Shown one piece after another: positions 1 to 64,000 of a stretch of DNA of 64,000 nt. The stretch comes from Physcia stellaris. Lineage: Eukaryota > Ascomycota > Lecanoromycetes > Caliciales > Physciaceae. The position numbers and the translations under genes were made by a program. The first letter of the stretch is position 1. Every line of letters begins with the position of its first letter. Under the pieces are notes generated by a model. It did no database searches. It saw only the letters and a program-made list of their open reading frames with translations, and had not been told where the DNA came from. The DNA lies in the NCBI GenBank assembly GCA_018902385.1, contig JABSSW010000027.1:434001-498000 (forward strand). The letters run 5' to 3'.

Positions 1-559
1 TCATGAGGTGTGTTTTTAGTTCGCTGCCTTTCTCTGAGTAGTCAATACGAGGGGGAAGAAGACGGGGATTTTGAATTTTCAAAGGGAGGGGTTAGAAGCT
101 GGGGAGCTTCCTGATCGGATGAAAGTTGAGCGTTGATAGTAGGAAGAGTAGAGGAGAAGTAGATTGCAAAGATGGTATTCCGGGGGCGGATATGTGTAAC
201 TTCTCCTCATACGTTAGAGAGATGTCCCTGGGAGACGTCGCAATTCCGGAATCTGAGATGGCCACAATACATGTAGTTTTGTTGATTGATTGCTTAGAAT
301 CTACGAAAAGGTGAAATGAAGGAAGTATGATGGCCCAAGCATGGCAAAAATTGTGGGTATGACCTGTGATTTCCATATTTTCCAGCTTGTTCGATGAGTA
401 CCTCATAATCGAGATGAGTAAGCCTGTTATAGGTCACATTGATTCTTTTCTGCACTAGGAAGTCTTTACTATAACAAAACCAGGAGATAGCAGTAAACAG
501 CCACACGAAGAATTTCACAACAGACAATATTGTGATCCAGCCCTATTCTCCGGCGATCT
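1..559. other. no supported gene
   Basis: I see only short, overlapping open frames on both strands, without a recognisable domain or convincing splice pattern. The stretch lies downstream of the dehydrogenase that ends at 560 and probably holds its 3' flank. Confidence 0.4.
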
Positions 560-2186
560 TTACTTTACCTCTCCATTAGGATGAATCAGAACTTTTGTAT
601 AACCCTCGATGCGCTTGTCAAACTTCTCGTACGCTTGAGGCGCATCGTCGATGCCGATCTCGTGGGAGACGACAAAGGAAGGGTCAGCGCGGCCGGAGAT
701 GATCATATCGCGGAGGTAGCGGTTATATTTCTTGACATTGCACTGACCCGTTCCGAGAGTGAGGCCCTATCCAGTATCTTAGGTCAGCCAAAAAGAAATG
801 TCGCAGAAGCAAGCGACCACCCAGGCGTGCGTAGGGCGACCAATAGGACTTTCGTAAAGAAAGACAAACCTTCTCAAACAGCTTCCCAAAACTCAAACTC
901 ATCATCCCCTTCGCACTCTTCTCATCCACCGCCCCAGGATCACTGGGTACATACAGCCCCGGCACCCCAATCCCCCCCGTCGGCCTCGTAACCCGAATAC
1001 ACTGCTCGAGCACCACATTCGGGACCTCTTTCTCCTTCCCATCCTCCCCCTTTTCCCCTCCTGTAGCTTGATAGCCCACTGCATCGACGCTCCTATCGAC
1101 CATCTTCCCGCCATTGCGCTTAACGATCTCTTCTACCGCGTCGCCGTCTTTCAGTTCGCCGAAATTGATGCCTTCGCAGCCGGGGATTTTCTCTGCGGTG
1201 GCGAGACGCTCGGGAACGCGGTCGACGACGAAGATGCGGGATGCGCCGCGGAGGGAGGCGGAGTAGGCGGCCATGAGACCGACGGGGCCGGCCCCGAAGA
1301 CGGCGACTGATTCGCCGGGCGAGAAGTGGGAGAGGGTTAGACCATGCCAGCCGGTTGGAAATATGTCTGCTAGCAGGGCGAAGGAAGCTTCGCTGTGATT
1401 GAGAGAAGAGGTATCAGCTGTGTGACTCGCAGAAAAAATGCTCTGGTCTGTGGGATAATAGAATGAGATCCCACAGATTGGGAAAGCTTACTGTTCGGTG
1501 CCAGGGGGAAGAACGAGGGCGTTAAAGTCGGCGAAGGGGACTCGGAGATATTGTGCCTGTCCCAGACTTGGGTTTAGTCACCCCGGCTGTACGTTTAGGG
1601 ATTTGAGCAGGTCATCGTTGTAATACAGGATCCGTACCTGTCCCCCGGCATAAGGACCCATAGCGACATAGCCGTAAGCTCCGCCGGCGAAGCCAGGGTT
1701 GACGCCTGTACAGAATGCCGTATTGCCCTCTTCACAGTTTAAACACCGGCCATCGGCAACGTTGAAAGGCATAACGACTCGATCTCCTTTCTTGAGGAGT
1801 GTGACGCCGCTGCCGATCTCTTCGACTATTCCCATGTTTTCGTGCCCTATCATTTTATTGAGTAATTTATTGCAATTTATGAAGTAGACACCCCAGATAT
1901 GGAGGCTAGAAATTCATCTGATTGTGAGTGAACAGATTCAAGACATACCAAAGATGAGGCCACTCTCTGCTGCTGTTCGCCCCTGGTACATGTGAAGGTC
2001 GGAGCCGCAAATCGCTGTAATATGATCAGCTTACCATCTATTTCAACCATCACACGGGGTGTAGGAAATACCAGCAGTCGTGACCTTAACGATAACATCG
2101 TCGGGATGTTCGATCTTCGGTTGAGGTACTTCCCTAACGCTGACCTCGAAAGGCTTCTCGTAGTGGACGGCTTTCATGGAGGCCAT
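560..2186 (-). CDS. Zinc-dependent MDR alcohol/formaldehyde dehydrogenase (glutathione-independent type)
   Basis: Medium-chain dehydrogenase predicted to oxidise formaldehyde or a related small aldehyde/alcohol with NAD(P). The start at 2186 gives MASMKAVHYEKPFEV, the usual N-terminus of this family. Later exons carry the catalytic-zinc region CGSDLHMYQGR, the GHENMG motif, a structural-zinc lobe around GRCLNCEEGNTAFC, the GGAYGYVAMGPYAGGQ stretch typical of glutathione-independent formaldehyde dehydrogenases, and a Rossmann glycine motif VFGAGPVGLMAA. The C-terminus IEGYTKVLIHP ends with a TAA at 560-562. At least four short introns interrupt it (for example near 1860-1930 and 1560-1640). 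It could instead be a general alcohol dehydrogenase; the family call is firm, the substrate is inferred. Confidence 0.85.
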
Positions 2187-3056
2187 GGTAAGAGAACGAT
2201 CAAGTACTCTGTATGTCTGCGAATTCGAGAAGGTACTGTAAATGCAGTTGGTGGAGGCTCTGTCAAAGCCATGGTATCAAGACGATACAAAAGCATGAGG
2301 TAGCCTGAAACAGAAGCTGTCAACAATCTTCAAGAGACGTAATGCGGGGATTGTATTGCGGGGTAGGGCCATTTCTCCGCCATGGTCTAGACTCAAGTTC
2401 CTTCTTCGGCAAATGGGCCGCGGGTAATCAGTATTGGATGAGATATAAAGTGCGGTGGTTGTGCGATATTAGTTATACCTTTGGGGTGGAGTTGCTAAAT
2501 GCTGATCACGGAATGAAAACAGAAAGGCAACGCTTGGCCAGGGATGATATTCACCATGCATGACCAAACACGTATTACGCCGTCGCGACAAATGGAGAAA
2601 TGATGGAGTAGCTGTCTCTTTTGTAAGCTAAGTCGAAAGATACAGATTATTACTGTTCGCAAAAACTCATCTATCAACAAAGCCACATCCAGATCCTTCC
2701 GAATTCCACAGTGGATAACGCTGTATCGGTGCCATCAGAAAATTGGGGATACATGATGGGGAATCTTGTAATCGTCAAACGGTCGTCGAACAGTGGGGGT
2801 AACGGGAATATTGTGGTGTAACTCGTGCTCGTTGTCGTGCTGCGTGTCGTGGGTATGTCGGTGTTGTCGCATTCGAAGGGGTAAAGGTCGTTACTGCTGG
2901 CACCCGACTTTCTCTGGTGGGGTAATGGTAGCTGTCAAGGAATTTTTGGCATCACTTGGGCATGAGCAGCTGTGGTGCTCCGACTAATGACGTGAAGGTG
3001 ATTCTCGACGGTCGTCTGTGCCGGTGGGGTTGGTCGAGCTCCAACTAGGCCATGCT
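2187..3056. other. intergenic
   Basis: 870 bp between the start of the dehydrogenase gene and the 3' end of the importin gene. It should contain the dehydrogenase promoter and the importin 3' flank. The small open frames look random. Confidence 0.4.
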
Positions 3057-5074
3057 TTACATGTCCATGTCTATGGAGTCATTTCCGTTGGTGAAGTTGA
3101 ATCCTCCCTGAGGTTGCTGTTGCTGTTGAGGCGGTTGGAATCCAAAATTGGCTTGTTCCCCACCCTGATTCATAGCCACGCCTTCCTCTTCCTCATCTGA
3201 GAAGTATTTGCCAATGATGTTGAATGCCTTCATATAGATCTCCTCATTCACATTGTTCTGACATTCATGAATCTTTTCCATGCCGCCGGCTTCCTCGATG
3301 AAAAGTGCGAAATGATTGACCGTCGGGTCTTGTGCGTCTGGAGCATCTTTATCCATGTCTCCAACCTTGAGAATATTCTCTAATCCATCAAGCGCGACTT
3401 GAATGATCTTGTTGTCTGGACATGCGAGTAGATCGCACAGGGGCTTGATGCATCCTTGTTGTACTAGGTAGCGGATCTGATCCGGCTTCTGAAGTCCGCC
3501 AGAGGTAGCGTTTGAGATGGCCCAACACGCCTCTTTCCGGGTCTTGAAGTCCCCGTTGGATAATAAATTGATCAAAGGAGGGATAATTCCAGCATCCATA
3601 ACGGCCTGGATCTGAATTGAATTTCCGGCTGTAACGTTGGAGATGGTCCAACAAGCTTCCTTCCGAATGCCATCTTTTGATGACCCGAGGAGATGAAGCA
3701 ATGCACCTAAAGCTCCGCAATTGATGATGATCTGGGTTTGGACGTCGTCTCCGGTAACGATATTCCCAACAGAGCGGAGAGCAGGCGTCTGTACAGAGGT
3801 CGATGCGTGGGTCAGAAGCTCCACAAGACGGCGAGGTATACCAGCTTCGATCACAGCTTGAATCTTGTCATTAGCACCATCAGAGAGATAAGATATAGCC
3901 CAGCAAGCATCGATGAGCACTTCATCATCCAGCGAGTAGACAAGCTTGGCGAGCACCGGAAGTGCTGGCAAAATCTGCTGATAGATTAGTATCACCATCT
4001 CCTTGTACAAGAGGGGAGGAATAAGACTCACTGTCTTCCAGTCAGGCTGAGGGGTCTTGCCCCGGCAGAAATTACTCAAAGTCCATGTTGCATTGCGCAG
4101 CATGCTCAGCTTACGGCTGTCGCCGAGAAGATTGAGCAAAGGTCGCAGAGCACCTTCCTTCAGTACATAGTCTCGGCAACCTGGGCTGTCTCCAGCAATA
4201 TTACCCAAAGCCCAAACAGCTTGTTCTCTAACGTCCGGTTCGTGACTGCTAAGCAGCTCGACGAAGATTGGGACAGCTCCAGCATTGATGACATGTTGTG
4301 TTTGTGCAGCTGATCCAGAAGCGATATTGGTCAAGGCCCAAGCAGCTTCGAACTGAACCAGAGTATGAGGCGATCGTAGAAACTCGACGAATCGATCAAC
4401 AACACCAGTCTCAATGACTTTCTCGATTGGAGGATTTCGCTCTTTGGAAAGAAGCTTCCGGAATTTGGTGGTAGCTTGAATTTGTTGATCGATTTCGCTG
4501 GAGTAGACTCCTCGGATCATTTGAGGAAGTTCAGTCGTAAGCTATAAATCGCACAATGTTAGCTTCATGTTTGTCCTTGAATAATCTGGACTTTATCCTT
4601 GCGCCTTCAACTCAACAGGATGATCAACAACTTCGCTAAATCTATCCGTAGCCGTCTGTGCTCCATAATTTCCAGAGAGGAGGTGGTAAAATGACTGTTC
4701 CTTGAAGGAACTGAAAATTTTCAGAAGTCACGAGCCAAAGGTTGAGACCCTCATGTCAACAATCCGCCCAGTAATCACTAGGAGAAGGATGCTTCGAAGC
4801 TAGTCGCTATGAAAGATGATCGACATACCTGACTCTCAATTGTACCTCCCTCATCGTCGCTGTCGACCGAAGCCCCTAAGGATGCTCCAGGCGCGGAAGT
4901 TTGGGAGCCATCTTTGGCAGTGATGCCCCTCCTCTTTGCCAAATTCTCCTCGCGTTTAGCTTTACGAATCTCAACCTGCTGCTCTTCGCGACGGCGGCGT
5001 AGTTCTTCGGGTTTGAAGGTGCTGCTCGCCTTGAATTGTGTGCGGCGATGGACGGGGATGAACCGGTCAGCCAT
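3057..5074 (-). CDS. SRP1: Importin alpha (karyopherin alpha), nuclear import adaptor
   Basis: Adaptor that binds classical nuclear localisation signals and links cargo to importin beta. Exon 1 (from 5074) encodes the importin-beta-binding domain: [11 protein letters not shown], then a basic [13 protein letters not shown] stretch. After an intron at 4542-4828 come about ten armadillo repeats with the W..N array ([55 protein letters not shown]) that forms the NLS groove, and a Gln-rich C-terminus. A 57-nt intron at 3975-4031 has GTGAGT, a CTAAT branch and CAG; it has no stop and keeps frame, so an uncorrected model carries 19 extra residues. Removing it restores [14 protein letters not shown], as in other fungi. 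Full length, apparently intact, single essential-type gene. Confidence 0.96.
3975..4031 (-). other. Stop-free 57-nt intron in importin alpha
   Basis: GTGAGT donor at 4031, ATACTAATC branch region, CAG acceptor at 3975; length divisible by three and no stop codon. Its translation interrupts the conserved PDWxT-I-PALPVL segment between ARM repeats, which argues that it is normally spliced out. Confidence 0.8.
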
Positions 5075-5945
5075 GTTGCTGAGGAAGATTGGATGTTTTT
5101 CTTGTCATCAATCGCTGACAAGTCAATGTTTAAAGTAGAAAGGTTTGAAGGCGCTGTGACATAAAAAGGGGTGTTGGTTCAAGGAGTTTGTGGCCCGGTG
5201 TTGATAGAACATGTGAGGTGACCAGGGAGGCCTCCCTATTGATACCGCTAAAGATGATACAAGTCTAGCCTCAGCCATTAGTGTCTTGCCAAGCGAAATT
5301 GAGTGTCTTTCCTCCTTTCTAAAGATAGCACACTGCTGCGAATACTGAGCATAGAATTCATCGATTCCGACAACCTGTACAAGACGCCTTGGTTAGTGAT
5401 AGTAGTCAGAGGGTGTACTCAAACATCAGCCAGGTTCCCTATCAGACATCAAGCACCTGACGTAAAGATGTATCTGCTAATTGCGATGATCTGATCGTTA
5501 TGCTCAAGAGGTGCATTACCGTTGTGGTGTCAGGGAAGCATGAATTACCTCTGTCAAGAGTGTGCTTTACTTTCTGTTCGATGTCTCGTACTGTGATTGC
5601 AGTTTCATCAGACGCTGTTGCCATCCTACGTAGCAAGTATTCTCACTACTTCTCCTTGTGCTTCCAGGAAGATCATCTTCAATGGTTGAAATTCTCTGAT
5701 CTTAATCGCCGTATAGTAATAGTATCACTATTGGTTGTCTAGAAATGCAGATCATACTTCGAAGTCGAGAAACTCGCATTTTTAGCTGCTCAATCATAAT
5801 TTTGAGTCTACCAGATAGCATGCATGACTAGGTACTCGTACTTATGAAACCTCTGGCACAAAGATCGTCTCCAAAGCTATCAGTCTACCCCAGTCGTCAT
5901 CGTATCCAACAATACCTCGGTGCCATGGTATCTGCAATGATACAC
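5075..5945. other. intergenic
   Basis: About 870 bp upstream of importin alpha and downstream of the F-box-like gene. It must hold the importin promoter. No coding signal, repeat or RNA gene was recognised. Confidence 0.4.
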
Positions 5946-6806
5946 TCACCGGCACCACGCTGGCAAATTCTTCATCCAAGCAATCGTCTCCTTTTCTCCG
6001 ATTCTCGCCAAATTTGCCTCTATCAGCCCCGACGCGTATCCCTGCACTGTCGTTATCAACTCCTTAAGCTCCTTTCCACCCTTATGGAATGGTTCATAGA
6101 TCTCTTCATTCTCAACCTTTTCCAGTTGAACCTTCAGCTCCTCCCCTGTCAATAGAAGCGGTTTAGACAGAGCCCCTTCAACTCTCACGCTCCGGAGCCC
6201 TTCAGTATCTGTGCTTCCCCCAAAACGGTGAATGTGGTCCATTAACATTAATTTGGGGACCCAAATTTGACGTAGAGACTTCAGGCAAGATAATCTGAAA
6301 GTGCGGATGTCTCGTTGCTGACCACGAGGACGCCCGAGTGGAGCCGAAGAGGTTGGTTTGAACATTTGATCCAGCACAGCAGGAGTTAAGTCAGCCAACG
6401 AAAGCCGGATACCTAGATGTTGAATGAGACGCTGATGTTCAGGTTTCAGTTTCGTGTAATAGGAGTATGCATATCCAACAGGACCTTCAGGGAAATAGAA
6501 GGTATTCCGGCGGTAGAAGCACGTGGCGTAGTCCTCATAGATGCTGCGGTTGACGGCAAGAAGAGAGAAGTGGTTGGAGGGGGCTGAGATGATTGAAGAG
6601 GTCTCTTTGATGGGAAGATCGCCGTCCGGCGGTGCATGGATGTAGACTGCGCCGGGGATGAGAACGTACTCGAAAATCTGGTTGCGGATCTCGGCGGGGA
6701 GGGTGAGGAGTGTCAGTTTAGGTTTTGCTGATGGCAAGGCGAGAACGGGAGGATTCTGCATCATGTGAGGATTCTCGGTATGTAAACCTCTTGTCGTATT
6801 TTCCAA
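5946..6806 (-). CDS. F-box-like family protein (LPAEIRNQI type), member 1
   Basis: A 286-residue single-exon protein of unknown function. Residues about 33-60 read LLTLPAEIRNQIFEYVLIPG, the F-box/2EXR-like helix pair that begins many fungus-specific proteins. It is followed by LLAVNRSIYEDYATCFYRRN and FYFPEGPVG, the same block order as the paralogues at 24485, 25786 and 30470. The rest has no catalytic motif; the C-terminal third is helical and charged. F-box-like proteins may be substrate adaptors of SCF ubiquitin ligases, but for this family that is only inference. The start is the first in-frame ATG after an upstream stop; no intron is needed. Confidence 0.7.
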   Translation of the reverse strand: MENTTRGLHTENPHMMQNPPVLALPSAKPKLTLLTLPAEIRNQIFEYVLIPGAVYIHAPPDGDLPIKETSSIISAPSNHFSLLAVNRSIYEDYATCFYRRNTFYFPEGPVGYAYSYYTKLKPEHQRLIQHLGIRLSLADLTPAVLDQMFKPTSSAPLGRPRGQQRDIRTFRLSCLKSLRQIWVPKLMLMDHIHRFGGSTDTEGLRSVRVEGALSKPLLLTGEELKVQLEKVENEEIYEPFHKGGKELKELITTVQGYASGLIEANLARIGEKETIAWMKNLPAWCR

Positions 6807-8148
6807 CCAAGATGGTGCTCTGTTAATACGATCCTAGATGCGGATTTTTAAACTTCTGGAATCCGGAAGACAGAAACCTTCCTTTAGTTCGATACCGGAC
6901 TGCACCAATTTATGCTTTAAGAAACAATGATCGAAGTAGGTCCAGGTTTCAACATGTGTAGTAGTTAAAAGCGTTATTGTTGAGCAAGCTGTCGAGGATA
7001 CTTTACCCCACAAAGCTTGTACAGGTACTTTTTACGATTGTTGGTAGTTGAAAAGTAAAACATACCAAAGGTTAGTTTATTCTGCCTTTATATATTATGA
7101 GGAAAGGTTATGATGATGTGTTGATGTGATAAATGATGGAGGAGTTTAGCAGATGTGAAGCAAGAGAGTGATGAACATTTTGTGAATAATTTGTGTGACA
7201 CGCACGTGGCAACTTCGATAGTGAAGGACATCAAACAAATTCATGACAAAGAATGCTCTCTATGGAATCAAGTTCTTTGTCAGAATGAATCTGCCTTGAT
7301 ATCATTATTGAGTCTTGCATGCCCCCATGTCCAACCCTTTCTAGCAAACGGTAAGCTTTCTAAGAACATTGATCTTGTTCATGAGTTCTAAAAAGTCTGT
7401 GTGTTCAGCTCGGAAAACTTTGATCTTGCAGAAATCGACTCTCTGTGCCGGTCATTTCTCTGGGTCGGTTGCACTGTAGAAGCATGATGCGAATCTAGAA
7501 ATTGCATATATATCCCGCGCTCCCGTTTGCAGCGCTTCTCACGAATTGTCGACTTCTGCACGTATCGAGTGTCTAGTCCGACTGTGTCTACCATGACTAG
7601 TAGACTTGAGTGTGACTGTTGGGTGTGAGAACTCGTATCCATTACTGGCGTGGCGTGATTCTCTGGTGTGCCTTGCCAGCCAAGGTGGGAGATTCCTCAT
7701 GTCAAAGATCTTGGCTTTTTCGAAAATTTATTACATCCAGCAGCATATGGAAGCTGTAAGAGAGTGGCCCTGCTCAAGCCTAGCGACGTTCATGTAGCCA
7801 AGAAGGCAACGTTACAGATTCTAGAGACACGAGGATGAGACTGCCAGCGAAGGTTAGAGCTGTTGCATCGCATCTGAGCATCTGAGCATGGCGTTGACTT
7901 CGAATGCCATCTTAGGTGAGATCAAGAGTTTCCTTAAAGGGGAAAATTATGGTGCCGTACCCGGATCTTAGGTGAGATTTTAAATAGTTCTTGCATGATG
8001 GTGGTGCCATCCACAACAAGCAGGACTGAATAAGAAGTCCATCTTTCTGCCTTCTCCAGGATAAAAACAAAGCCAAAATCGCTTTCTTCTTCCCCACCTG
8101 CCAGCTTCCAAAGACTCCTTACCTCGCGCTCCAGAGCAAGCCCCGACA
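6807..8148. other. intergenic, effector-gene upstream region
   Basis: 1.3 kb with no convincing gene. A 14-nt direct repeat, atcttaggtgagat, occurs at 7909-7922 and 7965-7978 (56-bp spacing), about 170-240 bp before the start of the secreted-protein gene. The region is AT-richer than its neighbours. Confidence 0.4.
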
Positions 8149-8628
8149 ATGAAACCATCAACCATATTAGCCCTTGTTACCTTCTTCGGCGTCTCCTGTG
8201 CCGCTCCTTTCACCGCCTCTCCTTCTCAAGTAGAGTCTGGCTCCCTGGAGAAACGCACGGGGCTCTATTACTGGATATGGTATTATCCGAATTGCACGGG
8301 AGGTGAACGAAGGCCCAGACCTATTCCTCACTATGCCTCAGAGTGTATCAGCGTCCCTGGATCCTCGCTTATGGTCCCTCCCGATATGCGTTGTCCTCGT
8401 AAGTTCCTTTTCAAGAGAAATTTTTGCACGGTGCCGTTCTATTCTGTAGCGTGTATTGCTTGGGTGTAACCGGATTCGATTAAAATGAGCTGAAGCTAAC
8501 ATGGTGTTGGTGTTGTAGTACGAGTCTTCGGGGATGGTGGGTGTTCAGGCGATAGTCAGTTGATAGCAGGGGGGGACAAGTGCTATGATAGCTCGTCATG
8601 GTACTCTGCGTACTTTGAATGTTCATGA
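8149..8628 (+). CDS. Small secreted cysteine-rich protein (candidate effector)
   Basis: Two exons, 8149-8398 and 8519-8628, joined across a GTAAGT..TAG intron, encode 119 residues. Residues 1-19 are a clear signal peptide (MKPSTILALVTFFGVSCAA). A Kex2-type LEKR site ends at residue 36, so the mature chain is about 83 residues. It has six cysteines (49, 66, 82, 92, 105, 118), an even number that fits three disulfides, and many aromatic residues (YYWIWYYPNC). The second exon supplies three of the cysteines and ends in FECS. I recognise no family. Size, secretion, pro-site and cysteine pattern are those of fungal apoplastic effectors or antimicrobial proteins; that role is inferred. Confidence 0.75.
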
Positions 8629-8836
8629 TTGAGTGATAATGGATCTGCGGAATGACAGGGCTGTGCCGAAAGTCGAATTGGATCTTTGAGTCTATGAATA
8701 CTTTTCTTACAAGAGAAACCTGTTTTTTTAGGAGAGTAGCCCTTGGCTTTTAGACGATCCTGTCTTCTTGAGAAAAGATCACCGTTCAGTCAACCAGCTA
8801 TGAGACGAAAGGTTTAACCCTAGATGCAATGACCTA

Positions 8837-9507
8837 CTTTAAGGGCGGCTGGGGGGTCTGCGCAATGCTTCCTGAAGGACACCGATAGGATTTTTTTAGC
8901 GCAATATCTCGCGTAGCCAAGTACCTCGAGAAGATATCGGGTATTCTCTAACACTGAAAATCTGCCACAAATACAAGGCTCTCGAGAGAAGTTTTTATTT
9001 TGGCGAGCTTTTTCAGAGAAAATACGCTAGTCTCGGGAAATCAACCTTAAATTTTGCTAGGCTCAACCTTAAACCTTGAGGGGTTCTCCGGACTGGAGCG
9101 CATAGAATAGACAGCGCACGCATCAATGAACACGTCCACGTTGACACACAATACTCTGAGTGCCATCCACGCGTGAAAATCGGCCGAATCGCACGATTCT
9201 GCAATCGGATTTTGACTGGCGTTGATGACTATTGAGCAACGAACTACCCGAGTGCTCGCTTAATGTTTAAATTGTTGCAAATTTTCATATCAGCAAATGA
9301 TATTGTGACATCGAAGCTTTTCGCATTGAATTGATATTGATATTAATTGTATAATAATACATATTATGTTGAAAAGCTCTGTTGTAGAAAAGCTATTTCG
9401 TAGGAAATGCTCCAGAAATGCTTGGCAATTTTGGAAGCACCTCGATACAATTAGCCCTTAGCCAAGCCTATCAGGATAATTTTGAAAACCCCCAGCCGCC
9501 CTTAAAG
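8837..9507. mobile_element. Degenerate Tc1/mariner-type (TA target) inverted-repeat element, non-autonomous
   Basis: A 671-bp element bounded by 19-bp perfect terminal inverted repeats (CTTTAAGGGCGGCTGGGGG and its complement) and flanked by TA on both sides (8835-8836, 9508-9509), the duplication made by Tc1/mariner/pogo transposases. The interior has no transposase I can identify, only a 63-codon frame at 9013-9204 (minus), and becomes AT-rich on the right (about 9240-9400), as after RIP. It sits between the effector candidate and aprataxin. Confidence 0.75.
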
Positions 9508-10015
9508 TAGACAGAGAAGTAGACGCGAAATTTGGCTCCGAATCTCCGTTAGGGCGAGTGCGGAAAAAGCGATCGGCTCTTCGATCAAATGTGTTCACTG
9601 AAAATTGTCGTCAGTCAATATACAGATCTGCTAGGATCGATAGACTTACATTCGGCGGAAGGCTCAGACACCTCCAGAACATTAACAGAGTATGCTTCTT
9701 CTTGTTTCATTGCAATAGAGGAGCCGTCTGTGTTTCTTTTGGCTGATAGACCGGACTTCAAAGGCTTTGTGAGACTATGCTTCTAGGCAAACTGCTGAGC
9801 TATTTGCGCTAGTTTACTGATAGGGCTTGGATGGGAAGACGGAAAGATCAACTGTCACGTCTAAGTAATTAGAGTCCCCGGGACATCGATGAAATGAGGA
9901 AGAGACAGAAATCCAATCGAGAAAGCACAGAGGGTATCATCAAGTCTACCTCCCTACTTTCTTGGATAACCTTTCTCCTGTACATATTTCACAAGGACCA
10001 ATAATCATAAAGTAG
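9508..10015. other. intergenic
   Basis: 508 bp between the inverted-repeat element and the 3' end of aprataxin. Two overlapping short frames share it, with no domain and no plausible splicing; I see nothing supported. Confidence 0.4.
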
Positions 10016-10934
10016 CTATTCACTCTTCCAAGCATCAAATTCATCTGCCAGGTGCTCCCTTAATCTGGCAAATTTGTTACCAAAATTCTTGCCACATCTC
10101 CAGCACACTAGGTCACTATCAAGGTACCCTTCCCGACCAGGATGTCGTCTCTTATCCCCAGGGTCCAAGGGGAAGTCCTCAAGGGGTACAAAAAAGGAGT
10201 TTTAAAGCTGTTGTAGTGCTTCCTATGCCGCATACACTCGTTGACATGATCCTTAGAGATGACGTGAATATGGAGGTGGTTCATTGACGGATGAGCATGA
10301 ATTCCAGAGATAAGTTCCTTATCCCAGTCTCGACCTGGAGGCAGTTCTTCCTCAGCTGGTACTGGGTCTCGATCCATTGCTGCGTTACGGTCCTTGTCCT
10401 TGGCGGAGAACTTGCCAAAGCGACGACGGAGCTCTTTCGCCGCGAGCTCACGTAGCTTTTTTACCTCAAATACGACGTCTGCAAGGAAAGCAGTATCTTG
10501 GAATGCTTCGAAAGGATGGAGGGCTTTCTTGACTGGATCTCTTGGTAAGAGGAGGAGATGTACGGAAGATTTAGGATAGAGGTCATTGATGACCACGAAC
10601 TTCTCATTGTAGTAAAGCACTCGCGATTTTGGGAAAGTAGCTGGAGATGCAATGTAAGCACCCAGTTCATTACGACCAAGGAAAGTTGTGCCTAGGGCGG
10701 ACGAGGGGTCGTATGATGCCTTTGCGGGTTTTTTGGGATGCTCTTTCGGCTTCTTAGGTGACATGAGAGTCGTGACTGGATACTTGTGTCAGCCAAAGTT
10801 CGATACATAGGCCTGATTGAGGTAAATGTACATGCGTTGTTATTCTTGGGCAAAGATGAAGTTGGTACAGTTGTGCCACCAGCAATCTCTTCCGCCGTAA
10901 TAGCATCTTGATCACTCTCTCGTATCTCCGCCAT
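10016..10934 (-). CDS. HNT3: Aprataxin-like DNA-adenylate hydrolase (HIT + zinc finger), with an apparent frameshift
   Basis: Aprataxin removes AMP from 5' ends after abortive DNA ligation. Exon 1 starts at 10934 (MAEIRESDQ) and splices over a GTACAT..CAG intron to give NAFTTLMSPKK, the usual start of the HIT domain. That domain ends with the catalytic triad motif HLHIHVIS. A C2HE zinc finger follows: CWRCGKNFGNKFARLREHL, then DEFDAWKSE and a TAG at 10016-10018. The HIT frame and the zinc-finger frame differ by one base at a T6 run (10190-10195), just where the family has TPFF(V/I)PL. As written, the HIT frame runs on to a stop at 10108. No GT-AG intron explains it, so it is a real one-base loss or a homopolymer assembly error. 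Confidence 0.85.
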
Positions 10935-11398
10935 CGAATTTTGAAGAGGCTTCCGGCTTATCTGACGCATTTCATACTCTAGATTGCTTAGAGAGCCTAC
11001 ATGTCCCTAGGGAAAGAGGCGCTAAACATCTGTAACAATCATCACTTTGAGCAAACACGTCAGCCTATCACTGCTTAGAGAGGCATGGCTGTAGGAAGAG
11101 TGCTACGTACGAGTACAGTAGTCCCCGATCACGACTTCCACGCTTGGGAGTGACGTTGGGAGTGAAGCCCACCAAAGCCCTATGTAAATTTGAGCCCTAG
11201 CGCTTACATCAAACACACTAGCGTGAATTGTTGGAATTGGGGTTTCGTGATTGGAGTATCACCTTCAGCAAACGTGACTTGTTATGAGTTAATTGAGTCT
11301 GGAGTGAGAGTCTTGGGGCCCAGTCATGAGGTCTGAAGCTGGCCGGCAAGAAAGTAAAATTCCTAAGGACGCTCTTCTGCCTCAGTGATCCTCGAATC
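10935..11398. promoter_or_regulatory. Divergent promoter region, aprataxin / F-box-like gene
   Basis: 464 bp between two genes transcribed away from each other, so it should contain both promoters. No specific site was recognised. Confidence 0.45.
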
Positions 11399-12061
11399 AT
11401 GGCCACATTCTACGATCTCCCCTTGGAGATCCGCACTCAAATCTACCACCTTCTCATCGACTGGGAGCAAAGCTGCGGCTTCGGCTCAGGAATACTTATG
11501 CCAAAGATACACAAAATCGACCCCTCAATTCTCCGGGTCAATAAGCGACTATCCGATGACGCTGGCTTGATCTTCTACAGGGATAACTTAGTCGAGCTTT
11601 GGATAGAAGTCGACTATGATAAGCGAGATACAATTGACATCATGCTAGACGCAGCTCTTGTTGCGCTGACCGACGAGAATTCCGGTCCTCGTTCATGGAA
11701 ATGCTGTATTACTATTCACGTCTCCTACGGTACAGAGGAGTCTGAATTCTACGAGGGACGACTTATCATGTACAAGGAGCAAGCGAGGTTCCCGTGTTTG
11801 AGTGGAGCAGCTCACGTCAAAGAGATTTCAGAGGGCTGGAGGTCGTGGTTCTCTGGTGGGAACTGGTACATCAGGCAATTTTATGTCTCCCGCTTCAAAT
11901 CGAAGAAAGTTGGAACATCAGCGCCAATGGACGGCCTCCGGACTAGAAGAGAAAGATCTTGGAAAGTTGGGAGCACAATTTCCGGGGACGATTTCGTGGA
12001 ATATCTGGAGCGATTGATACCACCGCCAGATGAAGCACAGGTCCGGAATGACGGGATCTGA
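11399..12061 (+). CDS. F-box-like (2EXR-type) protein, divergent member
   Basis: A 220-residue single-exon protein of unknown function. It begins MATFYDLPLEIRTQIYHLLI, the LPxEIRxxI box seen in the other four family members of this window, and continues with SILRVNKRLSDDAGLIFYRDN, the usual second block in which an inherited (R)xNK/RQ helix is followed by an FYxxN motif. It lacks the LPPGP segment of the four closer paralogues, so I treat it as a distant relative. No signal peptide or membrane segment. Function is unknown; an adaptor role is only suggested by the F-box-like start. Confidence 0.65.
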   Translation: MATFYDLPLEIRTQIYHLLIDWEQSCGFGSGILMPKIHKIDPSILRVNKRLSDDAGLIFYRDNLVELWIEVDYDKRDTIDIMLDAALVALTDENSGPRSWKCCITIHVSYGTEESEFYEGRLIMYKEQARFPCLSGAAHVKEISEGWRSWFSGGNWYIRQFYVSRFKSKKVGTSAPMDGLRTRRERSWKVGSTISGDDFVEYLERLIPPPDEAQVRNDGI

Positions 12062-12565
12062 CTTCAACTGCAAGAGAAGAAATATGCAGAGTCGGGTGAC
12101 TGATTATGTACTCGGCGCGTTTCGAGTCGGGCCGTCTGGCTCAAGCTAACTCCAAAGCTTGCTTGCTGGCATAATCTTTCGTGTTTTGGAAGGTGCGGAG
12201 ACGTCGTGGAAAAGAGGTTGAGCTGACTCAAAAGAAGTCAAGATGATAGCATTTCATTGAGTCCATCAGATATCATATGAGCGGGAATTGAAATGATCCC
12301 AAGTGACGAGAGCTCGCATCGTGGTTGAATCTGCGGCCGAGGGTGGAAGATACAGTATTGTAGATATCAAGAGATGGTGAAGTGGGGTTGAGGCGGGTTC
12401 AACACCAAAAGAAATGCCCGAAGCCAAGCCGCCAGCATCCCACTATCTTCAACTCCCCCCCTCGTCCGCTATCTGATCCTACATCTAATAACTTTTCCTA
12501 ATTGCCTGACAACCTTCCATCTTTCCTGGCTCCCTTACAAGCCCAATCCAAAATCAATACTTGAC
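12062..12565. promoter_or_regulatory. Upstream region of the aldolase gene
   Basis: 504 bp upstream of aldolase. The last 130 bp are pyrimidine-rich (ccccccctcgtccgctatc and following), a common feature before the start of strongly expressed fungal genes. Confidence 0.5.
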
Positions 12566-13928
12566 ATGGGTGTCACCGATCGTCTCTCTCGCAAAACCGG
12601 CGTCATTGTGTTCGTAAAAGTTTCCATGAACAACCAAATCAAATACTAACATCTTCTAGCGGTGATGACGTTCAAATACTTTTCAAGCATTGTCAAGAAC
12701 TCAAATACGCCGTTCCTGCTATCAATGTGACCTCGTCTTCTGTCGTCATCGCAGCGCTCGAGGCAGCACGCGACACAAAGTCTCCGATTATCCTACAGTT
12801 ATCCCAAGGCGGCGCAGCTTTCTTCGGCGGCAAAGGGGCTCCGAATGGGAACCAAGAGGCCTCAATTGCAGGCGCAGTCGCTGGCGCTCACTATATCCGA
12901 TCAATCGCACCTTTGTATGGCATTCCCGTCGTGCTCCACACCGATCACTGCGCCAAGAAACTTCTTCCATGTTTGGCTATTCCCCACCCTGTATTTGTAC
13001 ACGTACTGATTGGATGACTAGGGCTTGACGGTATGATGGATCACGATGAGGCGTATTTCAAGCAGCATGGCGAGCCGCTGGTAAATGAAAATCCGGGCTC
13101 CCTCTTTTCTACACTTAAGACACCTCTAAAGCAATGCTGACTCTACAATAAAACAGTTCTCAAGCCACATGATCGATTTATCTGAAGAGCCTGTCGACTG
13201 GAACATTCAGACCACCGCAAAATACCTAAAGCGAGCGGCACCAATGAAGCAGTGGTTGGAAATGGTTCGTGTTCAGATCAGCGTCGATGATAGTCCATGC
13301 TTATAATCGAGCAGGAGATAGGCATCACAGGCGGCGAAGAAGACGGCGTGAACAACGAGAGTGTGGACAACAACTCGCTCTACACCCAGCCCGAAGACAT
13401 CTACGAGATCTACAAGACCTTATCGCCCATCAGTCCCTTCTTTTCCATCGCAGCAGGTTTCGGCAATGTCCACGGCTTGTGCGTCGATTGGCTTCCTCAC
13501 CCTAGAATGCATCGCTAACGAAGCTGGATAGGTACAAACCAGGCAATGTCAAATTACACCCCGAGCTACTGCAGAAGCACCAGGCGTACGTGAAAGAGAA
13601 GACCGACTCCAAGAGCGAAAAGCCCGTCTTCCTCGTCTTCCACGGCGGATCCGGCTCGTCCAAGCAGGAATACCTCGATGCCATCGAATACGGTGTCGTG
13701 AAAGTGAACATGGATACAGACATGCAGTACGCGTACCTAAGCGGGGTCCGGGACTACGTTCTGAGCAAGAAGGATTACCTCATGAAGCCTGTAGGCAATC
13801 CGGATGGAGAGGATAAGCCGAATAAGAAATTTTTTGACCCGAGAGTTTGGGTGCGCGAGGCGGAGAAGACGATGACGGTAAGGGTTAAGGAGGCGCTGAA
13901 TGACTTCAATACGGCTGGCAAGGTATGA
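12566..13928 (+). CDS. FBA1: Fructose-bisphosphate aldolase, class II
   Basis: Glycolytic/gluconeogenic zinc enzyme that splits fructose 1,6-bisphosphate into DHAP and glyceraldehyde 3-phosphate. The exons join to MGVTDRLSRKTGVIV-GDDVQILFKH, then AVPAINVTSSS, the zinc-ligand region VVLHTDHCAKK, EIGITGGEEDGVNNE, SIAAGFGNVHGL, VFLVFHGGSGS (phosphate and K-site loop), and VKVNMDTDMQYAY, in the family order and full length. Five introns fit. Intron 1 uses a GTTCGT donor and intron 2 a GTTTGG donor (12971-13021), which automatic finders may miss; the reading frame and the conserved WLDGMMDHDE require them. The gene converges with the Irc22-like gene. Confidence 0.96.
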
Positions 13929-14508
13929 GTACATAGATTGATGAGTCCGTGGATGGTGTATTGGACGTTTGCGCTTGTTGAATCTTAGTCAATAGGAAGT
14001 GGTCTCTTCTTGCCTCATGTTGATTCGCAGCTTTTTTGAAGGTCTATGGAGCATGTACTTGCTTCATCCTACCCTGGACATTGCCTCAATCCCTGTAATC
14101 ACCATGTCTACCGATACACGGCTTGAATCAAGCTATTGAATGGCCACAATCGGGAATTTAGGCGTCGCTCTAGACAGACAAATTTGTCTGACATCTATGA
14201 CTGACTGAAGACGACGAGCCAAGGGTAATGTGGTGCTTTGATCTCTATAGAAACCGGCCGAGCCAGATCACCGTCCCAACTTTTTCCTACATACAGCGAG
14301 CTGGCCCAAACAGCCACGCCTCGAGACCGATGCCTGCAAACATCTCATACCTCGGTCTATATTCTGCATCCATAAGTGTACAACCCTTCCCCATACCTCC
14401 CCACCCATCGCCTCATCCCCAACCATATCCTCACCCCCCTCATCTTATCCCCTCAAAGGTCTCCTCGCCTCCTCTCCTTCTCCTTCTCCTTCTCCCATCC
14501 TCATCCTC
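13929..14508. other. convergent 3' region
   Basis: 580 bp between the 3' ends of aldolase and the Irc22-like gene, with C-rich simple sequence near 14390-14500. Only low-complexity frames are present; presumably both terminators lie here. Confidence 0.4.
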
Positions 14509-15449
14509 CTACTCCCCCTTACTCCTACTCTTCGGCCTCGGCCCACTCTTCACCCTCCTCGCCTCCGGCCGATTCAAATGCCCCGCCGGGATCCAACTCT
14601 CATCATACGCCTTCGCCCCGGACGTGACGGCGGGCCCATCGGCTCCAATGACGGAGACCTGGTCGGCGGGATCGACCTTCTTGGACTGGCCGGAGGATTT
14701 CTTGGCGCGCTCGGCGCCTTTGCCGCCGCGCTTTTTCTGCGGGAAGAGCGTGGTGATCCAGGTGCTGTAGATGAAGTAGCAGGTGCCGAGGAAGGCGGCG
14801 AGGAGGAAGAGGTAGAGGAATATGCTAAGGGGAGGGGGTGGTTAGTGTGTTTTTGGATTGGGGGAGGGGAGGGGAGGGAAGGGGGAATTTACATCTGCGG
14901 ATCGAAGATGCTGGTGTCTGGCTCTACGACGCTGACTGTCTCGTTGAACGCTTGCATGGTATGCGCCGTGCCATCTTTGTCGGTGATCACGGTCGCGAGG
15001 TTGAGCTTGAGGTCTTGGGGTTGCAGATCGGTGGTGAAACTGTAGCTGATGCTGTCCTTTTCGCCGGCGGGTATCTCGACGTTGTAGCGAGTTGTCGTCA
15101 GGTTGCGGACGATTTGAGGCGGTTGGCCGCCATAGGCTGTGGTCCAGAGGCTCCCTCCGATGAATTTCACGCTCACGGGCTCGGGCTCCTCGTTTGAGAT
15201 GGAGAGGAGCGCGTGGGTTGCGTGGCCGTTGACGAGCTTGATGCCGAAGATCTCGGAGGATGGGAATGAGGTTGAGATCTTCACTGCTATGTTACCTGAT
15301 GTAGATGGCTTTTCGACTTCTTCTTCCGGCTATATTGACGTGAGCAATTGATTGTTTTCGCGGGTGAAATAACTCACATCGCCTTGAGCGAATGCATTGA
15401 GCGCTTGCAGTAAGAGCAAACCCAGTGATCTAGTGGATGAAAGCTTCAT
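14509..15449 (-). CDS. IRC22: Irc22/TRAP-alpha-like ER membrane protein
   Basis: Single-pass ER protein resembling the alpha subunit of the translocon-associated complex. Exon 1 (15449) encodes a signal peptide, MKLSSTRSLGLLLLQALNAFA. After an intron follows the lumenal domain with IFGIKLVNGHATHALLSISN, GGSLW, NLTTTRYNVEIPAGE and YSFTTDLQPQDLKL, including an N-glycosylation sequon. A second intron near 14825-14890 is followed by one membrane helix (FLYLFLLAAFLGTCYFIY) and a basic cytosolic tail that ends AYDESWIPAGHLNRPEARRVK and a TAG at 14509-14511. Length (about 240 residues) and order match the fungal family. The exact role in yeast is unclear. Confidence 0.75.
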
Positions 15450-15767
15450 GTTTGCCACTGGAATTCGCTACCGTGACTCTTGGAACAAAGAGGTATAGCG
15501 GTGGAAAGTTGAGCTGATATCCGTGGAGTAGTGAATCATCAATGAAGTGTCCCAATCACCAAGGAGAATTTGTGAATGACCCTGCATAAAGCCTTATGCA
15601 CGAAGGCTACTTGCATAAACCTAGCTCAAGTGGAAACACGAAAAGGTGCACGATAAGACGCGCCCTTCCTCATCTCCATGCTTCCTTCATCCAGCTTTTG
15701 TTCTACTCTTCGATCATAACTCATAAATACTGCGACAACCTGACAATAGACACAAATACATCAAACA
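15450..15767. promoter_or_regulatory. Divergent promoter region, Irc22-like / CCCH gene
   Basis: 318 bp between two divergent starts. No defined motif was identified. Confidence 0.45.
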
Positions 15768-17894
15768 ATGGCGGACGAACATATACGCGGTCTTCACCAA
15801 GAGTTTGAACTCCTCAAGAACGTTGAATACCGCAAGAACGAGCTCATTCAGGTAGCCATTACCTTTTGTTTGCTCTGATATCTGTGGAGCTTGCATCACG
15901 TAAACACAATGAAAAATCACTGACTCCTCTTAGGAACTTCTCAATCAAGTAGACAAATTACAGAGTGACTACGAACGCTCCACTTTAGATCATGCCAGGG
16001 AGATCCAATTCAACAGAGAGAATCAATTACAAGAAAAGCGCCTTCAAGAGGAGATTAGGTCATATAAAACTATCATTGTGAGTTGCATTGCTTTATATTG
16101 GCAGCATAGAGCACTAGAGGAGTGCCCTTTGGACCGACCTCACGCCGGAGCCATTGATGGCACTTCATTCGCTGTCCTGCTACACCTTTTACTAACTTCA
16201 TCCCATAGGAACGCGATGCCTTTATTTTAGTACTCATTGACGGAGATGGGATGATATTTGACGACGATCTCATCAAGCAGGGTGAAACTGGCGGAAAAGA
16301 AGCTGCAAATTCACTTTCATCCTCAGTAAAGGGCTATATCCACAAAACCGTGCCCGATCTGTCATCGGATTACAAGATTGTCACACGGATATATGCAAAT
16401 CTCAAGGGATTAGGAGATGTATGCCATAAGGCCGGAATATCTACGAAACCTTCTACGATTGAGGAATTTGCGCGAGGCTTTACCGGAAGCAAGCATTTGT
16501 TCGATTTTGTGGATGTTGGCATGGGCAAAGATCGTGCAGATGAAAAAATATCCGGTGAGTGAAGCAGCTCAGCTATCCCATGGTCTGGTGTGGTGCTATC
16601 CTGCCTCCCATGCATCGCCACCGATACACCCAATATGATAATACGCTTACCCGCGTTCGGCACAAAGCATATGAAAACGGCATGAAGACGGTATGGAAAT
16701 GACATGAAGAAAACATCATCTTCTGCTTCCGCCCCAAGTCGGGTAACCGTAGATCTGTCGGTGTATCCTAGGAAATAGCACCACTTACTACCAGACCATG
16801 GGATAGATTGACCTGTTGGCACGTTGTTCCGTAGGCTAATAGATTCTAGAAATACTCAAACTCCACCTTTACGACGTCCATTGCCGGCACATACTTTTCG
16901 GCTGTTCTCACGACAATGGATATGCGAGATTACTTGAAGACATTGGAGATCGAAAAACAATGGAGCGAATTACTTTATTGGAAGGGGTACCTTTTGAGCG
17001 AGAGCTTGCCAGCCTGGGGTTGAAATATCGTACTACCAAATTCGATGGCTTATTTCGGACATCCAAGATCAAAGCATACCCATCATTCACCCAGCCTCAG
17101 CTTCAGCACCAGCTTCAGCCTCTAGCATCATATCAATCTCCGTATCAATCAACTCCGTCATACCCAACCCAGCAAAATGGATATCCCCAATCAAGCCCAC
17201 CAAATACATATACACAACCTATTTCTCGAACTTCCGCTTCTACTAATGTATCAACAACAAAGATGAACCCTGCAGCACCAACATGGGCTTCAGCCGCCAT
17301 ATCAGGACCCGCTCAAGTAACGACGCGTAAGTACTCTAATGTCCTCATAACATCCAAATATCTGACTCCCTCATTAGCACCGCCAACCCCACAACAAGAC
17401 CCGCCTGTTCCTCGCATCGATCACAACAAATACGGCCAGCGGGTTGATTCTACATTAATCTACGACAAAGAATCCGTCAAGAAAATCCGCGGTCTCCACC
17501 TCTGCGTGAACCATTACCTGCGCGAATGCACCTACGGCGACAGCTGCACCAATCGCCATGATGTCAATCTGAACAAGAACGATCTGCACACGCTCAGGGT
17601 CGTGGCGCGGCAGCAGCCGTGTCGATTCGGCACTGGCTGTGATGATCCCCTTTGTACTTATGGTCATCGGTCAGTCACTCCTGTAACCACTAGGTCGATA
17701 TACCACGGCTGAAAATCTTTCATCTTGAGCGTTTCAAGGTGTAGAGACGTGTTGAGCGCTGACATACATTGTATAGATGCCCGATGGAAAGAGAAGGCAG
17801 CCGCGAATGCTTCTTTGGCGCCGACTGCCGCTTTCCGGTCGATATGCACGGTATCGATCTGAAGATAGTCCGGACGACCAAGGTTGGGAAATAG
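15768..17894 (+). CDS. CCCH zinc-finger protein with an N-terminal LIDGDG domain
   Basis: Fungal CCCH-type protein, probably RNA-binding. Exons 1-2 encode a coiled coil (EFELLKNVEYRKNELIQ, ELLNQVDKLQSDYER). Exon 3 starts ERDAFILVLIDGDGMIFDD, an acidic PIN/NYN-like fold start seen in this fungal family, through LFDFVDVGMGKDRADEKIS. The next exon gives EILKLHLYDVHCRHILFGCS and a Gln/Pro/Ser-rich linker. The C-terminus carries three CCCH fingers: CVNHYLRECTYGDSCTNRH, CRFGTGCDDPLCTYGH and, after a last intron, CPMEREGSRECFFGADC. Stop at 17892-17894. Intron 16555-16849 is 295 nt because a 228-bp MITE sits in it; the others are about 50-130 nt. Nuclease activity is not established. Confidence 0.85.
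16576..16803. mobile_element. TA-flanked MITE, copy 1 (inside an intron)
   Basis: A 228-bp element with 14-bp terminal inverted repeats (TCCCATGGTCTGGT..ACCAGACCATGGGA) and TA on both sides (16574-16575, 16804-16805), so a Tc1/mariner-type MITE. Internal complementary pieces (CCGATACACC and GGTGTATCC) would let it fold back. Two related copies lie at 18207 and 28181. Without the element and one TA the host intron is 65 nt, a normal size here. Confidence 0.85.
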
Positions 17895-18692
17895 GATGAG
17901 AAAAGAAACCCAAAAACAAAACTGAGAAAATAGAGAGAAAAAATTATCATAACGAATGGGCGGTGGGAAATTCAGAAGATGTACGTAGCCTTGGAAGGAT
18001 GACTGCTTATTTTATTGTATTTAAAGAAAGATATTTTGCGAAGAGGCCTTTAACGATATGAACAAAATTGCAATCTTTGTGTTCAACCCCTTTCTTGGGA
18101 ATTGAAATGGCACTTGAGCGTTTGATAAAACCCCCATTTTCCCAGGAGTAAAAAAGGCAAGAAAACGTCAGTCCCCTCAACCCCGTCTCACCTGGAAGGA
18201 CCAGTATCCCACGGTCTAGTGTGCCTCCCATGCATCCTCATCGATACACCCAAAGCATATGAAAGACGACATCACCTTCTGATTTTCGGCTCAAGTCGGG
18301 GAATCGTAGATCTCAATTGTTACCAGATCATGGGATGGTATGAATCACACTTTCTTCTTTGAGTCGTCGCTGTTGAAGGGTTTGACTCCTAGCGCTGTTA
18401 CTTTTCTCTGGAAAAGGGGGTCGGATTTGAAGTCAGTTGGCGTTGGAGCTTCTACTGTTGTAGATGTCTGCAGGGGGAAATGGAGACTACTGAGTAGGGT
18501 ACACAAATAAATCGATCAGCTAGGGTAGCAAATTCCAGACCAGATATCTAATGGCGAGCTCGGGGTATCTTTCTCCATCCCATTCCTCTCGCTGATCTCC
18601 AACGCCCTCAGAAACCAAGCAAACCCACACAAACCACATCCACTCCAACACCCTTCAAGCTCCAGCCTAACAGTACAGAAGAAGGAGGTTAT
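17895..18692. other. intergenic with MITE copy 2
   Basis: About 800 bp between the convergent 3' ends of the CCCH gene and Pot1. It contains MITE copy 2 at 18207-18335; no gene was recognised. Confidence 0.4.
18207..18335. mobile_element. TA-flanked MITE, copy 2 (short)
   Basis: A 129-bp relative of copy 1: left end TCCCACGGTCTAGTGTG, shared core GCCTCCCATGCATC and CAAGTCGGGGAATCGTAGATCT, right end CCAGATCATGGGA. TA precedes it; the right flank is TG, one change from TA. About 100 bp of the copy-1 interior are missing. Confidence 0.75.
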
Positions 18693-21141
18693 CTAAATAA
18701 TCGTCGTCCCAAACATCCGCCACCGTCTCTCCCAGCCTGTTCCTCCATCCCCACGCACCTCCCCCTCCCCCTCCCCCTCACCAGCTCGCCGCCTCGCGTT
18801 CCGAGCGCGGATCCCGTATTCCTGGAGACAGCACTGGAAGGGTTTGCTTTTGGGTGCGAGTGTCGGAGTCTCGTTTTCTTGGGGATCTTTGTTGGGGTTG
18901 TGGGGCGCTGGGGCTTCGGCGGTTTTTTGCTCTTCGAGATCGCCCCACAGGAGGAAGAGTTTTTCGCGGAGGGTGTCGAGGGCTGTGGGGGATTTGTGGA
19001 GACTAGAGGGGGAGGGGGGAGGTTAGCTCGGTTCTTGTTGTGTGGATGTTTGGGGCTCGTGCTATCTATTACTGGAGAGGTGGAGATTGGTGCTCTTATG
19101 GGAATGGACTGGGGAAAGGGCAGGGAGAGAAGGGGCAGGGAGAGAAGGGGCAGAGGGGAGAAGGGGCAGAGGGGAGAGGAGAGTAAACATACTCGACCGC
19201 ATCCTCCTTCAGCAAAAACTCTCCGTCCTGCTGCGCTACATACACCGTCATCGTCGCCCTCTCCTCTCCTTTAGCCGGAGCGGGCGAATCTGCGTCTTCG
19301 AGCACGAGCGCGAAGCGCCATTCCCATTTCTGCTCTTCTTCTTCTGCGTCTTTGTCACTAGTCTCCCTCTCACTAGCTTCTTTTCTTCTACGCATCTTTT
19401 TGGGACGCTTGGCGCTTTCATCGTCTGAATCAGGCGGCATACGAATTTGCTTCTCGTCGTTGCCGCTATTATCGTTATCACTCCTTTCGTTGTCACTCAG
19501 TGCTTCGTCGTCGCTGCTGTTATAGCTATCGCTCCCTTCGTAGTCACTCAGTGCTTCGAACTCACTTGCTTTCCGGCTACGTACGGAGAAATCGGCGATG
19601 TTGGGCGGGAAGAAATCTACTACGCGGGCTGTGGTGCGGTATTTGATATTTTGGAAAGGGAGCGTGTGCGTTACGCCGTTTGGGGTGGTGGTCTCGTGAC
19701 TGGGTTCGTCGGAAAGAGAGAGAATTGAGGAGAGGGGAGTGATGGGGATCGTGTGATGCGAGCAGTGGACGTTCTTATTTAGATCAGTACGCTTGGATTT
19801 AGGCACTGCTTTGGGGATTGGATGGGGAGGTTGGGCGGGTGGTGGTGAAGAGGGTGCTGCCTCCTCGTCTTGCCTAGATTTTTGATTTTTCTTCTGCTTT
19901 TTTGATGGAGCTTCTGCGGTCTTCTGGGCAGCAGCAAGCTTCTCTGCTTTTCGCTTTCTACGCGCTGCTTGCTTAGAAGTCGGCTTTTCGCTTTGCCCTC
20001 CATCCTCATTCTGCCGTCTCGCTTGCTTGATGAGAGCTTCAGATTGCGCCTTGAACTTTTCGCCATACTCTCGCTTTCTGCGAAGGACATTCTTGACGCG
20101 CTCGTCGCTGTGGTCTTTCAGCACGCTGATTTGGATCTTACTCGGCCACTGGCGGTCTTCATGCAACGCGCCTTCCATCTTGAGATCACGGTCTTGCTTG
20201 ATGTGTACGTTTTGGAGGAGCACGAAATCCCATTCGTTGACATTACTTTGGGCGAAATTCGAATGAGGAGGCCATAAAGTGACCATTAGCGTCATTTGAC
20301 CGTAGGGACCAGGCCATTTCTTGGACTTGGAGTTTGATAAGTAATTTCCCCAGACTGCGTCGTTGTCGTTTGAGTTCTCTTTGTCTTCTTGGTCCCACTC
20401 ATAGCGGAAGAGCATATTGTTGGAAGTGTAATCTGTGACGTACATTTCTAGACGGCCGCTGTTTGGATAGGTCTTGACGACTTGTCCAACGATGTCGTAG
20501 AATGTACTTGTTTTCAGGTCCTTGATCAGACTGAATTTGTCACGGCCACCGTAGCTAAGTCGCCCGCCAGTCTTAGAAGACGATACCGGTGCCCCCGACG
20601 AAGCAGTCGAAGGCGCTGTGAAAGTCGACATGGTGCTTGTGCTGGAGATCGGAATCCCAGAAGACGTATCCAGCTTTCTATCCTTTAGGTTACACAATTC
20701 AATTGCATACAGCATCTCTGAATGCGATGGCTCAGCAGTGTTAGGCAGCTTTAGATTTTTGATCATCAGACGATTAGGGGGCGCTTTCTCCGGTATTTCA
20801 GCAGCAGGAAACACAATCCACGACGTAGTACGAGCCGAGAGGCCCATCCTTACACCTCTGTACTCTTTGATTCTGAGTTTTCGCAGTAGGACAACATCGC
20901 CAGTGCCTCGTATCTGAGGATGTTCCAATTCAGACGGTCTGAAGATTTTTACTCTAAGACCTTCCCCAAAATCAATCCCAAGGGAGGCGTCGGCAATGGT
21001 GAATGTGCTCATCCAGTCACTGCCACGGGTTGGTGATGGTACTAGATGATCTGATACGCGCCCCATGACGTTCACTTCGGCGTCTGCACGATTTGAGGCG
21101 GTGTTGACGTCCTCGAAACCGGGAGGTAATGTTGGAGCCAT
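18693..21141 (-). CDS. POT1: Protection of telomeres protein Pot1
   Basis: Single-stranded telomere DNA-binding protein of shelterin. The start at 21141 gives MAPTLPPGFEDVN. Residues about 20-160 form the first OB fold (VNVMGRVSDHLVPSPTRGSDW, FRPSELEHPQIRGTGDVVLL); residues about 200-350 form the second (LIKDLKTSTFYDIVGQVVKTY, MYVTDYTSN, WDFVLLQNVHIK). A long charged, low-complexity linker follows. Exon 1 ends at 19193; a 190-nt intron (19003-19192) joins VDLHKSPTALDTLREKLFLLW, and the C-terminus carries FQCCLQEYGI and WERRWRMFGTTII with a TAG at 18693-18695. The length of about 755 residues and the order fit filamentous-fungal Pot1. Confidence 0.9.
19111..19184. repeat. G-rich minisatellite in the Pot1 intron
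   Basis: About five imperfect copies of a 14-16 nt purine unit (aggggcagggagaga) lie inside the only Pot1 intron, close to the donor. On the Pot1 sense strand this is a C/T-rich tract. Confidence 0.8.
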
Positions 21142-22411
21142 GGCTGTTCAACACTTCACAAGCCAGAGTCCAGAATGTAACAATCAAGTAAAAGATGGAC
21201 CTTGGTAAGAAAGCAACTTGGGGAACATAGACGCGTCAAGCCCAACGCGTTACTCTTTTAGTCAGGGAGCAGTATCAACGTGAATACTCCGTATGAATTT
21301 TCACATCAATGGATGTGTGCCTTTACTATAGATGTGTGTCAGAATGGGAAGAACGAGCAACTGAAATACTTGCGGTTTCGTAAGAGCAATGCAGGTGACA
21401 TGCGAGTGTTAGCAATCTCGACTCAAAACTACGCGCTAATGACGCGCACTCACGTGCAAATGCTGCAACAACGAAAGAGAAGCTTGCAAGGCTGCGAGGT
21501 ACATGTTAACGTGCAATGTTGGATTGCCATGGTTGCATCATTGTCTTATTGCTTACTACGTTAATTCCATGGAGGTCGGAGTGCTCATTTACATGGGCCT
21601 GCACAGTGCCAATACTCGCTTAGATATCCACATCAGGCTTAGTGTATAAATTTAACGTGCAAACTTTCAATACACCTGCTTGTCTGTCTAACGAGTAAAC
21701 CGATGTGTCCTACCAAGTGCAGTGAATTTGACCCCTCCGAGGAAGGGTTCCCGTTTTCTGATCGACGTGCATACGGAAACCAAGATCGTAGTACTCTTGA
21801 GAGGGCGATTCCCTCAACATCTTCAACTTTTGTTCGCCCGCCAACCCGACTCCGGACTCAACCCCCTTTTGGAGTCTTTCCGCCCTCTCGTCACAAGTCC
21901 CTGATCAATCAGGGTCGCGCTCTCGAAGCTGGCAAACTTCCGACAGTTCCCATGACCTTCTCGTACGAATCCATTAGGTCAAGGTTGGACCGTGCGTCAA
22001 AGGCTTGTTTGCAATCGCAGGATAAGCTCCTATCAATCCGTCTGCGTTTCGCCCCTGCAAAACCAAGGCTGAGTTACCGCCGCCGGCGGAGGAGTGTGCG
22101 AGGAAGCGAATGCGTAGGTCTTCAAGGTTGTCGAAGCTCGAGCGCACGACGAGGAGCTTTCCATCCCAGAGGCACCTTAAGGAATCTTCGAGATACCTTG
22201 GTTCCCGGCACGCCTAGCATGTCTGCACAAGTGCAAGGACGATGCAGCTGGTGGATCCAGAGTCGGGTGTCTGTGCCATTAGAGAATGCAGGCAGTGAGA
22301 GGTCACTCTGGAGTTGTACAGAGGCAACAAGAGGGGAAATCCCGTGGGACCGACGGACTATTGATACGCATCGGCCTTAAGACGATTATATTCATAGACG
22401 CTGCCTTAATC
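21142..22411. other. intergenic, possible hydrolase relic
   Basis: 1.27 kb upstream of Pot1. On the minus strand around 22190-21990 a short frame reads LRIRFLAHSSAGG..ALV..LIGAYPAIA, which resembles the nucleophile-elbow region of alpha/beta hydrolases but has no intact gene around it. The plus-strand 225-codon frame at 21703-22380 is Arg/Pro-rich and probably its shadow. Confidence 0.3.
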
Positions 22412-23260
22412 TTAAACAGAGCTTTTTGCTTCCACTGAAAAGGCTTTTGTGTCGTAGCAAGCGGTTCCACCATCTTCGCGCTCTGCTTGACTATCTGCTT
22501 GGCTTTCAAGGAGATCTCTAGATGCCCGAACGGCCGCCTTGTATTTAGCATAACCCTTGCTCCATCGATCCGTTCCGTCCTCTGGTATCTCGCCTGGGTT
22601 TCGATTCTTCTTTGCTAGATCCTCTGGTCGCCGGGAAAAGGCCCAGATGATCTCTTGAAGCCTCTTTCCCGAAGATTCGGACGATTTGAGGCGCAAGACA
22701 TTCTCAACGGGTGGCACAATGAGCTGGGTCTCTTCTGGCATGCACCTCAAGATAACCTCCGGCCTCAAGTAGGGTAGGTTTCCGAGTGCCCAGTCTACAG
22801 TGAGATTTAACTTATTGACCTTTGGACGCAGATGGAACTCTACCCTAAAGCCTGCTAGAAGAAGAGCATAGGCTAGACGAAGAAAATGCTTTACACTTTT
22901 GGGATGGAGATCCGTGGTGAGCATGATTTCTTTACTTCGGCCAGCTCTTTTACACTCTCTTACACTGGGAATTTTGTCTGAAGCGCCAAGAGGCTTTATC
23001 CGGTAACGGTAGAGCGGTACACCGCTTATGTCGATACGCCCACCCGTAGCCTTTGGAGGTTTGAGTTCGGGCCAATGATTCGGTTTGATGAGTGGAAGTA
23101 GCTCCTTGAGACCGACGGTTGACTCCTTGGTACCGCCTGATATATCTGTAAGTGTGCATGATAGCTCGACACCAGATAGCTTTTTCACGGGCAGGTTGGC
23201 CAATAAAGGAGTTGGTGACTTCGCATACACATGGTGCAGCAGATGGAGATGGCGGCCCAT
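22412..23260 (-). CDS. Uncharacterised 282-residue protein
   Basis: Single-exon frame, start at 23260 (MGRHLHLLHHVYAKSP). The N-terminal 30 residues are basic and hydrophobic without acidic residues, as in mitochondrial presequences. The middle reads GRIDISGVPLYRYRIKPLG and KEIMLTTDLHPKSVKHFLR, then LAYALLLAGFRVEFHLRPK. The pattern KEI-x-L..H....KH.LR.A...L..G..V.F.L is reminiscent of the C-terminal domain of translation initiation factor IF3 (KEI..L...H....K...A..FL..G..V.V.L). The match is weak and by eye only. The tail (from about residue 230) is charged. Coding is supported by length and amino-acid composition; function is unknown. Confidence 0.55.
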   Translation of the reverse strand: MGRHLHLLHHVYAKSPTPLLANLPVKKLSGVELSCTLTDISGGTKESTVGLKELLPLIKPNHWPELKPPKATGGRIDISGVPLYRYRIKPLGASDKIPSVRECKRAGRSKEIMLTTDLHPKSVKHFLRLAYALLLAGFRVEFHLRPKVNKLNLTVDWALGNLPYLRPEVILRCMPEETQLIVPPVENVLRLKSSESSGKRLQEIIWAFSRRPEDLAKKNRNPGEIPEDGTDRWSKGYAKYKAAVRASRDLLESQADSQAEREDGGTACYDTKAFSVEAKSSV

Positions 23261-24484
23261 ATATTGACCCCAGCTATCACAGCCTTCGATACGCTTGTAC
23301 TTTATGGAACAGTATCAAAGATATCCGGAGAGTGATGACTGTCGATTCACTTCACAGAAGTGCGCCAGCCAGCCAGTCATTGTATCTCGTATCCTTACTG
23401 TGTGTTCGATGTGGAGCGATCGCGTCGAACCGGACTTTTGATAGCGCGGGTATTTGACCTCACAGCTCTCATGAGGTTCAACCACACAATATGTCATGAG
23501 TTCTAAGCAGAGATTTACACGGACGGGACGGGGGTACATTACACGTCACGTGATCAATTTAGCTGCTTGGCATGCTCACAAGTACTTACGTAATATCAAT
23601 CCAGCATGTCTCCCTATCGCAGAGTTCAGTGAAGCCGTCAAAGCTGTGACGCGGATGATTACATGTAACATCTATACGGCAGCGCTTCTTCTACGTCATA
23701 ATTCGACGCACAGCAATAGCGCAAGCGTTCTCTAAGCGCCCTCGAAGATTCCTAGTCAACATCGCAGGGGCGGTGGGGATAATGGAGTTGCCACACTATT
23801 CACGTATCGCAATCCGGCGAGGCTGGCGGTGATGCTGTGCATCCGATGAACGAAGGCTTACCGTTAAATGCGAGGACCAGCAGCCGTACCTCTCTACCTT
23901 GTTCTCTTCAATATCACCACCACAGATGAAGTTATGAGAAGAAAGAGTACTTTTGACCAGGATTTGTCAATTGCACGATGGAAGGAGATGCAGGATCATT
24001 GACCCGACGCTTCCTATAAAGAAGAAGGGATACCGTGGTGAGGCTTACCACGATCCATGATGGAGGAAGGTTCTAGGATTTTCTTTGGTCGTCGTGATTG
24101 TGTACTCCGTATGCTGGGGGAAAACCCCCTCCGAGTGAACAGCTCAGGTCAGTATTTGCAATGAATCGATTGCAAAAATAGTCAGAAAATCGAGTCAAGA
24201 AGTCGTTCAGGGTCCCTTGTGAAAAGTCGGCAGACTATGTAATAAAATCCCAACTTCTGACCGGGGCAAGGGGTTTTTCATGGATATTTTATCGTGAAGA
24301 TCTGAATAAGAGCTGAAGACCTGTACATCGGGAACCACATTCGGGCGAAAGTATGCATGATTGAAATGGGGCGTATCTCTTGCTCGCAAATCGACACATT
24401 GAACTATGACTCATGCTTCAATGTGGCATCATGCACCAGTCTTATGCTAATGTCCATCCCTTGTTCTCCTTCCTTTCGAGGCTC
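23261..24484. other. intergenic
   Basis: 1.2 kb without a convincing gene; only short frames with no domain. It presumably holds the promoter of the 22412-23260 gene and the 3' flank of the F-box-like gene. Confidence 0.4.
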
Positions 24485-25405
24485 TCAAGGCCCGTTCAGA
24501 CGATTCTCAAGTACTGAGGTGTCTGCAGAGAACTCAAATACCCCTACCACATTTCTTTCTAAGTCTTCGCGCTCTATTTCCTGGAGTCGTCCTGGGCTTA
24601 GCGAGGCTTTGAAAACTTCCCAGCCAAGGTCGCGGATTACTTCCCTCGCAATCTTTGCGACGCGTATTGCTACCGGGTACAGCGGTGAACGAATTGGATG
24701 CCGCTCGAGAAGAGGTTGCCATCCATTACTTGACAGCCCACGGATTCCGAGTCCCTCGAAGAAGACAACCTCGTACTTCACCGCTCGCAGTCCAGGTAAC
24801 CTAGTTGTCAGGAAAAAGGCTTTTGCCCATACCAGTGAACAGAATGCCATTGAAGCTATGTTTCTATAGTCGCTTTCTTGCGAAGCTTTGTTTTCCACCT
24901 CTTCAATTAAAGAGGCTAGATCGAGGAGACTCACGGTAAGATTGACACGGCGGATGAGAGACAGTGATTCAGGCTGCATTTTGTTGAGCATGGCTTCAGT
25001 TGCTGATACCGGTCCTGGGGGAAGGTGAAATACGTTTCCGGAGTAATACAGCACGCGGCCCTCGTTGTAGGCTTGACGGCAGGTAGCGAGGAGCTGGATA
25101 CCTGGCGGAGATCGTGTGGCACCGGCTGGATCATTGCTGTATGAGATGTGATGGTTGCTTGCAGTTGGCTTGGATCGTAGATAGATGTGCCCAGGACACA
25201 GGACCAGCTTCATGATCTTATTACGGATCTCTCCGGGGAGTGCGAAATAGCCCATTGCAGGGACCGGGGATTTGGGGACTGCCACCGTGTTGAGAGCGTA
25301 GTCGAAGCAAATGGGCATTTCTGGCTTACTTGGTTCAGATGCAGACCTCTCCATGACGGTGGTGACTGCTCGTTGAGTTCGAGCTGTTGCCAAAGTCTTC
25401 AACAC
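24485..25405 (-). CDS. F-box-like family protein (LPGEIRNKI type), member 2
   Basis: A 306-residue protein of unknown function. Residues about 53-75 give YFALPGEIRNKIMKLVLCPG and then HIYLRSKP; further on are QLLATCRQAYNEGRVLYYSG, NVFHLPPGPVS, and a helix LNKMQPESLSLIRRVNLTVS. The same four blocks in the same order occur in the divergent neighbour at 25786 and the gene at 30470. An N-terminal 50-residue extension is unconserved. The C-terminal part is helical with no known catalytic motif. Single exon. The pair with 25786 looks like an inverted tandem duplication that has diverged strongly. Confidence 0.75.
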   Translation of the reverse strand: MLKTLATARTQRAVTTVMERSASEPSKPEMPICFDYALNTVAVPKSPVPAMGYFALPGEIRNKIMKLVLCPGHIYLRSKPTASNHHISYSNDPAGATRSPPGIQLLATCRQAYNEGRVLYYSGNVFHLPPGPVSATEAMLNKMQPESLSLIRRVNLTVSLLDLASLIEEVENKASQESDYRNIASMAFCSLVWAKAFFLTTRLPGLRAVKYEVVFFEGLGIRGLSSNGWQPLLERHPIRSPLYPVAIRVAKIAREVIRDLGWEVFKASLSPGRLQEIEREDLERNVVGVFEFSADTSVLENRLNGP

Positions 25406-25785
25406 GATCGAGAGTCCTATTTTTGGAGTTTATGTAGTAATTGAGGTAATGAAGGAGCTAGGACTGGCTAATAGCAAATCAGAACATGTAGGTATCCGGC
25501 AAAAGCCGCCGTGGTGACGCGCGGTTGCGCTAAGGGTACTTTCTCAGAGGTCAATTGACACTTACCGGGGCATCACTTCCATTTCACAAAGACCCCATTC
25601 TTGCCATCACTAACAAGATCATCACTCCCACACATGGTTTCATTGACCAAAAGATAACCTGTTCTTCACTAGTCATTATACCGGGACCTATCTCTGTTAA
25701 CAATCCCTTCTAAGTCCCTTGCTTTCAAACAAATTTCCTACTTTGCCGCTAAAGTCTCAGTATCAATAGCCACACCCCTTCGAAT
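25406..25785. promoter_or_regulatory. Shared divergent promoter of two F-box-like paralogues
   Basis: 380 bp between the starts of two head-to-head paralogues; both promoters must lie here. The right half is AT- and C-rich with short CT runs before the 25786 ATG. No specific site was assigned. Confidence 0.5.
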
Positions 25786-26739
25786 ATGAGTTCAATTCTT
25801 TCACCGCCTTCATCGGCTATGTCGCGTAAGGTGGAAGACGCTTCGCAACAAGCCATCAAGCCTTCAGAGAACCTCATGTCTACCTCGATTGACGTGGACG
25901 ATGCAAAAGATCAAATCGGGTTCTTTAGTTTGCCTCCAGAGCTGCGAAACAAGATCATGGATCTCGTTCTCGTGCCAGGTGACGTGTATCTCAGGCTGCC
26001 GCCATTCACATCTCGCAAGCTATCCATGGAAAATCCATCCACACGGAGTCAGTTCCGTATAGGTGCGCAGCTTTTGGCAACGAATCGTCAGGCGTACAAC
26101 GAAGGTCGAGTAAAATACTACTCAATGAACAGGTTCCATTTGCCTAGTCTGTCTTTATCAGATTGCCAGTACATCCTCAACCGGTACCAAACCAAGAATC
26201 TCGAAATGGTTCGCCACGTTACCCTCGACTGTTATCTCACGCAATTCTTAAACGAGGACATGGTTAAGGATATCGAAGAGAGCCTTATTCCGAAGAAATT
26301 GATGGAGGAGAATGGCAGGTTGGACTACGATCAGCATTATTGGTACCCTGCCATTTTGAGACGACTCTTCCGTGTGTGGGGAGCGAAATTGCATCTAATC
26401 CGCCGTTATTTCCCACATCTCGAATCACTGATCATCAGCCAAGAAGTACACGAGTTAGAGGCCGACGAGCAGAGTGGTGGAAGTACTCGACACAAAAATC
26501 CTAGAATTGAACAGTGCATTTTTGAAGGCAGCGCTCTTCAAGAGGACTTCGAGCCCTTAGACAATTTGACAGGGGAGGTCCAGAGGAATCATCCGCATAG
26601 TGTGGCAGTTCATAGGATATTCTCTGCCGCTCGCGAAAGTGCTCTGGAGCTAGAGCGCAGCATTGACGCGATCGGTTGGGAGAAGACAAAGACCTCGCTG
26701 ATGACAAGAGCTGAAGCTGATGGTCTCGTTTCAGGGTAG
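25786..26739 (+). CDS. F-box-like family protein (LPPELRNKI type), member 3
   Basis: A 317-residue single-exon protein, head to head with the paralogue ending at 25405. Residues about 45-68 read FFSLPPELRNKIMDLVLVPG, followed by DVYLRLPP, QLLATNRQAYNEGRVKYYSM, NRFHLPSLSLS and LNRYQTKNLEMVRHVTLDCY. This is the same block order as members 2 and 4. The C-terminal region has LFRVWGAKLHLIRRYFPHLE, also echoed in member 4 (VWLTKLDWIRN), so homology runs beyond the F-box-like start. Unknown function; cytosolic or nuclear by absence of any signal or membrane segment. Confidence 0.75.
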   Translation: MSSILSPPSSAMSRKVEDASQQAIKPSENLMSTSIDVDDAKDQIGFFSLPPELRNKIMDLVLVPGDVYLRLPPFTSRKLSMENPSTRSQFRIGAQLLATNRQAYNEGRVKYYSMNRFHLPSLSLSDCQYILNRYQTKNLEMVRHVTLDCYLTQFLNEDMVKDIEESLIPKKLMEENGRLDYDQHYWYPAILRRLFRVWGAKLHLIRRYFPHLESLIISQEVHELEADEQSGGSTRHKNPRIEQCIFEGSALQEDFEPLDNLTGEVQRNHPHSVAVHRIFSAARESALELERSIDAIGWEKTKTSLMTRAEADGLVSG

Positions 26740-27088
26740 CTATCGGTTGAGTGGACACGGATACTTGATTTATTGGGATATCTCCAAGGTTAAGATGGTC
26801 AACATTGTCAAGTCATTCGACTGCTTCGAAACGTACGGTGTCCGAGGCAGCCAGTGGTATGAAGACCGCTTTCTTGTCATCATCACGGTCTGCGTGCATG
26901 TATTTGTAGCCTTATGACAGCTTCAATTAGAGTCAGACTCAGTGGCATTGGCAATCCTCACTTACCTCGAGCTTTCCGTAGCGCCAACCATTAGAAAGTT
27001 CGTGCCATAGCCATTATGGTACAGGTATCATACCCTAGCCAATACGTCTCACCTACCGGAAGGAGCTGTCTCCACTAACTAGACTCTC
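26740..27088. other. intergenic
   Basis: 349 bp after the stop of family member 3; no feature recognised. Confidence 0.4.
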
Positions 27089-27772
27089 TCAAATGAATGG
27101 ATGCTTCATTTGCCAAACTTTCCCCAGGAGCTCGCTCCACAAATCCATCATCGCAGCTAACATTGCATTGCTGGTGCGTGATGAAATAACAGTCGAATCT
27201 CTGGCGGGTCTGATATTTACATTCGATAGCTTTTGATCCATACCACCCTCAGCTTTGCATCCTGCAGATTTGTACACTGAGTAGTAGCCCCAATTTCTGG
27301 CAGTCTTCCTGAGAGGACCGTGACCCCTAAGCAACGGGATATGCCGCGCTATGTCGGTGGGCTCTGATAGGTAATGTAGATCCGCAACCAATATGAATGA
27401 TTGATCTGAGAAAGATAGAACAGAAAAGCCACCGAGACTTGTAATTAGCGAAAGGACACTTGAGGTCCTTAGCCGAGAGCATTTCGCGTGTTGAGATCTT
27501 CTTGTCTCTATGGATGGCGGGAAAGCGCCAGCTGTTGTTGCGGATCTCCTCAGGGTGATCGGCTCGCTGTTAAAGGTGCTATGGTTCTTGTCCTTGACAT
27601 TCTGATTAGCTATAGCTTGTGGCGAGCTCATCTTAGCTGGTTTTATGATGAGTGTAGTTTTGGAGGACGAAGGATACTCTGCGATGAGTTCTGGGAAAAA
27701 CAGAAATATGCATATTCTGGCTTGAGTTGTACGTAACGTCACCTGACGGTGGCAATGTCTTTTCTCTGTCAA
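27089..27772 (-). CDS. Doubtful 227-codon open frame
   Basis: An open frame without recognisable domain, Ser/Thr/Arg-rich, with a possible inner start at MSSPQAIANQNVK. It has no signal peptide, no family resemblance to the F-box-like neighbours, and no splice support. It may be a lineage-specific gene or chance; I list it because it is the only frame of this size in a 1.8-kb gap. Confidence 0.2.
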   Translation of the reverse strand: MTEKRHCHRQVTLRTTQARICIFLFFPELIAEYPSSSKTTLIIKPAKMSSPQAIANQNVKDKNHSTFNSEPITLRRSATTAGAFPPSIETRRSQHAKCSRLRTSSVLSLITSLGGFSVLSFSDQSFILVADLHYLSEPTDIARHIPLLRGHGPLRKTARNWGYYSVYKSAGCKAEGGMDQKLSNVNIRPARDSTVISSRTSNAMLAAMMDLWSELLGKVWQMKHPFI

Positions 27773-28525
27773 GTCACAGATGTTTACGTCAAAACATTTC
27801 TTTCATGAGACGGAAGACTTAAATGACTTTCTATCCCATCACTTCGAGCCGATACCGTGCTAAGGTCCAAATATCTGTTGGGACCACGATGGTAGGTTTT
27901 GGATTTATTACGAGCTGACTTGCCCGCCCTAGTATCCAATGTTTCTTCACTTGGAAGAATTTTTCACAGAACGGGTATCCTCTCATGAGACCCAGGCCTA
28001 GGCTCACTCGCCAGATTTTGAACCGCCCATCACTTTTTAAAGTCGTTAGCGACAGAGCGGGCTTGAATTTTCAGGAAGCTTTTAGGGTAAGCCTTGAGAA
28101 GCGTAAAGTCTTGGTTTTGATGGATCGAAGTCCACCGTCTTCCGCTAGATCGAATGACAACTCGATGCGACCTGAGGCTATCCCACGATTTGGTGTGGTG
28201 TCAATTTGCCTCCAATGCATCGCCACTGATATCATCATGACAAGACATGAGCCTGTCTGCGACACAAAACGTAGTACTTATGAATATGACAGGGAAAAGA
28301 CGTCATCTTCCAATTTCGTTCCAAATCGGGAAATCGCAGGGTCTGTCAGAGTATACGCTGAAAAATCGCACCACTCAATATCATGCCATCCGATTGGACA
28401 GGATTCTTTTTACCAAAATGAAGGATGACCCGTCAAAAATGTATTATATGATACCAAGCAACCTCCACTTTGGGAGTGACAGCCAGACAAAGCAAAACTC
28501 CGTGGCGCCTCGCTAAGTCTCGTCT
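27773..28525. other. intergenic with MITE copy 3
   Basis: 753 bp downstream of the sugar porter gene; it contains MITE copy 3 (28181-28393). Nothing else was recognised. Confidence 0.4.
28181..28393. mobile_element. TA-flanked MITE, copy 3 (diverged)
   Basis: A 213-bp relative of copies 1 and 2: left end TCCCACGATTTGGTGTGGTG after a TA (28179-28180), core GCCTCCAATGCATCGCCACTG and CCAAATCGGGAAATCGCAG, right end GCACCACTCAATATCATGCC. The right terminus is more decayed than the left. It lies about 130 bp past the stop of the sugar porter. Confidence 0.7.
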
Positions 28526-30111
28526 TTACTCCACTCTCTCTCGTGCTTCTTTTCGCCCCCAAACTTCTTCAGCTCCGTGCTTGCCCTTCGTTTCCGGAAC
28601 CCACCAGGCAATGAAGGCAGCGAAAACGACCGCAAAAGCTGCAAAGACGTAGTATACCCGTCCCTTCCCAAGAGTCTTGTTAAGGATAGGGAAGAATTGA
28701 GAAACCAAAAACGTGGCAATCCAATTAGCTGCTAGTGCCCAGCTCTGTGTGGCACCCACAGCTTCAGGGCCGACCAGTTCATTGGCAAGGATGAACGGTA
28801 CTGGACCAAGTCCGACGGCGTAAGAGGCGACAAACGTCAAAGTTGCGATAGCAGAGAGGATTTTGATACTATAGTATATACCAAGGGCAAGCATCAAAGA
28901 GCTTATACCCATTCCAGCGATACTGAGGAGGATACATGTCTTACGCCCAAGCTTATCCGATAATGGGGCGCAGGCGGTTGTCATGATCACATTAAGCGCA
29001 GATACGGCGACTGTAAGAAGAGCCGCTGTCGTCGGTAGGATTTCTGAAAGCAGACTTACCGAGTACATGATAATGCTGTTGATACCGGTCAACTGTTGGG
29101 CAAGCATGACTGCGATCACGGCAATCACAGCTGGACGGTACTGTGGCTCTAACAAGGCTCCTAATATCCCAACGGAGGTCTGGGCTGCCTTCGGATTGGG
29201 ACCAGGGTGTGTGCCACGAGAAGCTTCCAAAAGCGTCTCTTCCTCTTCTACAAGGGGTCAGCCCAATTCTCGTATATATGTCATCACCATACCAATGTCT
29301 TGTTCGCTTGAATCAATGTTCCAAGCCTTGACCTCCTCCTCCAGGTCCACTCGATGACCCCGGATCTTGCGTAAGATCTTCCGTGCTGCTTGGGGCTTCT
29401 TGTGTTCTGCAAGCCACTTGGGACTCTCAGGTACGACAAACAGTGCCAACAGCTGGACGAGGCTAATCAGGCCAGCTGAACCGAGTATAATCCTCCAGAG
29501 GTTCCCTCGACTCAAGAAGTAACCAAGCAGCTGGGTGATCAAGATACCCATATTGATCATTATTTGTGTCAAAGCCCCAAATAGACCTTTCTCTTTCGGT
29601 GGGGCGATCTCCGAGATGTAGATTGGCACCACAACTATCGCTGCTCCGGCACCTACGCCGGATATTACCCGTCCAAAACAGAGAAGGCCGATGTTGCTAG
29701 CTGAACTCTCAAAGACAGGTCCAATGACAAGAAAGAGCGAGATCAACCGCATTGTAATCAGCCTGCCATATTTGTTACAGCATGGACCTGAAACCAAAGC
29801 TCCAAGCAGTCCTCCCAGGGTGTATATGGAGGATACGACTGCAAATTGATCCGTGTTCATTTTGATGCATTGTGGAAGCTTGACGTTTGACCCAGATGCT
29901 CGGATTGTCTCTTTCTCGCAGGTGATGACATCTTGTGGAGCGTTCAATTCTGCCTGCAACTTGTCAGCCAAGACAGGATTGATCGAGTACGCGAATCTAC
30001 CATATGGAAGCCAAATTGGAGAGGGCCGATGGTAGTTATGAGGAGTATGAAAGCTAAGTAGGCGGTCGTGTCCCGGATAAGTGAACGATAGAGTGGCTCT
30101 TCGGACGCCAT
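28526..30111 (-). CDS. MFS sugar porter, Vps73/glucose-transporter-like
   Basis: Twelve-helix major facilitator of the sugar porter family, probably moving hexoses across the plasma or vacuolar membrane. Exon 1 (30111) gives MASEEPLYRSLIRD and the first helix ending LQFGFHM; a 50-nt-class intron leads to AELNAPQDVITCEK, typical of the Vps73-like subgroup. Signatures visible: NKYGRL (loop 2-3), GRVISGVGAGAAIVVVPIYI, SEIAPPKEKGLFGALTQ, PESPKWL, QQLTGINSIIMYS, DKLGRK and PETKGK, in the expected order. A second intron lies near 29230-29290. Length (about 490 residues) is normal and the frame intact. Substrate is inferred from family only. Confidence 0.85.
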
Positions 30112-30469
30112 GTTCACAGAGTCAACTCGAGACTTGGAAAGGTTCTATATCTTTGAAGGAGTGTCGATGAAGGCCATAGGAGCAATGCAGAGCATTGAAG
30201 CCTGCACGAGCTGCAACATGACACGGCTGACAGAGTGCAGTAACTATTTAGGGATGAAGTCAATAGGTATGACGTCCATTGCGCCTTCTCGGGCCGTCTT
30301 ACCGACAAAGCCTAGTTCACGGATCTGAGAAGCTGAGATACTAATTTCGAATTCAATTATATCTGGAACTTGTTGCATACAGTGTTAAATTCTAGATAGC
30401 ACTTTGCTGGCATCTACATCTACCCAAGCTAGCTTGGTATATTCTACTTCATGATCTAAATCTAGATCG
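30112..30469. other. intergenic
   Basis: 358 bp upstream of the sugar porter and downstream of the next F-box-like gene; an AT-rich patch with repeated tctaga(tc/ta) lies near 30390-30470. No gene. Confidence 0.4.
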
Positions 30470-31389
30470 TCACGAGATACGGTATCCGTAATCGTGTGAA
30501 GCTTTTCTCGCGACGATCCAAGTTCTAGCAGAGTCTATGTTACCATGCCGAAGGCGGTTTCGAAGCGAGTCGATTAAAGTTGTCTTTGCATCTCTCAGTA
30601 ATTTTGTCAGCTCCTTGTTGCAATTTTCAAGCATAGGCCGGCCGGTCCAATTGCTGATATCACGAAGCTCATCCTGCAAGTTCGAACCATTGAGCGTAAT
30701 TGTATGGCGGCGATATTGGATCTTGATCTGATCGTATCCGTCACAGTTGCGAATCCAGTCAAGCTTGGTCAGCCACACCTGCTGGACCTTGTTGGCAATA
30801 GTTGTGGCAAGCGAATCGGCTTGCATTAATGCCACCGAATATCCACTATGGGCCTGCCAATAATAGTTGGCTTCTTTTACGGCAGTATCGAATATCCCCA
30901 GCAACTCGTCCGTGATTCGAATCTGGACTCCAAGCGATTTGATCATTGCGGCGCAATGTGGCTCTAGCACATCGAAGAACAGGAGTGTGGCTTTGATATC
31001 TCCGGGCGGTAAGTAGAAAGTGTTCTGGGCATAATAGTATTGGAGACCTTCTTGACGAGCAGTTCGGCAAGACCTCATGAAAGCCATGCCGGGATTTCCA
31101 TGCCACCGGCGCCAGGCATCTGTTGGACGAATACGTTTTCGAGCATTTGCGGGCGGGACTCTCAAATGAAGCTCTCCAGGGACGAACAGATATTCCATGA
31201 TTTTGTTGCGTATCTCACCAGGAAGTGTATAGTACGGAAACACCTTGCTATCTTTGATCGCCTCTTGCGCACTAGAGTCTTGAGTACTTGTCAGCACGTT
31301 GTCCATTATCTAACGATCTACTTACCTTTAGAAAGGTTTGAGACTTCGCGTGGTGTACGGCCACAGTCTTTGGTAGACATGCTATTCAT
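30470..31389 (-). CDS. F-box-like family protein (LPGEIRNKI type), member 4
   Basis: Unknown function; blocks YYTLPGEIRNKIMEYLFVPG, ELHLRVPP, RSCRTARQEGLQYYYAQNTF, YLPPGD and MIKSLGVQIRI match members 1-3. The longest unspliced frame begins at 31306, but a better model starts at 31389 (MNSMSTKDCGRTPREVSNL) and removes a 47-nt intron, 31279-31325 (GTAAGT, GCTGAC branch, AAG acceptor), which joins LSK to DSSAQEA in frame. Both starts keep the conserved part. C-terminal helices include VWLTKLDWIRN, shared with member 3. Confidence 0.75.
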
Positions 31390-31961
31390 ACTTACTATGA
31401 CCTCGATCCTTGATTGCACTCAAGTCGCTTATGCTTGCGTTTATCGATTATCAAGCAAACGGTTCCTTTCAGTATATGTTGAGGGATAAGAATAACGGAT
31501 TCTTGTTTTCCTGATTTTGCACGACGAGTGTTTAAAAAGTCAAGCCTCGCGGGACTGGGGATACCTTCCAAGTTCAGCTATCTGTGTTGATGAGTCATTC
31601 TCAGGTCAGAGACTGCAAAACCCTTGTTCTTCGAGAGATATTCATGGTGGCCATTAGCTCACCCAAGAGTCATTTATCGCAAACGCTACTTCAGTCTTCT
31701 GCCCCTACCGCGGTGAATCAACGCGTAACTTAACAGTAGGTCAAAAGAATGAGCGCTGGATTCGCCTAAAAGTAATAGACTCTGGGCTTCTGTTACGAGA
31801 ATTACATACACAAGAGATGCAATTTTAAGCAAGCACCTTGAACCGGGGTCTTGATCATTCAGTTCGTTTATCGGAACCCTACAGTGGTGGCTTGCTACTC
31901 ACGTCAAGTGCTGGATGTTTCTGCAGCACGTTGATAGATTGACTCCGAGACACCAAGCCAT
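31390..31961. other. intergenic
   Basis: 572 bp upstream of family member 4 and downstream of the dioxygenase gene; nothing recognised. Confidence 0.4.
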
Positions 31962-33167
31962 TTACAGCCCGTCATCATGCTTAAATAAGTTCATCCAGCG
32001 CTGATCAAGCGCGGCACCTTCTTCATAGAATCTCAAATCGCTGGCGAGTCGGATCCTACCCAGTTCGTCTTCGTTCTTGGTTGCGGCACTGTTGGACATT
32101 CCGAGTCAACTTAACTGTTTTCACAGCCAGAATTGCTCAAGAGAGTCTTCTCTTTAGCGCTCTGCTTTCGTGAAACGTATTGTAACTCTGAAGGAGCTCT
32201 GGGGAAAGAGATAATACTGGAAAGACCTACTGTATCATGTAGGGATCATGAAAGACGACATCCCCAGCTTCATAATCACCCACCAACCATCGACCACGCC
32301 CCTCCGCGCTGACTCGTCGGAATTCCTCAGCGTCATGGCTCAAATAGGCGTCCTTGGTCATGTGCTTGTTAAATGCACTAATTTTCTCCTCAGCGCTTAA
32401 ATCGTGGGCGTTTCGAGCGAAATCTTCCTCAATTTCTCTACCAAGCTCACCACTATTCTCGAGGTACATGAGCCCTCCGCCGGTTGGTGCACAGTCCCCT
32501 ATTGGAACCCAGGCCGTAAGGAATTCGGCTTCGCCACCTCTTAGAAAAAGCTGATCATAATGTATACCAGTGCTCAAGCTCCCAGGACAGTTGTGGCGCA
32601 GAAGCGCACGCTTAACAAGGACTTCCTGTTTCCATTGCGTGAAATCGCGAATGAAGCCTCGAAGTTTAGGATGAGCTAGGAAGGTACGGAATTTGGGTGT
32701 TGTGTGAGCAGCTTCCAGGAGTTCGAATGATGACTGCTCCGGAGTACCTCCAAGGCCCTGGTACATCATAGGATCCAGCGCGGCATTGAAGATACCATCG
32801 CGGGGTGAGGTTTGGGGCAACAATATCCCACTTGGAGCCATCTGCTGGAAGTAGCTGAGAAGACAATGAGCTGACAACACCGTATGGAACGGAGATACGA
32901 TGCTTACTGTTCGCGCATATCCAGGACATCCTCCCTAGGTATGAGATGCTTGATCCAGAGGTAACCATCGGCACGAAAGCGCTTACGCATTTCCTCTATC
33001 GATGTGTCGAGCAATGTGGATCGCATCCATCCTGTAGAGCTCTGATCAACGCATTCGCCATGATTAGAGCGAAGACTGGGAAGCTTCTGTGAGGAATAGA
33101 TGGTCTCAGTAGTTGGGTTGCCAGGAGCTGACTGCACGCCCACTGACGCCATTATGTACTGCTGCAA
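31962..33167 (-). CDS. Phytanoyl-CoA dioxygenase-like Fe(II)/2-oxoglutarate oxygenase
   Basis: PhyH-family non-heme iron oxygenase; such fungal enzymes hydroxylate small molecules, often in secondary metabolism. Exon 1 (start 33167, or MASVG at 33152) holds MRKRFRADGYLWIKHLIPRED. Exon 2 has FNAALDPMMYQGLGG, the iron-binding HxD in STGIHYDQLFLRGG, and AWVPIGDCAPTGGGLMYLE. A last exon, joined at ATACA|TGCC, gives HDPYMIH-AATKNEDELGRIR, which supplies the distal histidine and the 2-oxoglutarate-binding arginine, and ends NLFKHDDGL with a TAA at 31962-31964. About 335 residues, apparently intact. No neighbouring synthase suggests a pathway. Confidence 0.85.
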
Positions 33168-34684
33168 TGGAGGTGAGGAAGGTTCGCTCGAAGCATAGAC
33201 TGGCCGCCTTCAGCTTCGAAAGCAATTCTACACGCTAGATAAGCCTGGGTGGAAAAGGATGAGCTGCAGTTCCTGAAGTATCGTGACTGTGCCCCACTCG
33301 TGCGAGCAGTGTGGCGATGACCATCAACTAATTCTCCGCACAGCCGGCTCGTCGCGTACCTTGATCCGCAAATATTGCGTCGTTACTACCATTGCTGCTG
33401 GAGTGATCCTCAATCCTCTAGGATCAGCGGTCTGCATCTAAGACCCAGCTTCTGCCCTGATTGGTCAGTTTTAGCCTTGTTGCAGGGCCCGGCTTTCACG
33501 AAGGATTCTACCTTAGTCGGAAAGCTCATCATTAATATTAGCAACGGTGCCGATCATTCTGTTTCGAAACGATTGTCAGCTTCGCCAAAGATTGGACGAC
33601 CATCTTATCATAGTCTGCCCTGTCCGCCTGTCCTTTCCCACTACTTTCACCGATCATGATCTACAATTGATTGAGGATAGCACCCCGGTCTACTTCTACA
33701 AGCGGAAGGTGTGCTCCGCCTGAGTTCTGTAAGCGTATCTGTTTATTTGGTACGCCTCTCATTGAAGCCGGACATAATTCCTACCGTCGGCGCTCCCGCA
33801 ACAGATTCTGAAGTAGTGACGGACATGTTCACTAGAGCTATCCAATATGGATTTGACCCGATGGTATAATAATATTGTAGTATGGGAAAAGCAACCAACC
33901 TCGCCGGAGACCCTTGATGCGGACGAGACCTCTGAGCACCGGTGTTCAGTGCACGCTTCATTCACACGTCCACTCACTGGCTTGGAGGACCATGATCAAT
34001 CCGTATACCTAGCTCGCGATCAACTCTCTCTCGTCCTATATGTCTGGTGCAGCATCAGCACAGCACTCAGTTGGAGATCAAACGTCGAATTCCCGACCTA
34101 CGCCGTTGTTTTCTCGGCGTGCTGGCTCTTGGATACAGGAGATGGACCCTCTATCTAAAAAACCTACGCAGGTTGCAGAACCCCTCAAACCACATAGGCG
34201 CATGCTTGGCAGGCCAAAAGCAATGCTTTAGATTGTCCAACACTAGCGCAGGTGCTGCATTGTGAAATCGAGGGGGTTGCTCTGCCTACTTGGCAACTTC
34301 ATTAGAACGCCTAATAATATCGACAAGTTGTGATGGCTGCAGTGGAATGGCCATGGCTTTTTCGTCGAGAACAATGGGGCACTACGCCACGTGCTTGCTG
34401 CTTACAATGCGCAGTGCTTACATGGTCCAGTGCTTACATTGCCCCAAATAAAGGGTGATCCTGCAACGTAGTCGGCTTTCTTGGCTCCACGGAATTCTCC
34501 TTTATGTCTCTTTATCTATCGAGCAAGCTCACTGTCACTCCAACAACTCCAGACCCTTGTCTCAATCATGGAAGTATGGCAGTGTTGGGCTTGTGACTTT
34601 GGAAGCTCAAATTTTGTGTCTCCCGTAGCAATAACTCAAGTCGCGAAGGACTAAAGTGACCTCCTTTAGCAATCGGTCGCAATT
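33168..34684. other. intergenic, promoter with short repeats
   Basis: 1.5 kb between divergent genes, the largest gap with no gene in this part. Near its right end is cagtgcttacat twice (34412-34423 and 34428-34439, period 16), with a looser copy at about 34395 and a cacgtg hexamer at 34389-34394. These may be regulator sites for the membrane-protein gene. The rest shows only short frames. Confidence 0.4.
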
Positions 34685-36029
34685 ATGGCTACGCAACTAC
34701 CCCCACCGGTCGATGGGAATCAAAACAGAACTGGGGAGGTGCTAGCAATGGTGATTGCCGCCCAAGTCATTACGTCCCTTGTCGTTAGCTTGCGTATGTT
34801 CACCCGGACGTTCCTAGCAAAATGCGTTGGATGGGATGACTGGACGATTATTGCGGCATGGGTGAGCCTCCCAGAGGTAGCGTACCATCAGCGAGGGATG
34901 TTTACTTACTTCCCTATATAGGTTGGCAATACAATCGGTGCGGCTCTGGATTTCCGTCAGACCCATTATGGCTTTGGGAGACACCGCTACTTCCTCAGCG
35001 ATTACCAATACCAACAGTTCGCGAGACTGGGTTATGTCAATTGGATTCAAACATTCTTCACACTTATGATATCGAAGGTTTCTATCTGCCTGTTGTTACT
35101 ACGAATCGTCGTTGAAAAGAAATTCATCCGCCCTATACAAGGCATGATCGTATTCTTAGTTCTGTCCAATCTCATCATTACCTTCATATGGATCTTTCAG
35201 TGTATGCCAGTAGCCGGAGCCTGGGATCCGACAGTGAAAGAACGTGGGAAATGTCTTAGCAAAGGCGAGTTCGAGCGACTCATTATTTCACAGGCCCGTA
35301 AGTTTCTGATCCCAGATTGAAAGGCGCATGCAGTCTAATGTGTTCGCACCAGTCATTTCGGTCATTGCGGATTTTGCTCTTGCGGGCTTTCCTATCATCA
35401 TGCTTTGGAGGGTACACATTAAATTACAGCTGAAGGTCCTTCTTTGTTCGCTTATGGGACTCGGTATATTGTAAGTCTCCCTAGAAGGGTCGGGATGTAT
35501 TTGGGTCTAATGAAGAGATCCCAGAACTGCGGCGTGCTGTCTCGTACGCACAGTGTTCAACTGGCAAGTAGCCTCACAGGATGATACATGTAAGTGATTT
35601 TAGATCTCTACTACGTACTTTAGTATTCAGAAAAACTAACATGAGGTTCTGGGTCAGGGTTCGGAGTATATACATTTATGTGGCGATCGTAAGTCACATA
35701 GCATCTGTTCATTTCGTCTAGTCTTACTGATATCTGTTTGTAGAGCCGAAACTAATATCGGCATCATCACCGCCTGTATCCCGACCTTGATACCTTTATA
35801 CCGCCTGTTGACTGGTGAGAGAAAAGATTCTGAGGACGGAGTTACCGCCAGAACGGGTGACTCCAACTCTTGGGTTCTCCGACTCTTCAAGTCAATCCAG
35901 TCCTCTGTTTCGCGCTCGAGTTCAAAAGGGCTTAGAACTTCGAAGACGAAATCATCGGACAAGCAAGGTTTTGCTGTCCACGTTGAAGATGGGTGGGTCG
36001 GCATCGGTCAGACATTGCAGCACATGTGA
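34685..36029 (+). CDS. PTH11-like / fungal rhodopsin-domain integral membrane protein
   Basis: Seven-helix membrane protein of the fungus-specific family that includes Pth11 relatives and SAT20-like proteins. It starts MATQLPPPVDGNQNRTGEVL and shows helix 1 (VLAMVIAAQVITSLVVSLR), the MFTRTFLAKCVGWDDWTII motif, ARLGYVNWIQTFFTLMISKV SICLLLLRI, FIWIFQCMPVAGAWDP, then VIADFALAGFPIIMLWRV and AETNIGIITACIPTLIPLYR, which is the family's last-helix signature. Six or so short exons join these. The Ser-rich tail ends at 36029. It lacks an N-terminal CFEM domain. A receptor role is inferred; some members are only uncharacterised transmembrane proteins. Confidence 0.8.
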
Positions 36030-36723
36030 GCTGACACTAGCTAGAATTAGTCACGCATCTAGCGGCGAGGATATCGGTACGCAGTTGCAAGCTTTGCAAG
36101 AGTTGCATACCATACGGCCACCTCCTAGGACTGCAGTTACGGGGAAGGATAGTAGTCTCAGTACTGATAGCTGGAACCGTAATAACGAAAGAGAGCCTCA
36201 GGTCTAGCACAGAAGCCATAGATTCCTTATCTATGACGGTTAGAATATTGTCTCCTCAATAGTGCCTGGGCCGAGTATTATCTTCAGCCTATTCATCTCT
36301 GGGCAATAATGGTTGTGCCGCACAACTCGGTCCAGAAGCCCCTGCGGATGTACCATCGGGGCCATTTCGATCTTCACCTAGACAGATAGCCAACTAATAC
36401 TGTGTACCTTTCGAAAGACGACAAAAAACCGAGACAGAAAACTTTCTGTCGAATTAGACACGCTGACGAGTACCTGGACTAAAGCAGCAATCACTGATCT
36501 ACAAGAACCGAATTATCAATGACCATAACATCATGCCATTTTCTAAGACGTACTCCCGCTGTCGCAGTCGAGCCACCTACAGCCGCAGCTTCTACTTGCC
36601 CTTTGCTCTCCCGTGCTTTCTTCCTTCTCACCACTCCAAAAGGACTCTAAACCTTGGCTCCCTCTCAAAATTTCACCTCCTCCAACCCTCCATCCTCCCG
36701 CTCACCCTCTCCCTCCTGAGATC
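36030..36723. other. convergent 3' region
   Basis: 694 bp between the membrane-protein gene and the RING gene on the other strand; the right end is C/T-rich simple sequence. No gene recognised. Confidence 0.35.
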
Positions 36724-37227
36724 TCATATCCAGCAGATTTCCACCTTCCCTCCCCTCCCCTCTCCATCTCCATCTCCCCCTTCCCCTCCCCCATCCTCAC
36801 GCCAAACCTCCTCCCCCTCAATCCACCCACACAAAAAATCAACAACCCCATACTCCCCCTCAACACCCACAAACCCCTCCTCCCTCAACTCCCTCACCTC
36901 CTCCTCATACAGCCCCCTCTGCACCTCACTCAGCACCCAGATCCGCGCTCGACACAACGGACACGAGTTCCGGCCCCGCCCGTACGGTTCCGGGAACGAC
37001 CAGGTGTGGATGCAGGTTTCTCCGAAGACGTGGCCGCAGGGGAGGAGGATGGGTTCTTCGGTCGCGGGTGCGGGGAGGCGCGTCCAGGGTGTTGAGGAGG
37101 TGGGGAGGGGGTTGGGGCGTAGGGGTGCAGGCAGATGGGGCAGTTATGGTCTTGGGGGAGGAGGGGGGATGGGGAGTGGGAGGTGAGGGAGGAGGGCGCG
37201 GATGGTGGATGGGTGCCAGTCGTACAT
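36724..37227 (-). pseudogene. RING-finger (E3 ligase-like) gene with broken reading frame
   Basis: Three pieces in three frames resemble one small fungal RING protein: MYDWHPSTIRALLPHLPLP from 37227, DHNCPICLHPYAP (first Cys pair), and EEPILLPCGHVFGETCIHTW with NSCPLCRARIWVLSE (remaining zinc ligands), followed by an acidic tail to a stop at 36724. The frame changes once between the start and CPIC and once between CPIC and LPCGH; both intervals are poly-C-rich and contain no GT donor, so introns do not explain them. It is either a decaying gene or one with homopolymer assembly errors. If intact it would be a cytosolic ubiquitin ligase of about 165 residues. Confidence 0.6.
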
Positions 37228-37900
37228 TGTCTTTGAGGTGGAGAGGGGGTTGTGGCGCTGGTTTTGGGGGTGGGGAGAATTTGAAGGAAGGGGGAAGAAG
37301 AATCAAGGGAGGAAGGATCGTATGTTACTCGTTGAGGAGGGAGGTTCTCTACAATCATTAATTCGAATGGGCACGACGCTTTGTCTCGATGTGACGGGGA
37401 GTTGTGTCTCCTAATTTCTGGAGTCCTGTACTTCACATCACGTTCAAGTGTGAGACACGCACGCTATTTTGTTCGAGGCGGAGTGATTGCTGGGCTGAAA
37501 GGCATTGTGCTGCGCTCTCGCTATGGGACAAAGAAGGAGGTGTTGCAGTGCAAATACACATCACCTCTTCTTAACCGACACCGACTATTCGGAATTTCTA
37601 ATAGATGGTCCGTCGCAAGACTACTTTGAAGATACAGTGGCCTGGCCTGAGATGTTACTCCGATACTGCTCCTAGCTGACCTATCGTTTGATTTTGAGTG
37701 GTTTGAAGTTTGCAGGAGACTTCCATCAATACCAGACGAAGTTTCATATCATTGCTCCAATCTTGAACTCCACGTCTCATTCCTTCTGCGAGATCAACCG
37801 CACGCCAATACTTCTTCACTGTAATCTGGATTCAAAAAACTTTACCATAAAATCAATGGCTTAAGGAGCAACAAATAGCAAAACGATATTTGGAATTGTG
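37228..37900. other. intergenic
   Basis: 673 bp upstream of the RING remnant and 3' of the tRNA; small frames only, no recognised feature. Confidence 0.4.
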
Positions 37901-37994
37901 CGACGCCGGCAGGATTTGAACCTGCGCTCACGAATGAAACAGATATCAAGAAAGGGATTCGAGTCTGTCGCCTTAACCACTCGGCCACAGCGTC
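37901..37994 (-). tRNA. tRNA-Ser(CGA) with a 13-nt intron
   Basis: The minus strand folds as a class II tRNA: acceptor GACGCTG / CGGCGTC, D-arm TGGCCGAGTGGTTAAGGCG typical of serine tRNAs, anticodon stem ACAGA / TCTGT, loop CTCGAAA with anticodon CGA (37959-37961), long variable arm, and T-arm GCAGGTTCAAATCCTGC. A 13-nt intron (37945-37957) lies one base 3' of the anticodon, the canonical place for the tRNA splicing endonuclease. It reads UCG serine codons. Confidence 0.92.
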
Positions 37995-38387
37995 TTAGGG
38001 TTAGGGTTGTGCCTTTGTTAACATTTTATGTTCCCGCTTTGCCCACTAAAATCATTTATAAACGTAAGCTGTATATCTGTGTATCAATCAGCAAACTTTA
38101 ATACAGGAAACCGCTAACGAGGGTCTTGACCTTCGGCTACCCGTCGCTCTTTCGTCATGATGCTTCTCGTCCTCCAGACGGGATCTCTGAGTTGATATAT
38201 CGCAAACAAAAAGGCTGAGAGTAATCTACAAGGTCTGCCAAACCCTCCTACGAGTGGGTACCCAGCCGATGATGTCATCATGAACATTCTCAGCCCTTTG
38301 AGCTCCTCTCTTCCAGAAAACCACTCTCCACCAAAACCGTAACTCGAGCGAGCAATTATACCACAGCTTCCAATTAGCAGTCCCACC
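37995..38387. other. intergenic
   Basis: 393 bp between the tRNA 5' side and the next gene; should contain upstream sequence for both. No motif was assigned. Confidence 0.4.
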
Positions 38388-39063
38388 ATGGCGCCCTGGC
38401 CATTCTCCTCCACCTCAACAACCACCTCTTCACCACCCACCTCCCAGCCCGCCCACGCCCCAACCGGCGCCCCGATCCCCAGCCCCTCCCAGACCTCCAA
38501 GTCCACCTTCACAACCGCAGACCCAATCCTCCCACCCGCGCCCCCCAGCCATCCGATCCCCTCCAACCCAGCCTCACCCCATCGACCCCAATCCAAGCAA
38601 CAGACCTCCCACCCCCGCCTCCCAAACCCTCCGCCCCCTCTTCCTAACCCTCCTCCTCGCCTGCCCCGCCCTCGCGCTCCTCCCGCCGCGAAAACTAGAT
38701 CTCTACACCTTCTCACTAGCAGGCGCGTGGGTGCTTAGCGCCGAGGAATTGGCTAGGGGGCAGAGATTTGGGTGGGGGCGTGCTTCTTTGTCCTATGCTC
38801 ATAATCGTTTCGGAGAGGGAGAGAATAGGGGAGAGGGGGAGAAGGGGGGCGTCTCAGGCTTGGCCAAAAGGTTGTGGATGGGTGACGAGGAGGAGGGCTG
38901 GCAGGGACGGAGAATGAGGGAGGAGAGGGAGAAGTTGGCGCGGGGATTGGGGTATAAGGATTTGATTGGGGAGACGGTTGAGCAGGCTTTTCGGGAGGGG
39001 ACGGGGAGGGGGGAGCCGGATGGGGTTCTGGAGGAGGAGAAGAGGAGGAGGGGGAGGGATTAG
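38388..39063 (+). CDS. Small rhomboid-family-like membrane protein (C-rich gene, tentative model)
   Basis: The start gives MAPWPFSSTSTTTSSPP in one frame; the recognisable part lies in another: LRPLFLTLLLACPALALLPP (one membrane helix), KLDLYTFSLAGAWVLSAEEL (second helix), then a charged tail ending EEEKRRRGRD at 39063. This resembles small fungal proteins annotated as rhomboid family, though no catalytic Ser-His is seen. An intron from a GTCCAC donor at 38501 to an AG at 38597 or 38603 would join the frames; the donor is weak, so a frameshift in the C-rich tract is the alternative. The coding strand changes from C-rich to G-rich halfway. Confidence 0.45.
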
Positions 39064-39962
39064 GAAGTGGGAGTCGAGGGTTGAGGGTTGAGGGAAGGGG
39101 AGATGAATTGCACGAGGTCCCGAAACAGCACGCTCAACCTCGGGGCATCACCTCCACTATCTCAACTTCCACCAAAAAAGGCACAGCCCCTCTCCAGCCT
39201 GGATCTCCCCCTCCCAGCACAGCAAAGAATCTCTACAATCTAAGTTACATTCCGCCCTTCGAACCTTCAGCAGGACTCCTATCCCAGAACAGCAAAGAAT
39301 CTGCACAATCTACCTTCCATCCCGAACTGCAACCATGCGCAGGACGTCTACCCCGGAACAGGAAACTTGCGGGTCTTGTTTGAAGATCTTGAAAAAATCT
39401 ATGATTCCAGCTCCAGGGGTTGGATGAGTGGCTAGCTTTGGGATGGTAGTGGGCGCTGTCGATGCTTCTACGCGTTCATTACTTACCCCCATTCCTCTAC
39501 TCGATTGACCCACGATCCAAAAACCGAAAACCAGAAACCTGACATCAGGAAGTTTGCTGGGAGGAGCGAATCGGAGCTAAAGGCGATTGGAGGTGCGCAA
39601 TTGCGGTATCATTAACCAGTCAATGAAAAGATGCGGGAGATTGAGTCTTTTGATTTGCTTCAGCAACTTTTGATCGAGACTACTATTAGGCGTCGAGATC
39701 TGCTGGAGATAGGTATTTATCTACTTATGATACTTCGGCGGTGTGAAATTGCCGATAGTGATGCTTTTCCCGTGTATAAAACATGTCCATAGCCATTCGC
39801 TCCGCTCACTTGCCATAAGCATCCCTTTCTCTCACTGCTATCTCGTTCCATTTTTATCATCATCTTTATCATCATCGTCATCATCATCATCATCCCCATT
39901 CCATTCCGTTCCAATCCACCAACCGCATCCGCCCCCAAATCCATCATCATCCCAAACAGGCC
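39064..39962. other. convergent 3' region with tandem repeat
   Basis: About 900 bp between two convergent genes. It holds the 70-bp tandem repeat at 39213-39362 and an ATC/TCA simple repeat (tcatcatcatcatcatc) near 39865-39895. No gene is supported. Confidence 0.4.
39213..39362. repeat. 70-bp imperfect tandem repeat
   Basis: Unit 1 at 39213-39282 and unit 2 at 39283-39352 both begin cccag(c/a)acagcaaagaatct and share caggac(t/g)(c)ct(a) near the end; a partial third unit starts cccggaacag at 39353. Divergence is about a quarter of positions. Confidence 0.7.
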
Positions 39963-41642
39963 CTACCAGAAAGACTCCGGTTTCTTCTGGCTCTGAATCG
40001 CAACGGTCCCATCCTCCAGCCGGCCGTAAGCTCCCAGGAAGCCTCCCGAGGCTATATGGATCGCATTGCTGAAATTCCTGGTGTTGCGGATGTGGCAGCG
40101 TGTAGATGGCGATTCCATGTGTGCTACCAGGGCGCTTGTGGAACGGAACACGCGGAGACAGGTGTGACAGCGGTTTTCGAGGCTGGGGTGCGTTTGCATG
40201 TGCTCGATGATCTTGTAGATGTCTTCTGCTTGTTTCCTGGAGTGAGTGTTGGTGAGTCATATACTGATGGGAAGGGCAGGCAGAAGGAGAAGGGAGAGGA
40301 GGATGGGGGAAGAGAGGAGGGACCGAAAGACTTACTCGCAATCGGGAAAGAGGCATTTGTACATATTGGTGACCGGATCTACGGTCAACATGGTTCCTGG
40401 ATCTGGACTTGCTGCTTCCTCGCCGACGTTGATTCCTTTCAAGCTGTCGATATTGAGGTCACTGGGCACAGGCGTAGGACGAGCATCAGGGAACAGCTTC
40501 TGGGCTGCGTTACCCCAGGCATTTGACGTGGAGCTTTTCACGGATCCACCGATGCTCATGCTCTCCAGCGCTGCCTGCATTTCTAACTCTTCTGCTTTGT
40601 TCCGAGGTTTTAATGAGGGATAATTTGCGCCCCATGCTTTAGCAGTCCCTGTGGAAGACACTGAAGGTACTGAGGTAGCGCTCGATGAAGCAGGGACCAA
40701 AGGTTGTTGAAGTCCATCCATGGAGGCCGTATGCATTGAAGCACCCCGAATCAAGTTTTGAAACTCAGTGGATTTTCCTCGGTCTTCTCCAGTCGTCCCG
40801 AAATCTGTCTCGCTCTCGAGATCGTCTAAAAGCGAAGGCTGTACGCGAACACCTCCGTCAGTTTCGCTGGCTGTGTCAGTACCCATTGCAGACATGGCGC
40901 TTCGATATGCTGCTCTCTTAGCTCTTTCTTCATCTGTCAATTTCTCCATCTGCAGTGCGAGCATGGCACGGTGAGCATTGAGCATCTCACGCCCACGGAT
41001 CTGGCGGTCGGCCATGTTCTTGCTCTGAATTGGGATGCATGCATTTTGTTCGAAGTGAAGAAGCAGACCAGAGCCTCTGGAAAAGACCTTGTGACAGCCT
41101 TTGCACTCGACGTTTTGCTGAGCGGCGTGCATCTGTACGATGTAGTCAGTACCTGGTTGACCACAACCACTGATACTTACTTGTTTAGCATGACGATCGC
41201 GACCAGGTTCGCTGAGGAATTCGATTCCACAGATATTGCAGACGACATGTTTTTCGCTCTGCATTTTATGGAAATGTAGAGCATCGTCATCGTCGAAGTC
41301 TTCATCGCAGACCTTGCACCAGTCGTGCTCTGCCTCTTTGTGGATTCTCAGACCTTTTTCTTTGTCGAAGCGGCGATTACAGCCCTTGTAAGAGCAAGCA
41401 TGTGGCTTGCTGTGATGAGCTGAGTTGGGATTGTGACCAGGTGTATTGGAATTCTGAGCGTCATGGACAATCTTTTGCTGCACCGGAGGTCGAGGAGCAA
41501 CACTAGAGGGTGGTACAGAGCTGCCTCCACTGAACGAGGCCCATTGACCGACGGCCTCCTGCTTGTTCGTGCCACTGGTGTCAGCCTTTGTCGAGGAAAC
41601 TTGCAAGGCCGGGTGCGATCGTGGTAGGTATGGAGGAGGCAT
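39963..41642 (-). CDS. C2H2 zinc-finger protein
   Basis: Multi-finger protein, probably a nucleic-acid-binding or ribosome-associated factor. From 41642: MPPPYLPRSHPALQVSS, then a Ser/Pro-rich region, finger CSYKGCNRRFDKEKGLRIHKEAEH, CKVCDEDFDDDDALHFHK, CNICGIEFLSEPGRDRHAKQ, then after an intron CKGCHKVFSRGSGLLLHFEQ, a long charged middle part, CLFPDCE and, after a second intron, HMQTHPSLENRCHTCLRVFR. The end is KKPESFW with the stop at 39963. The first intron (41133-41180) is 48 nt, stop-free and in frame (GTAAGT, TACTGAC, CAG). Architecture is like other fungal C2H2 proteins of unknown target. Confidence 0.85.
41133..41180 (-). other. Stop-free 48-nt intron in the C2H2 gene
   Basis: GTAAGTATC donor at 41180, TACTGAC branch, ACAG acceptor at 41133; length divisible by three, no stop. 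If retained it adds 16 residues between two fingers. Confidence 0.8.
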
Positions 41643-42229
41643 CTTGACTGATGAAAGATGGTTGAAGGATAGACTTAGTTAGCAGACCGGCCAAGAAGCA
41701 GCCGGTCGGGGTTCAATCTTGTTATGTGAGTTGGATGAAAAGTGGAAGCTGAAGTGAAAGGTGGATTGACTTTGGATGTGGTGATGTGGGCAGTGGGCTT
41801 CAATGGGCTTTAAATTGGCCCGATCGGGCCGGTGAAATGGGATGAAGCTTAATTCACTAATTGCAAGGATGACTGGAGTTCGGAAATAAGAGAGCTGAAG
41901 AATTACTACGGTAGAAGATGAACCAAGATAAGGGGCAATACTACTCTTGAAGAAGTTGACCAAAAGACGAAAGCTACCTAGACAGTGCCTGATGCCGTTT
42001 GGGGATGGCTCACCTCAAGCCAAAGCTTCAAGTTGTTATCTTTGAAGGTGGACCTTTGACCATAAAACGGATGGGGATAGTCAAGAGCAGGTTGCATGAG
42101 GGCTCTGAGATGATTGTCGAATCAGATTCGGATGACCAGGCTGTGAATCTTATCCAAGCCTAGAAATATCAACGTCATGGACACTTGACTGACATTTCCT
42201 TACGTCAGTAGTCATCCTAACAAACCTTT
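41643..42229. other. intergenic
   Basis: 587 bp with the C2H2 promoter and the permease 3' flank; no other feature. Confidence 0.4.
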
Positions 42230-44445
42230 TCACGACTTGCTCACACTAACACTACCTTGAAGCTTTCCTGCAGCCTCAGCTTCTTCCAGCGCTCCAGGCT
42301 CGTTGATGTCAATGCCTGCTCTTTCAGCCTCAATCTGTCGAATTGGACCAGTGAACCACTTCCGAGCCCACAGAAACCAACTCCCAAAAATCCATACAGC
42401 AACAATGCCAACGGCGACTGGAGTATAATTAAGCGTCTGGGAATCGACCGGGTTGGTGGTTGGCAAACAGAAGATGATGCTGATGAAACAAATCCAGCAG
42501 ACAGCGACCAAGCCAACTATGCGAGAAGCGGAACGAAGATTGAAAGGGCCTTTCTGGAAGTTGCCGGGCCAGATGATGGCGATCAGGATTGGCAGGCCGT
42601 AAGAGATATACAAGCCAATGGTAGCGATGGAAGTCGCAGCGGAGAAAGCCACAGTCGAACCAAGTGAAGGAATGGCCAGAAGGAAAGACAGAGTAGCCGC
42701 CAGCCAAATGGTCCTTATTGGAGACTTGAAACGGGCATCAACCTGAGTAATTGTCAGCTGGCCGTACCCATTGCCAAAATTATTCGTGCCACTTGGTGAT
42801 GCATTGGCATTATTCACGGGGTAATCTTACAGAGTTGAAAAAGTGAGGAAGTCCGCCATCCCTAGCAAAGCCAAACATCATCCTCGAGTTGGAGGTCATG
42901 GAGAAGAGGCCACAATGCCAGACACACACCATGACAAGCGTCATAAGGGCGATCGCTCCGTTCTCACCAAAAACATCGATCAAGATCTGCAGAACAGGCT
43001 GTTCAACTTCGCTTGCCACAGTGCGGTCAAAGTCCTGGATCGAGAAGAGAAGTGAAATGAGGAGGAAGAAACCGAAGATAGCAGAGCATCCAACCGACAT
43101 CAAAACACCAATAGGAGCATTCCAAGAGGCATTGTTTGTCTCTTCAGAAAGATGGGCCGAAGCATCAAAACCAGTAATCCTGTGAATAGATCCATAGTCA
43201 GCTCCAAATGAGCTTAAATTTACTCGCTGGAGAAGGATACACTCGGCCTGTAAGCCTCTCCTTGGTCTCACTTGCATTACATTGGGCGAATAACGAGCTG
43301 AATTCAAGGCAAGGCGCAAACACTTACGTATATTGACTCATAAGCACACCACATGCCGCGACATAGGCCGGCGAAGCCCGTTGACTCCACCCGATCGGAT
43401 CCCCTGTACCATCGTTGAAGGTAGCAAAGACGAACTTCGCGGACTGATGAGTGGGTGCTTTAGCAAGAAGTGCTATCGCGAAGCTTGAAATTCCTAAGGA
43501 GTGTAGAATGATCGAAGAATTGTTGAGGTAGCGGAGTAGATGGACGCCGAATGAATTGATAACGCCGTGCGAGATAAGAAGTGCGGCATAGATTCCAATG
43601 GTCTTGCCAGCGCTTGGCTCATAGCTGGTTTTCACCGTCGCGGTAGTCGATATCAGATTGGCAAGCCCAAAGGTAATGCCTGTGGTGACGGCGAATTGGC
43701 CTGTAAAGTTGAACCTGACTTGGTCATTAGCATTGTCCTTCTTTCCATACAGGTTATCATAATCACTGACCAGCCTGTCACCCAGGAAAAGAAGCCTTCT
43801 TGGCCTTCAGGAGCGAGAATGGCCGCCCAAAAGTATGGACCTCCGCTTGTTGGAATGGCAGAGACAATTTCGGCCATGCTAATACCGACAAATAAAGCTT
43901 GTTCCAGCCGTCAGCGAAGATACATCCGATCTTCCATAGAACATGCATACTGAAGAAGCAGACAACAATCCATCCTACTGACATGACGCCCGGTCCACCC
44001 GTTACTAAACCATACTGAAACAATCTACAAGATCATGGATGTATCAGCAGGAGTCGCACAGAGTTCGGATGTACCAAGATCATACGTGGTGATACCGGTG
44101 ACTACGCTCTATAACAGATTGGTAAGCAGCGCACTTGAATTTCCATTACATTGCATGGGTAAATAGTACATGATCTTTTGAAAGGGCCATAGACCTGCTA
44201 TTTTTGAAGAATCTAAAGCCAAGATATCTCATCCTTGGAACAGATAAGACGTCAAATAAGAGGTAAGTAGCGATTTTTATTAAATGACTGAAGATGTAGC
44301 TCGAGAAACAATGCAGGCTTACAATGATCGAAAAGGAAACACCAAAGTTGTGCAGCATGCTCCAATCACGATTCAGCTCCTGTTTATAACCTAGCTGAGC
44401 CAGACGGTCCTCATCTTGGGTCTTCTTCATTATTGGTTCCTCCAT
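42230..44445 (-). CDS. GABA/amino-acid permease, APC family
   Basis: Twelve-helix amino-acid/choline-type transporter of the fungal GABA permease group. Exon 1 (44445) reads MEEPIMKKTQDEDRLAQLGYKQELNRDWSMLHNFGVSFSII. Later exons give TGGPGVMSVGWIVVCFF, MAEIVSAIPTSGGPYFWAA (the conserved APC helix-3 motif), APEGQEGFFSWVTGW-FNFTGQFAVTTG, ITGFDASAHLSEETNNAS and SNSRMMFGFARDGGLPHFF, and the last exon DARFKSPIRTIW through GSWFLWARKWFTGP ends SVSVSKS at 42230. At least six introns. Uptake of GABA or a related amine across the plasma membrane is inferred from family. It is divergent from the Ybp1-like gene with a 612-bp gap. Confidence 0.85.
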
Positions 44446-45057
44446 TGATGCGAGGAAAGTCTGGAAGATGGTGGTGGGGATACGAATGAGCTCTAAGAGA
44501 AGCGACGCGTTCAGGGAGGAAGATGATGAGAAGAAACAAGAACAACGGTGGAGGTTGTAATAGACACCATATCTCGATACTTCAGTCCAACCAGCCCCCT
44601 ATCATTAAATTGTAGAGGAGGGGTGGACTAGAGCGTGAAAGCGTGAGCGCCGAGAAAAGCCGACCCCAGAATCGAGGGAACGGCAGATCAGATAACGAGA
44701 ATCTAGACCCCTGCTTCGTGAACTCGCCTAGACTTGCCATTCTGAGCCCAGCCTCGCTTCGGGTTTTTGACAACCCTAGAGCTGAATATCTCTTGGCATC
44801 GAAGGACTTTGCAGCACTTTTGTGAAGATTGAAAACATATATGCTGAAATCTGGTACGGATGACTCTGCTTGGCTCGTAGAATCACTGTTAGTAATGCGA
44901 AAAGCTGCAAGCCAGGTCTCTCGTTTCACCATCACCTCTTAGTATGCGATAAATTGATATTTCTCCTGTACCGAATACGACAAAAGGACTTCGCATATTT
45001 AAATATCAAGAGATTACAATCCCGTATTGACGCTATTTGTTCTCATTTTACGATAAC
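44446..45057. promoter_or_regulatory. Divergent promoter region, permease / Ybp1-like gene
   Basis: 612 bp between divergent starts. A minus-strand 117-codon frame in it (44582-44935) has no domain and is probably chance. No defined site. Confidence 0.4.
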
Positions 45058-47045
45058 ATGTCCCAGAATCAGTCAGAAAATCCAATCATCAAGGCTCTAC
45101 CACCAGAGACAGATTATATCAGCTATCTTACCATTTTGGAGTACAACATCAACGAAGAACAGCTACCCACTTTACACCGAATCTTACAAGACACAACTTT
45201 GACGACCAACATTGGTTGGGATCTTGTCCATCTTTTACTGCCGCTGCTACCTCATTCAAAGCTATGTATGCAAGACGTCGCGCGGTTAGGAAACCCTCGA
45301 GAAGTCGTGCTCAAGGTTACTGAGCTTCTGGAAAAGCTTGGTAGTCAAGACGAGCAAGACGAGGAAGCGAACTTAGAGGATCTCGACGATGAGGCTGTGG
45401 ATGAGTCTCAGCCAGTTGTTGGTCGGCAACGGAATGGTGACTCTCAAACGGAACCGCCGCCAAGAGAGGTGCAGTTCTGTGCATTACTTGACATGCTGCA
45501 AATACTGTTACCTCGAATCAAAACCAAGTTTCCTAGTCGCTTCTTGTCCACCTCTCTTCAAGCTATCCTACCAGCGTATGCAAAAGTGGCAGCTGATCAC
45601 GAAGCCACAGAGGCCGTCGTGGCCTTCATCAAAGCACTTTCTGGTACAAGCCGACCAAAACTACCTCCACGGGCCAGTAGTACCGCTGTAGCGATTCAGA
45701 AAGCCGAGACCGCCGAGCCAGCTCCTGATCCAGAAGGCAACGATGGATCCGTAGGCTCAGACGAAGCAACCCTCCATAAACGCCTTCTACAGGCTTTCCT
45801 CACCTATGTCGTCGAAGCATATATGACTGCGTTGACTCAGATTGAGGATGTACCTGGTATGGCATGGTCCAGTCGAATCCAAGAAGTTCGGCGACCAAAG
45901 AGCGTTATTCCAGGCCGAAGGACGTTTACAGAACGTTTTGATGACCGGCAGGGCTATCTCCACAATCGAGATGCCACTGTGGGGCAATTTACGGTGCGCT
46001 AGACTTTCTGGTTTCGATGAATCAACAAGCTAACAGCGCATAGGCACTCTCACGCGACCTCGGCCTGCTTCATCCAGATCTCTTCGCAACCCTCGTTAAC
46101 GCATCTTCACCTCCATCCTTTCCCGTCGATCTCCCATCCACCGCCTCCGAAGTACCTCTTTCCCTGCCAGGCTCTCTCTATCTCTACACCGCATTCGGTG
46201 TCTCATCGATCTTATTCAACGCGCCCTCCGACTTTCCACCGATTTCCTATTTCCCCAGCTACGCCAACATCGTCAATCACCTCATCGGCCCTTCCTCCCC
46301 CGCCAGCGCAGGGACAGAACCTCTCGCTCTGATCGACGCTATCCTAGCACTGGACGATCTCCTCAACGCCCAAAAACCCAATCTCCTATGCCCAGTCGAA
46401 GTTTTCCGAGAGGCTGTGCAGCGACTATCGCTGCTAAGCGCCAATACGCCAAACGCCGCTCTCCGATACCGAGCGCATGAAATCACCAAAAGCGTGCTCT
46501 ATTCATGGCCCGATCACTACGTAATCCTGGCCTACATCGAAGACACGCTCGCGAACTGCCCGTACGAGAACCTGAAAGGCAGTGCCGTAGGCTGGCTAAA
46601 AGACGAGATCATCGCCGCGGCCACTCCCAAAGCGGCAGAAAAGTGGTCGATTTTCGCCGAGCCAGCGGTATTGACGAAATTGACACCTCACCTGTTTCTA
46701 AACCCGGTGTCACTGGTCGCTGGCGGTGATTTCACGCCGTTCCTCGCGCACCAGGGGTTCTTCCTCGCGGTGCTGAATCTCATGTACCTGGTCCTCAGCT
46801 CCCGGACGCTGCATGTCAATAGCTGGGGCTTGATGAAGGATCTCGGGAATTGGCTACTGCAAATGCGGGCCGTGGTGAGTGATGTTCGGGCCATTGCTGA
46901 TGCGGGGAGGAAGGCGGGGGAAGGGTCGATTGAGGGATTGGAGATGGATTTGGGGCTGTTGGAGGGGAATATGGCTATGGTTGAACGGGTGCTGGGGGAG
47001 GTCCAGGCGGCTGGTAAAGAGCGGGGAGGAGGGGTTCCTGACTAG
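45058..47045 (+). CDS. Ybp1/Ybp2-like YAP1-binding protein (DUF1760)
   Basis: Yeast Ybp1 helps the peroxidase Gpx3/Orp1 oxidise the transcription factor Yap1 in response to peroxide. Here exon 1 starts MSQNQSENPIIKALPPETDY, continues with IGWDLVHLLLPLLPHSKLCM, an acidic patch (SQDEQDEEANLEDLDDEAVD), REVQFCALLDMLQILLPRIK and a helical repeat region; one intron near 45993-46043 leads to ALSRDLGLLHPDLFATLVNA and then SANTPNAALRYRAHEITKSV and LKGSAVGWLKDEI. About 645 residues, HEAT-like all-helical, cytosolic. The family call rests on these blocks as I remember them from fungal DUF1760 proteins; a role in peroxide sensing follows from yeast. Confidence 0.75.
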
Positions 47046-48091
47046 ATGGATGAAGACGGCGGTACCCGACCGAACAGAGGCGTGTGCTATTGGGCTGCAA
47101 GGGTGATGGTTATAAGCTCCAAAGGTGATGACATCCTTTGCCCCCAAGGCTGAATGGTTTTGATGCTCGCAGTAGGCTGGGACAGGCTTCCTCAGGTACG
47201 AGTCCGTATTGCTGACAAGCCGTTCAAAGGTTCCAGCCCCGAGCAGCGTACTCAGCCAACTGCCTCGGCTCTATGCCGCACGATTATCAGCCATGATTTG
47301 TCTCTAGAAAGCCTCAGCAAGAGAGTTGTCGCCACATGCGCCTAGTCCTCTCGCCATGTCTCTCTGTGGAGCTGACGAGGTTTCCAGTGTGTACTGAATA
47401 AGATCATTCTGCCCTCTTTCAGTCTCTTCGTTTCCTGCCCTGCATCTATCGATGTCTACGCTGCAAAGCCCAGCACGAGAGTAATCACCAACATATGTAT
47501 GAACTGTCCCTTCGCCATGTCACCATTATGTCTCTCTGTGGCTCTGACCAGATTTCTATCGTACCGAACGAGATAATTCTGCCCTCTTTGAGTCTCCATA
47601 AGCTCCTCTTCGTTTCTGCCTTTGTATCTATCTCTGTCCACTCAGCTCCCAAGAAGAAGCCTAGCACGTCATACACCATCACCATCACCACTCCCTACGC
47701 CAATCACACACACTCAATCTCACACTCACTCCGCAACCCCCTCAAAAAAACAAAAGGTAAAAAAAGAGCGGAGATTCCCCATCCTTAATTCCTATATGCC
47801 TAACCATCCCCCTTAATCCCAAATCCACCAAACCCCGAAATCTCCAAATATACCGCCTCGAAAAGCCAGAAAGTCAAAAGAAACGGTGCGTCCACCCTTC
47901 GAATCGAAAAATATAAATAGGATTCCCTCGTTCAGAGATCCAGAGTTCCATGGAAAAGAATAGAAAAGTATCCCCAGCCCTTAAGCCATCCCTTATCCTT
48001 TGAAGGCGACGTTATGCATGCTTGTCGTGGACGTCCGATCCGAGACGGATGTGGGAAGGGAGGAGGAGTGGGAAGGGAGGAGGAAGGGGCG
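47046..48091. other. convergent 3' region with imperfect repeat
   Basis: About 1.05 kb between the Ybp1-like stop and the pheromone stop. It contains the imperfect direct repeat at 47351-47669 and AC-rich simple sequence near 47670-47740. Long 3' untranslated regions could fall here; no gene is supported. Confidence 0.4.
47351..47669. repeat. Imperfect direct repeat, about 160-bp period
   Basis: Copy A (47351-47473) and copy B (47512-47669) share, in order, tcgccatgtc, tgtctctctgtgg, gataattctgccctcttt (A: gatcattctgccctcttt), ctcttcgttt, atctatc and agcacg. Copy B has small insertions. Confidence 0.7.
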
Positions 48092-48243
48092 TTACATGAC
48101 TGTGCAGCCGTTCCAGCCGGGGTGGGCTGCGGCTGTTTTGGAGTTAGTAATTGGTATCGAGATAGAAGTTAGAGCAGGAGTGGAGGAAGAAGAGGCTCAC
48201 CAGCAACAGGCGCGGGCACAGTGATCTTAGTCTGAGGCTCCAT
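48092..48243 (-). CDS. a-factor-type lipopeptide mating pheromone precursor (CAAX peptide)
   Basis: Two tiny exons, 48201-48243 and 48092-48132, flank a 68-nt intron with GTGAGC donor, TACTAAC branch and CAG acceptor. They encode 27 residues that end WNGCTVM: a CAAX box (C24, T, V, M) with Met last, which specifies farnesylation, removal of TVM and carboxyl methylation. The N-terminal part (MEPQTKITVPAPVA) resembles the leaders of hydrophobic pheromone precursors of filamentous ascomycetes, such as Neurospora mfa-1 and Magnaporthe MF1-1, which are 23-26 residues and end (N/Y)CxxM. The intron was needed to see it, and it is far too small for usual gene finders. Export would need an Ste6-type ABC transporter elsewhere; the receptor would be Ste3/Pre-1. 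Confidence 0.85.
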
Positions 48244-48388
48244 TTCGAAGGTTGTGTTTGGCTTTCGGGAAGCTGTGAGCGGTTGGATGTATGTGGGGGG
48301 TATAGTTAATGGGTATTAGGATTGTGGTATGTATGTCCGTTTGTGGTTGCAGAGAAGGGAAGATCGAGGAGGTTGTGGATGGGAGGAG

Positions 48389-48396
48389 TTTAAATA
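48389..48396 (-). promoter_or_regulatory. TATA-like box of the pheromone gene
   Basis: TATTTAAA on the minus strand, about 146 bp before the pheromone ATG, in an otherwise G/T-rich (plus strand) flank. Placement allows a leader of roughly 100 nt. Confidence 0.4.
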
Positions 48397-48790
48397 GCTC
48401 GTGATCCGTGTATCGTGGTTCGTGAAAGAGAATAGCGAAACCGAAATGGGGCGGCTGTAAGGTAGGTAGGTAGCTGGGCTTGGTATGATCTGTGAAAGAA
48501 GAGAAAGGGGAATGGGAAAGGGGAGGGAGGAAAGGGGAAGGGGAGCGAGCTGAGGCTGTTCACGGCGTTTCAGCGGCGTTTTGGGATCCGGGGGAGGATA
48601 ATAGGATGATGGAGGGAGGAATAATAGGAAGGAAGGCCATACCATAATCCCATCATAGGTGGGGGAATAATAGTAAGCAGTGCTCCATTCACAAGCTTCT
48701 TGTTCATCAGCTCTGCACTGGGAACAATGAACGATAAGCTTCGGGTGTGGTGGAGTGGATGTTCACGGTGTTGGGAGATAGGGAAGGGGC

Positions 48791-49245
48791 GCTTAGTATT
48801 GTTCTTCCTTCTTCTTCATCAGTATGATATCGCCTTTCACACTCGCTGTTGGTGGCACGTCCGTTTCCAGCATTGGGTAGGTGATGGAATAGCAGTTGAT
48901 GAAGGGCTGCGTCGGTGGCTGCCACGAGGGCTGATGCTACTGTTAACGAAACTAGAAGAACCGGAAACATGAAAGACTGGAGACAGAAAGCCAGAAAGCT
49001 AGAAGATAGAGAAGGTGTGAAAGAAGAAGCTTAGTATTGTTCTTCCCCCCGCATATCCCGTTTCGGACAAGTGAATCCCCACCGTTCTCGAGCAGTATTC
49101 GGTAAGAAAGTAGATCTGGAAACGGAAAATTGGAAACAGAAGGAAAAAAAGGGGTTTGGCATTGGATTCGACTCGAGGGGATGGATGGGTGGGAAGAACT
49201 CGTAGGGCATTCGAGGGGGGAAGAGGGGCTTAATAGTGTTCTTCT
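48791..49245. repeat. Three copies of an 18-nt motif
   Basis: gcttagtattgttcttcc at 48791-48808 and 49029-49046 is identical; gcttaatagtgttcttct at 49228-49245 differs at three positions. In each, the minus strand can be read as Glu-Glu-(Gln/His)-Tyr-stop. Confidence 0.75.
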
Positions 49246-49775
49246 TGAAGGAGGAAGGGGGCGATGAATGCGGTTGTGCGCTTTGGAGTGATTGAGTATG
49301 TTGTTGGAGAGGTGATGGGATTGGGGATAATAGGTAGTGAAGACGAGGAAGAGAAGGTGCTGAGGCTTGGTGATTTATGAGTGGTGGATGGGGCGGTGAT
49401 GGGGATGGGGGAAGGGAATTTCATACTTTGCATTGTTTCTTTTGATGACATCCTTACGATATCATAAGTGTGGATGTGAATCTCTGCCTCCTGTCAAGAT
49501 CAAGATTATGCACTTTTACTACTATCGCTTATCGTGCAAAATGAGGATGCATCTTTAGATATACATACTCAATAGGTCCTTATAGCAGAAAGATCTAAGG
49601 TAATTTGATCACGGCGTCGTGCACAGTCATCTTTCAGGATTTGCTTAGTCATCATATCTGCTTGATATTGTTCCCTCGCCACTGCTATTGTTCTCCCACC
49701 TCATAGCCTCTATTCTCATCATCTAATTCTACTGCTTTCCAATCGCCGCGATACTCGCACAAACCCACTACGTAA

Positions 49776-52700
49776 TTACGTATACACCTCCTCAGTGAAA
49801 GCATTCAACCCGACCCCCTCCTTGGCAATATCCTCCTTGATCAGAAACAGGAGCGGCATCTCCACCAACGTCCCCTTCACCCTCGACAACAACTCCTTGA
49901 CCTCCCTTGCTCCCTGTGCGCCGGGCGAGAAGTTCTCTGCGACGACATGGCCCCATTTGTACTTCGCCGGCTGTTTCTTTTTGATACCCCTTTCGGTTCC
50001 ACCCTCCCCTTCTCCACCTTCGTTTTCCGCGCCAGCTGGAGATTTCGAAGATAAAGCCTCAGCGTCCGCCTCGTGGAAGAAATGCTCATAGAAGGTATCA
50101 TAGTCTTTCCACGTCCTGACGTCATCGTGAGGGACGGGGTGGAATACCTGTCCGAAAACGGTGGTATTGGTCCTTGCGGTCGAGTTCCACAAGGCCAGGA
50201 ATTGGTCGGATAGGGGATCCTCCACTAATCGATCTTCTGCGCTGCCGAAATCATACACATTCCCACCGCTACCCACGGGCTCGAAGTTGGGACTTGGACG
50301 TGACATGTCCTGCGCGGGGATAAGACCGAGATGCTTTCGGAAGAGTTGACGGCGGAGGGTGGACGCAAATTTGGAAGCACGGAATGGGCGCCCGTTGAGG
50401 GTTGAGTCGAGGGGCGTAGGGTCTTCGATGATTATTGCGATTTCCGAATCATGATCGCCGAGCTGGGAGCGATCGTTTAGATTTGCTGAGCCGCATATCA
50501 CGGTGCGGTCGTCTGCTATCAAGACCTGGTACGAAGGTCAACATACGTTTACAGATTTGACAGGTAGGAGAAGTGGGAATGAAAACGGAAAATGGAGAGG
50601 TGAGGGTACCTTGGAGTGCACGTAGAGTTCCTCGCTGACGAACGCGTCAAGCTCGTCGAGCTCACCGTTCTCCCACGGAACGGAGCGGATGTCGGCGCCG
50701 CCTAACATGTAGCATTCGCTGACACTGTCCCATCGGCCATTGCCGAGACCTTGCCGGCTGCTGATATTGGTCGCGGCTTGTTGATATGGCTGGTATTGAT
50801 TGCTGCTGTAGGTGCCGCTGCGATCACCGCTTCCATAGAGATCCGATGGAAGCTCGACTGCAGCGTCGTACTGCCTACGCGCGTCTTCGTAGTCTACACC
50901 GCTTACTCTCTGGGCCTCGCTCATCGCAGCACTAGCATTGATACGGTCGTAATTCCGTAGATTGTAGAACCGGATGTATTCCGTCGGATCGAAGCCAGCA
51001 TTGCCAATTGTTTCCATGATGCTATAACCACCTCTATTGATGGAGTTGTATTGAAACTCCATAATCGCTCTCGTGCCTAAGCTGGCATCATCTTTCAGAT
51101 CGCCAGCAAATGCAGGGACAGCTGGCATCACCACGATCATCTTATACTTCTCCCCAGCTCTTGCTGCTCGGAGAATACGCTCGACGATAGCAGCACCAAT
51201 CATATTCTTGACTGGCTTCTGCTTATCGCTCGTCGCAGTGATGAAGAATTGATTCTCAATGTACACAAAGTGCTGGCTATTGCGAATTATATCACAGTAT
51301 GCGTTCTGGATCGAATGCTCTGTCGGCACGCCGTGACTCCATTTAGTGCAGCTGCGGACGATTTGACAAGGCATGCCTCCAGTTTGGGGACTGCTGTGGT
51401 GCTGGCTTTGATGCTGTCCATATCGCTGCTCTACCCGTTCAAATTTGGATTCGAATCGGCCTCGAAGGTCTCTTGCCTCTTCTTCTAGCCTAGGATGATT
51501 GTGTCCTCCGAATGACAAACCCCTCGAACCTCCTTCATATTCTTCATCGATGCCACGGGATGACGAGGGTGGAGGCTGAAAGTACGGGCCAGATGCTTGA
51601 CCAGTTCCTGGCATTGGCGAGACGCGACCACCGTAGGCCTGACTGGGCTGACCATACTGCGGGCCACCAGCCTGACCGTATTGCTGGTTTGTCTCACCAG
51701 ATTGCGAATAACCTTGTTGATTATATGGCTGTTGAGGTTGCATGTTCGTTTGGTAAGGATTTGAACCTGAGCCGGGTGCGGGCGCCTGATATGGCTGCGG
51801 TTGCTGCCCAACACTGGAAGACGATTGACCATATGGCTGAGCTTGATAAGGACGATTCTCTGGTGCTATTGCGGAGATATTCTGCTGAGGCAGCGCGCCT
51901 GGGATTTGTGCGTTGAGTGTGATTCGTGAGTATCTTGTATCTTTCCGTACGTCATATTTCTCGTTATAGATGAAGTTCCAACGCTGTGCAAAATGTTCTT
52001 TCAAATCTTCTACAACCGGTCCGTGCAGGCTGATCGAGATATCGGACCACCCCATTCGTGAGCTTGTCTTTCGGTCAAGCTTGTTGTTGTCGGGGTGAGC
52101 GACATCTTGGAAGTCTGCAATCCTCGCATTATTGAAGTCTTGTCCTGGGAAGACGATATTATTCAGATCGCTCGGATGAGCGTCGGCAATGGGATGCTGA
52201 TTCGTGTCCCATCTTCCAAAGCATAGATCAAGCCCGCCCATGAAAGCTGTCTTCCCATCGATCAGGCATAACTTCTCATGATGTGCCCAGTAGAGGATCA
52301 CATCATTGTTCATGCCATAGATTGCTTTCAATGCATCTGCAGGTAAACTTGAAGCGGTCTTTGCGCTCAAAGACAGATTCTGCAGAGAAGATATAAATGA
52401 AGATTGTAAAGTCTGAGCATCGGGCAGATGATCAGGATGACGGAATACAGATATGTTTGGATGCAGGTCCTCTAGATGATGCTTCGTATGACTTGACGAT
52501 ACTGTCAAGATCGGGGCCATCAGCGGATTCTGGGCTTCTACGTGTTCTAGTGCGGCGAAAGTCGCAGCAAGACCGAAACCACTTAATGCCTTTGTGATTG
52601 GATCGGTGTGATGGGGAAGGAGGGAATGTAGGTATCGAGGAAGAGTAGGTGTAAGGTACTTACGCGTGAGAGCTTGCGTTACTTCCTTGTAGACAATGAT

Positions 52701-53393
52701 ATTTACTTTCACGCCTCGTTGAGCTGCAGCCTGTAGCATGCGGTCGACGCGGTATTGCTCATTTCGAGATGGTGGTCTTCGTAGATACAATTCTGGCGAG
52801 AGCCACCCTAGACCGATCAGCGTCCCCTCGAATGGTACAGCTTGGGTATTGAAGCTGCTCCTCAAGAATAGTAACCTAGTAGCACAATACATTTGCTCTC
52901 TGGCCTAGTACTTACAGTCCAAAATCCAGATTGACTCTCTCGCCTGCTCGATAGCGATCGAGACAGCCCACATATACCCACAACCATCGACATACCATTT
53001 CGCATCGTTGCCATACCTCTGAACGGCGAAGCTCTCGAACCGGTTCTGAGGAGTAGCCATGGCGCCAACACCCGTGCCTGGTTGCCCGGAGCTGCTGTGG
53101 GGACGTTCTCGACCGGAAAGCCGTTGGTTGATTTCGGATCCTATTTCATGTACCGCACCATGAATTGCGTTGAACAAAGACGATCCTAAGCCACCAGACT
53201 GTTGGGGGCCTCCGTTTGGTGGGACGCTCTGAGTTTGTTCTTGCTGTGGTTTATACTTGCTTCGGTACCTTCTGTAGGTGTCACCGATGAATCCACGCTC
53301 ACCACCTTCGTAATCATCACCACCTTCACCCTCGACCCCTCGTTCGTGATAGTCTCCGTATGCCAGCGGATCATCTCGATCATTTTGTGCCAT
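49776..53393 (-). CDS. Phospholipase D with two HKD motifs
   Basis: Hydrolyses phosphatidylcholine-type lipids to phosphatidic acid. Exon 1 (53393) starts MAQNDRDDPLAYGDYHERG and ends with the first strand of the catalytic fold (WYVDGCGYMWAVSIAI, RESIWILD). Then WLSPELYLRRPP, the first HKD in ILYWAHHEKLCLIDGKTAF, MGGLDLCFGRWDTNQHPI, a Gln/Tyr/Pro-rich insert of about 130 residues, CTKWSHGVPTEHSIQNAY, YIENQFFITAT, and the second HKD, split by an intron, [23 protein letters not shown]. The C-terminus ends FTEEVYT at 49776. No PX or PH domain precedes the catalytic part. The intron at 52502-52663 (162 nt) is stop-free and in frame. About 970 residues, intact. Confidence 0.92.
52502..52663 (-). 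other. Stop-free 162-nt intron in phospholipase D
   Basis: GTAAGTACC donor at 52663, TTGACAG acceptor at 52502, 54 codons without a stop. It separates EVTQALT from SSSHTKHHLEDLHPN, which are contiguous in related fungal enzymes as I recall them. Confidence 0.7.
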
Positions 53394-54014
53394 GATTCAC
53401 GCGCGGTGTACAAATGGAATGAAATCACGATTGAAAGTGAATAGTGAAAAGGTGAAGATGAATGGCACTCCAGAGTTTCCAAACCTCCCAATTTATCTAG
53501 ACAGAAAGCTGCACCTCCTGCGGGGCTGTCGAGTCAGCTCCTTTCATCGCTGTGGCTGCATTCTCCCACGTCAGAAATACGAAGGTCCCAGAAAAGGCTC
53601 GTATTTCGCAACCGCCTTTCAAAAACAGCAGAGCCGTGGCTTCGAAGGCCGACAACGAGGTGAAGAAGGGAAGGTGAGCAGTACGTACTAGCTTATGATC
53701 ATGCACAATTCAGCTGTTCAATGGCTAGATATTGGCGATTGGAATTGCAGCCAATCACAGACAAGCTCAAGGCGCGCCGTCCGACCGAAGCGTCCGAGGT
53801 CTAGAGCATCAACATGATGACAACATCCCCTCGCATCCCTCACTGACGCCATGGGGACTTCTTTCACTGCACCCTATCCCTCATATCCTTCATCCGCCCA
53901 GCAATCATGGCTGCTACATTCTCCAGACTGGGACGGATATCTCCTCTTCTTCTAAAATCTTGTGCCCAGAGGCCCAACATCCCATTGCAGCGCTTCCTTC
54001 CACTAGCAGCCAAG
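53394..54014. promoter_or_regulatory. Divergent promoter region, phospholipase D / cyanase
   Basis: 621 bp between divergent starts; no specific site was recognised. Confidence 0.4.
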
Positions 54015-54632
54015 ATGACAACCATCTCAACTCTCGACGCAAGCCACCACCCTCCCACAAGATCAAACACGACATGCTGACCACAAACGACAGACCACCC
54101 TCGCGGACCGCCTTCCTGTCCAAGCGCATACCCTATTCGAAGCCAAAGCGGCCAAGAAAATGAGCTTCGAAGACATCGCGAAGCAGCTCGGCCGCAACGA
54201 GGTAGCCGTCGCCGCCATCTTCTACGGCCAAGCCCAGACCACGCCCGAAGACGTCGAGAAGCTGTCCTCGATCCTGGGTATCGAGCACAGTACACTTGAG
54301 AAACAGTTAGCGGGATTCCCGTTTCGCGGCCAGGTGATGGATATGCCTCCCAAGGAGCCGTTGATCTATCGCCTGTATGAGATCGTGCAGAATTATGGGT
54401 ATGCGTATAAGGCGGTCCTGAATGAGAAGTTTGGGGATGGCATTATGAGTGCCATTGCTTTTTCGACGAAGGTGGAGAAGGAGACGGATAAGGATGGGAA
54501 TAATTGGGCTGTTATTACCTTGAGGGGGAAATGGTGAGTTCTTGTCCTTTGCGGAGCGGAATTTGGTCTTGCGTCTTTGAAGAGTTCGACTGTTTCTGAC
54601 TGGGAGACAGGTTGCCGTTTTCACGCTTTTAG
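54015..54632 (+). CDS. CYN1: Cyanate hydratase (cyanase)
   Basis: Converts cyanate and bicarbonate to CO2 and carbamate, hence ammonia. Three exons: 54015-54038, 54094-54533, 54611-54632. The first intron (54039-54093, 55 nt) is GC-AG: GCAAGC donor, TGCTGAC branch, ACAG acceptor. It joins MTTISTLD to [20 protein letters not shown], the normal fungal N-terminus; without it the N-terminus is out of frame. Then [16 protein letters not shown] (helical dimer domain) and [20 protein letters not shown] with catalytic Arg and Glu, [11 protein letters not shown] with catalytic Ser, and [18 protein letters not shown]. 161 residues, full length. Confidence 0.95.
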
Positions 54633-55115
54633 CACGATGATCTATGAAATGCACACTTTTGTATAGCGGACCCTAATACTGCGAGTTGTCGACAATTTTG
54701 TTTTGGTAAAGTGACGTGTTGCTCCCGGTTGTGACCTTGAATATCTGTGTAGCGAGTGTGCCTTTTCCTACTCAACAAGCAATCAATTTCCCTTCAACGG
54801 TTCATCTACTTAGGAAAGCCACGCTAACACAAGTCAAAACTGTTGTTGATGATAGCACGTTCCCTCGCACCTTCCAAAATAAGGGTCAACACCAGCAACA
54901 CCATCTTCGCCCCCTCGTTACCTTAATCTCCTTTGCTCAAAGAACACCCAATCATGTTATCCATTGCTAGCCTCTACTATGCTTTCTAAACTGTGACATA
55001 TAGCAGATCCCCGAAATTCACCGCCTCATACGAAACACCCCCACTCACCTCCAGAAACCAGCTCTCCCAAAGCCCTTCCCTCAAATCTAAAAGCCAGCTC
55101 TCCACCAACCAAACC
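54633..55115. other. intergenic
   Basis: 483 bp between two same-strand genes; no feature besides the presumed cyanase 3' flank and the next promoter. Confidence 0.4.
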
Positions 55116-55756
55116 ATGGGCCAACCCCACTCCAAAGTCAAACGCTCCTCCACCGCCTCCACCGAGCCCCTAGCCAGCCCCTCCCACCCGTCCCCCGCCC
55201 CCTCAACCGCCAACTGCATCACCGCGCCCGACCCCCACGGCACCTGCACCACCTCTCGGAACTCATCGACCTGAACGAGCTCTTCCCGCCCACCTCCATG
55301 CCGCTCCCTCATTCCGACCCACCGGTGCCCAAGCGAGCCCGCACACTGATCCAATCCCCCTCGGGCCAGGAGCTGGACGCGTACCAGTATTTGAGTCGCA
55401 AGGATAGACCGCTTACGCTGCAGGAGAGGCAGGCGAGGATCACGGCGCGCTTGGAGCAGGAGTCTAGGGCCGAGGGGGAGAGGAGGAGGGATGTGCTGAG
55501 GGGGATGAGGGAGAGGGAGGTGGAAGGGGGGAAGGGGGGGAGGGGGAAGAGGAAGAGGAGGGGTGCTGTTCGGGGTGGTTTTGAGGGGTGTAGCGAGTGG
55601 ATGAGGGATTGGTTTTTGGGGATGGAAATGGGTGGTTTGGGGACTGAGGGGAGTGCCTTGGAGGGAAGGGGCAATGGGGCAGATTCTTACAGAATATGGG
55701 GGTTTGATCTTGCTTTTGCGGAAAGTGATGGAGATGAGCTGATGCGGCCCCTTTAG
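55116..55756 (+). CDS. Predicted N-myristoylated small protein, frame-disrupted
   Basis: Unknown function. The start MGQPHSKVKRSS has Gly2 and Ser6, the N-myristoylation consensus, and a basic patch that would help membrane binding. That frame ends at about 55274; the rest, LHHLSELIDLNELFPPTSMP through DRPLTLQERQARITARLEQE to the stop at 55756, is open in another frame that begins without its own early ATG. The two frames meet at a C5 run (about 55234-55238) and would join if one base were missing there; I find no GT-AG intron. The C-terminal half is strongly charged (GKGGRGKRKRRG) and ends GDELMRPL. Real frameshift or assembly error cannot be told apart here. Confidence 0.5.
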
Positions 55757-56336
55757 AAGTTTTGTCTTTTGGCCGGAGGCTTGAGGCTCCCTTGTGGTGT
55801 TCTTCTGACGGTGGAGTTAAGTTCCCCAGGGAATACCCTTTCCTTTCCACACCGAAGAATCGAAGCACGATAACGAAGAAAACCAAGAGAGGGATGTCGT
55901 GGTTTTGCTCCCTGTCATGATCTCGTTGAACCAAAAGCACTGGCCATGGGCTGACTCGGGTGGTTCTAGCCGGACGTATTAATTCAACGCGTCAGCCGAG
56001 GGGCGTGACTCCCTCAACAATATTGAATTTGGAAGTGGCCATTGGTTAGTCTCACGAACAAGACTTGATTAGACTTCTCAAACACGGAAGGAACGGACCA
56101 CTGACCATAAGTCTTGAGCCCACTTTGCAGCTGGGTTCTGATATTAACTTCGTTACTCCGTAGAAGTTTTCGAAGCAGTCATATAACATATGCTCTTACA
56201 CATACCATTTGCTTTCTCAGCATTGTGACTAGGGACACTCTTTTCAGATACATCTTAGCCCATTGGACTCGCTGGGAACCGTTGCAGTGGCGATTTAACG
56301 ACGTAGATATCAGGTGGAAGCCTGAACAGGAACACC
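55757..56336. other. intergenic
   Basis: 580 bp, no supported feature; presumably the promoter of the coiled-coil gene. Confidence 0.4.
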
Positions 56337-57749
56337 ATGTCCCAGACGGAGGACTCCCTAGAAGCGATGTGTGAGCAGGTGAAGTCGCTCATCAACCAAC
56401 GTGACGCCGCGAGGGAAGACCTCGAACGTTACAAGCGTGACGCCGAGCTCATGTCGCGGACAATAGAGGTATCCGAGAGGGAACTGGGTCTAAAGACCCG
56501 CGAAGCGAATTACCTAAGCGGAACCTTGGAGAAATGGAGGAAAGACCAGATGTCCCAAGCATACGACCACGGGCAAGAAGTCGAACGATGGAAGGACCAG
56601 GCCGAGAGGGAATCCACTCGAGCGTCTAGGGCTGAACACAAGTCGGCGGCACAGGCTTACTCCCTAGAGGAGGCGAACAAGACGATCCAATACCGAGACG
56701 CTACCATCATGAAGTTAAATCGAAAATACGGAGTGGAGAGCTCCAGCCATTTCGACGGAAAGCATGTCGTTTGGGACGAGGAGTCGTCGCTCAAACATAT
56801 GATCACTATTCTAAATACCAGGCTCGAACAGTACAAGGAAGAAGCTGAGCTCAGGAACGCGGAGCTTGAACGACTGCGCAAGGAAACATCAGATCTGAAG
56901 TGCAATCTTGAGACGAGCGAGACTACGGGACGGCGGCAAGAAGGTCTCCTCACGCAGTTCCACAACCGGGATGTAGAGAAAGAGCTTCGTGATAGCAAGG
57001 CTCGTGAGGCTCAGAATGAGGAGAAGCTTCGGAAGATCAACGCGCAGAATTTGCGGCTGAGGGTGGATCTTGACGTATACAAACAGCTACACCTGCAAGT
57101 GAGAGAGGAGAATGCGGTTCTCAGGCAGCAAGCTACAGACGCCTTAGAGTCGCAACTGGCGAAATTTCGAACTGAAAATGACGGACTTCAAGAGGTTGTG
57201 GACAAAGTCAGGGATAATGATCTCGAGCAGCTCACCGACAAGTGCTCTGCAGCCGAGTCAAGAGCGAAAGCCACAGAGGAGGAAAACAAGAGAGCGTGGA
57301 AGGCGATCATCGACCTTGCTCACAAGGTCCTTAACGGCGAGCGAGGATGTAGGGAAGCATGTAGAGATCTGATTCAAGAGCGTGAAAAGACGAGGCTGAA
57401 TGAGCGGCTTGGGACGAGCTGCCATACAGAGCCTGTCACAAGGTCGACGCAGAATGGAGGTTTTTCACAGGAAGGACACGGTCTCCCCATGGAGAACAAC
57501 CATGCGTTTGACCCTTCGTGGAATAGCGCAGCTGGGCGCCTGCCTGAGAATAATCACAGGGAGTGGTTTGGAGGTGATAATGGCAAGGGATCGGTCGAAG
57601 GCGATAAAGGCAAGACACCGGATGGGGATCTCTGGGTTGGACAAAAACGATCGGGGCCATCCAAGAAGAGAACGGCTAGTACCACGCCTCAGGAGTCTCC
57701 CGAGCAACCTTCCTCTGCTCTCTGGACTCATGATGCATTCTTCCAATGA
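56337..57749 (+). CDS. Coiled-coil protein of unknown function
   Basis: A 470-residue single-exon protein. Residues about 5-355 are almost continuous heptad-type coiled coil (QVKSLINQRDAAREDLERYK, EVERWKDQAERESTRASRAE, NTRLEQYKEEAELRNAELER, RLRVDLDVYKQLHLQVREEN), with one break around residues 135-155 (GVESSSHFDGKHVVWDEESS). The last 110 residues are low-complexity and polar, ending SALWTHDAFFQ. No motor, kinase or membrane segment. A structural or scaffold role is likely from shape alone. A 93-codon overlap with opposite-strand frames is composition shadow. Confidence 0.75.
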   Translation: MSQTEDSLEAMCEQVKSLINQRDAAREDLERYKRDAELMSRTIEVSERELGLKTREANYLSGTLEKWRKDQMSQAYDHGQEVERWKDQAERESTRASRAEHKSAAQAYSLEEANKTIQYRDATIMKLNRKYGVESSSHFDGKHVVWDEESSLKHMITILNTRLEQYKEEAELRNAELERLRKETSDLKCNLETSETTGRRQEGLLTQFHNRDVEKELRDSKAREAQNEEKLRKINAQNLRLRVDLDVYKQLHLQVREENAVLRQQATDALESQLAKFRTENDGLQEVVDKVRDNDLEQLTDKCSAAESRAKATEEENKRAWKAIIDLAHKVLNGERGCREACRDLIQEREKTRLNERLGTSCHTEPVTRSTQNGGFSQEGHGLPMENNHAFDPSWNSAAGRLPENNHREWFGGDNGKGSVEGDKGKTPDGDLWVGQKRSGPSKKRTASTTPQESPEQPSSALWTHDAFFQ

Positions 57750-58430
57750 GTGGGCGAGGTGGGTGAAAGTGGGGAATTGGAGGAAACTACTTTGTTTGAC
57801 GGGATGAAACAGGATTCTTTGGGTAAGTCTATTGTGGGCTCGAGAGTCTTTTAGAATGCCATCATCTGACAACTCACAGCTTGAATTGCACATTAGATGT
57901 ACGGTACCCTCTCTACACAGTTTGATTATGTCCTTGGGCTGGAATTCCGTGACCGGCCCATCAGTTGCGAGATGAATCGAGAGGTATCTCGACGACGATG
58001 CAGACGTATACATGGATAGCCGCTTGGACTAAGGTTAATAATAGTGATAATAGAAAAGTATCTGTCAATGTCCTGTGTTTGCTTGAGATAAGGTAGCATG
58101 TGTGACGAGATATGTGATCGATACAGGAATACTGTTGGTCGTGTATTACACCCCAAAGCTGCTGATTAGTCCATCTAGCGAGCCAATCAGAGAAGATGCA
58201 AAGGTCATGCATTACATCATCGAATGACTAAAGCTTCACCCCCGAGACCCCGCATCTTATGCAGCCTCGGAAGGGAGGTCGGAGAAGGTCGAGGTCGATC
58301 GGACAGAAATCAATCGAATACTTCCATTCCTTCCTCTTGTACTCTACATCCTATATTTACCTCGAACGAACCTCATCCTCATCGTCTTGCCATTCCACAC
58401 CCATTTGTTCATCGATAACAAGTACACATC
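57750..58430. promoter_or_regulatory. Upstream region of catalase
   Basis: 681 bp before the catalase ATG; the final 100 bp are C/T-rich. It should contain the catalase promoter; no YRE/Yap1-type site (TTAGTAA/TTACTAA) was picked out by eye. Confidence 0.4.
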
Positions 58431-60203
58431 ATGTCTACTCAGACCAGCGAATCAGGTAACCCTGCCGGCGCGGGCGTCTTCAGAAGTTACGAAGACGATC
58501 GAAACGCCCCCTCCCAAGAGGTTCTTTACACTACCAGCAATGGCGTTCCGATGCCCCATCCATACGAGACCCAACGTGTAGGGACCAACGGGCCACTTCT
58601 CCTCCAAGATTTCCATCTGATCGACCTTCTCTCCCATTTCGACCGTGAAAGGATCCCGGAGAGAGTCGTCCACGCCAAGGGCAGCGGTGCCCACGGTACC
58701 TTCAGATGCACAAAGCCCCTCGACGATCTTTGCATTGCCGACATCTTTAGTAAGGAGGGCAAGGAATGCCCCATCACAGTCCGCTTTTCTACCGTCGGTG
58801 GCGAATCCGGCTCTCACGACTGTGCTCGAGACCCTCGAGGTTTCTCAGTCAAGTTCCGGACTGAAGAAGGCAACTGGGATATGGTAGCGAACAATACGCC
58901 TGTCTTCTTCCTACGGGATCCTGCCAAGTTCCCTCACTTCATCCATACCCAAAAGCGCGACCCTGCAACCCATTTGGGCAGCGCCGATGACTCGACCATG
59001 TTTTGGGACTACCTGTCTCAAAATCCAGAGGCCATCCACCAAGTAATGATCCTAATGGGTGATCGAGGTATCCCGGATGGCTATCGGTTCATGCACGGTT
59101 ATAGCGGACACACCATGAAGCTGGTCAACAAGAACGGAGACTGGGTTTATGCTCAATTCCACATGAAGTCAAACCAGGGTACCAAGTTCATCACGCAACA
59201 AGACTCTGCGACCAAGTCACCAGATCACGCACAGAAAGATCTTTACCAGGCCATTGAGCGTAAGGAGTACCCCTCTTGGAAATGCTGTTTCCAAACAATG
59301 ACCGCCAAGGAGGCCGAAGAGCTTTGGGAGAAGCAGAAGATCAATGTCTTCGACTTGACTCACATCTGGCCTCAAAAGCAATTTCCACTCCGCGAAGTCG
59401 GTGTCTTTGAGCTCAATGAGAACGCGAAGAACTACTTTGCCGAGATCGAGCAGGTCACCTTCAACCCTGCTCACATGGTGCCCGGTCTTGAGCCATCCGC
59501 CGATCCAGTCCTACAGTCTCGTCTATTTTCCTACCCAGACACCCACCGTCACCGTGTCGGCGTCAACTACCAGCAACTTCCTGTGAACTCCACCAGGACC
59601 AAGTACCGAGTTGCCAACTTCCAGCGTGACGGCAACATGGCATTCTACAATCAAGGCTCTCGGCCCAACTACCTCTCCTCCATCGAGCCGATCAGCTTCC
59701 GCAACCGCAGCGTCGATCTCGACAAGGTCCACGGCGAGTTCACCTCCAACGCCGTAACCTTCCTCTCGGAGATCCGCCCGGAAGACTTCAACGCCCCACG
59801 CACCCTATGGGAGAAAGTCTTCGACGAAGACGCCAAGCAGCGCTTCATCTCCAACGTCTCGGGCCACATGTCCACCTGCCGCCACGAAGAGATCCTCAAG
59901 CGCCAAATCGCCATCTTCCGCGAAGTGAGCGACGACCTGGCCACCCGCCTCGAGAAAGCCACCGGCATCAAAGGCTACGACGGCATCGCCAACATGCGCT
60001 TCAACGGCACCCACAACGGCATGGCCAGCAGCGAGAAATTCAAAGTCGCCAACGGCATGAGCGCCAAGGTCGGCCTGTCCGCGCAGCCGAACAATGGCGC
60101 CCCGAGTAAGGGGTTTCATCCGCAGGAGAGCATTGAGAATCCCGGCACGAATGGCACTAGGGTAAATGGTGCTGCTACTTCGAATGGGGTCAATGGGCAC
60201 TGA
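58431..60203 (+). CDS. Small-subunit heme catalase
   Basis: Dismutates hydrogen peroxide to water and oxygen. A 590-residue single exon with all active-site parts: His in RVVHAKGSGAHGTF, the TVGGESGSHDCARDPRGFSV stretch, Asn in MVANNTPVFFLRD, HFIHTQKRDP, NADPH-side region FHMKSNQGTKFI, and the proximal heme Tyr in RLFSYPDTHRHRVG. Length and lack of a signal peptide fit the small-subunit, cytosolic or peroxisomal clade. The C-terminus extends about 60 residues past the core, with GMSAKVGLSAQPNNGAPSKG, and ends NGVNGH; there is no SKL-type peroxisomal signal. Codon use is strongly C-ending, as for a highly expressed gene. Confidence 0.96.
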   Translation: MSTQTSESGNPAGAGVFRSYEDDRNAPSQEVLYTTSNGVPMPHPYETQRVGTNGPLLLQDFHLIDLLSHFDRERIPERVVHAKGSGAHGTFRCTKPLDDLCIADIFSKEGKECPITVRFSTVGGESGSHDCARDPRGFSVKFRTEEGNWDMVANNTPVFFLRDPAKFPHFIHTQKRDPATHLGSADDSTMFWDYLSQNPEAIHQVMILMGDRGIPDGYRFMHGYSGHTMKLVNKNGDWVYAQFHMKSNQGTKFITQQDSATKSPDHAQKDLYQAIERKEYPSWKCCFQTMTAKEAEELWEKQKINVFDLTHIWPQKQFPLREVGVFELNENAKNYFAEIEQVTFNPAHMVPGLEPSADPVLQSRLFSYPDTHRHRVGVNYQQLPVNSTRTKYRVANFQRDGNMAFYNQGSRPNYLSSIEPISFRNRSVDLDKVHGEFTSNAVTFLSEIRPEDFNAPRTLWEKVFDEDAKQRFISNVSGHMSTCRHEEILKRQIAIFREVSDDLATRLEKATGIKGYDGIANMRFNGTHNGMASSEKFKVANGMSAKVGLSAQPNNGAPSKGFHPQESIENPGTNGTRVNGAATSNGVNGH

Positions 60204-60858
60204 TTCGTGTGCTCGGGCTTTAGGTAAGAGTTAGGACGGCGAAGGTTGTGGGGGGTGGGAGGGAGGTGTTTTTCAGTAAGTTGTGATGGTGGGGCTGGGT
60301 GATGATGGGGAAGGGGATAAGATTGAATGATTTGAGATTTGCATGGATTCAACAGGAAGGAAAACAGATGGGGATCTTGTTTTGTGTACATACGTTAGCC
60401 GCTACCTATTCATTCATTCGTTTCTATTGTATGTATAAGCGACGATCTCTACTCATGAAGCATCATGTCCCTCTTTCTGATTCTCACTATTCTATAATCC
60501 TCATCCATGTTCCATCAACTTATATGATTTTCTTCCTCCATTTCCTTTCCAGGGACTCTACGGTTATGATAGAAGACGAGCAGAGCAGAGATGTACATTT
60601 TCACAAAAAAGGGAGGGGGTTACTATCAAAAGCATGTCCTCGTCCAACTTAAAGGCTCGTCACAGTCCTACAGTTTTCGCCTAAGATTCCAAAAGTAGAG
60701 GGACCATGGGAGAGGGATTTTCAGAGGAACTTTGAGCAAAGAACTGGAAATGGTTTCGACAAAACCCATATGTACATCCGTCGTATACATACATACCACC
60801 TCAACCCCAACGCTCTCAATCCCCTACCCCAACCCCCCTCAAATCCCGCCTCTCTCCC
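60204..60858. other. convergent 3' region
   Basis: 655 bp between the catalase stop and the tautomerase stop; no feature besides C-rich simple sequence near 60820-60858. Confidence 0.4.
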
Positions 60859-61456
60859 CTACCCCAACCGCCCCATCTCCCCCACCAGCTCCTTGAACCC
60901 CTCATCCCCCCTCAGCCCTCCCCCTCAACACCCCCATATTCTCCCTCACCCACCGCTCATCCTCCCCAGCAGGCGGGATCGCCAACCCCGCCTCTCGCCC
61001 CGCGACGATATCCCCGAAGATGAAGACCGTGTTTAATTCCAGGGTCGCTTCATTTTCAGAACTAGAATTAGAGGCAGGGGTAGGGATAAGGACGATACGG
61101 TCCCAAGCCTCGTGGATGGATTCGCAGAGCTCGTTGTAGGCTTCCTGGCTGCGCGAGGGGCCGTGGCGGACGTGGGCGAGGATGCTGTTTTTCGTTGTCT
61201 GGGTGGAGCGGGGGATTGTGTTAGTTGAGAAATAAAAGGCGCGGGGGTCTTTTTAACTAAGGTGGGTGAAGATACGAGTACATACCCTCTTGCCGGCGAC
61301 GTATGTGGGCTGCGAACTGGTGTCTGTGAACGTCACGTTGACGAATAGGGAGGGGGCGGTGAATTTCTGGGTGTGCAGTTCCGTTATCGCGGCTGCGAGC
61401 TCGTCCTGCTGAGCAGTTGAGAGGGGGCAGCTGTGTTGGACTTTGTAGAGAGGCAT
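60859..61456 (-). CDS. Tautomerase-superfamily protein (oxalocrotonate tautomerase/cis-CaaD-like)
   Basis: Small enzyme of the fungal putative oxalocrotonate tautomerase family. It starts MPLYKVQHSCPLSTAQQDEL, so Pro becomes the N-terminal catalytic base after Met removal. Exon 1 continues LAAAITELHTQKFTAPSLFV NVTFTD and stops at an intron (about 61199-61285). Exon 2 gives ILAHVRHGPSRSQEAYNELC, LNTVFIFGDIVAGREAGLAI PPAGEDERWVREN and ends LVGEMGRLG with a TAG at 60859-60861. The Arg in VRHGPSRS and the Pro1 fit a tautomerase or dehalogenase active site. About 165 residues; substrate unknown. Confidence 0.8.
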
Positions 61457-61867
61457 TCTGGGAGTCGATATCTCGGTATGGCGTGGGAGTCGAGGTAAGG
61501 CTATTGTCTTTTCTACCGAGTTCTGGTGGTCGGAAAGCTCACTGACGATGCACAAGCTCAACGGATATGGCTGCTGACTTCAGGTACTTTTAAACAAGTC
61601 GAGAGACAGGACCCTCGGATGCGGGTGCGGGGTGACGTAGAGCTCTTAGCAAATCGAATTCAGGAGTAATCATTCGGGTGCGAGCTTGAGAGTTGAAGCA
61701 AGAAGCCGACTAACTGTCTTCAACTGGTCTTGTTCTGGCTATTGTAGGGATCTGTTGTCCCTGATTCGGCGACATAATTGGTCAGATGTTCGCAAGATGG
61801 AAGCAACCCTTATGACATACTGTGCCATCATCATGATAATGTATCATAGAGCAGCCAAGAATCTTAG
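61457..61867. other. intergenic
   Basis: 411 bp upstream of the tautomerase gene and downstream of Pfa3; no feature recognised. Confidence 0.4.
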
Positions 61868-63502
61868 TCAATCCCTCTTTTGCCACGCGCCTTGCGCACT
61901 CGGAGATCGTTCATGCTTCATACCATGCGCATTGGGCCCTAGGACACCATTCGCGTACGGCGGTGACAAGCTTCGTTCATTACTACTCGAGTCGTAAGCA
62001 TCCTCATCTTCAGTGCCTTCACTGAAACTGCCTCGCCGCCTATACGTCTTCATGGACATATTACTATCGACGGAAGTTGCAGACCGAGGGTCACGTCCTG
62101 TCCATCCAGAGCGAGGGTTCATGGGCATGCCGTTCGAAGCTCGCAGGTTCTGCTCATACTCATCTCTTCGCGGCAACCGATCTTGGTTATGGAAGCCATC
62201 AGATTGTCTCCACTGACTCTGATTTCGCCATTGTGCTTCACGATGCCGACGTATCTCTTCCCTAGCTTCCAGCCATTTCGGGCTTGGCTCCCAGTTCCAT
62301 CCATCGCCGGAAGTATTGCATATTGGTAAACCCCACAGGAGTGGTTTGTCCCCAAACAGATGTTGTAGATTTCTCTTCCAGCCTAGGTTGAATGCATTCG
62401 GGAGCTTCTCTGAGTCCTGCTCGTCAAGGTAGTCCTCATATCGATCTTGTTCTCTATCACGCTCCAGTTCGTCATAATTCCGACGGAGTGCATCTTGAGC
62501 TCGCGAACCCTGCTCGATATCCCGGTTCGGGTATACTCTTTCTTCGCCCTCCTCTTCCCGCGTGACACCAGGGATAGCATTGGCATGGATCTCCGCCAAC
62601 TGCTGACCGTAGCTTTGTTCCGGGCCGCCACGATTGCCGTACCGTCTGCGCTCAAGTGACTTCTTCAACGGACTGAGATATCTTGTCTTCTCCAAAGACT
62701 CAATGGTTGTTCGTCCCCTCCATGCCAGACTTACGTGCCACGCTGTGAATCCTGTCAGAACCAGACCGATAATGCCCGAGATAACCGCCAACAAGACGTA
62801 GTTGATGGGCATTATGCTTTCCGGGTAGCCTTCCCTAACCTCTGTTAGAACCTCGCGCCATAGCCAGAGCGTAGTCAAAGCGAAGCATAGCAAGCAGAAA
62901 ACACTAGTATAGATGAGGAACAAGAGGAAAGCCTTGTAATTCCTCAAGCCCACGCATGTAGCCAACCATGGGCAATGGTGGTCCATCTTTAGCACGCATC
63001 TCTTGCAAGTTGAACAATGATGAGCCCGATCCGGCTTCACGGTCTGGCATTTCTTGCAGAATCGGCTTTTGCCGTCCGACTTGACTGTAAATGATGCAAT
63101 ATCTTGCTCTGAAGTAGGCTCGTGGGTAGGAAGGTGGGAGTAACCAGACGTGCCCGTGGTGTTCAAGGGAGATCCTGGATCAGTGAAGACTGCGGTGGTG
63201 TATGACCAATTCAGAAGTATGAAGAGAACAACCCCAACGATAGAAGCAAGATGCGCTACAGTTGTAGCTTGTCAGCAGTGCAAGTTTCTTGAATCGCTTT
63301 GCATACCTGTCCATGTCGCTTTCGGTAAGAAACCAATCTGCGTTTGGACCCATACCGCCCAAAATGTCAAGCCGTAGACGAAGGCTAATGGAAGATGGGT
63401 GACGATAGAACAACAGCCGCGCTCGCACTTTCTGGCCCAGCCTTTAGGGCGTCGTCTCCTTGAAGACGGTGAGGAGGGAGGCGATGGAGATATGCTCGCC
63501 AT
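61868..63502 (-). CDS. PFA3: DHHC palmitoyltransferase Pfa3
   Basis: Integral membrane enzyme that S-acylates proteins; yeast Pfa3 modifies vacuolar Vac8. Exon 1 (63502) reads MASISPSPPSSPSSRRRRPKG, a basic N-terminus, and the first helix (IVTHLPLAFVYGLTFWAVWV). After an intron a second helix (VVLFILLNWSYTTAVFTDPG SP) leads to the cysteine-rich domain: RFCKKCQTVKPDRAHHCSTC KRCVLKMDHHCPWLATCVG, with DHHC as the catalytic motif. Two further helices follow (FLLFLIYTSVFCLLCFALTT, LLAVISGIIGLVLTGFTAWH). The long cytosolic tail is charged, contains NAFNLGWKRNLQHLFGDKPL typical of fungal Pfa3, and ends QGAWQKRD at 61868. Intact. Confidence 0.93.
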
Positions 63503-64000
63503 GACTTGACTTATGGGCGTGATTGAGAGCTCGACGACATCTTTCGAGATGATCGTTTAGCTGATGAATTCCGGAAGGCGACAACGTTGCTGGGTATCTC
63601 GCTGACGCGGCCGAGTATGCGCACAGCAGTACAGGTCAAGAGAAGAAAGTGGCTGGCACACTGAACAAGAGAGCGTCGGCAGCAATGACCATGCAGTCGT
63701 ATAATGATAGATCTCTAAGCGTGAGGTGCAGTACGTAACCACTAAGATAACTATAATAGATCCCTGGACGAAGGCGATTTAGGCTCAGCCGCAACCGCGG
63801 TCTAACGCCAGGACCTACCTAGCTTGAGCCCAATACGTGAACAAGGAGAGTGAATATTGATTTCCGGGTACCGATCCTTCACCTACGATTACCTTAATAT
63901 AAGTCATGGAAAGAGCAAAACTGCGGTTAAACGCTTTGCAAGATGTATGTTATTAAGATGATTAGTTCGCTATACGCTTTTCTTCGTGTCAATCGTCGCT
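63503..64000. other. upstream region of Pfa3, window edge
   Basis: 498 bp with no supported gene; the Pfa3 promoter should lie here. Confidence 0.4.

Follow-up and report, generated by a model that had tools for sequence, protein, structure and literature searches.

Lichen fungi are hard to cross in culture. The locus described here, a very short spliced reading frame on the minus strand of a 64-kb stretch of DNA, raises the question of whether a lichen fungus of the Physciaceae carries its a-factor-type (hydrophobic) mating pheromone gene at this place. Judging from sequence, we consider that it does, with a probability of roughly 0.9. The stretch (C27:434001-498000 of a 44-Mb assembly in 147 contigs) is called the window below. 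Before a study of 2023 added the Leotiomycetes, the a-factor of filamentous ascomycetes was, according to the account in that study, known from the Sordariomycetes alone (PMC10569646). We found no report of a Lecanoromycete a-factor in the open-access literature, preprints being outside the scope of the search, and the consulted portions of two papers on lichen fungi, one on Endocarpon of the Verrucariales (PMC3897900) and one a review (PMC12161586), make no mention of an a-factor. The candidate is very probably a genuine a-factor gene and, within the open-access literature searched, would be the first for the Lecanoromycetes.

A spliced micro-ORF with a CAAX end

The initial annotation had described a two-exon frame of 27 residues with a CTVM end and the signals of a 68-nt intron, and all of these were found at the positions it had given, on the minus strand (Table 1). 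Translation of the minus strand from the ATG at 48243 to a TAA stop gives the candidate precursor MEPQTKITVPAPVAAAAHPGWNGCTVM (27 residues), which has the start context GAAATGG and whose N-terminus, MEPQTKITVPAPVA, shows no hydrophobic run and no evident signal peptide as judged by eye. CTVM stands directly before the TAA and forms a CAAX box with Met as X, the farnesylation type. An alternative acceptor lies 6 nt downstream in frame (CAG/CCGCAG/CCC); its use would make a 74-nt splice and a product of 25 residues, MEPQTKITVPAPVAAHPGWNGCTVM, with the tail unchanged. An RNA-structure scan detected no unusual structure in the candidate RNA (z 0.31), and bacterial promoter and tandem-repeat scans contributed nothing further.

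Table 1 Features of the candidate gene and of its upstream region (positions in the window)
Feature	Position	Strand	Description	Found by
Exon 1	48201..48243	-	43 nt; codes MEPQTKITVPAPVA and the first base of a split Ala codon	sequence and translation
Intron	48133..48200	-	68 nt; donor GTGAGC, perfect branch TACTAAC at 48149-48143, acceptor CAG	
Exon 2	48092..48132	-	41 nt; codes ...AAHPGWNGCTVM, then TAA; CAAX box CTVM at the C-terminus	
TATA-like TATTTAAA	48389..48396	-	146-153 nt upstream of the ATG	sequence
Element copy 1, AGAACAATACTAAG	48792..48805	-	inside an exact 18-nt repeat	
Element copy 2, AGAACAATACTAAG	49030..49043	-	exact 18-nt repeat of copy 1	
Degenerate copy, AGAACACTATTAAG	49229..49242	-	2 mismatches	
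Copy GAACAATATCAAGC	49660..49673	-		repeat search and pattern match
Weak copy, GAACAATAGCAGT	49681..49693	-		repeat search

The predicted tail was compared with a-factors of other ascomycetes. Synthetic a-factors of Fusarium are given as QKPGYPLSCTVM for F. graminearum (PMC9769807) and ANGQTPGYPLSCTVM for Fo-a (PMC11077750) in the available parts of the two reports. Like them, the candidate has Pro-Gly-aromatic before the CAAX Cys and the same CTVM (AAHPGW-NG-CTVM against PGYPLSCTVM), although it differs in having Trp for Tyr, one residue fewer from the aromatic residue to the Cys and an Ala/Pro-rich leader, and in coming from the class Lecanoromycetes (PMC9769807, PMC11077750). Its Gly-Trp (PGWNGC) stands where known a-factors have Gly-Tyr, a frequent but not universal motif. 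GY is reported for 87 a-factors of Leotiomycetes, and at least 111 species have homologues (PMC10569646). With the putative a-factors of that study the candidate has in common the CTVM, their commonest end, and the need for a search independent of BLAST, and most of them were likewise unannotated; on the other hand, theirs are 45-64 aa long, Ser/Thr-rich at the N terminus and usually carry GY, whereas the candidate is 27 aa long, Ala-rich and carries GW (PMC10569646). The hypocrealean h-type precursor HPP1 of Trichoderma resembles it in the farnesylation-type box at the end, with the motif (L/I)GC(T/S)VM, but HPP1 holds three copies of its motif and two Kex2 sites, and the candidate has none (PMC3068285).

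Rarity of the design and surroundings of the locus

How rare such a frame is was examined with a search for two-exon ORFs of 20-45 aa having a GTRNGY donor, a YTRAC branch, a YAG acceptor and the end C-[AVILMTSGF]-[AVILMF]-M. The candidate was the sole locus of this design in the 64-kb window (both acceptors count). Seventeen other loci of the genome, 170 kb in all, had none, and neither did 400 shuffled versions of the window with the dinucleotides preserved. The peptide matched the 44-Mb assembly once, at the candidate locus itself. A protein search with the extended 51-aa frame, which detects proteins of ~28-89 aa sharing three 5-mers, gave no homologue, and degenerate DNA patterns of the peptide had 0 matches in viral and 0 in prokaryote collections, which hold little fungal DNA. 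Fungal genomes are scarce in the collections used for the homologue searches, and gene prediction seldom yields short spliced peptides.

The candidate lies alone in the intergenic stretch between a plus-strand YBP2/Alf4-like gene (end 47045) and a minus-strand PLD-like gene (end 49776), and has an upstream region (~1.5 kb) and a promoter of its own. The neighbours of the Sordariomycete a-factor locus are cyanate lyase and EBP2; both families were absent among the 30 window ORFs scanned, out of 57 of at least 150 aa. A catalase gene at 58419-60203 has a best match of 93%, with 90% identity to Heterodermia aff. obscurata, 87% to Dirinaria and 83% to Usnea, and Heterodermia belongs to the Physciaceae (Lecanoromycetes, Caliciales); by this one gene, the lichen fungus falls in or near the Physciaceae. 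Inspection by eye also showed a short direct repeat, tgtctctctgtgg..ctgac, 3' of the Alf4-like gene, at about 47357-47376 and 47529-47548, ~170 bp apart.

Mating type of the isolate and genes of pheromone processing

The genome contains both a STE3 and a STE2 receptor gene, and the MAT1-1 alpha-box gene (MAT1-1-1) is present at the MAT locus (L036, C4:734000-743999). The matched stretches of STE3, STE2 and MAT1-1 have no internal stops. HMG-box matches number nine in the genome, none of them on the MAT contig C4, and MAT1-2-1 was not found there, which suggests a MAT1-1 strain of the heterothallic type. In such an isolate the candidate gene would be expected to be silent, and lack of the transcript in a MAT1-1 culture would therefore be no refutation. 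This corrects the initial annotation, which had taken the lack of a spliced transcript in any condition, together with a lack of conservation in close relatives, as a refutation.

As for the processing enzymes, the best match of RAM1 (C60) is a chain named CaaX farnesyltransferase beta subunit Ram1, while BET2 and CDC43 are two geranylgeranyltransferase beta genes, of the Rab type (C11) and of GGTase-I (C28), respectively. A fourth prenyltransferase beta place, on C73, is a weak match. ICMT/STE14 has one match in the genome (C35).

The pattern WC...GQ.C, of the alpha-factor repeat type, occurs in the whole genome at four single places, none of them in a coherent repeated precursor frame. A different gene, seen by eye in the sampled locus L025 (C49:109209-119208; minus strand, about 6300-5580), is like that of a secreted precursor in having three repeats around CEGEGC/CEGAGC and a putative signal peptide; an intron splits the first Cys codon of each repeat, and KAR-like sites lie between the repeats. 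The predicted product looks like a protease-processed repeat peptide, either alpha-factor-like or RiPP-like.

A repeated element upstream of the candidate

A repeat search upstream of the candidate detected an 18-mer, GGAAGAACAATACTAAGC when read along the gene's strand, in two identical copies at a distance of 238 bp, and further copies at 83% and 72%. The 14-mer AGAACAATACTAAG has 13 places in 44 Mb when at most one mismatch is allowed, and the reversed-pattern control has 26. As the reversed control is the commoner of the two, the informative part is the placing of the 14-mer and not its frequency: two of the 13 places are at the candidate, one at STE2, one (exact) at an ABC-B transporter gene, one (exact) at a gene for a small secreted protein and eight elsewhere. 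No mating link was found for these eight when 13 neighbouring ORFs were scanned. The refined pattern GAACAATNNNAAGC has 41 places in the genome against 18 for its reversed control, namely three at the candidate, three at STE2, one at RAM1, one at STE14 and 33 elsewhere; it was fixed only after the RAM1 and STE14 sites were known, so that its counts describe and do not test. One of the 33 falls within the weak prenyltransferase match on C73. Most of the genome matches to the element must be chance.

Five copies of the bare sequence GAACAAT stand in the 312 bp before STE2, and another five in 1 kb upstream of the candidate (0.48-1.45 kb from its ATG). These two clusters are the densest in the 234 kb sampled, 11 of the 17 sampled loci having been chosen because they bear a site.

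The gene for the small secreted protein (MLIPTTLLLSLSLPLL...; L025:4246-4776, minus strand), which gave no Pfam match, has its exact element 321 bp before the ATG and is possibly a further MAT1-2-regulated gene.

The element at partner genes and at controls

At STE2, the 14-mer site (at most one mismatch) lies 627 bp before the ATG. An exact 14-mer is located 236 bp before the ATG of the ABC-B gene (L024), which encodes a full-size transporter (membrane and ATPase domains, two of each); this site ends in AAGG and is outside the refined pattern GAACAATNNNAAGC. The set of genes co-activated in Podospora includes RAM1 and a methyltransferase gene (see below), which led us to predict the element at RAM1 and STE14 and then to examine them. 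For this, ~2 kb of upstream sequence was taken for RAM1, STE14, BET2 and CDC43. The RAM1 site, GGAACAATAGTAAGC, and the STE14 site, GGAACAATGCTAAGC, each have two mismatches from the 14-mer, for which the background is 0.015 two-mismatch sites per 2 kb (200 permuted motifs, 257 kb). The RAM1 site is closely followed by an in-frame ATG at L046:1671, with another ATG at 1872, and the STE14 site lies 126 bp before the ATG (L047:552).

The ~2-kb upstream regions of BET2 and CDC43 contained no 14-mer within three mismatches, and that of CDC43 had two bare GAACAAT cores. The 10-kb locus of STE3 had no 14-mer within two mismatches and no GAACAATNNNAAGC, and held five bare GAACAAT cores. No GAACAATNNNAAGC was found at the MAT1-1 locus, where one two-mismatch 14-mer site (L036:1078) lies inside an ORF. 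The element is therefore common to the promoters of the candidate, STE2, RAM1, STE14 and the ABC-B gene, and its full form is missing at the alpha-specific STE3.

Reading of 26 matched stretches gave roughly eight full-size transporters, the ABC-B gene among them. Scores against PDB chains, in which the sole chain named a-factor exporter is 7qkr, a STE6-2 protein of Komagataella, did not single out the L024 gene as the Ste6 orthologue: it was not closer to 7qkr than two paralogues were. The bit scores for the best animal transporter versus 7qkr were 408 versus 351 for L024, 1114 versus 983 for the paralogue on C7 and 691 versus 591 for that on C32, values that come from unequal stretches of the three genes, with the L043 paralogue left out and the 5' regions of the paralogues hardly covered. 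The names of database relatives were no help for the Ste6 assignment either. From architecture and promoter only, the ABC-B gene may be placed in the Ste6 class, an assignment at the level of class.

A putative a-specific circuit

AACAAT is a site of SRY/SOX-type HMG proteins, and three T stand at the center of the MAT1-2-1 consensus sites known from Fusarium, Neurospora and Podospora, as described in the consulted part of PMC10512297. The element has an AACAAT core and differs from this published consensus. We think it fairly probable that one HMG-like element, GAACAATNNNAAGC, marks a complete a-specific circuit made up of the a-factor, STE2, RAM1, STE14 and a dedicated ABC-B exporter; the departure of the element from the published MAT1-2-1 consensus slightly lowers our confidence in this.

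In such a circuit, an HMG-box mating-type protein in MAT1-2 cells would bind the element and turn the a-specific genes on together. The candidate precursor would be made from the spliced transcript and farnesylated on its Cys by Ram1/Ram2, after which TVM would be trimmed and Ste14 would carry out methylation. Cleavage would occur within the Ala/Pro-rich leader, HPGWNGC being just one option for the mature peptide, and the mature lipopeptide would be exported by the ABC-B transporter and sensed by Ste3 on MAT1-1 cells.

Alternative explanations

The reading of the locus as an a-factor gene, already proposed in the initial annotation, gains support from the presence of STE3 in the genome, from the occurrence of the element also at STE2, RAM1, STE14 and the ABC-B gene and not at STE3, BET2 and CDC43, and from the Fusarium-like tail of the predicted peptide. 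It has to be weighed against the possibility that the promoter is truly regulated by mating type but drives a non-coding RNA or some other short transcript, the CTVM frame being a coincidence. Indeed, the identity of the transcript does not follow from the element alone. However, the spliced CAAX frame is unique in the window and absent from the 400 shuffles and the 170 kb, a TATA-like box precedes it by ~150 nt in a fitting orientation, and the RNA structure is ordinary, and we consider a coincidental frame improbable. Slightly less probable still, in our estimate, is a genuine small prenylated peptide with a role outside mating. CAAX ends also occur outside pheromones; seven Leotiomycete genomes have from 2 to 12 short CAAX-ended proteins each, by the counts in the available part of PMC10569646, but a non-mating role fits poorly with an element that is common with STE2, RAM1, STE14 and the ABC-B exporter gene and with a PGW..CTVM tail like that of Fusarium.

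The locus, which comes from a single isolate, might also be a decayed a-factor relic in a lineage that is asexual or disperses mainly as clones. The start, the splice sites, the CAAX box and the promoter elements are nevertheless intact, and so are, as far as internal stops are concerned, the matched stretches of STE3, STE2 and MAT1-1, making a relic the least probable of these alternatives and a very improbable one. We regard the locus as very probably a genuine a-factor gene. A defined peptide together with a defined promoter element would make lichen mating directly testable, and the common element offers a second, sequence-independent criterion for finding a-factor genes elsewhere, which are nearly featureless. 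If the reading is true, the combination of the element at STE2 with a spliced CAAX micro-ORF could reveal the a-factors that are missing from other classes, the Eurotiomycetes and Dothideomycetes among them.

Comparison with known regulatory systems

In Podospora mat+, the lipophilic pheromone gene, PRE2 (of the STE2 type), RAM1, the gene for protein-S-isoprenylcysteine O-methyltransferase and STE6 are upregulated, being activated by FPR1, the MAT1-2 HMG protein of this fungus, and STE6 is only weakly significant (PMC3125171). The naming in the available text is inconsistent, as the regulated methyltransferase is called STE24 and STE14 appears elsewhere among the unregulated genes (PMC3125171). 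The element-bearing genes of the lichen fungus (STE2 type, RAM1, methyltransferase, ABC exporter) correspond to this FPR1-activated set (PMC3125171). On the other hand, the Podospora HMG consensus is (A/G)ACAAAGAA, with ATCAAAG at both pheromone genes and, in the consulted part of the report, PRE2 without the core (PMC3730723), so that the core motif differs from ours, and the evidence in the lichen fungus is from sequence alone. The gene set would thus agree with that of Podospora, while the site does not. If the putative circuit is real, block-wise positive control of a-specific genes would predate the split of Lecanoromycetes and Sordariomycetes, and the site itself would have changed. A comparable arrangement is described for the ancestral yeast state, in which the a-specific genes were under positive control by MATa2, the switch to repression in yeast coming afterwards (PMC2253631). 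The lichen system differs from it in that the binding protein is a predicted one, and would resemble it in having its a-specific genes under positive control as a group (PMC2253631).
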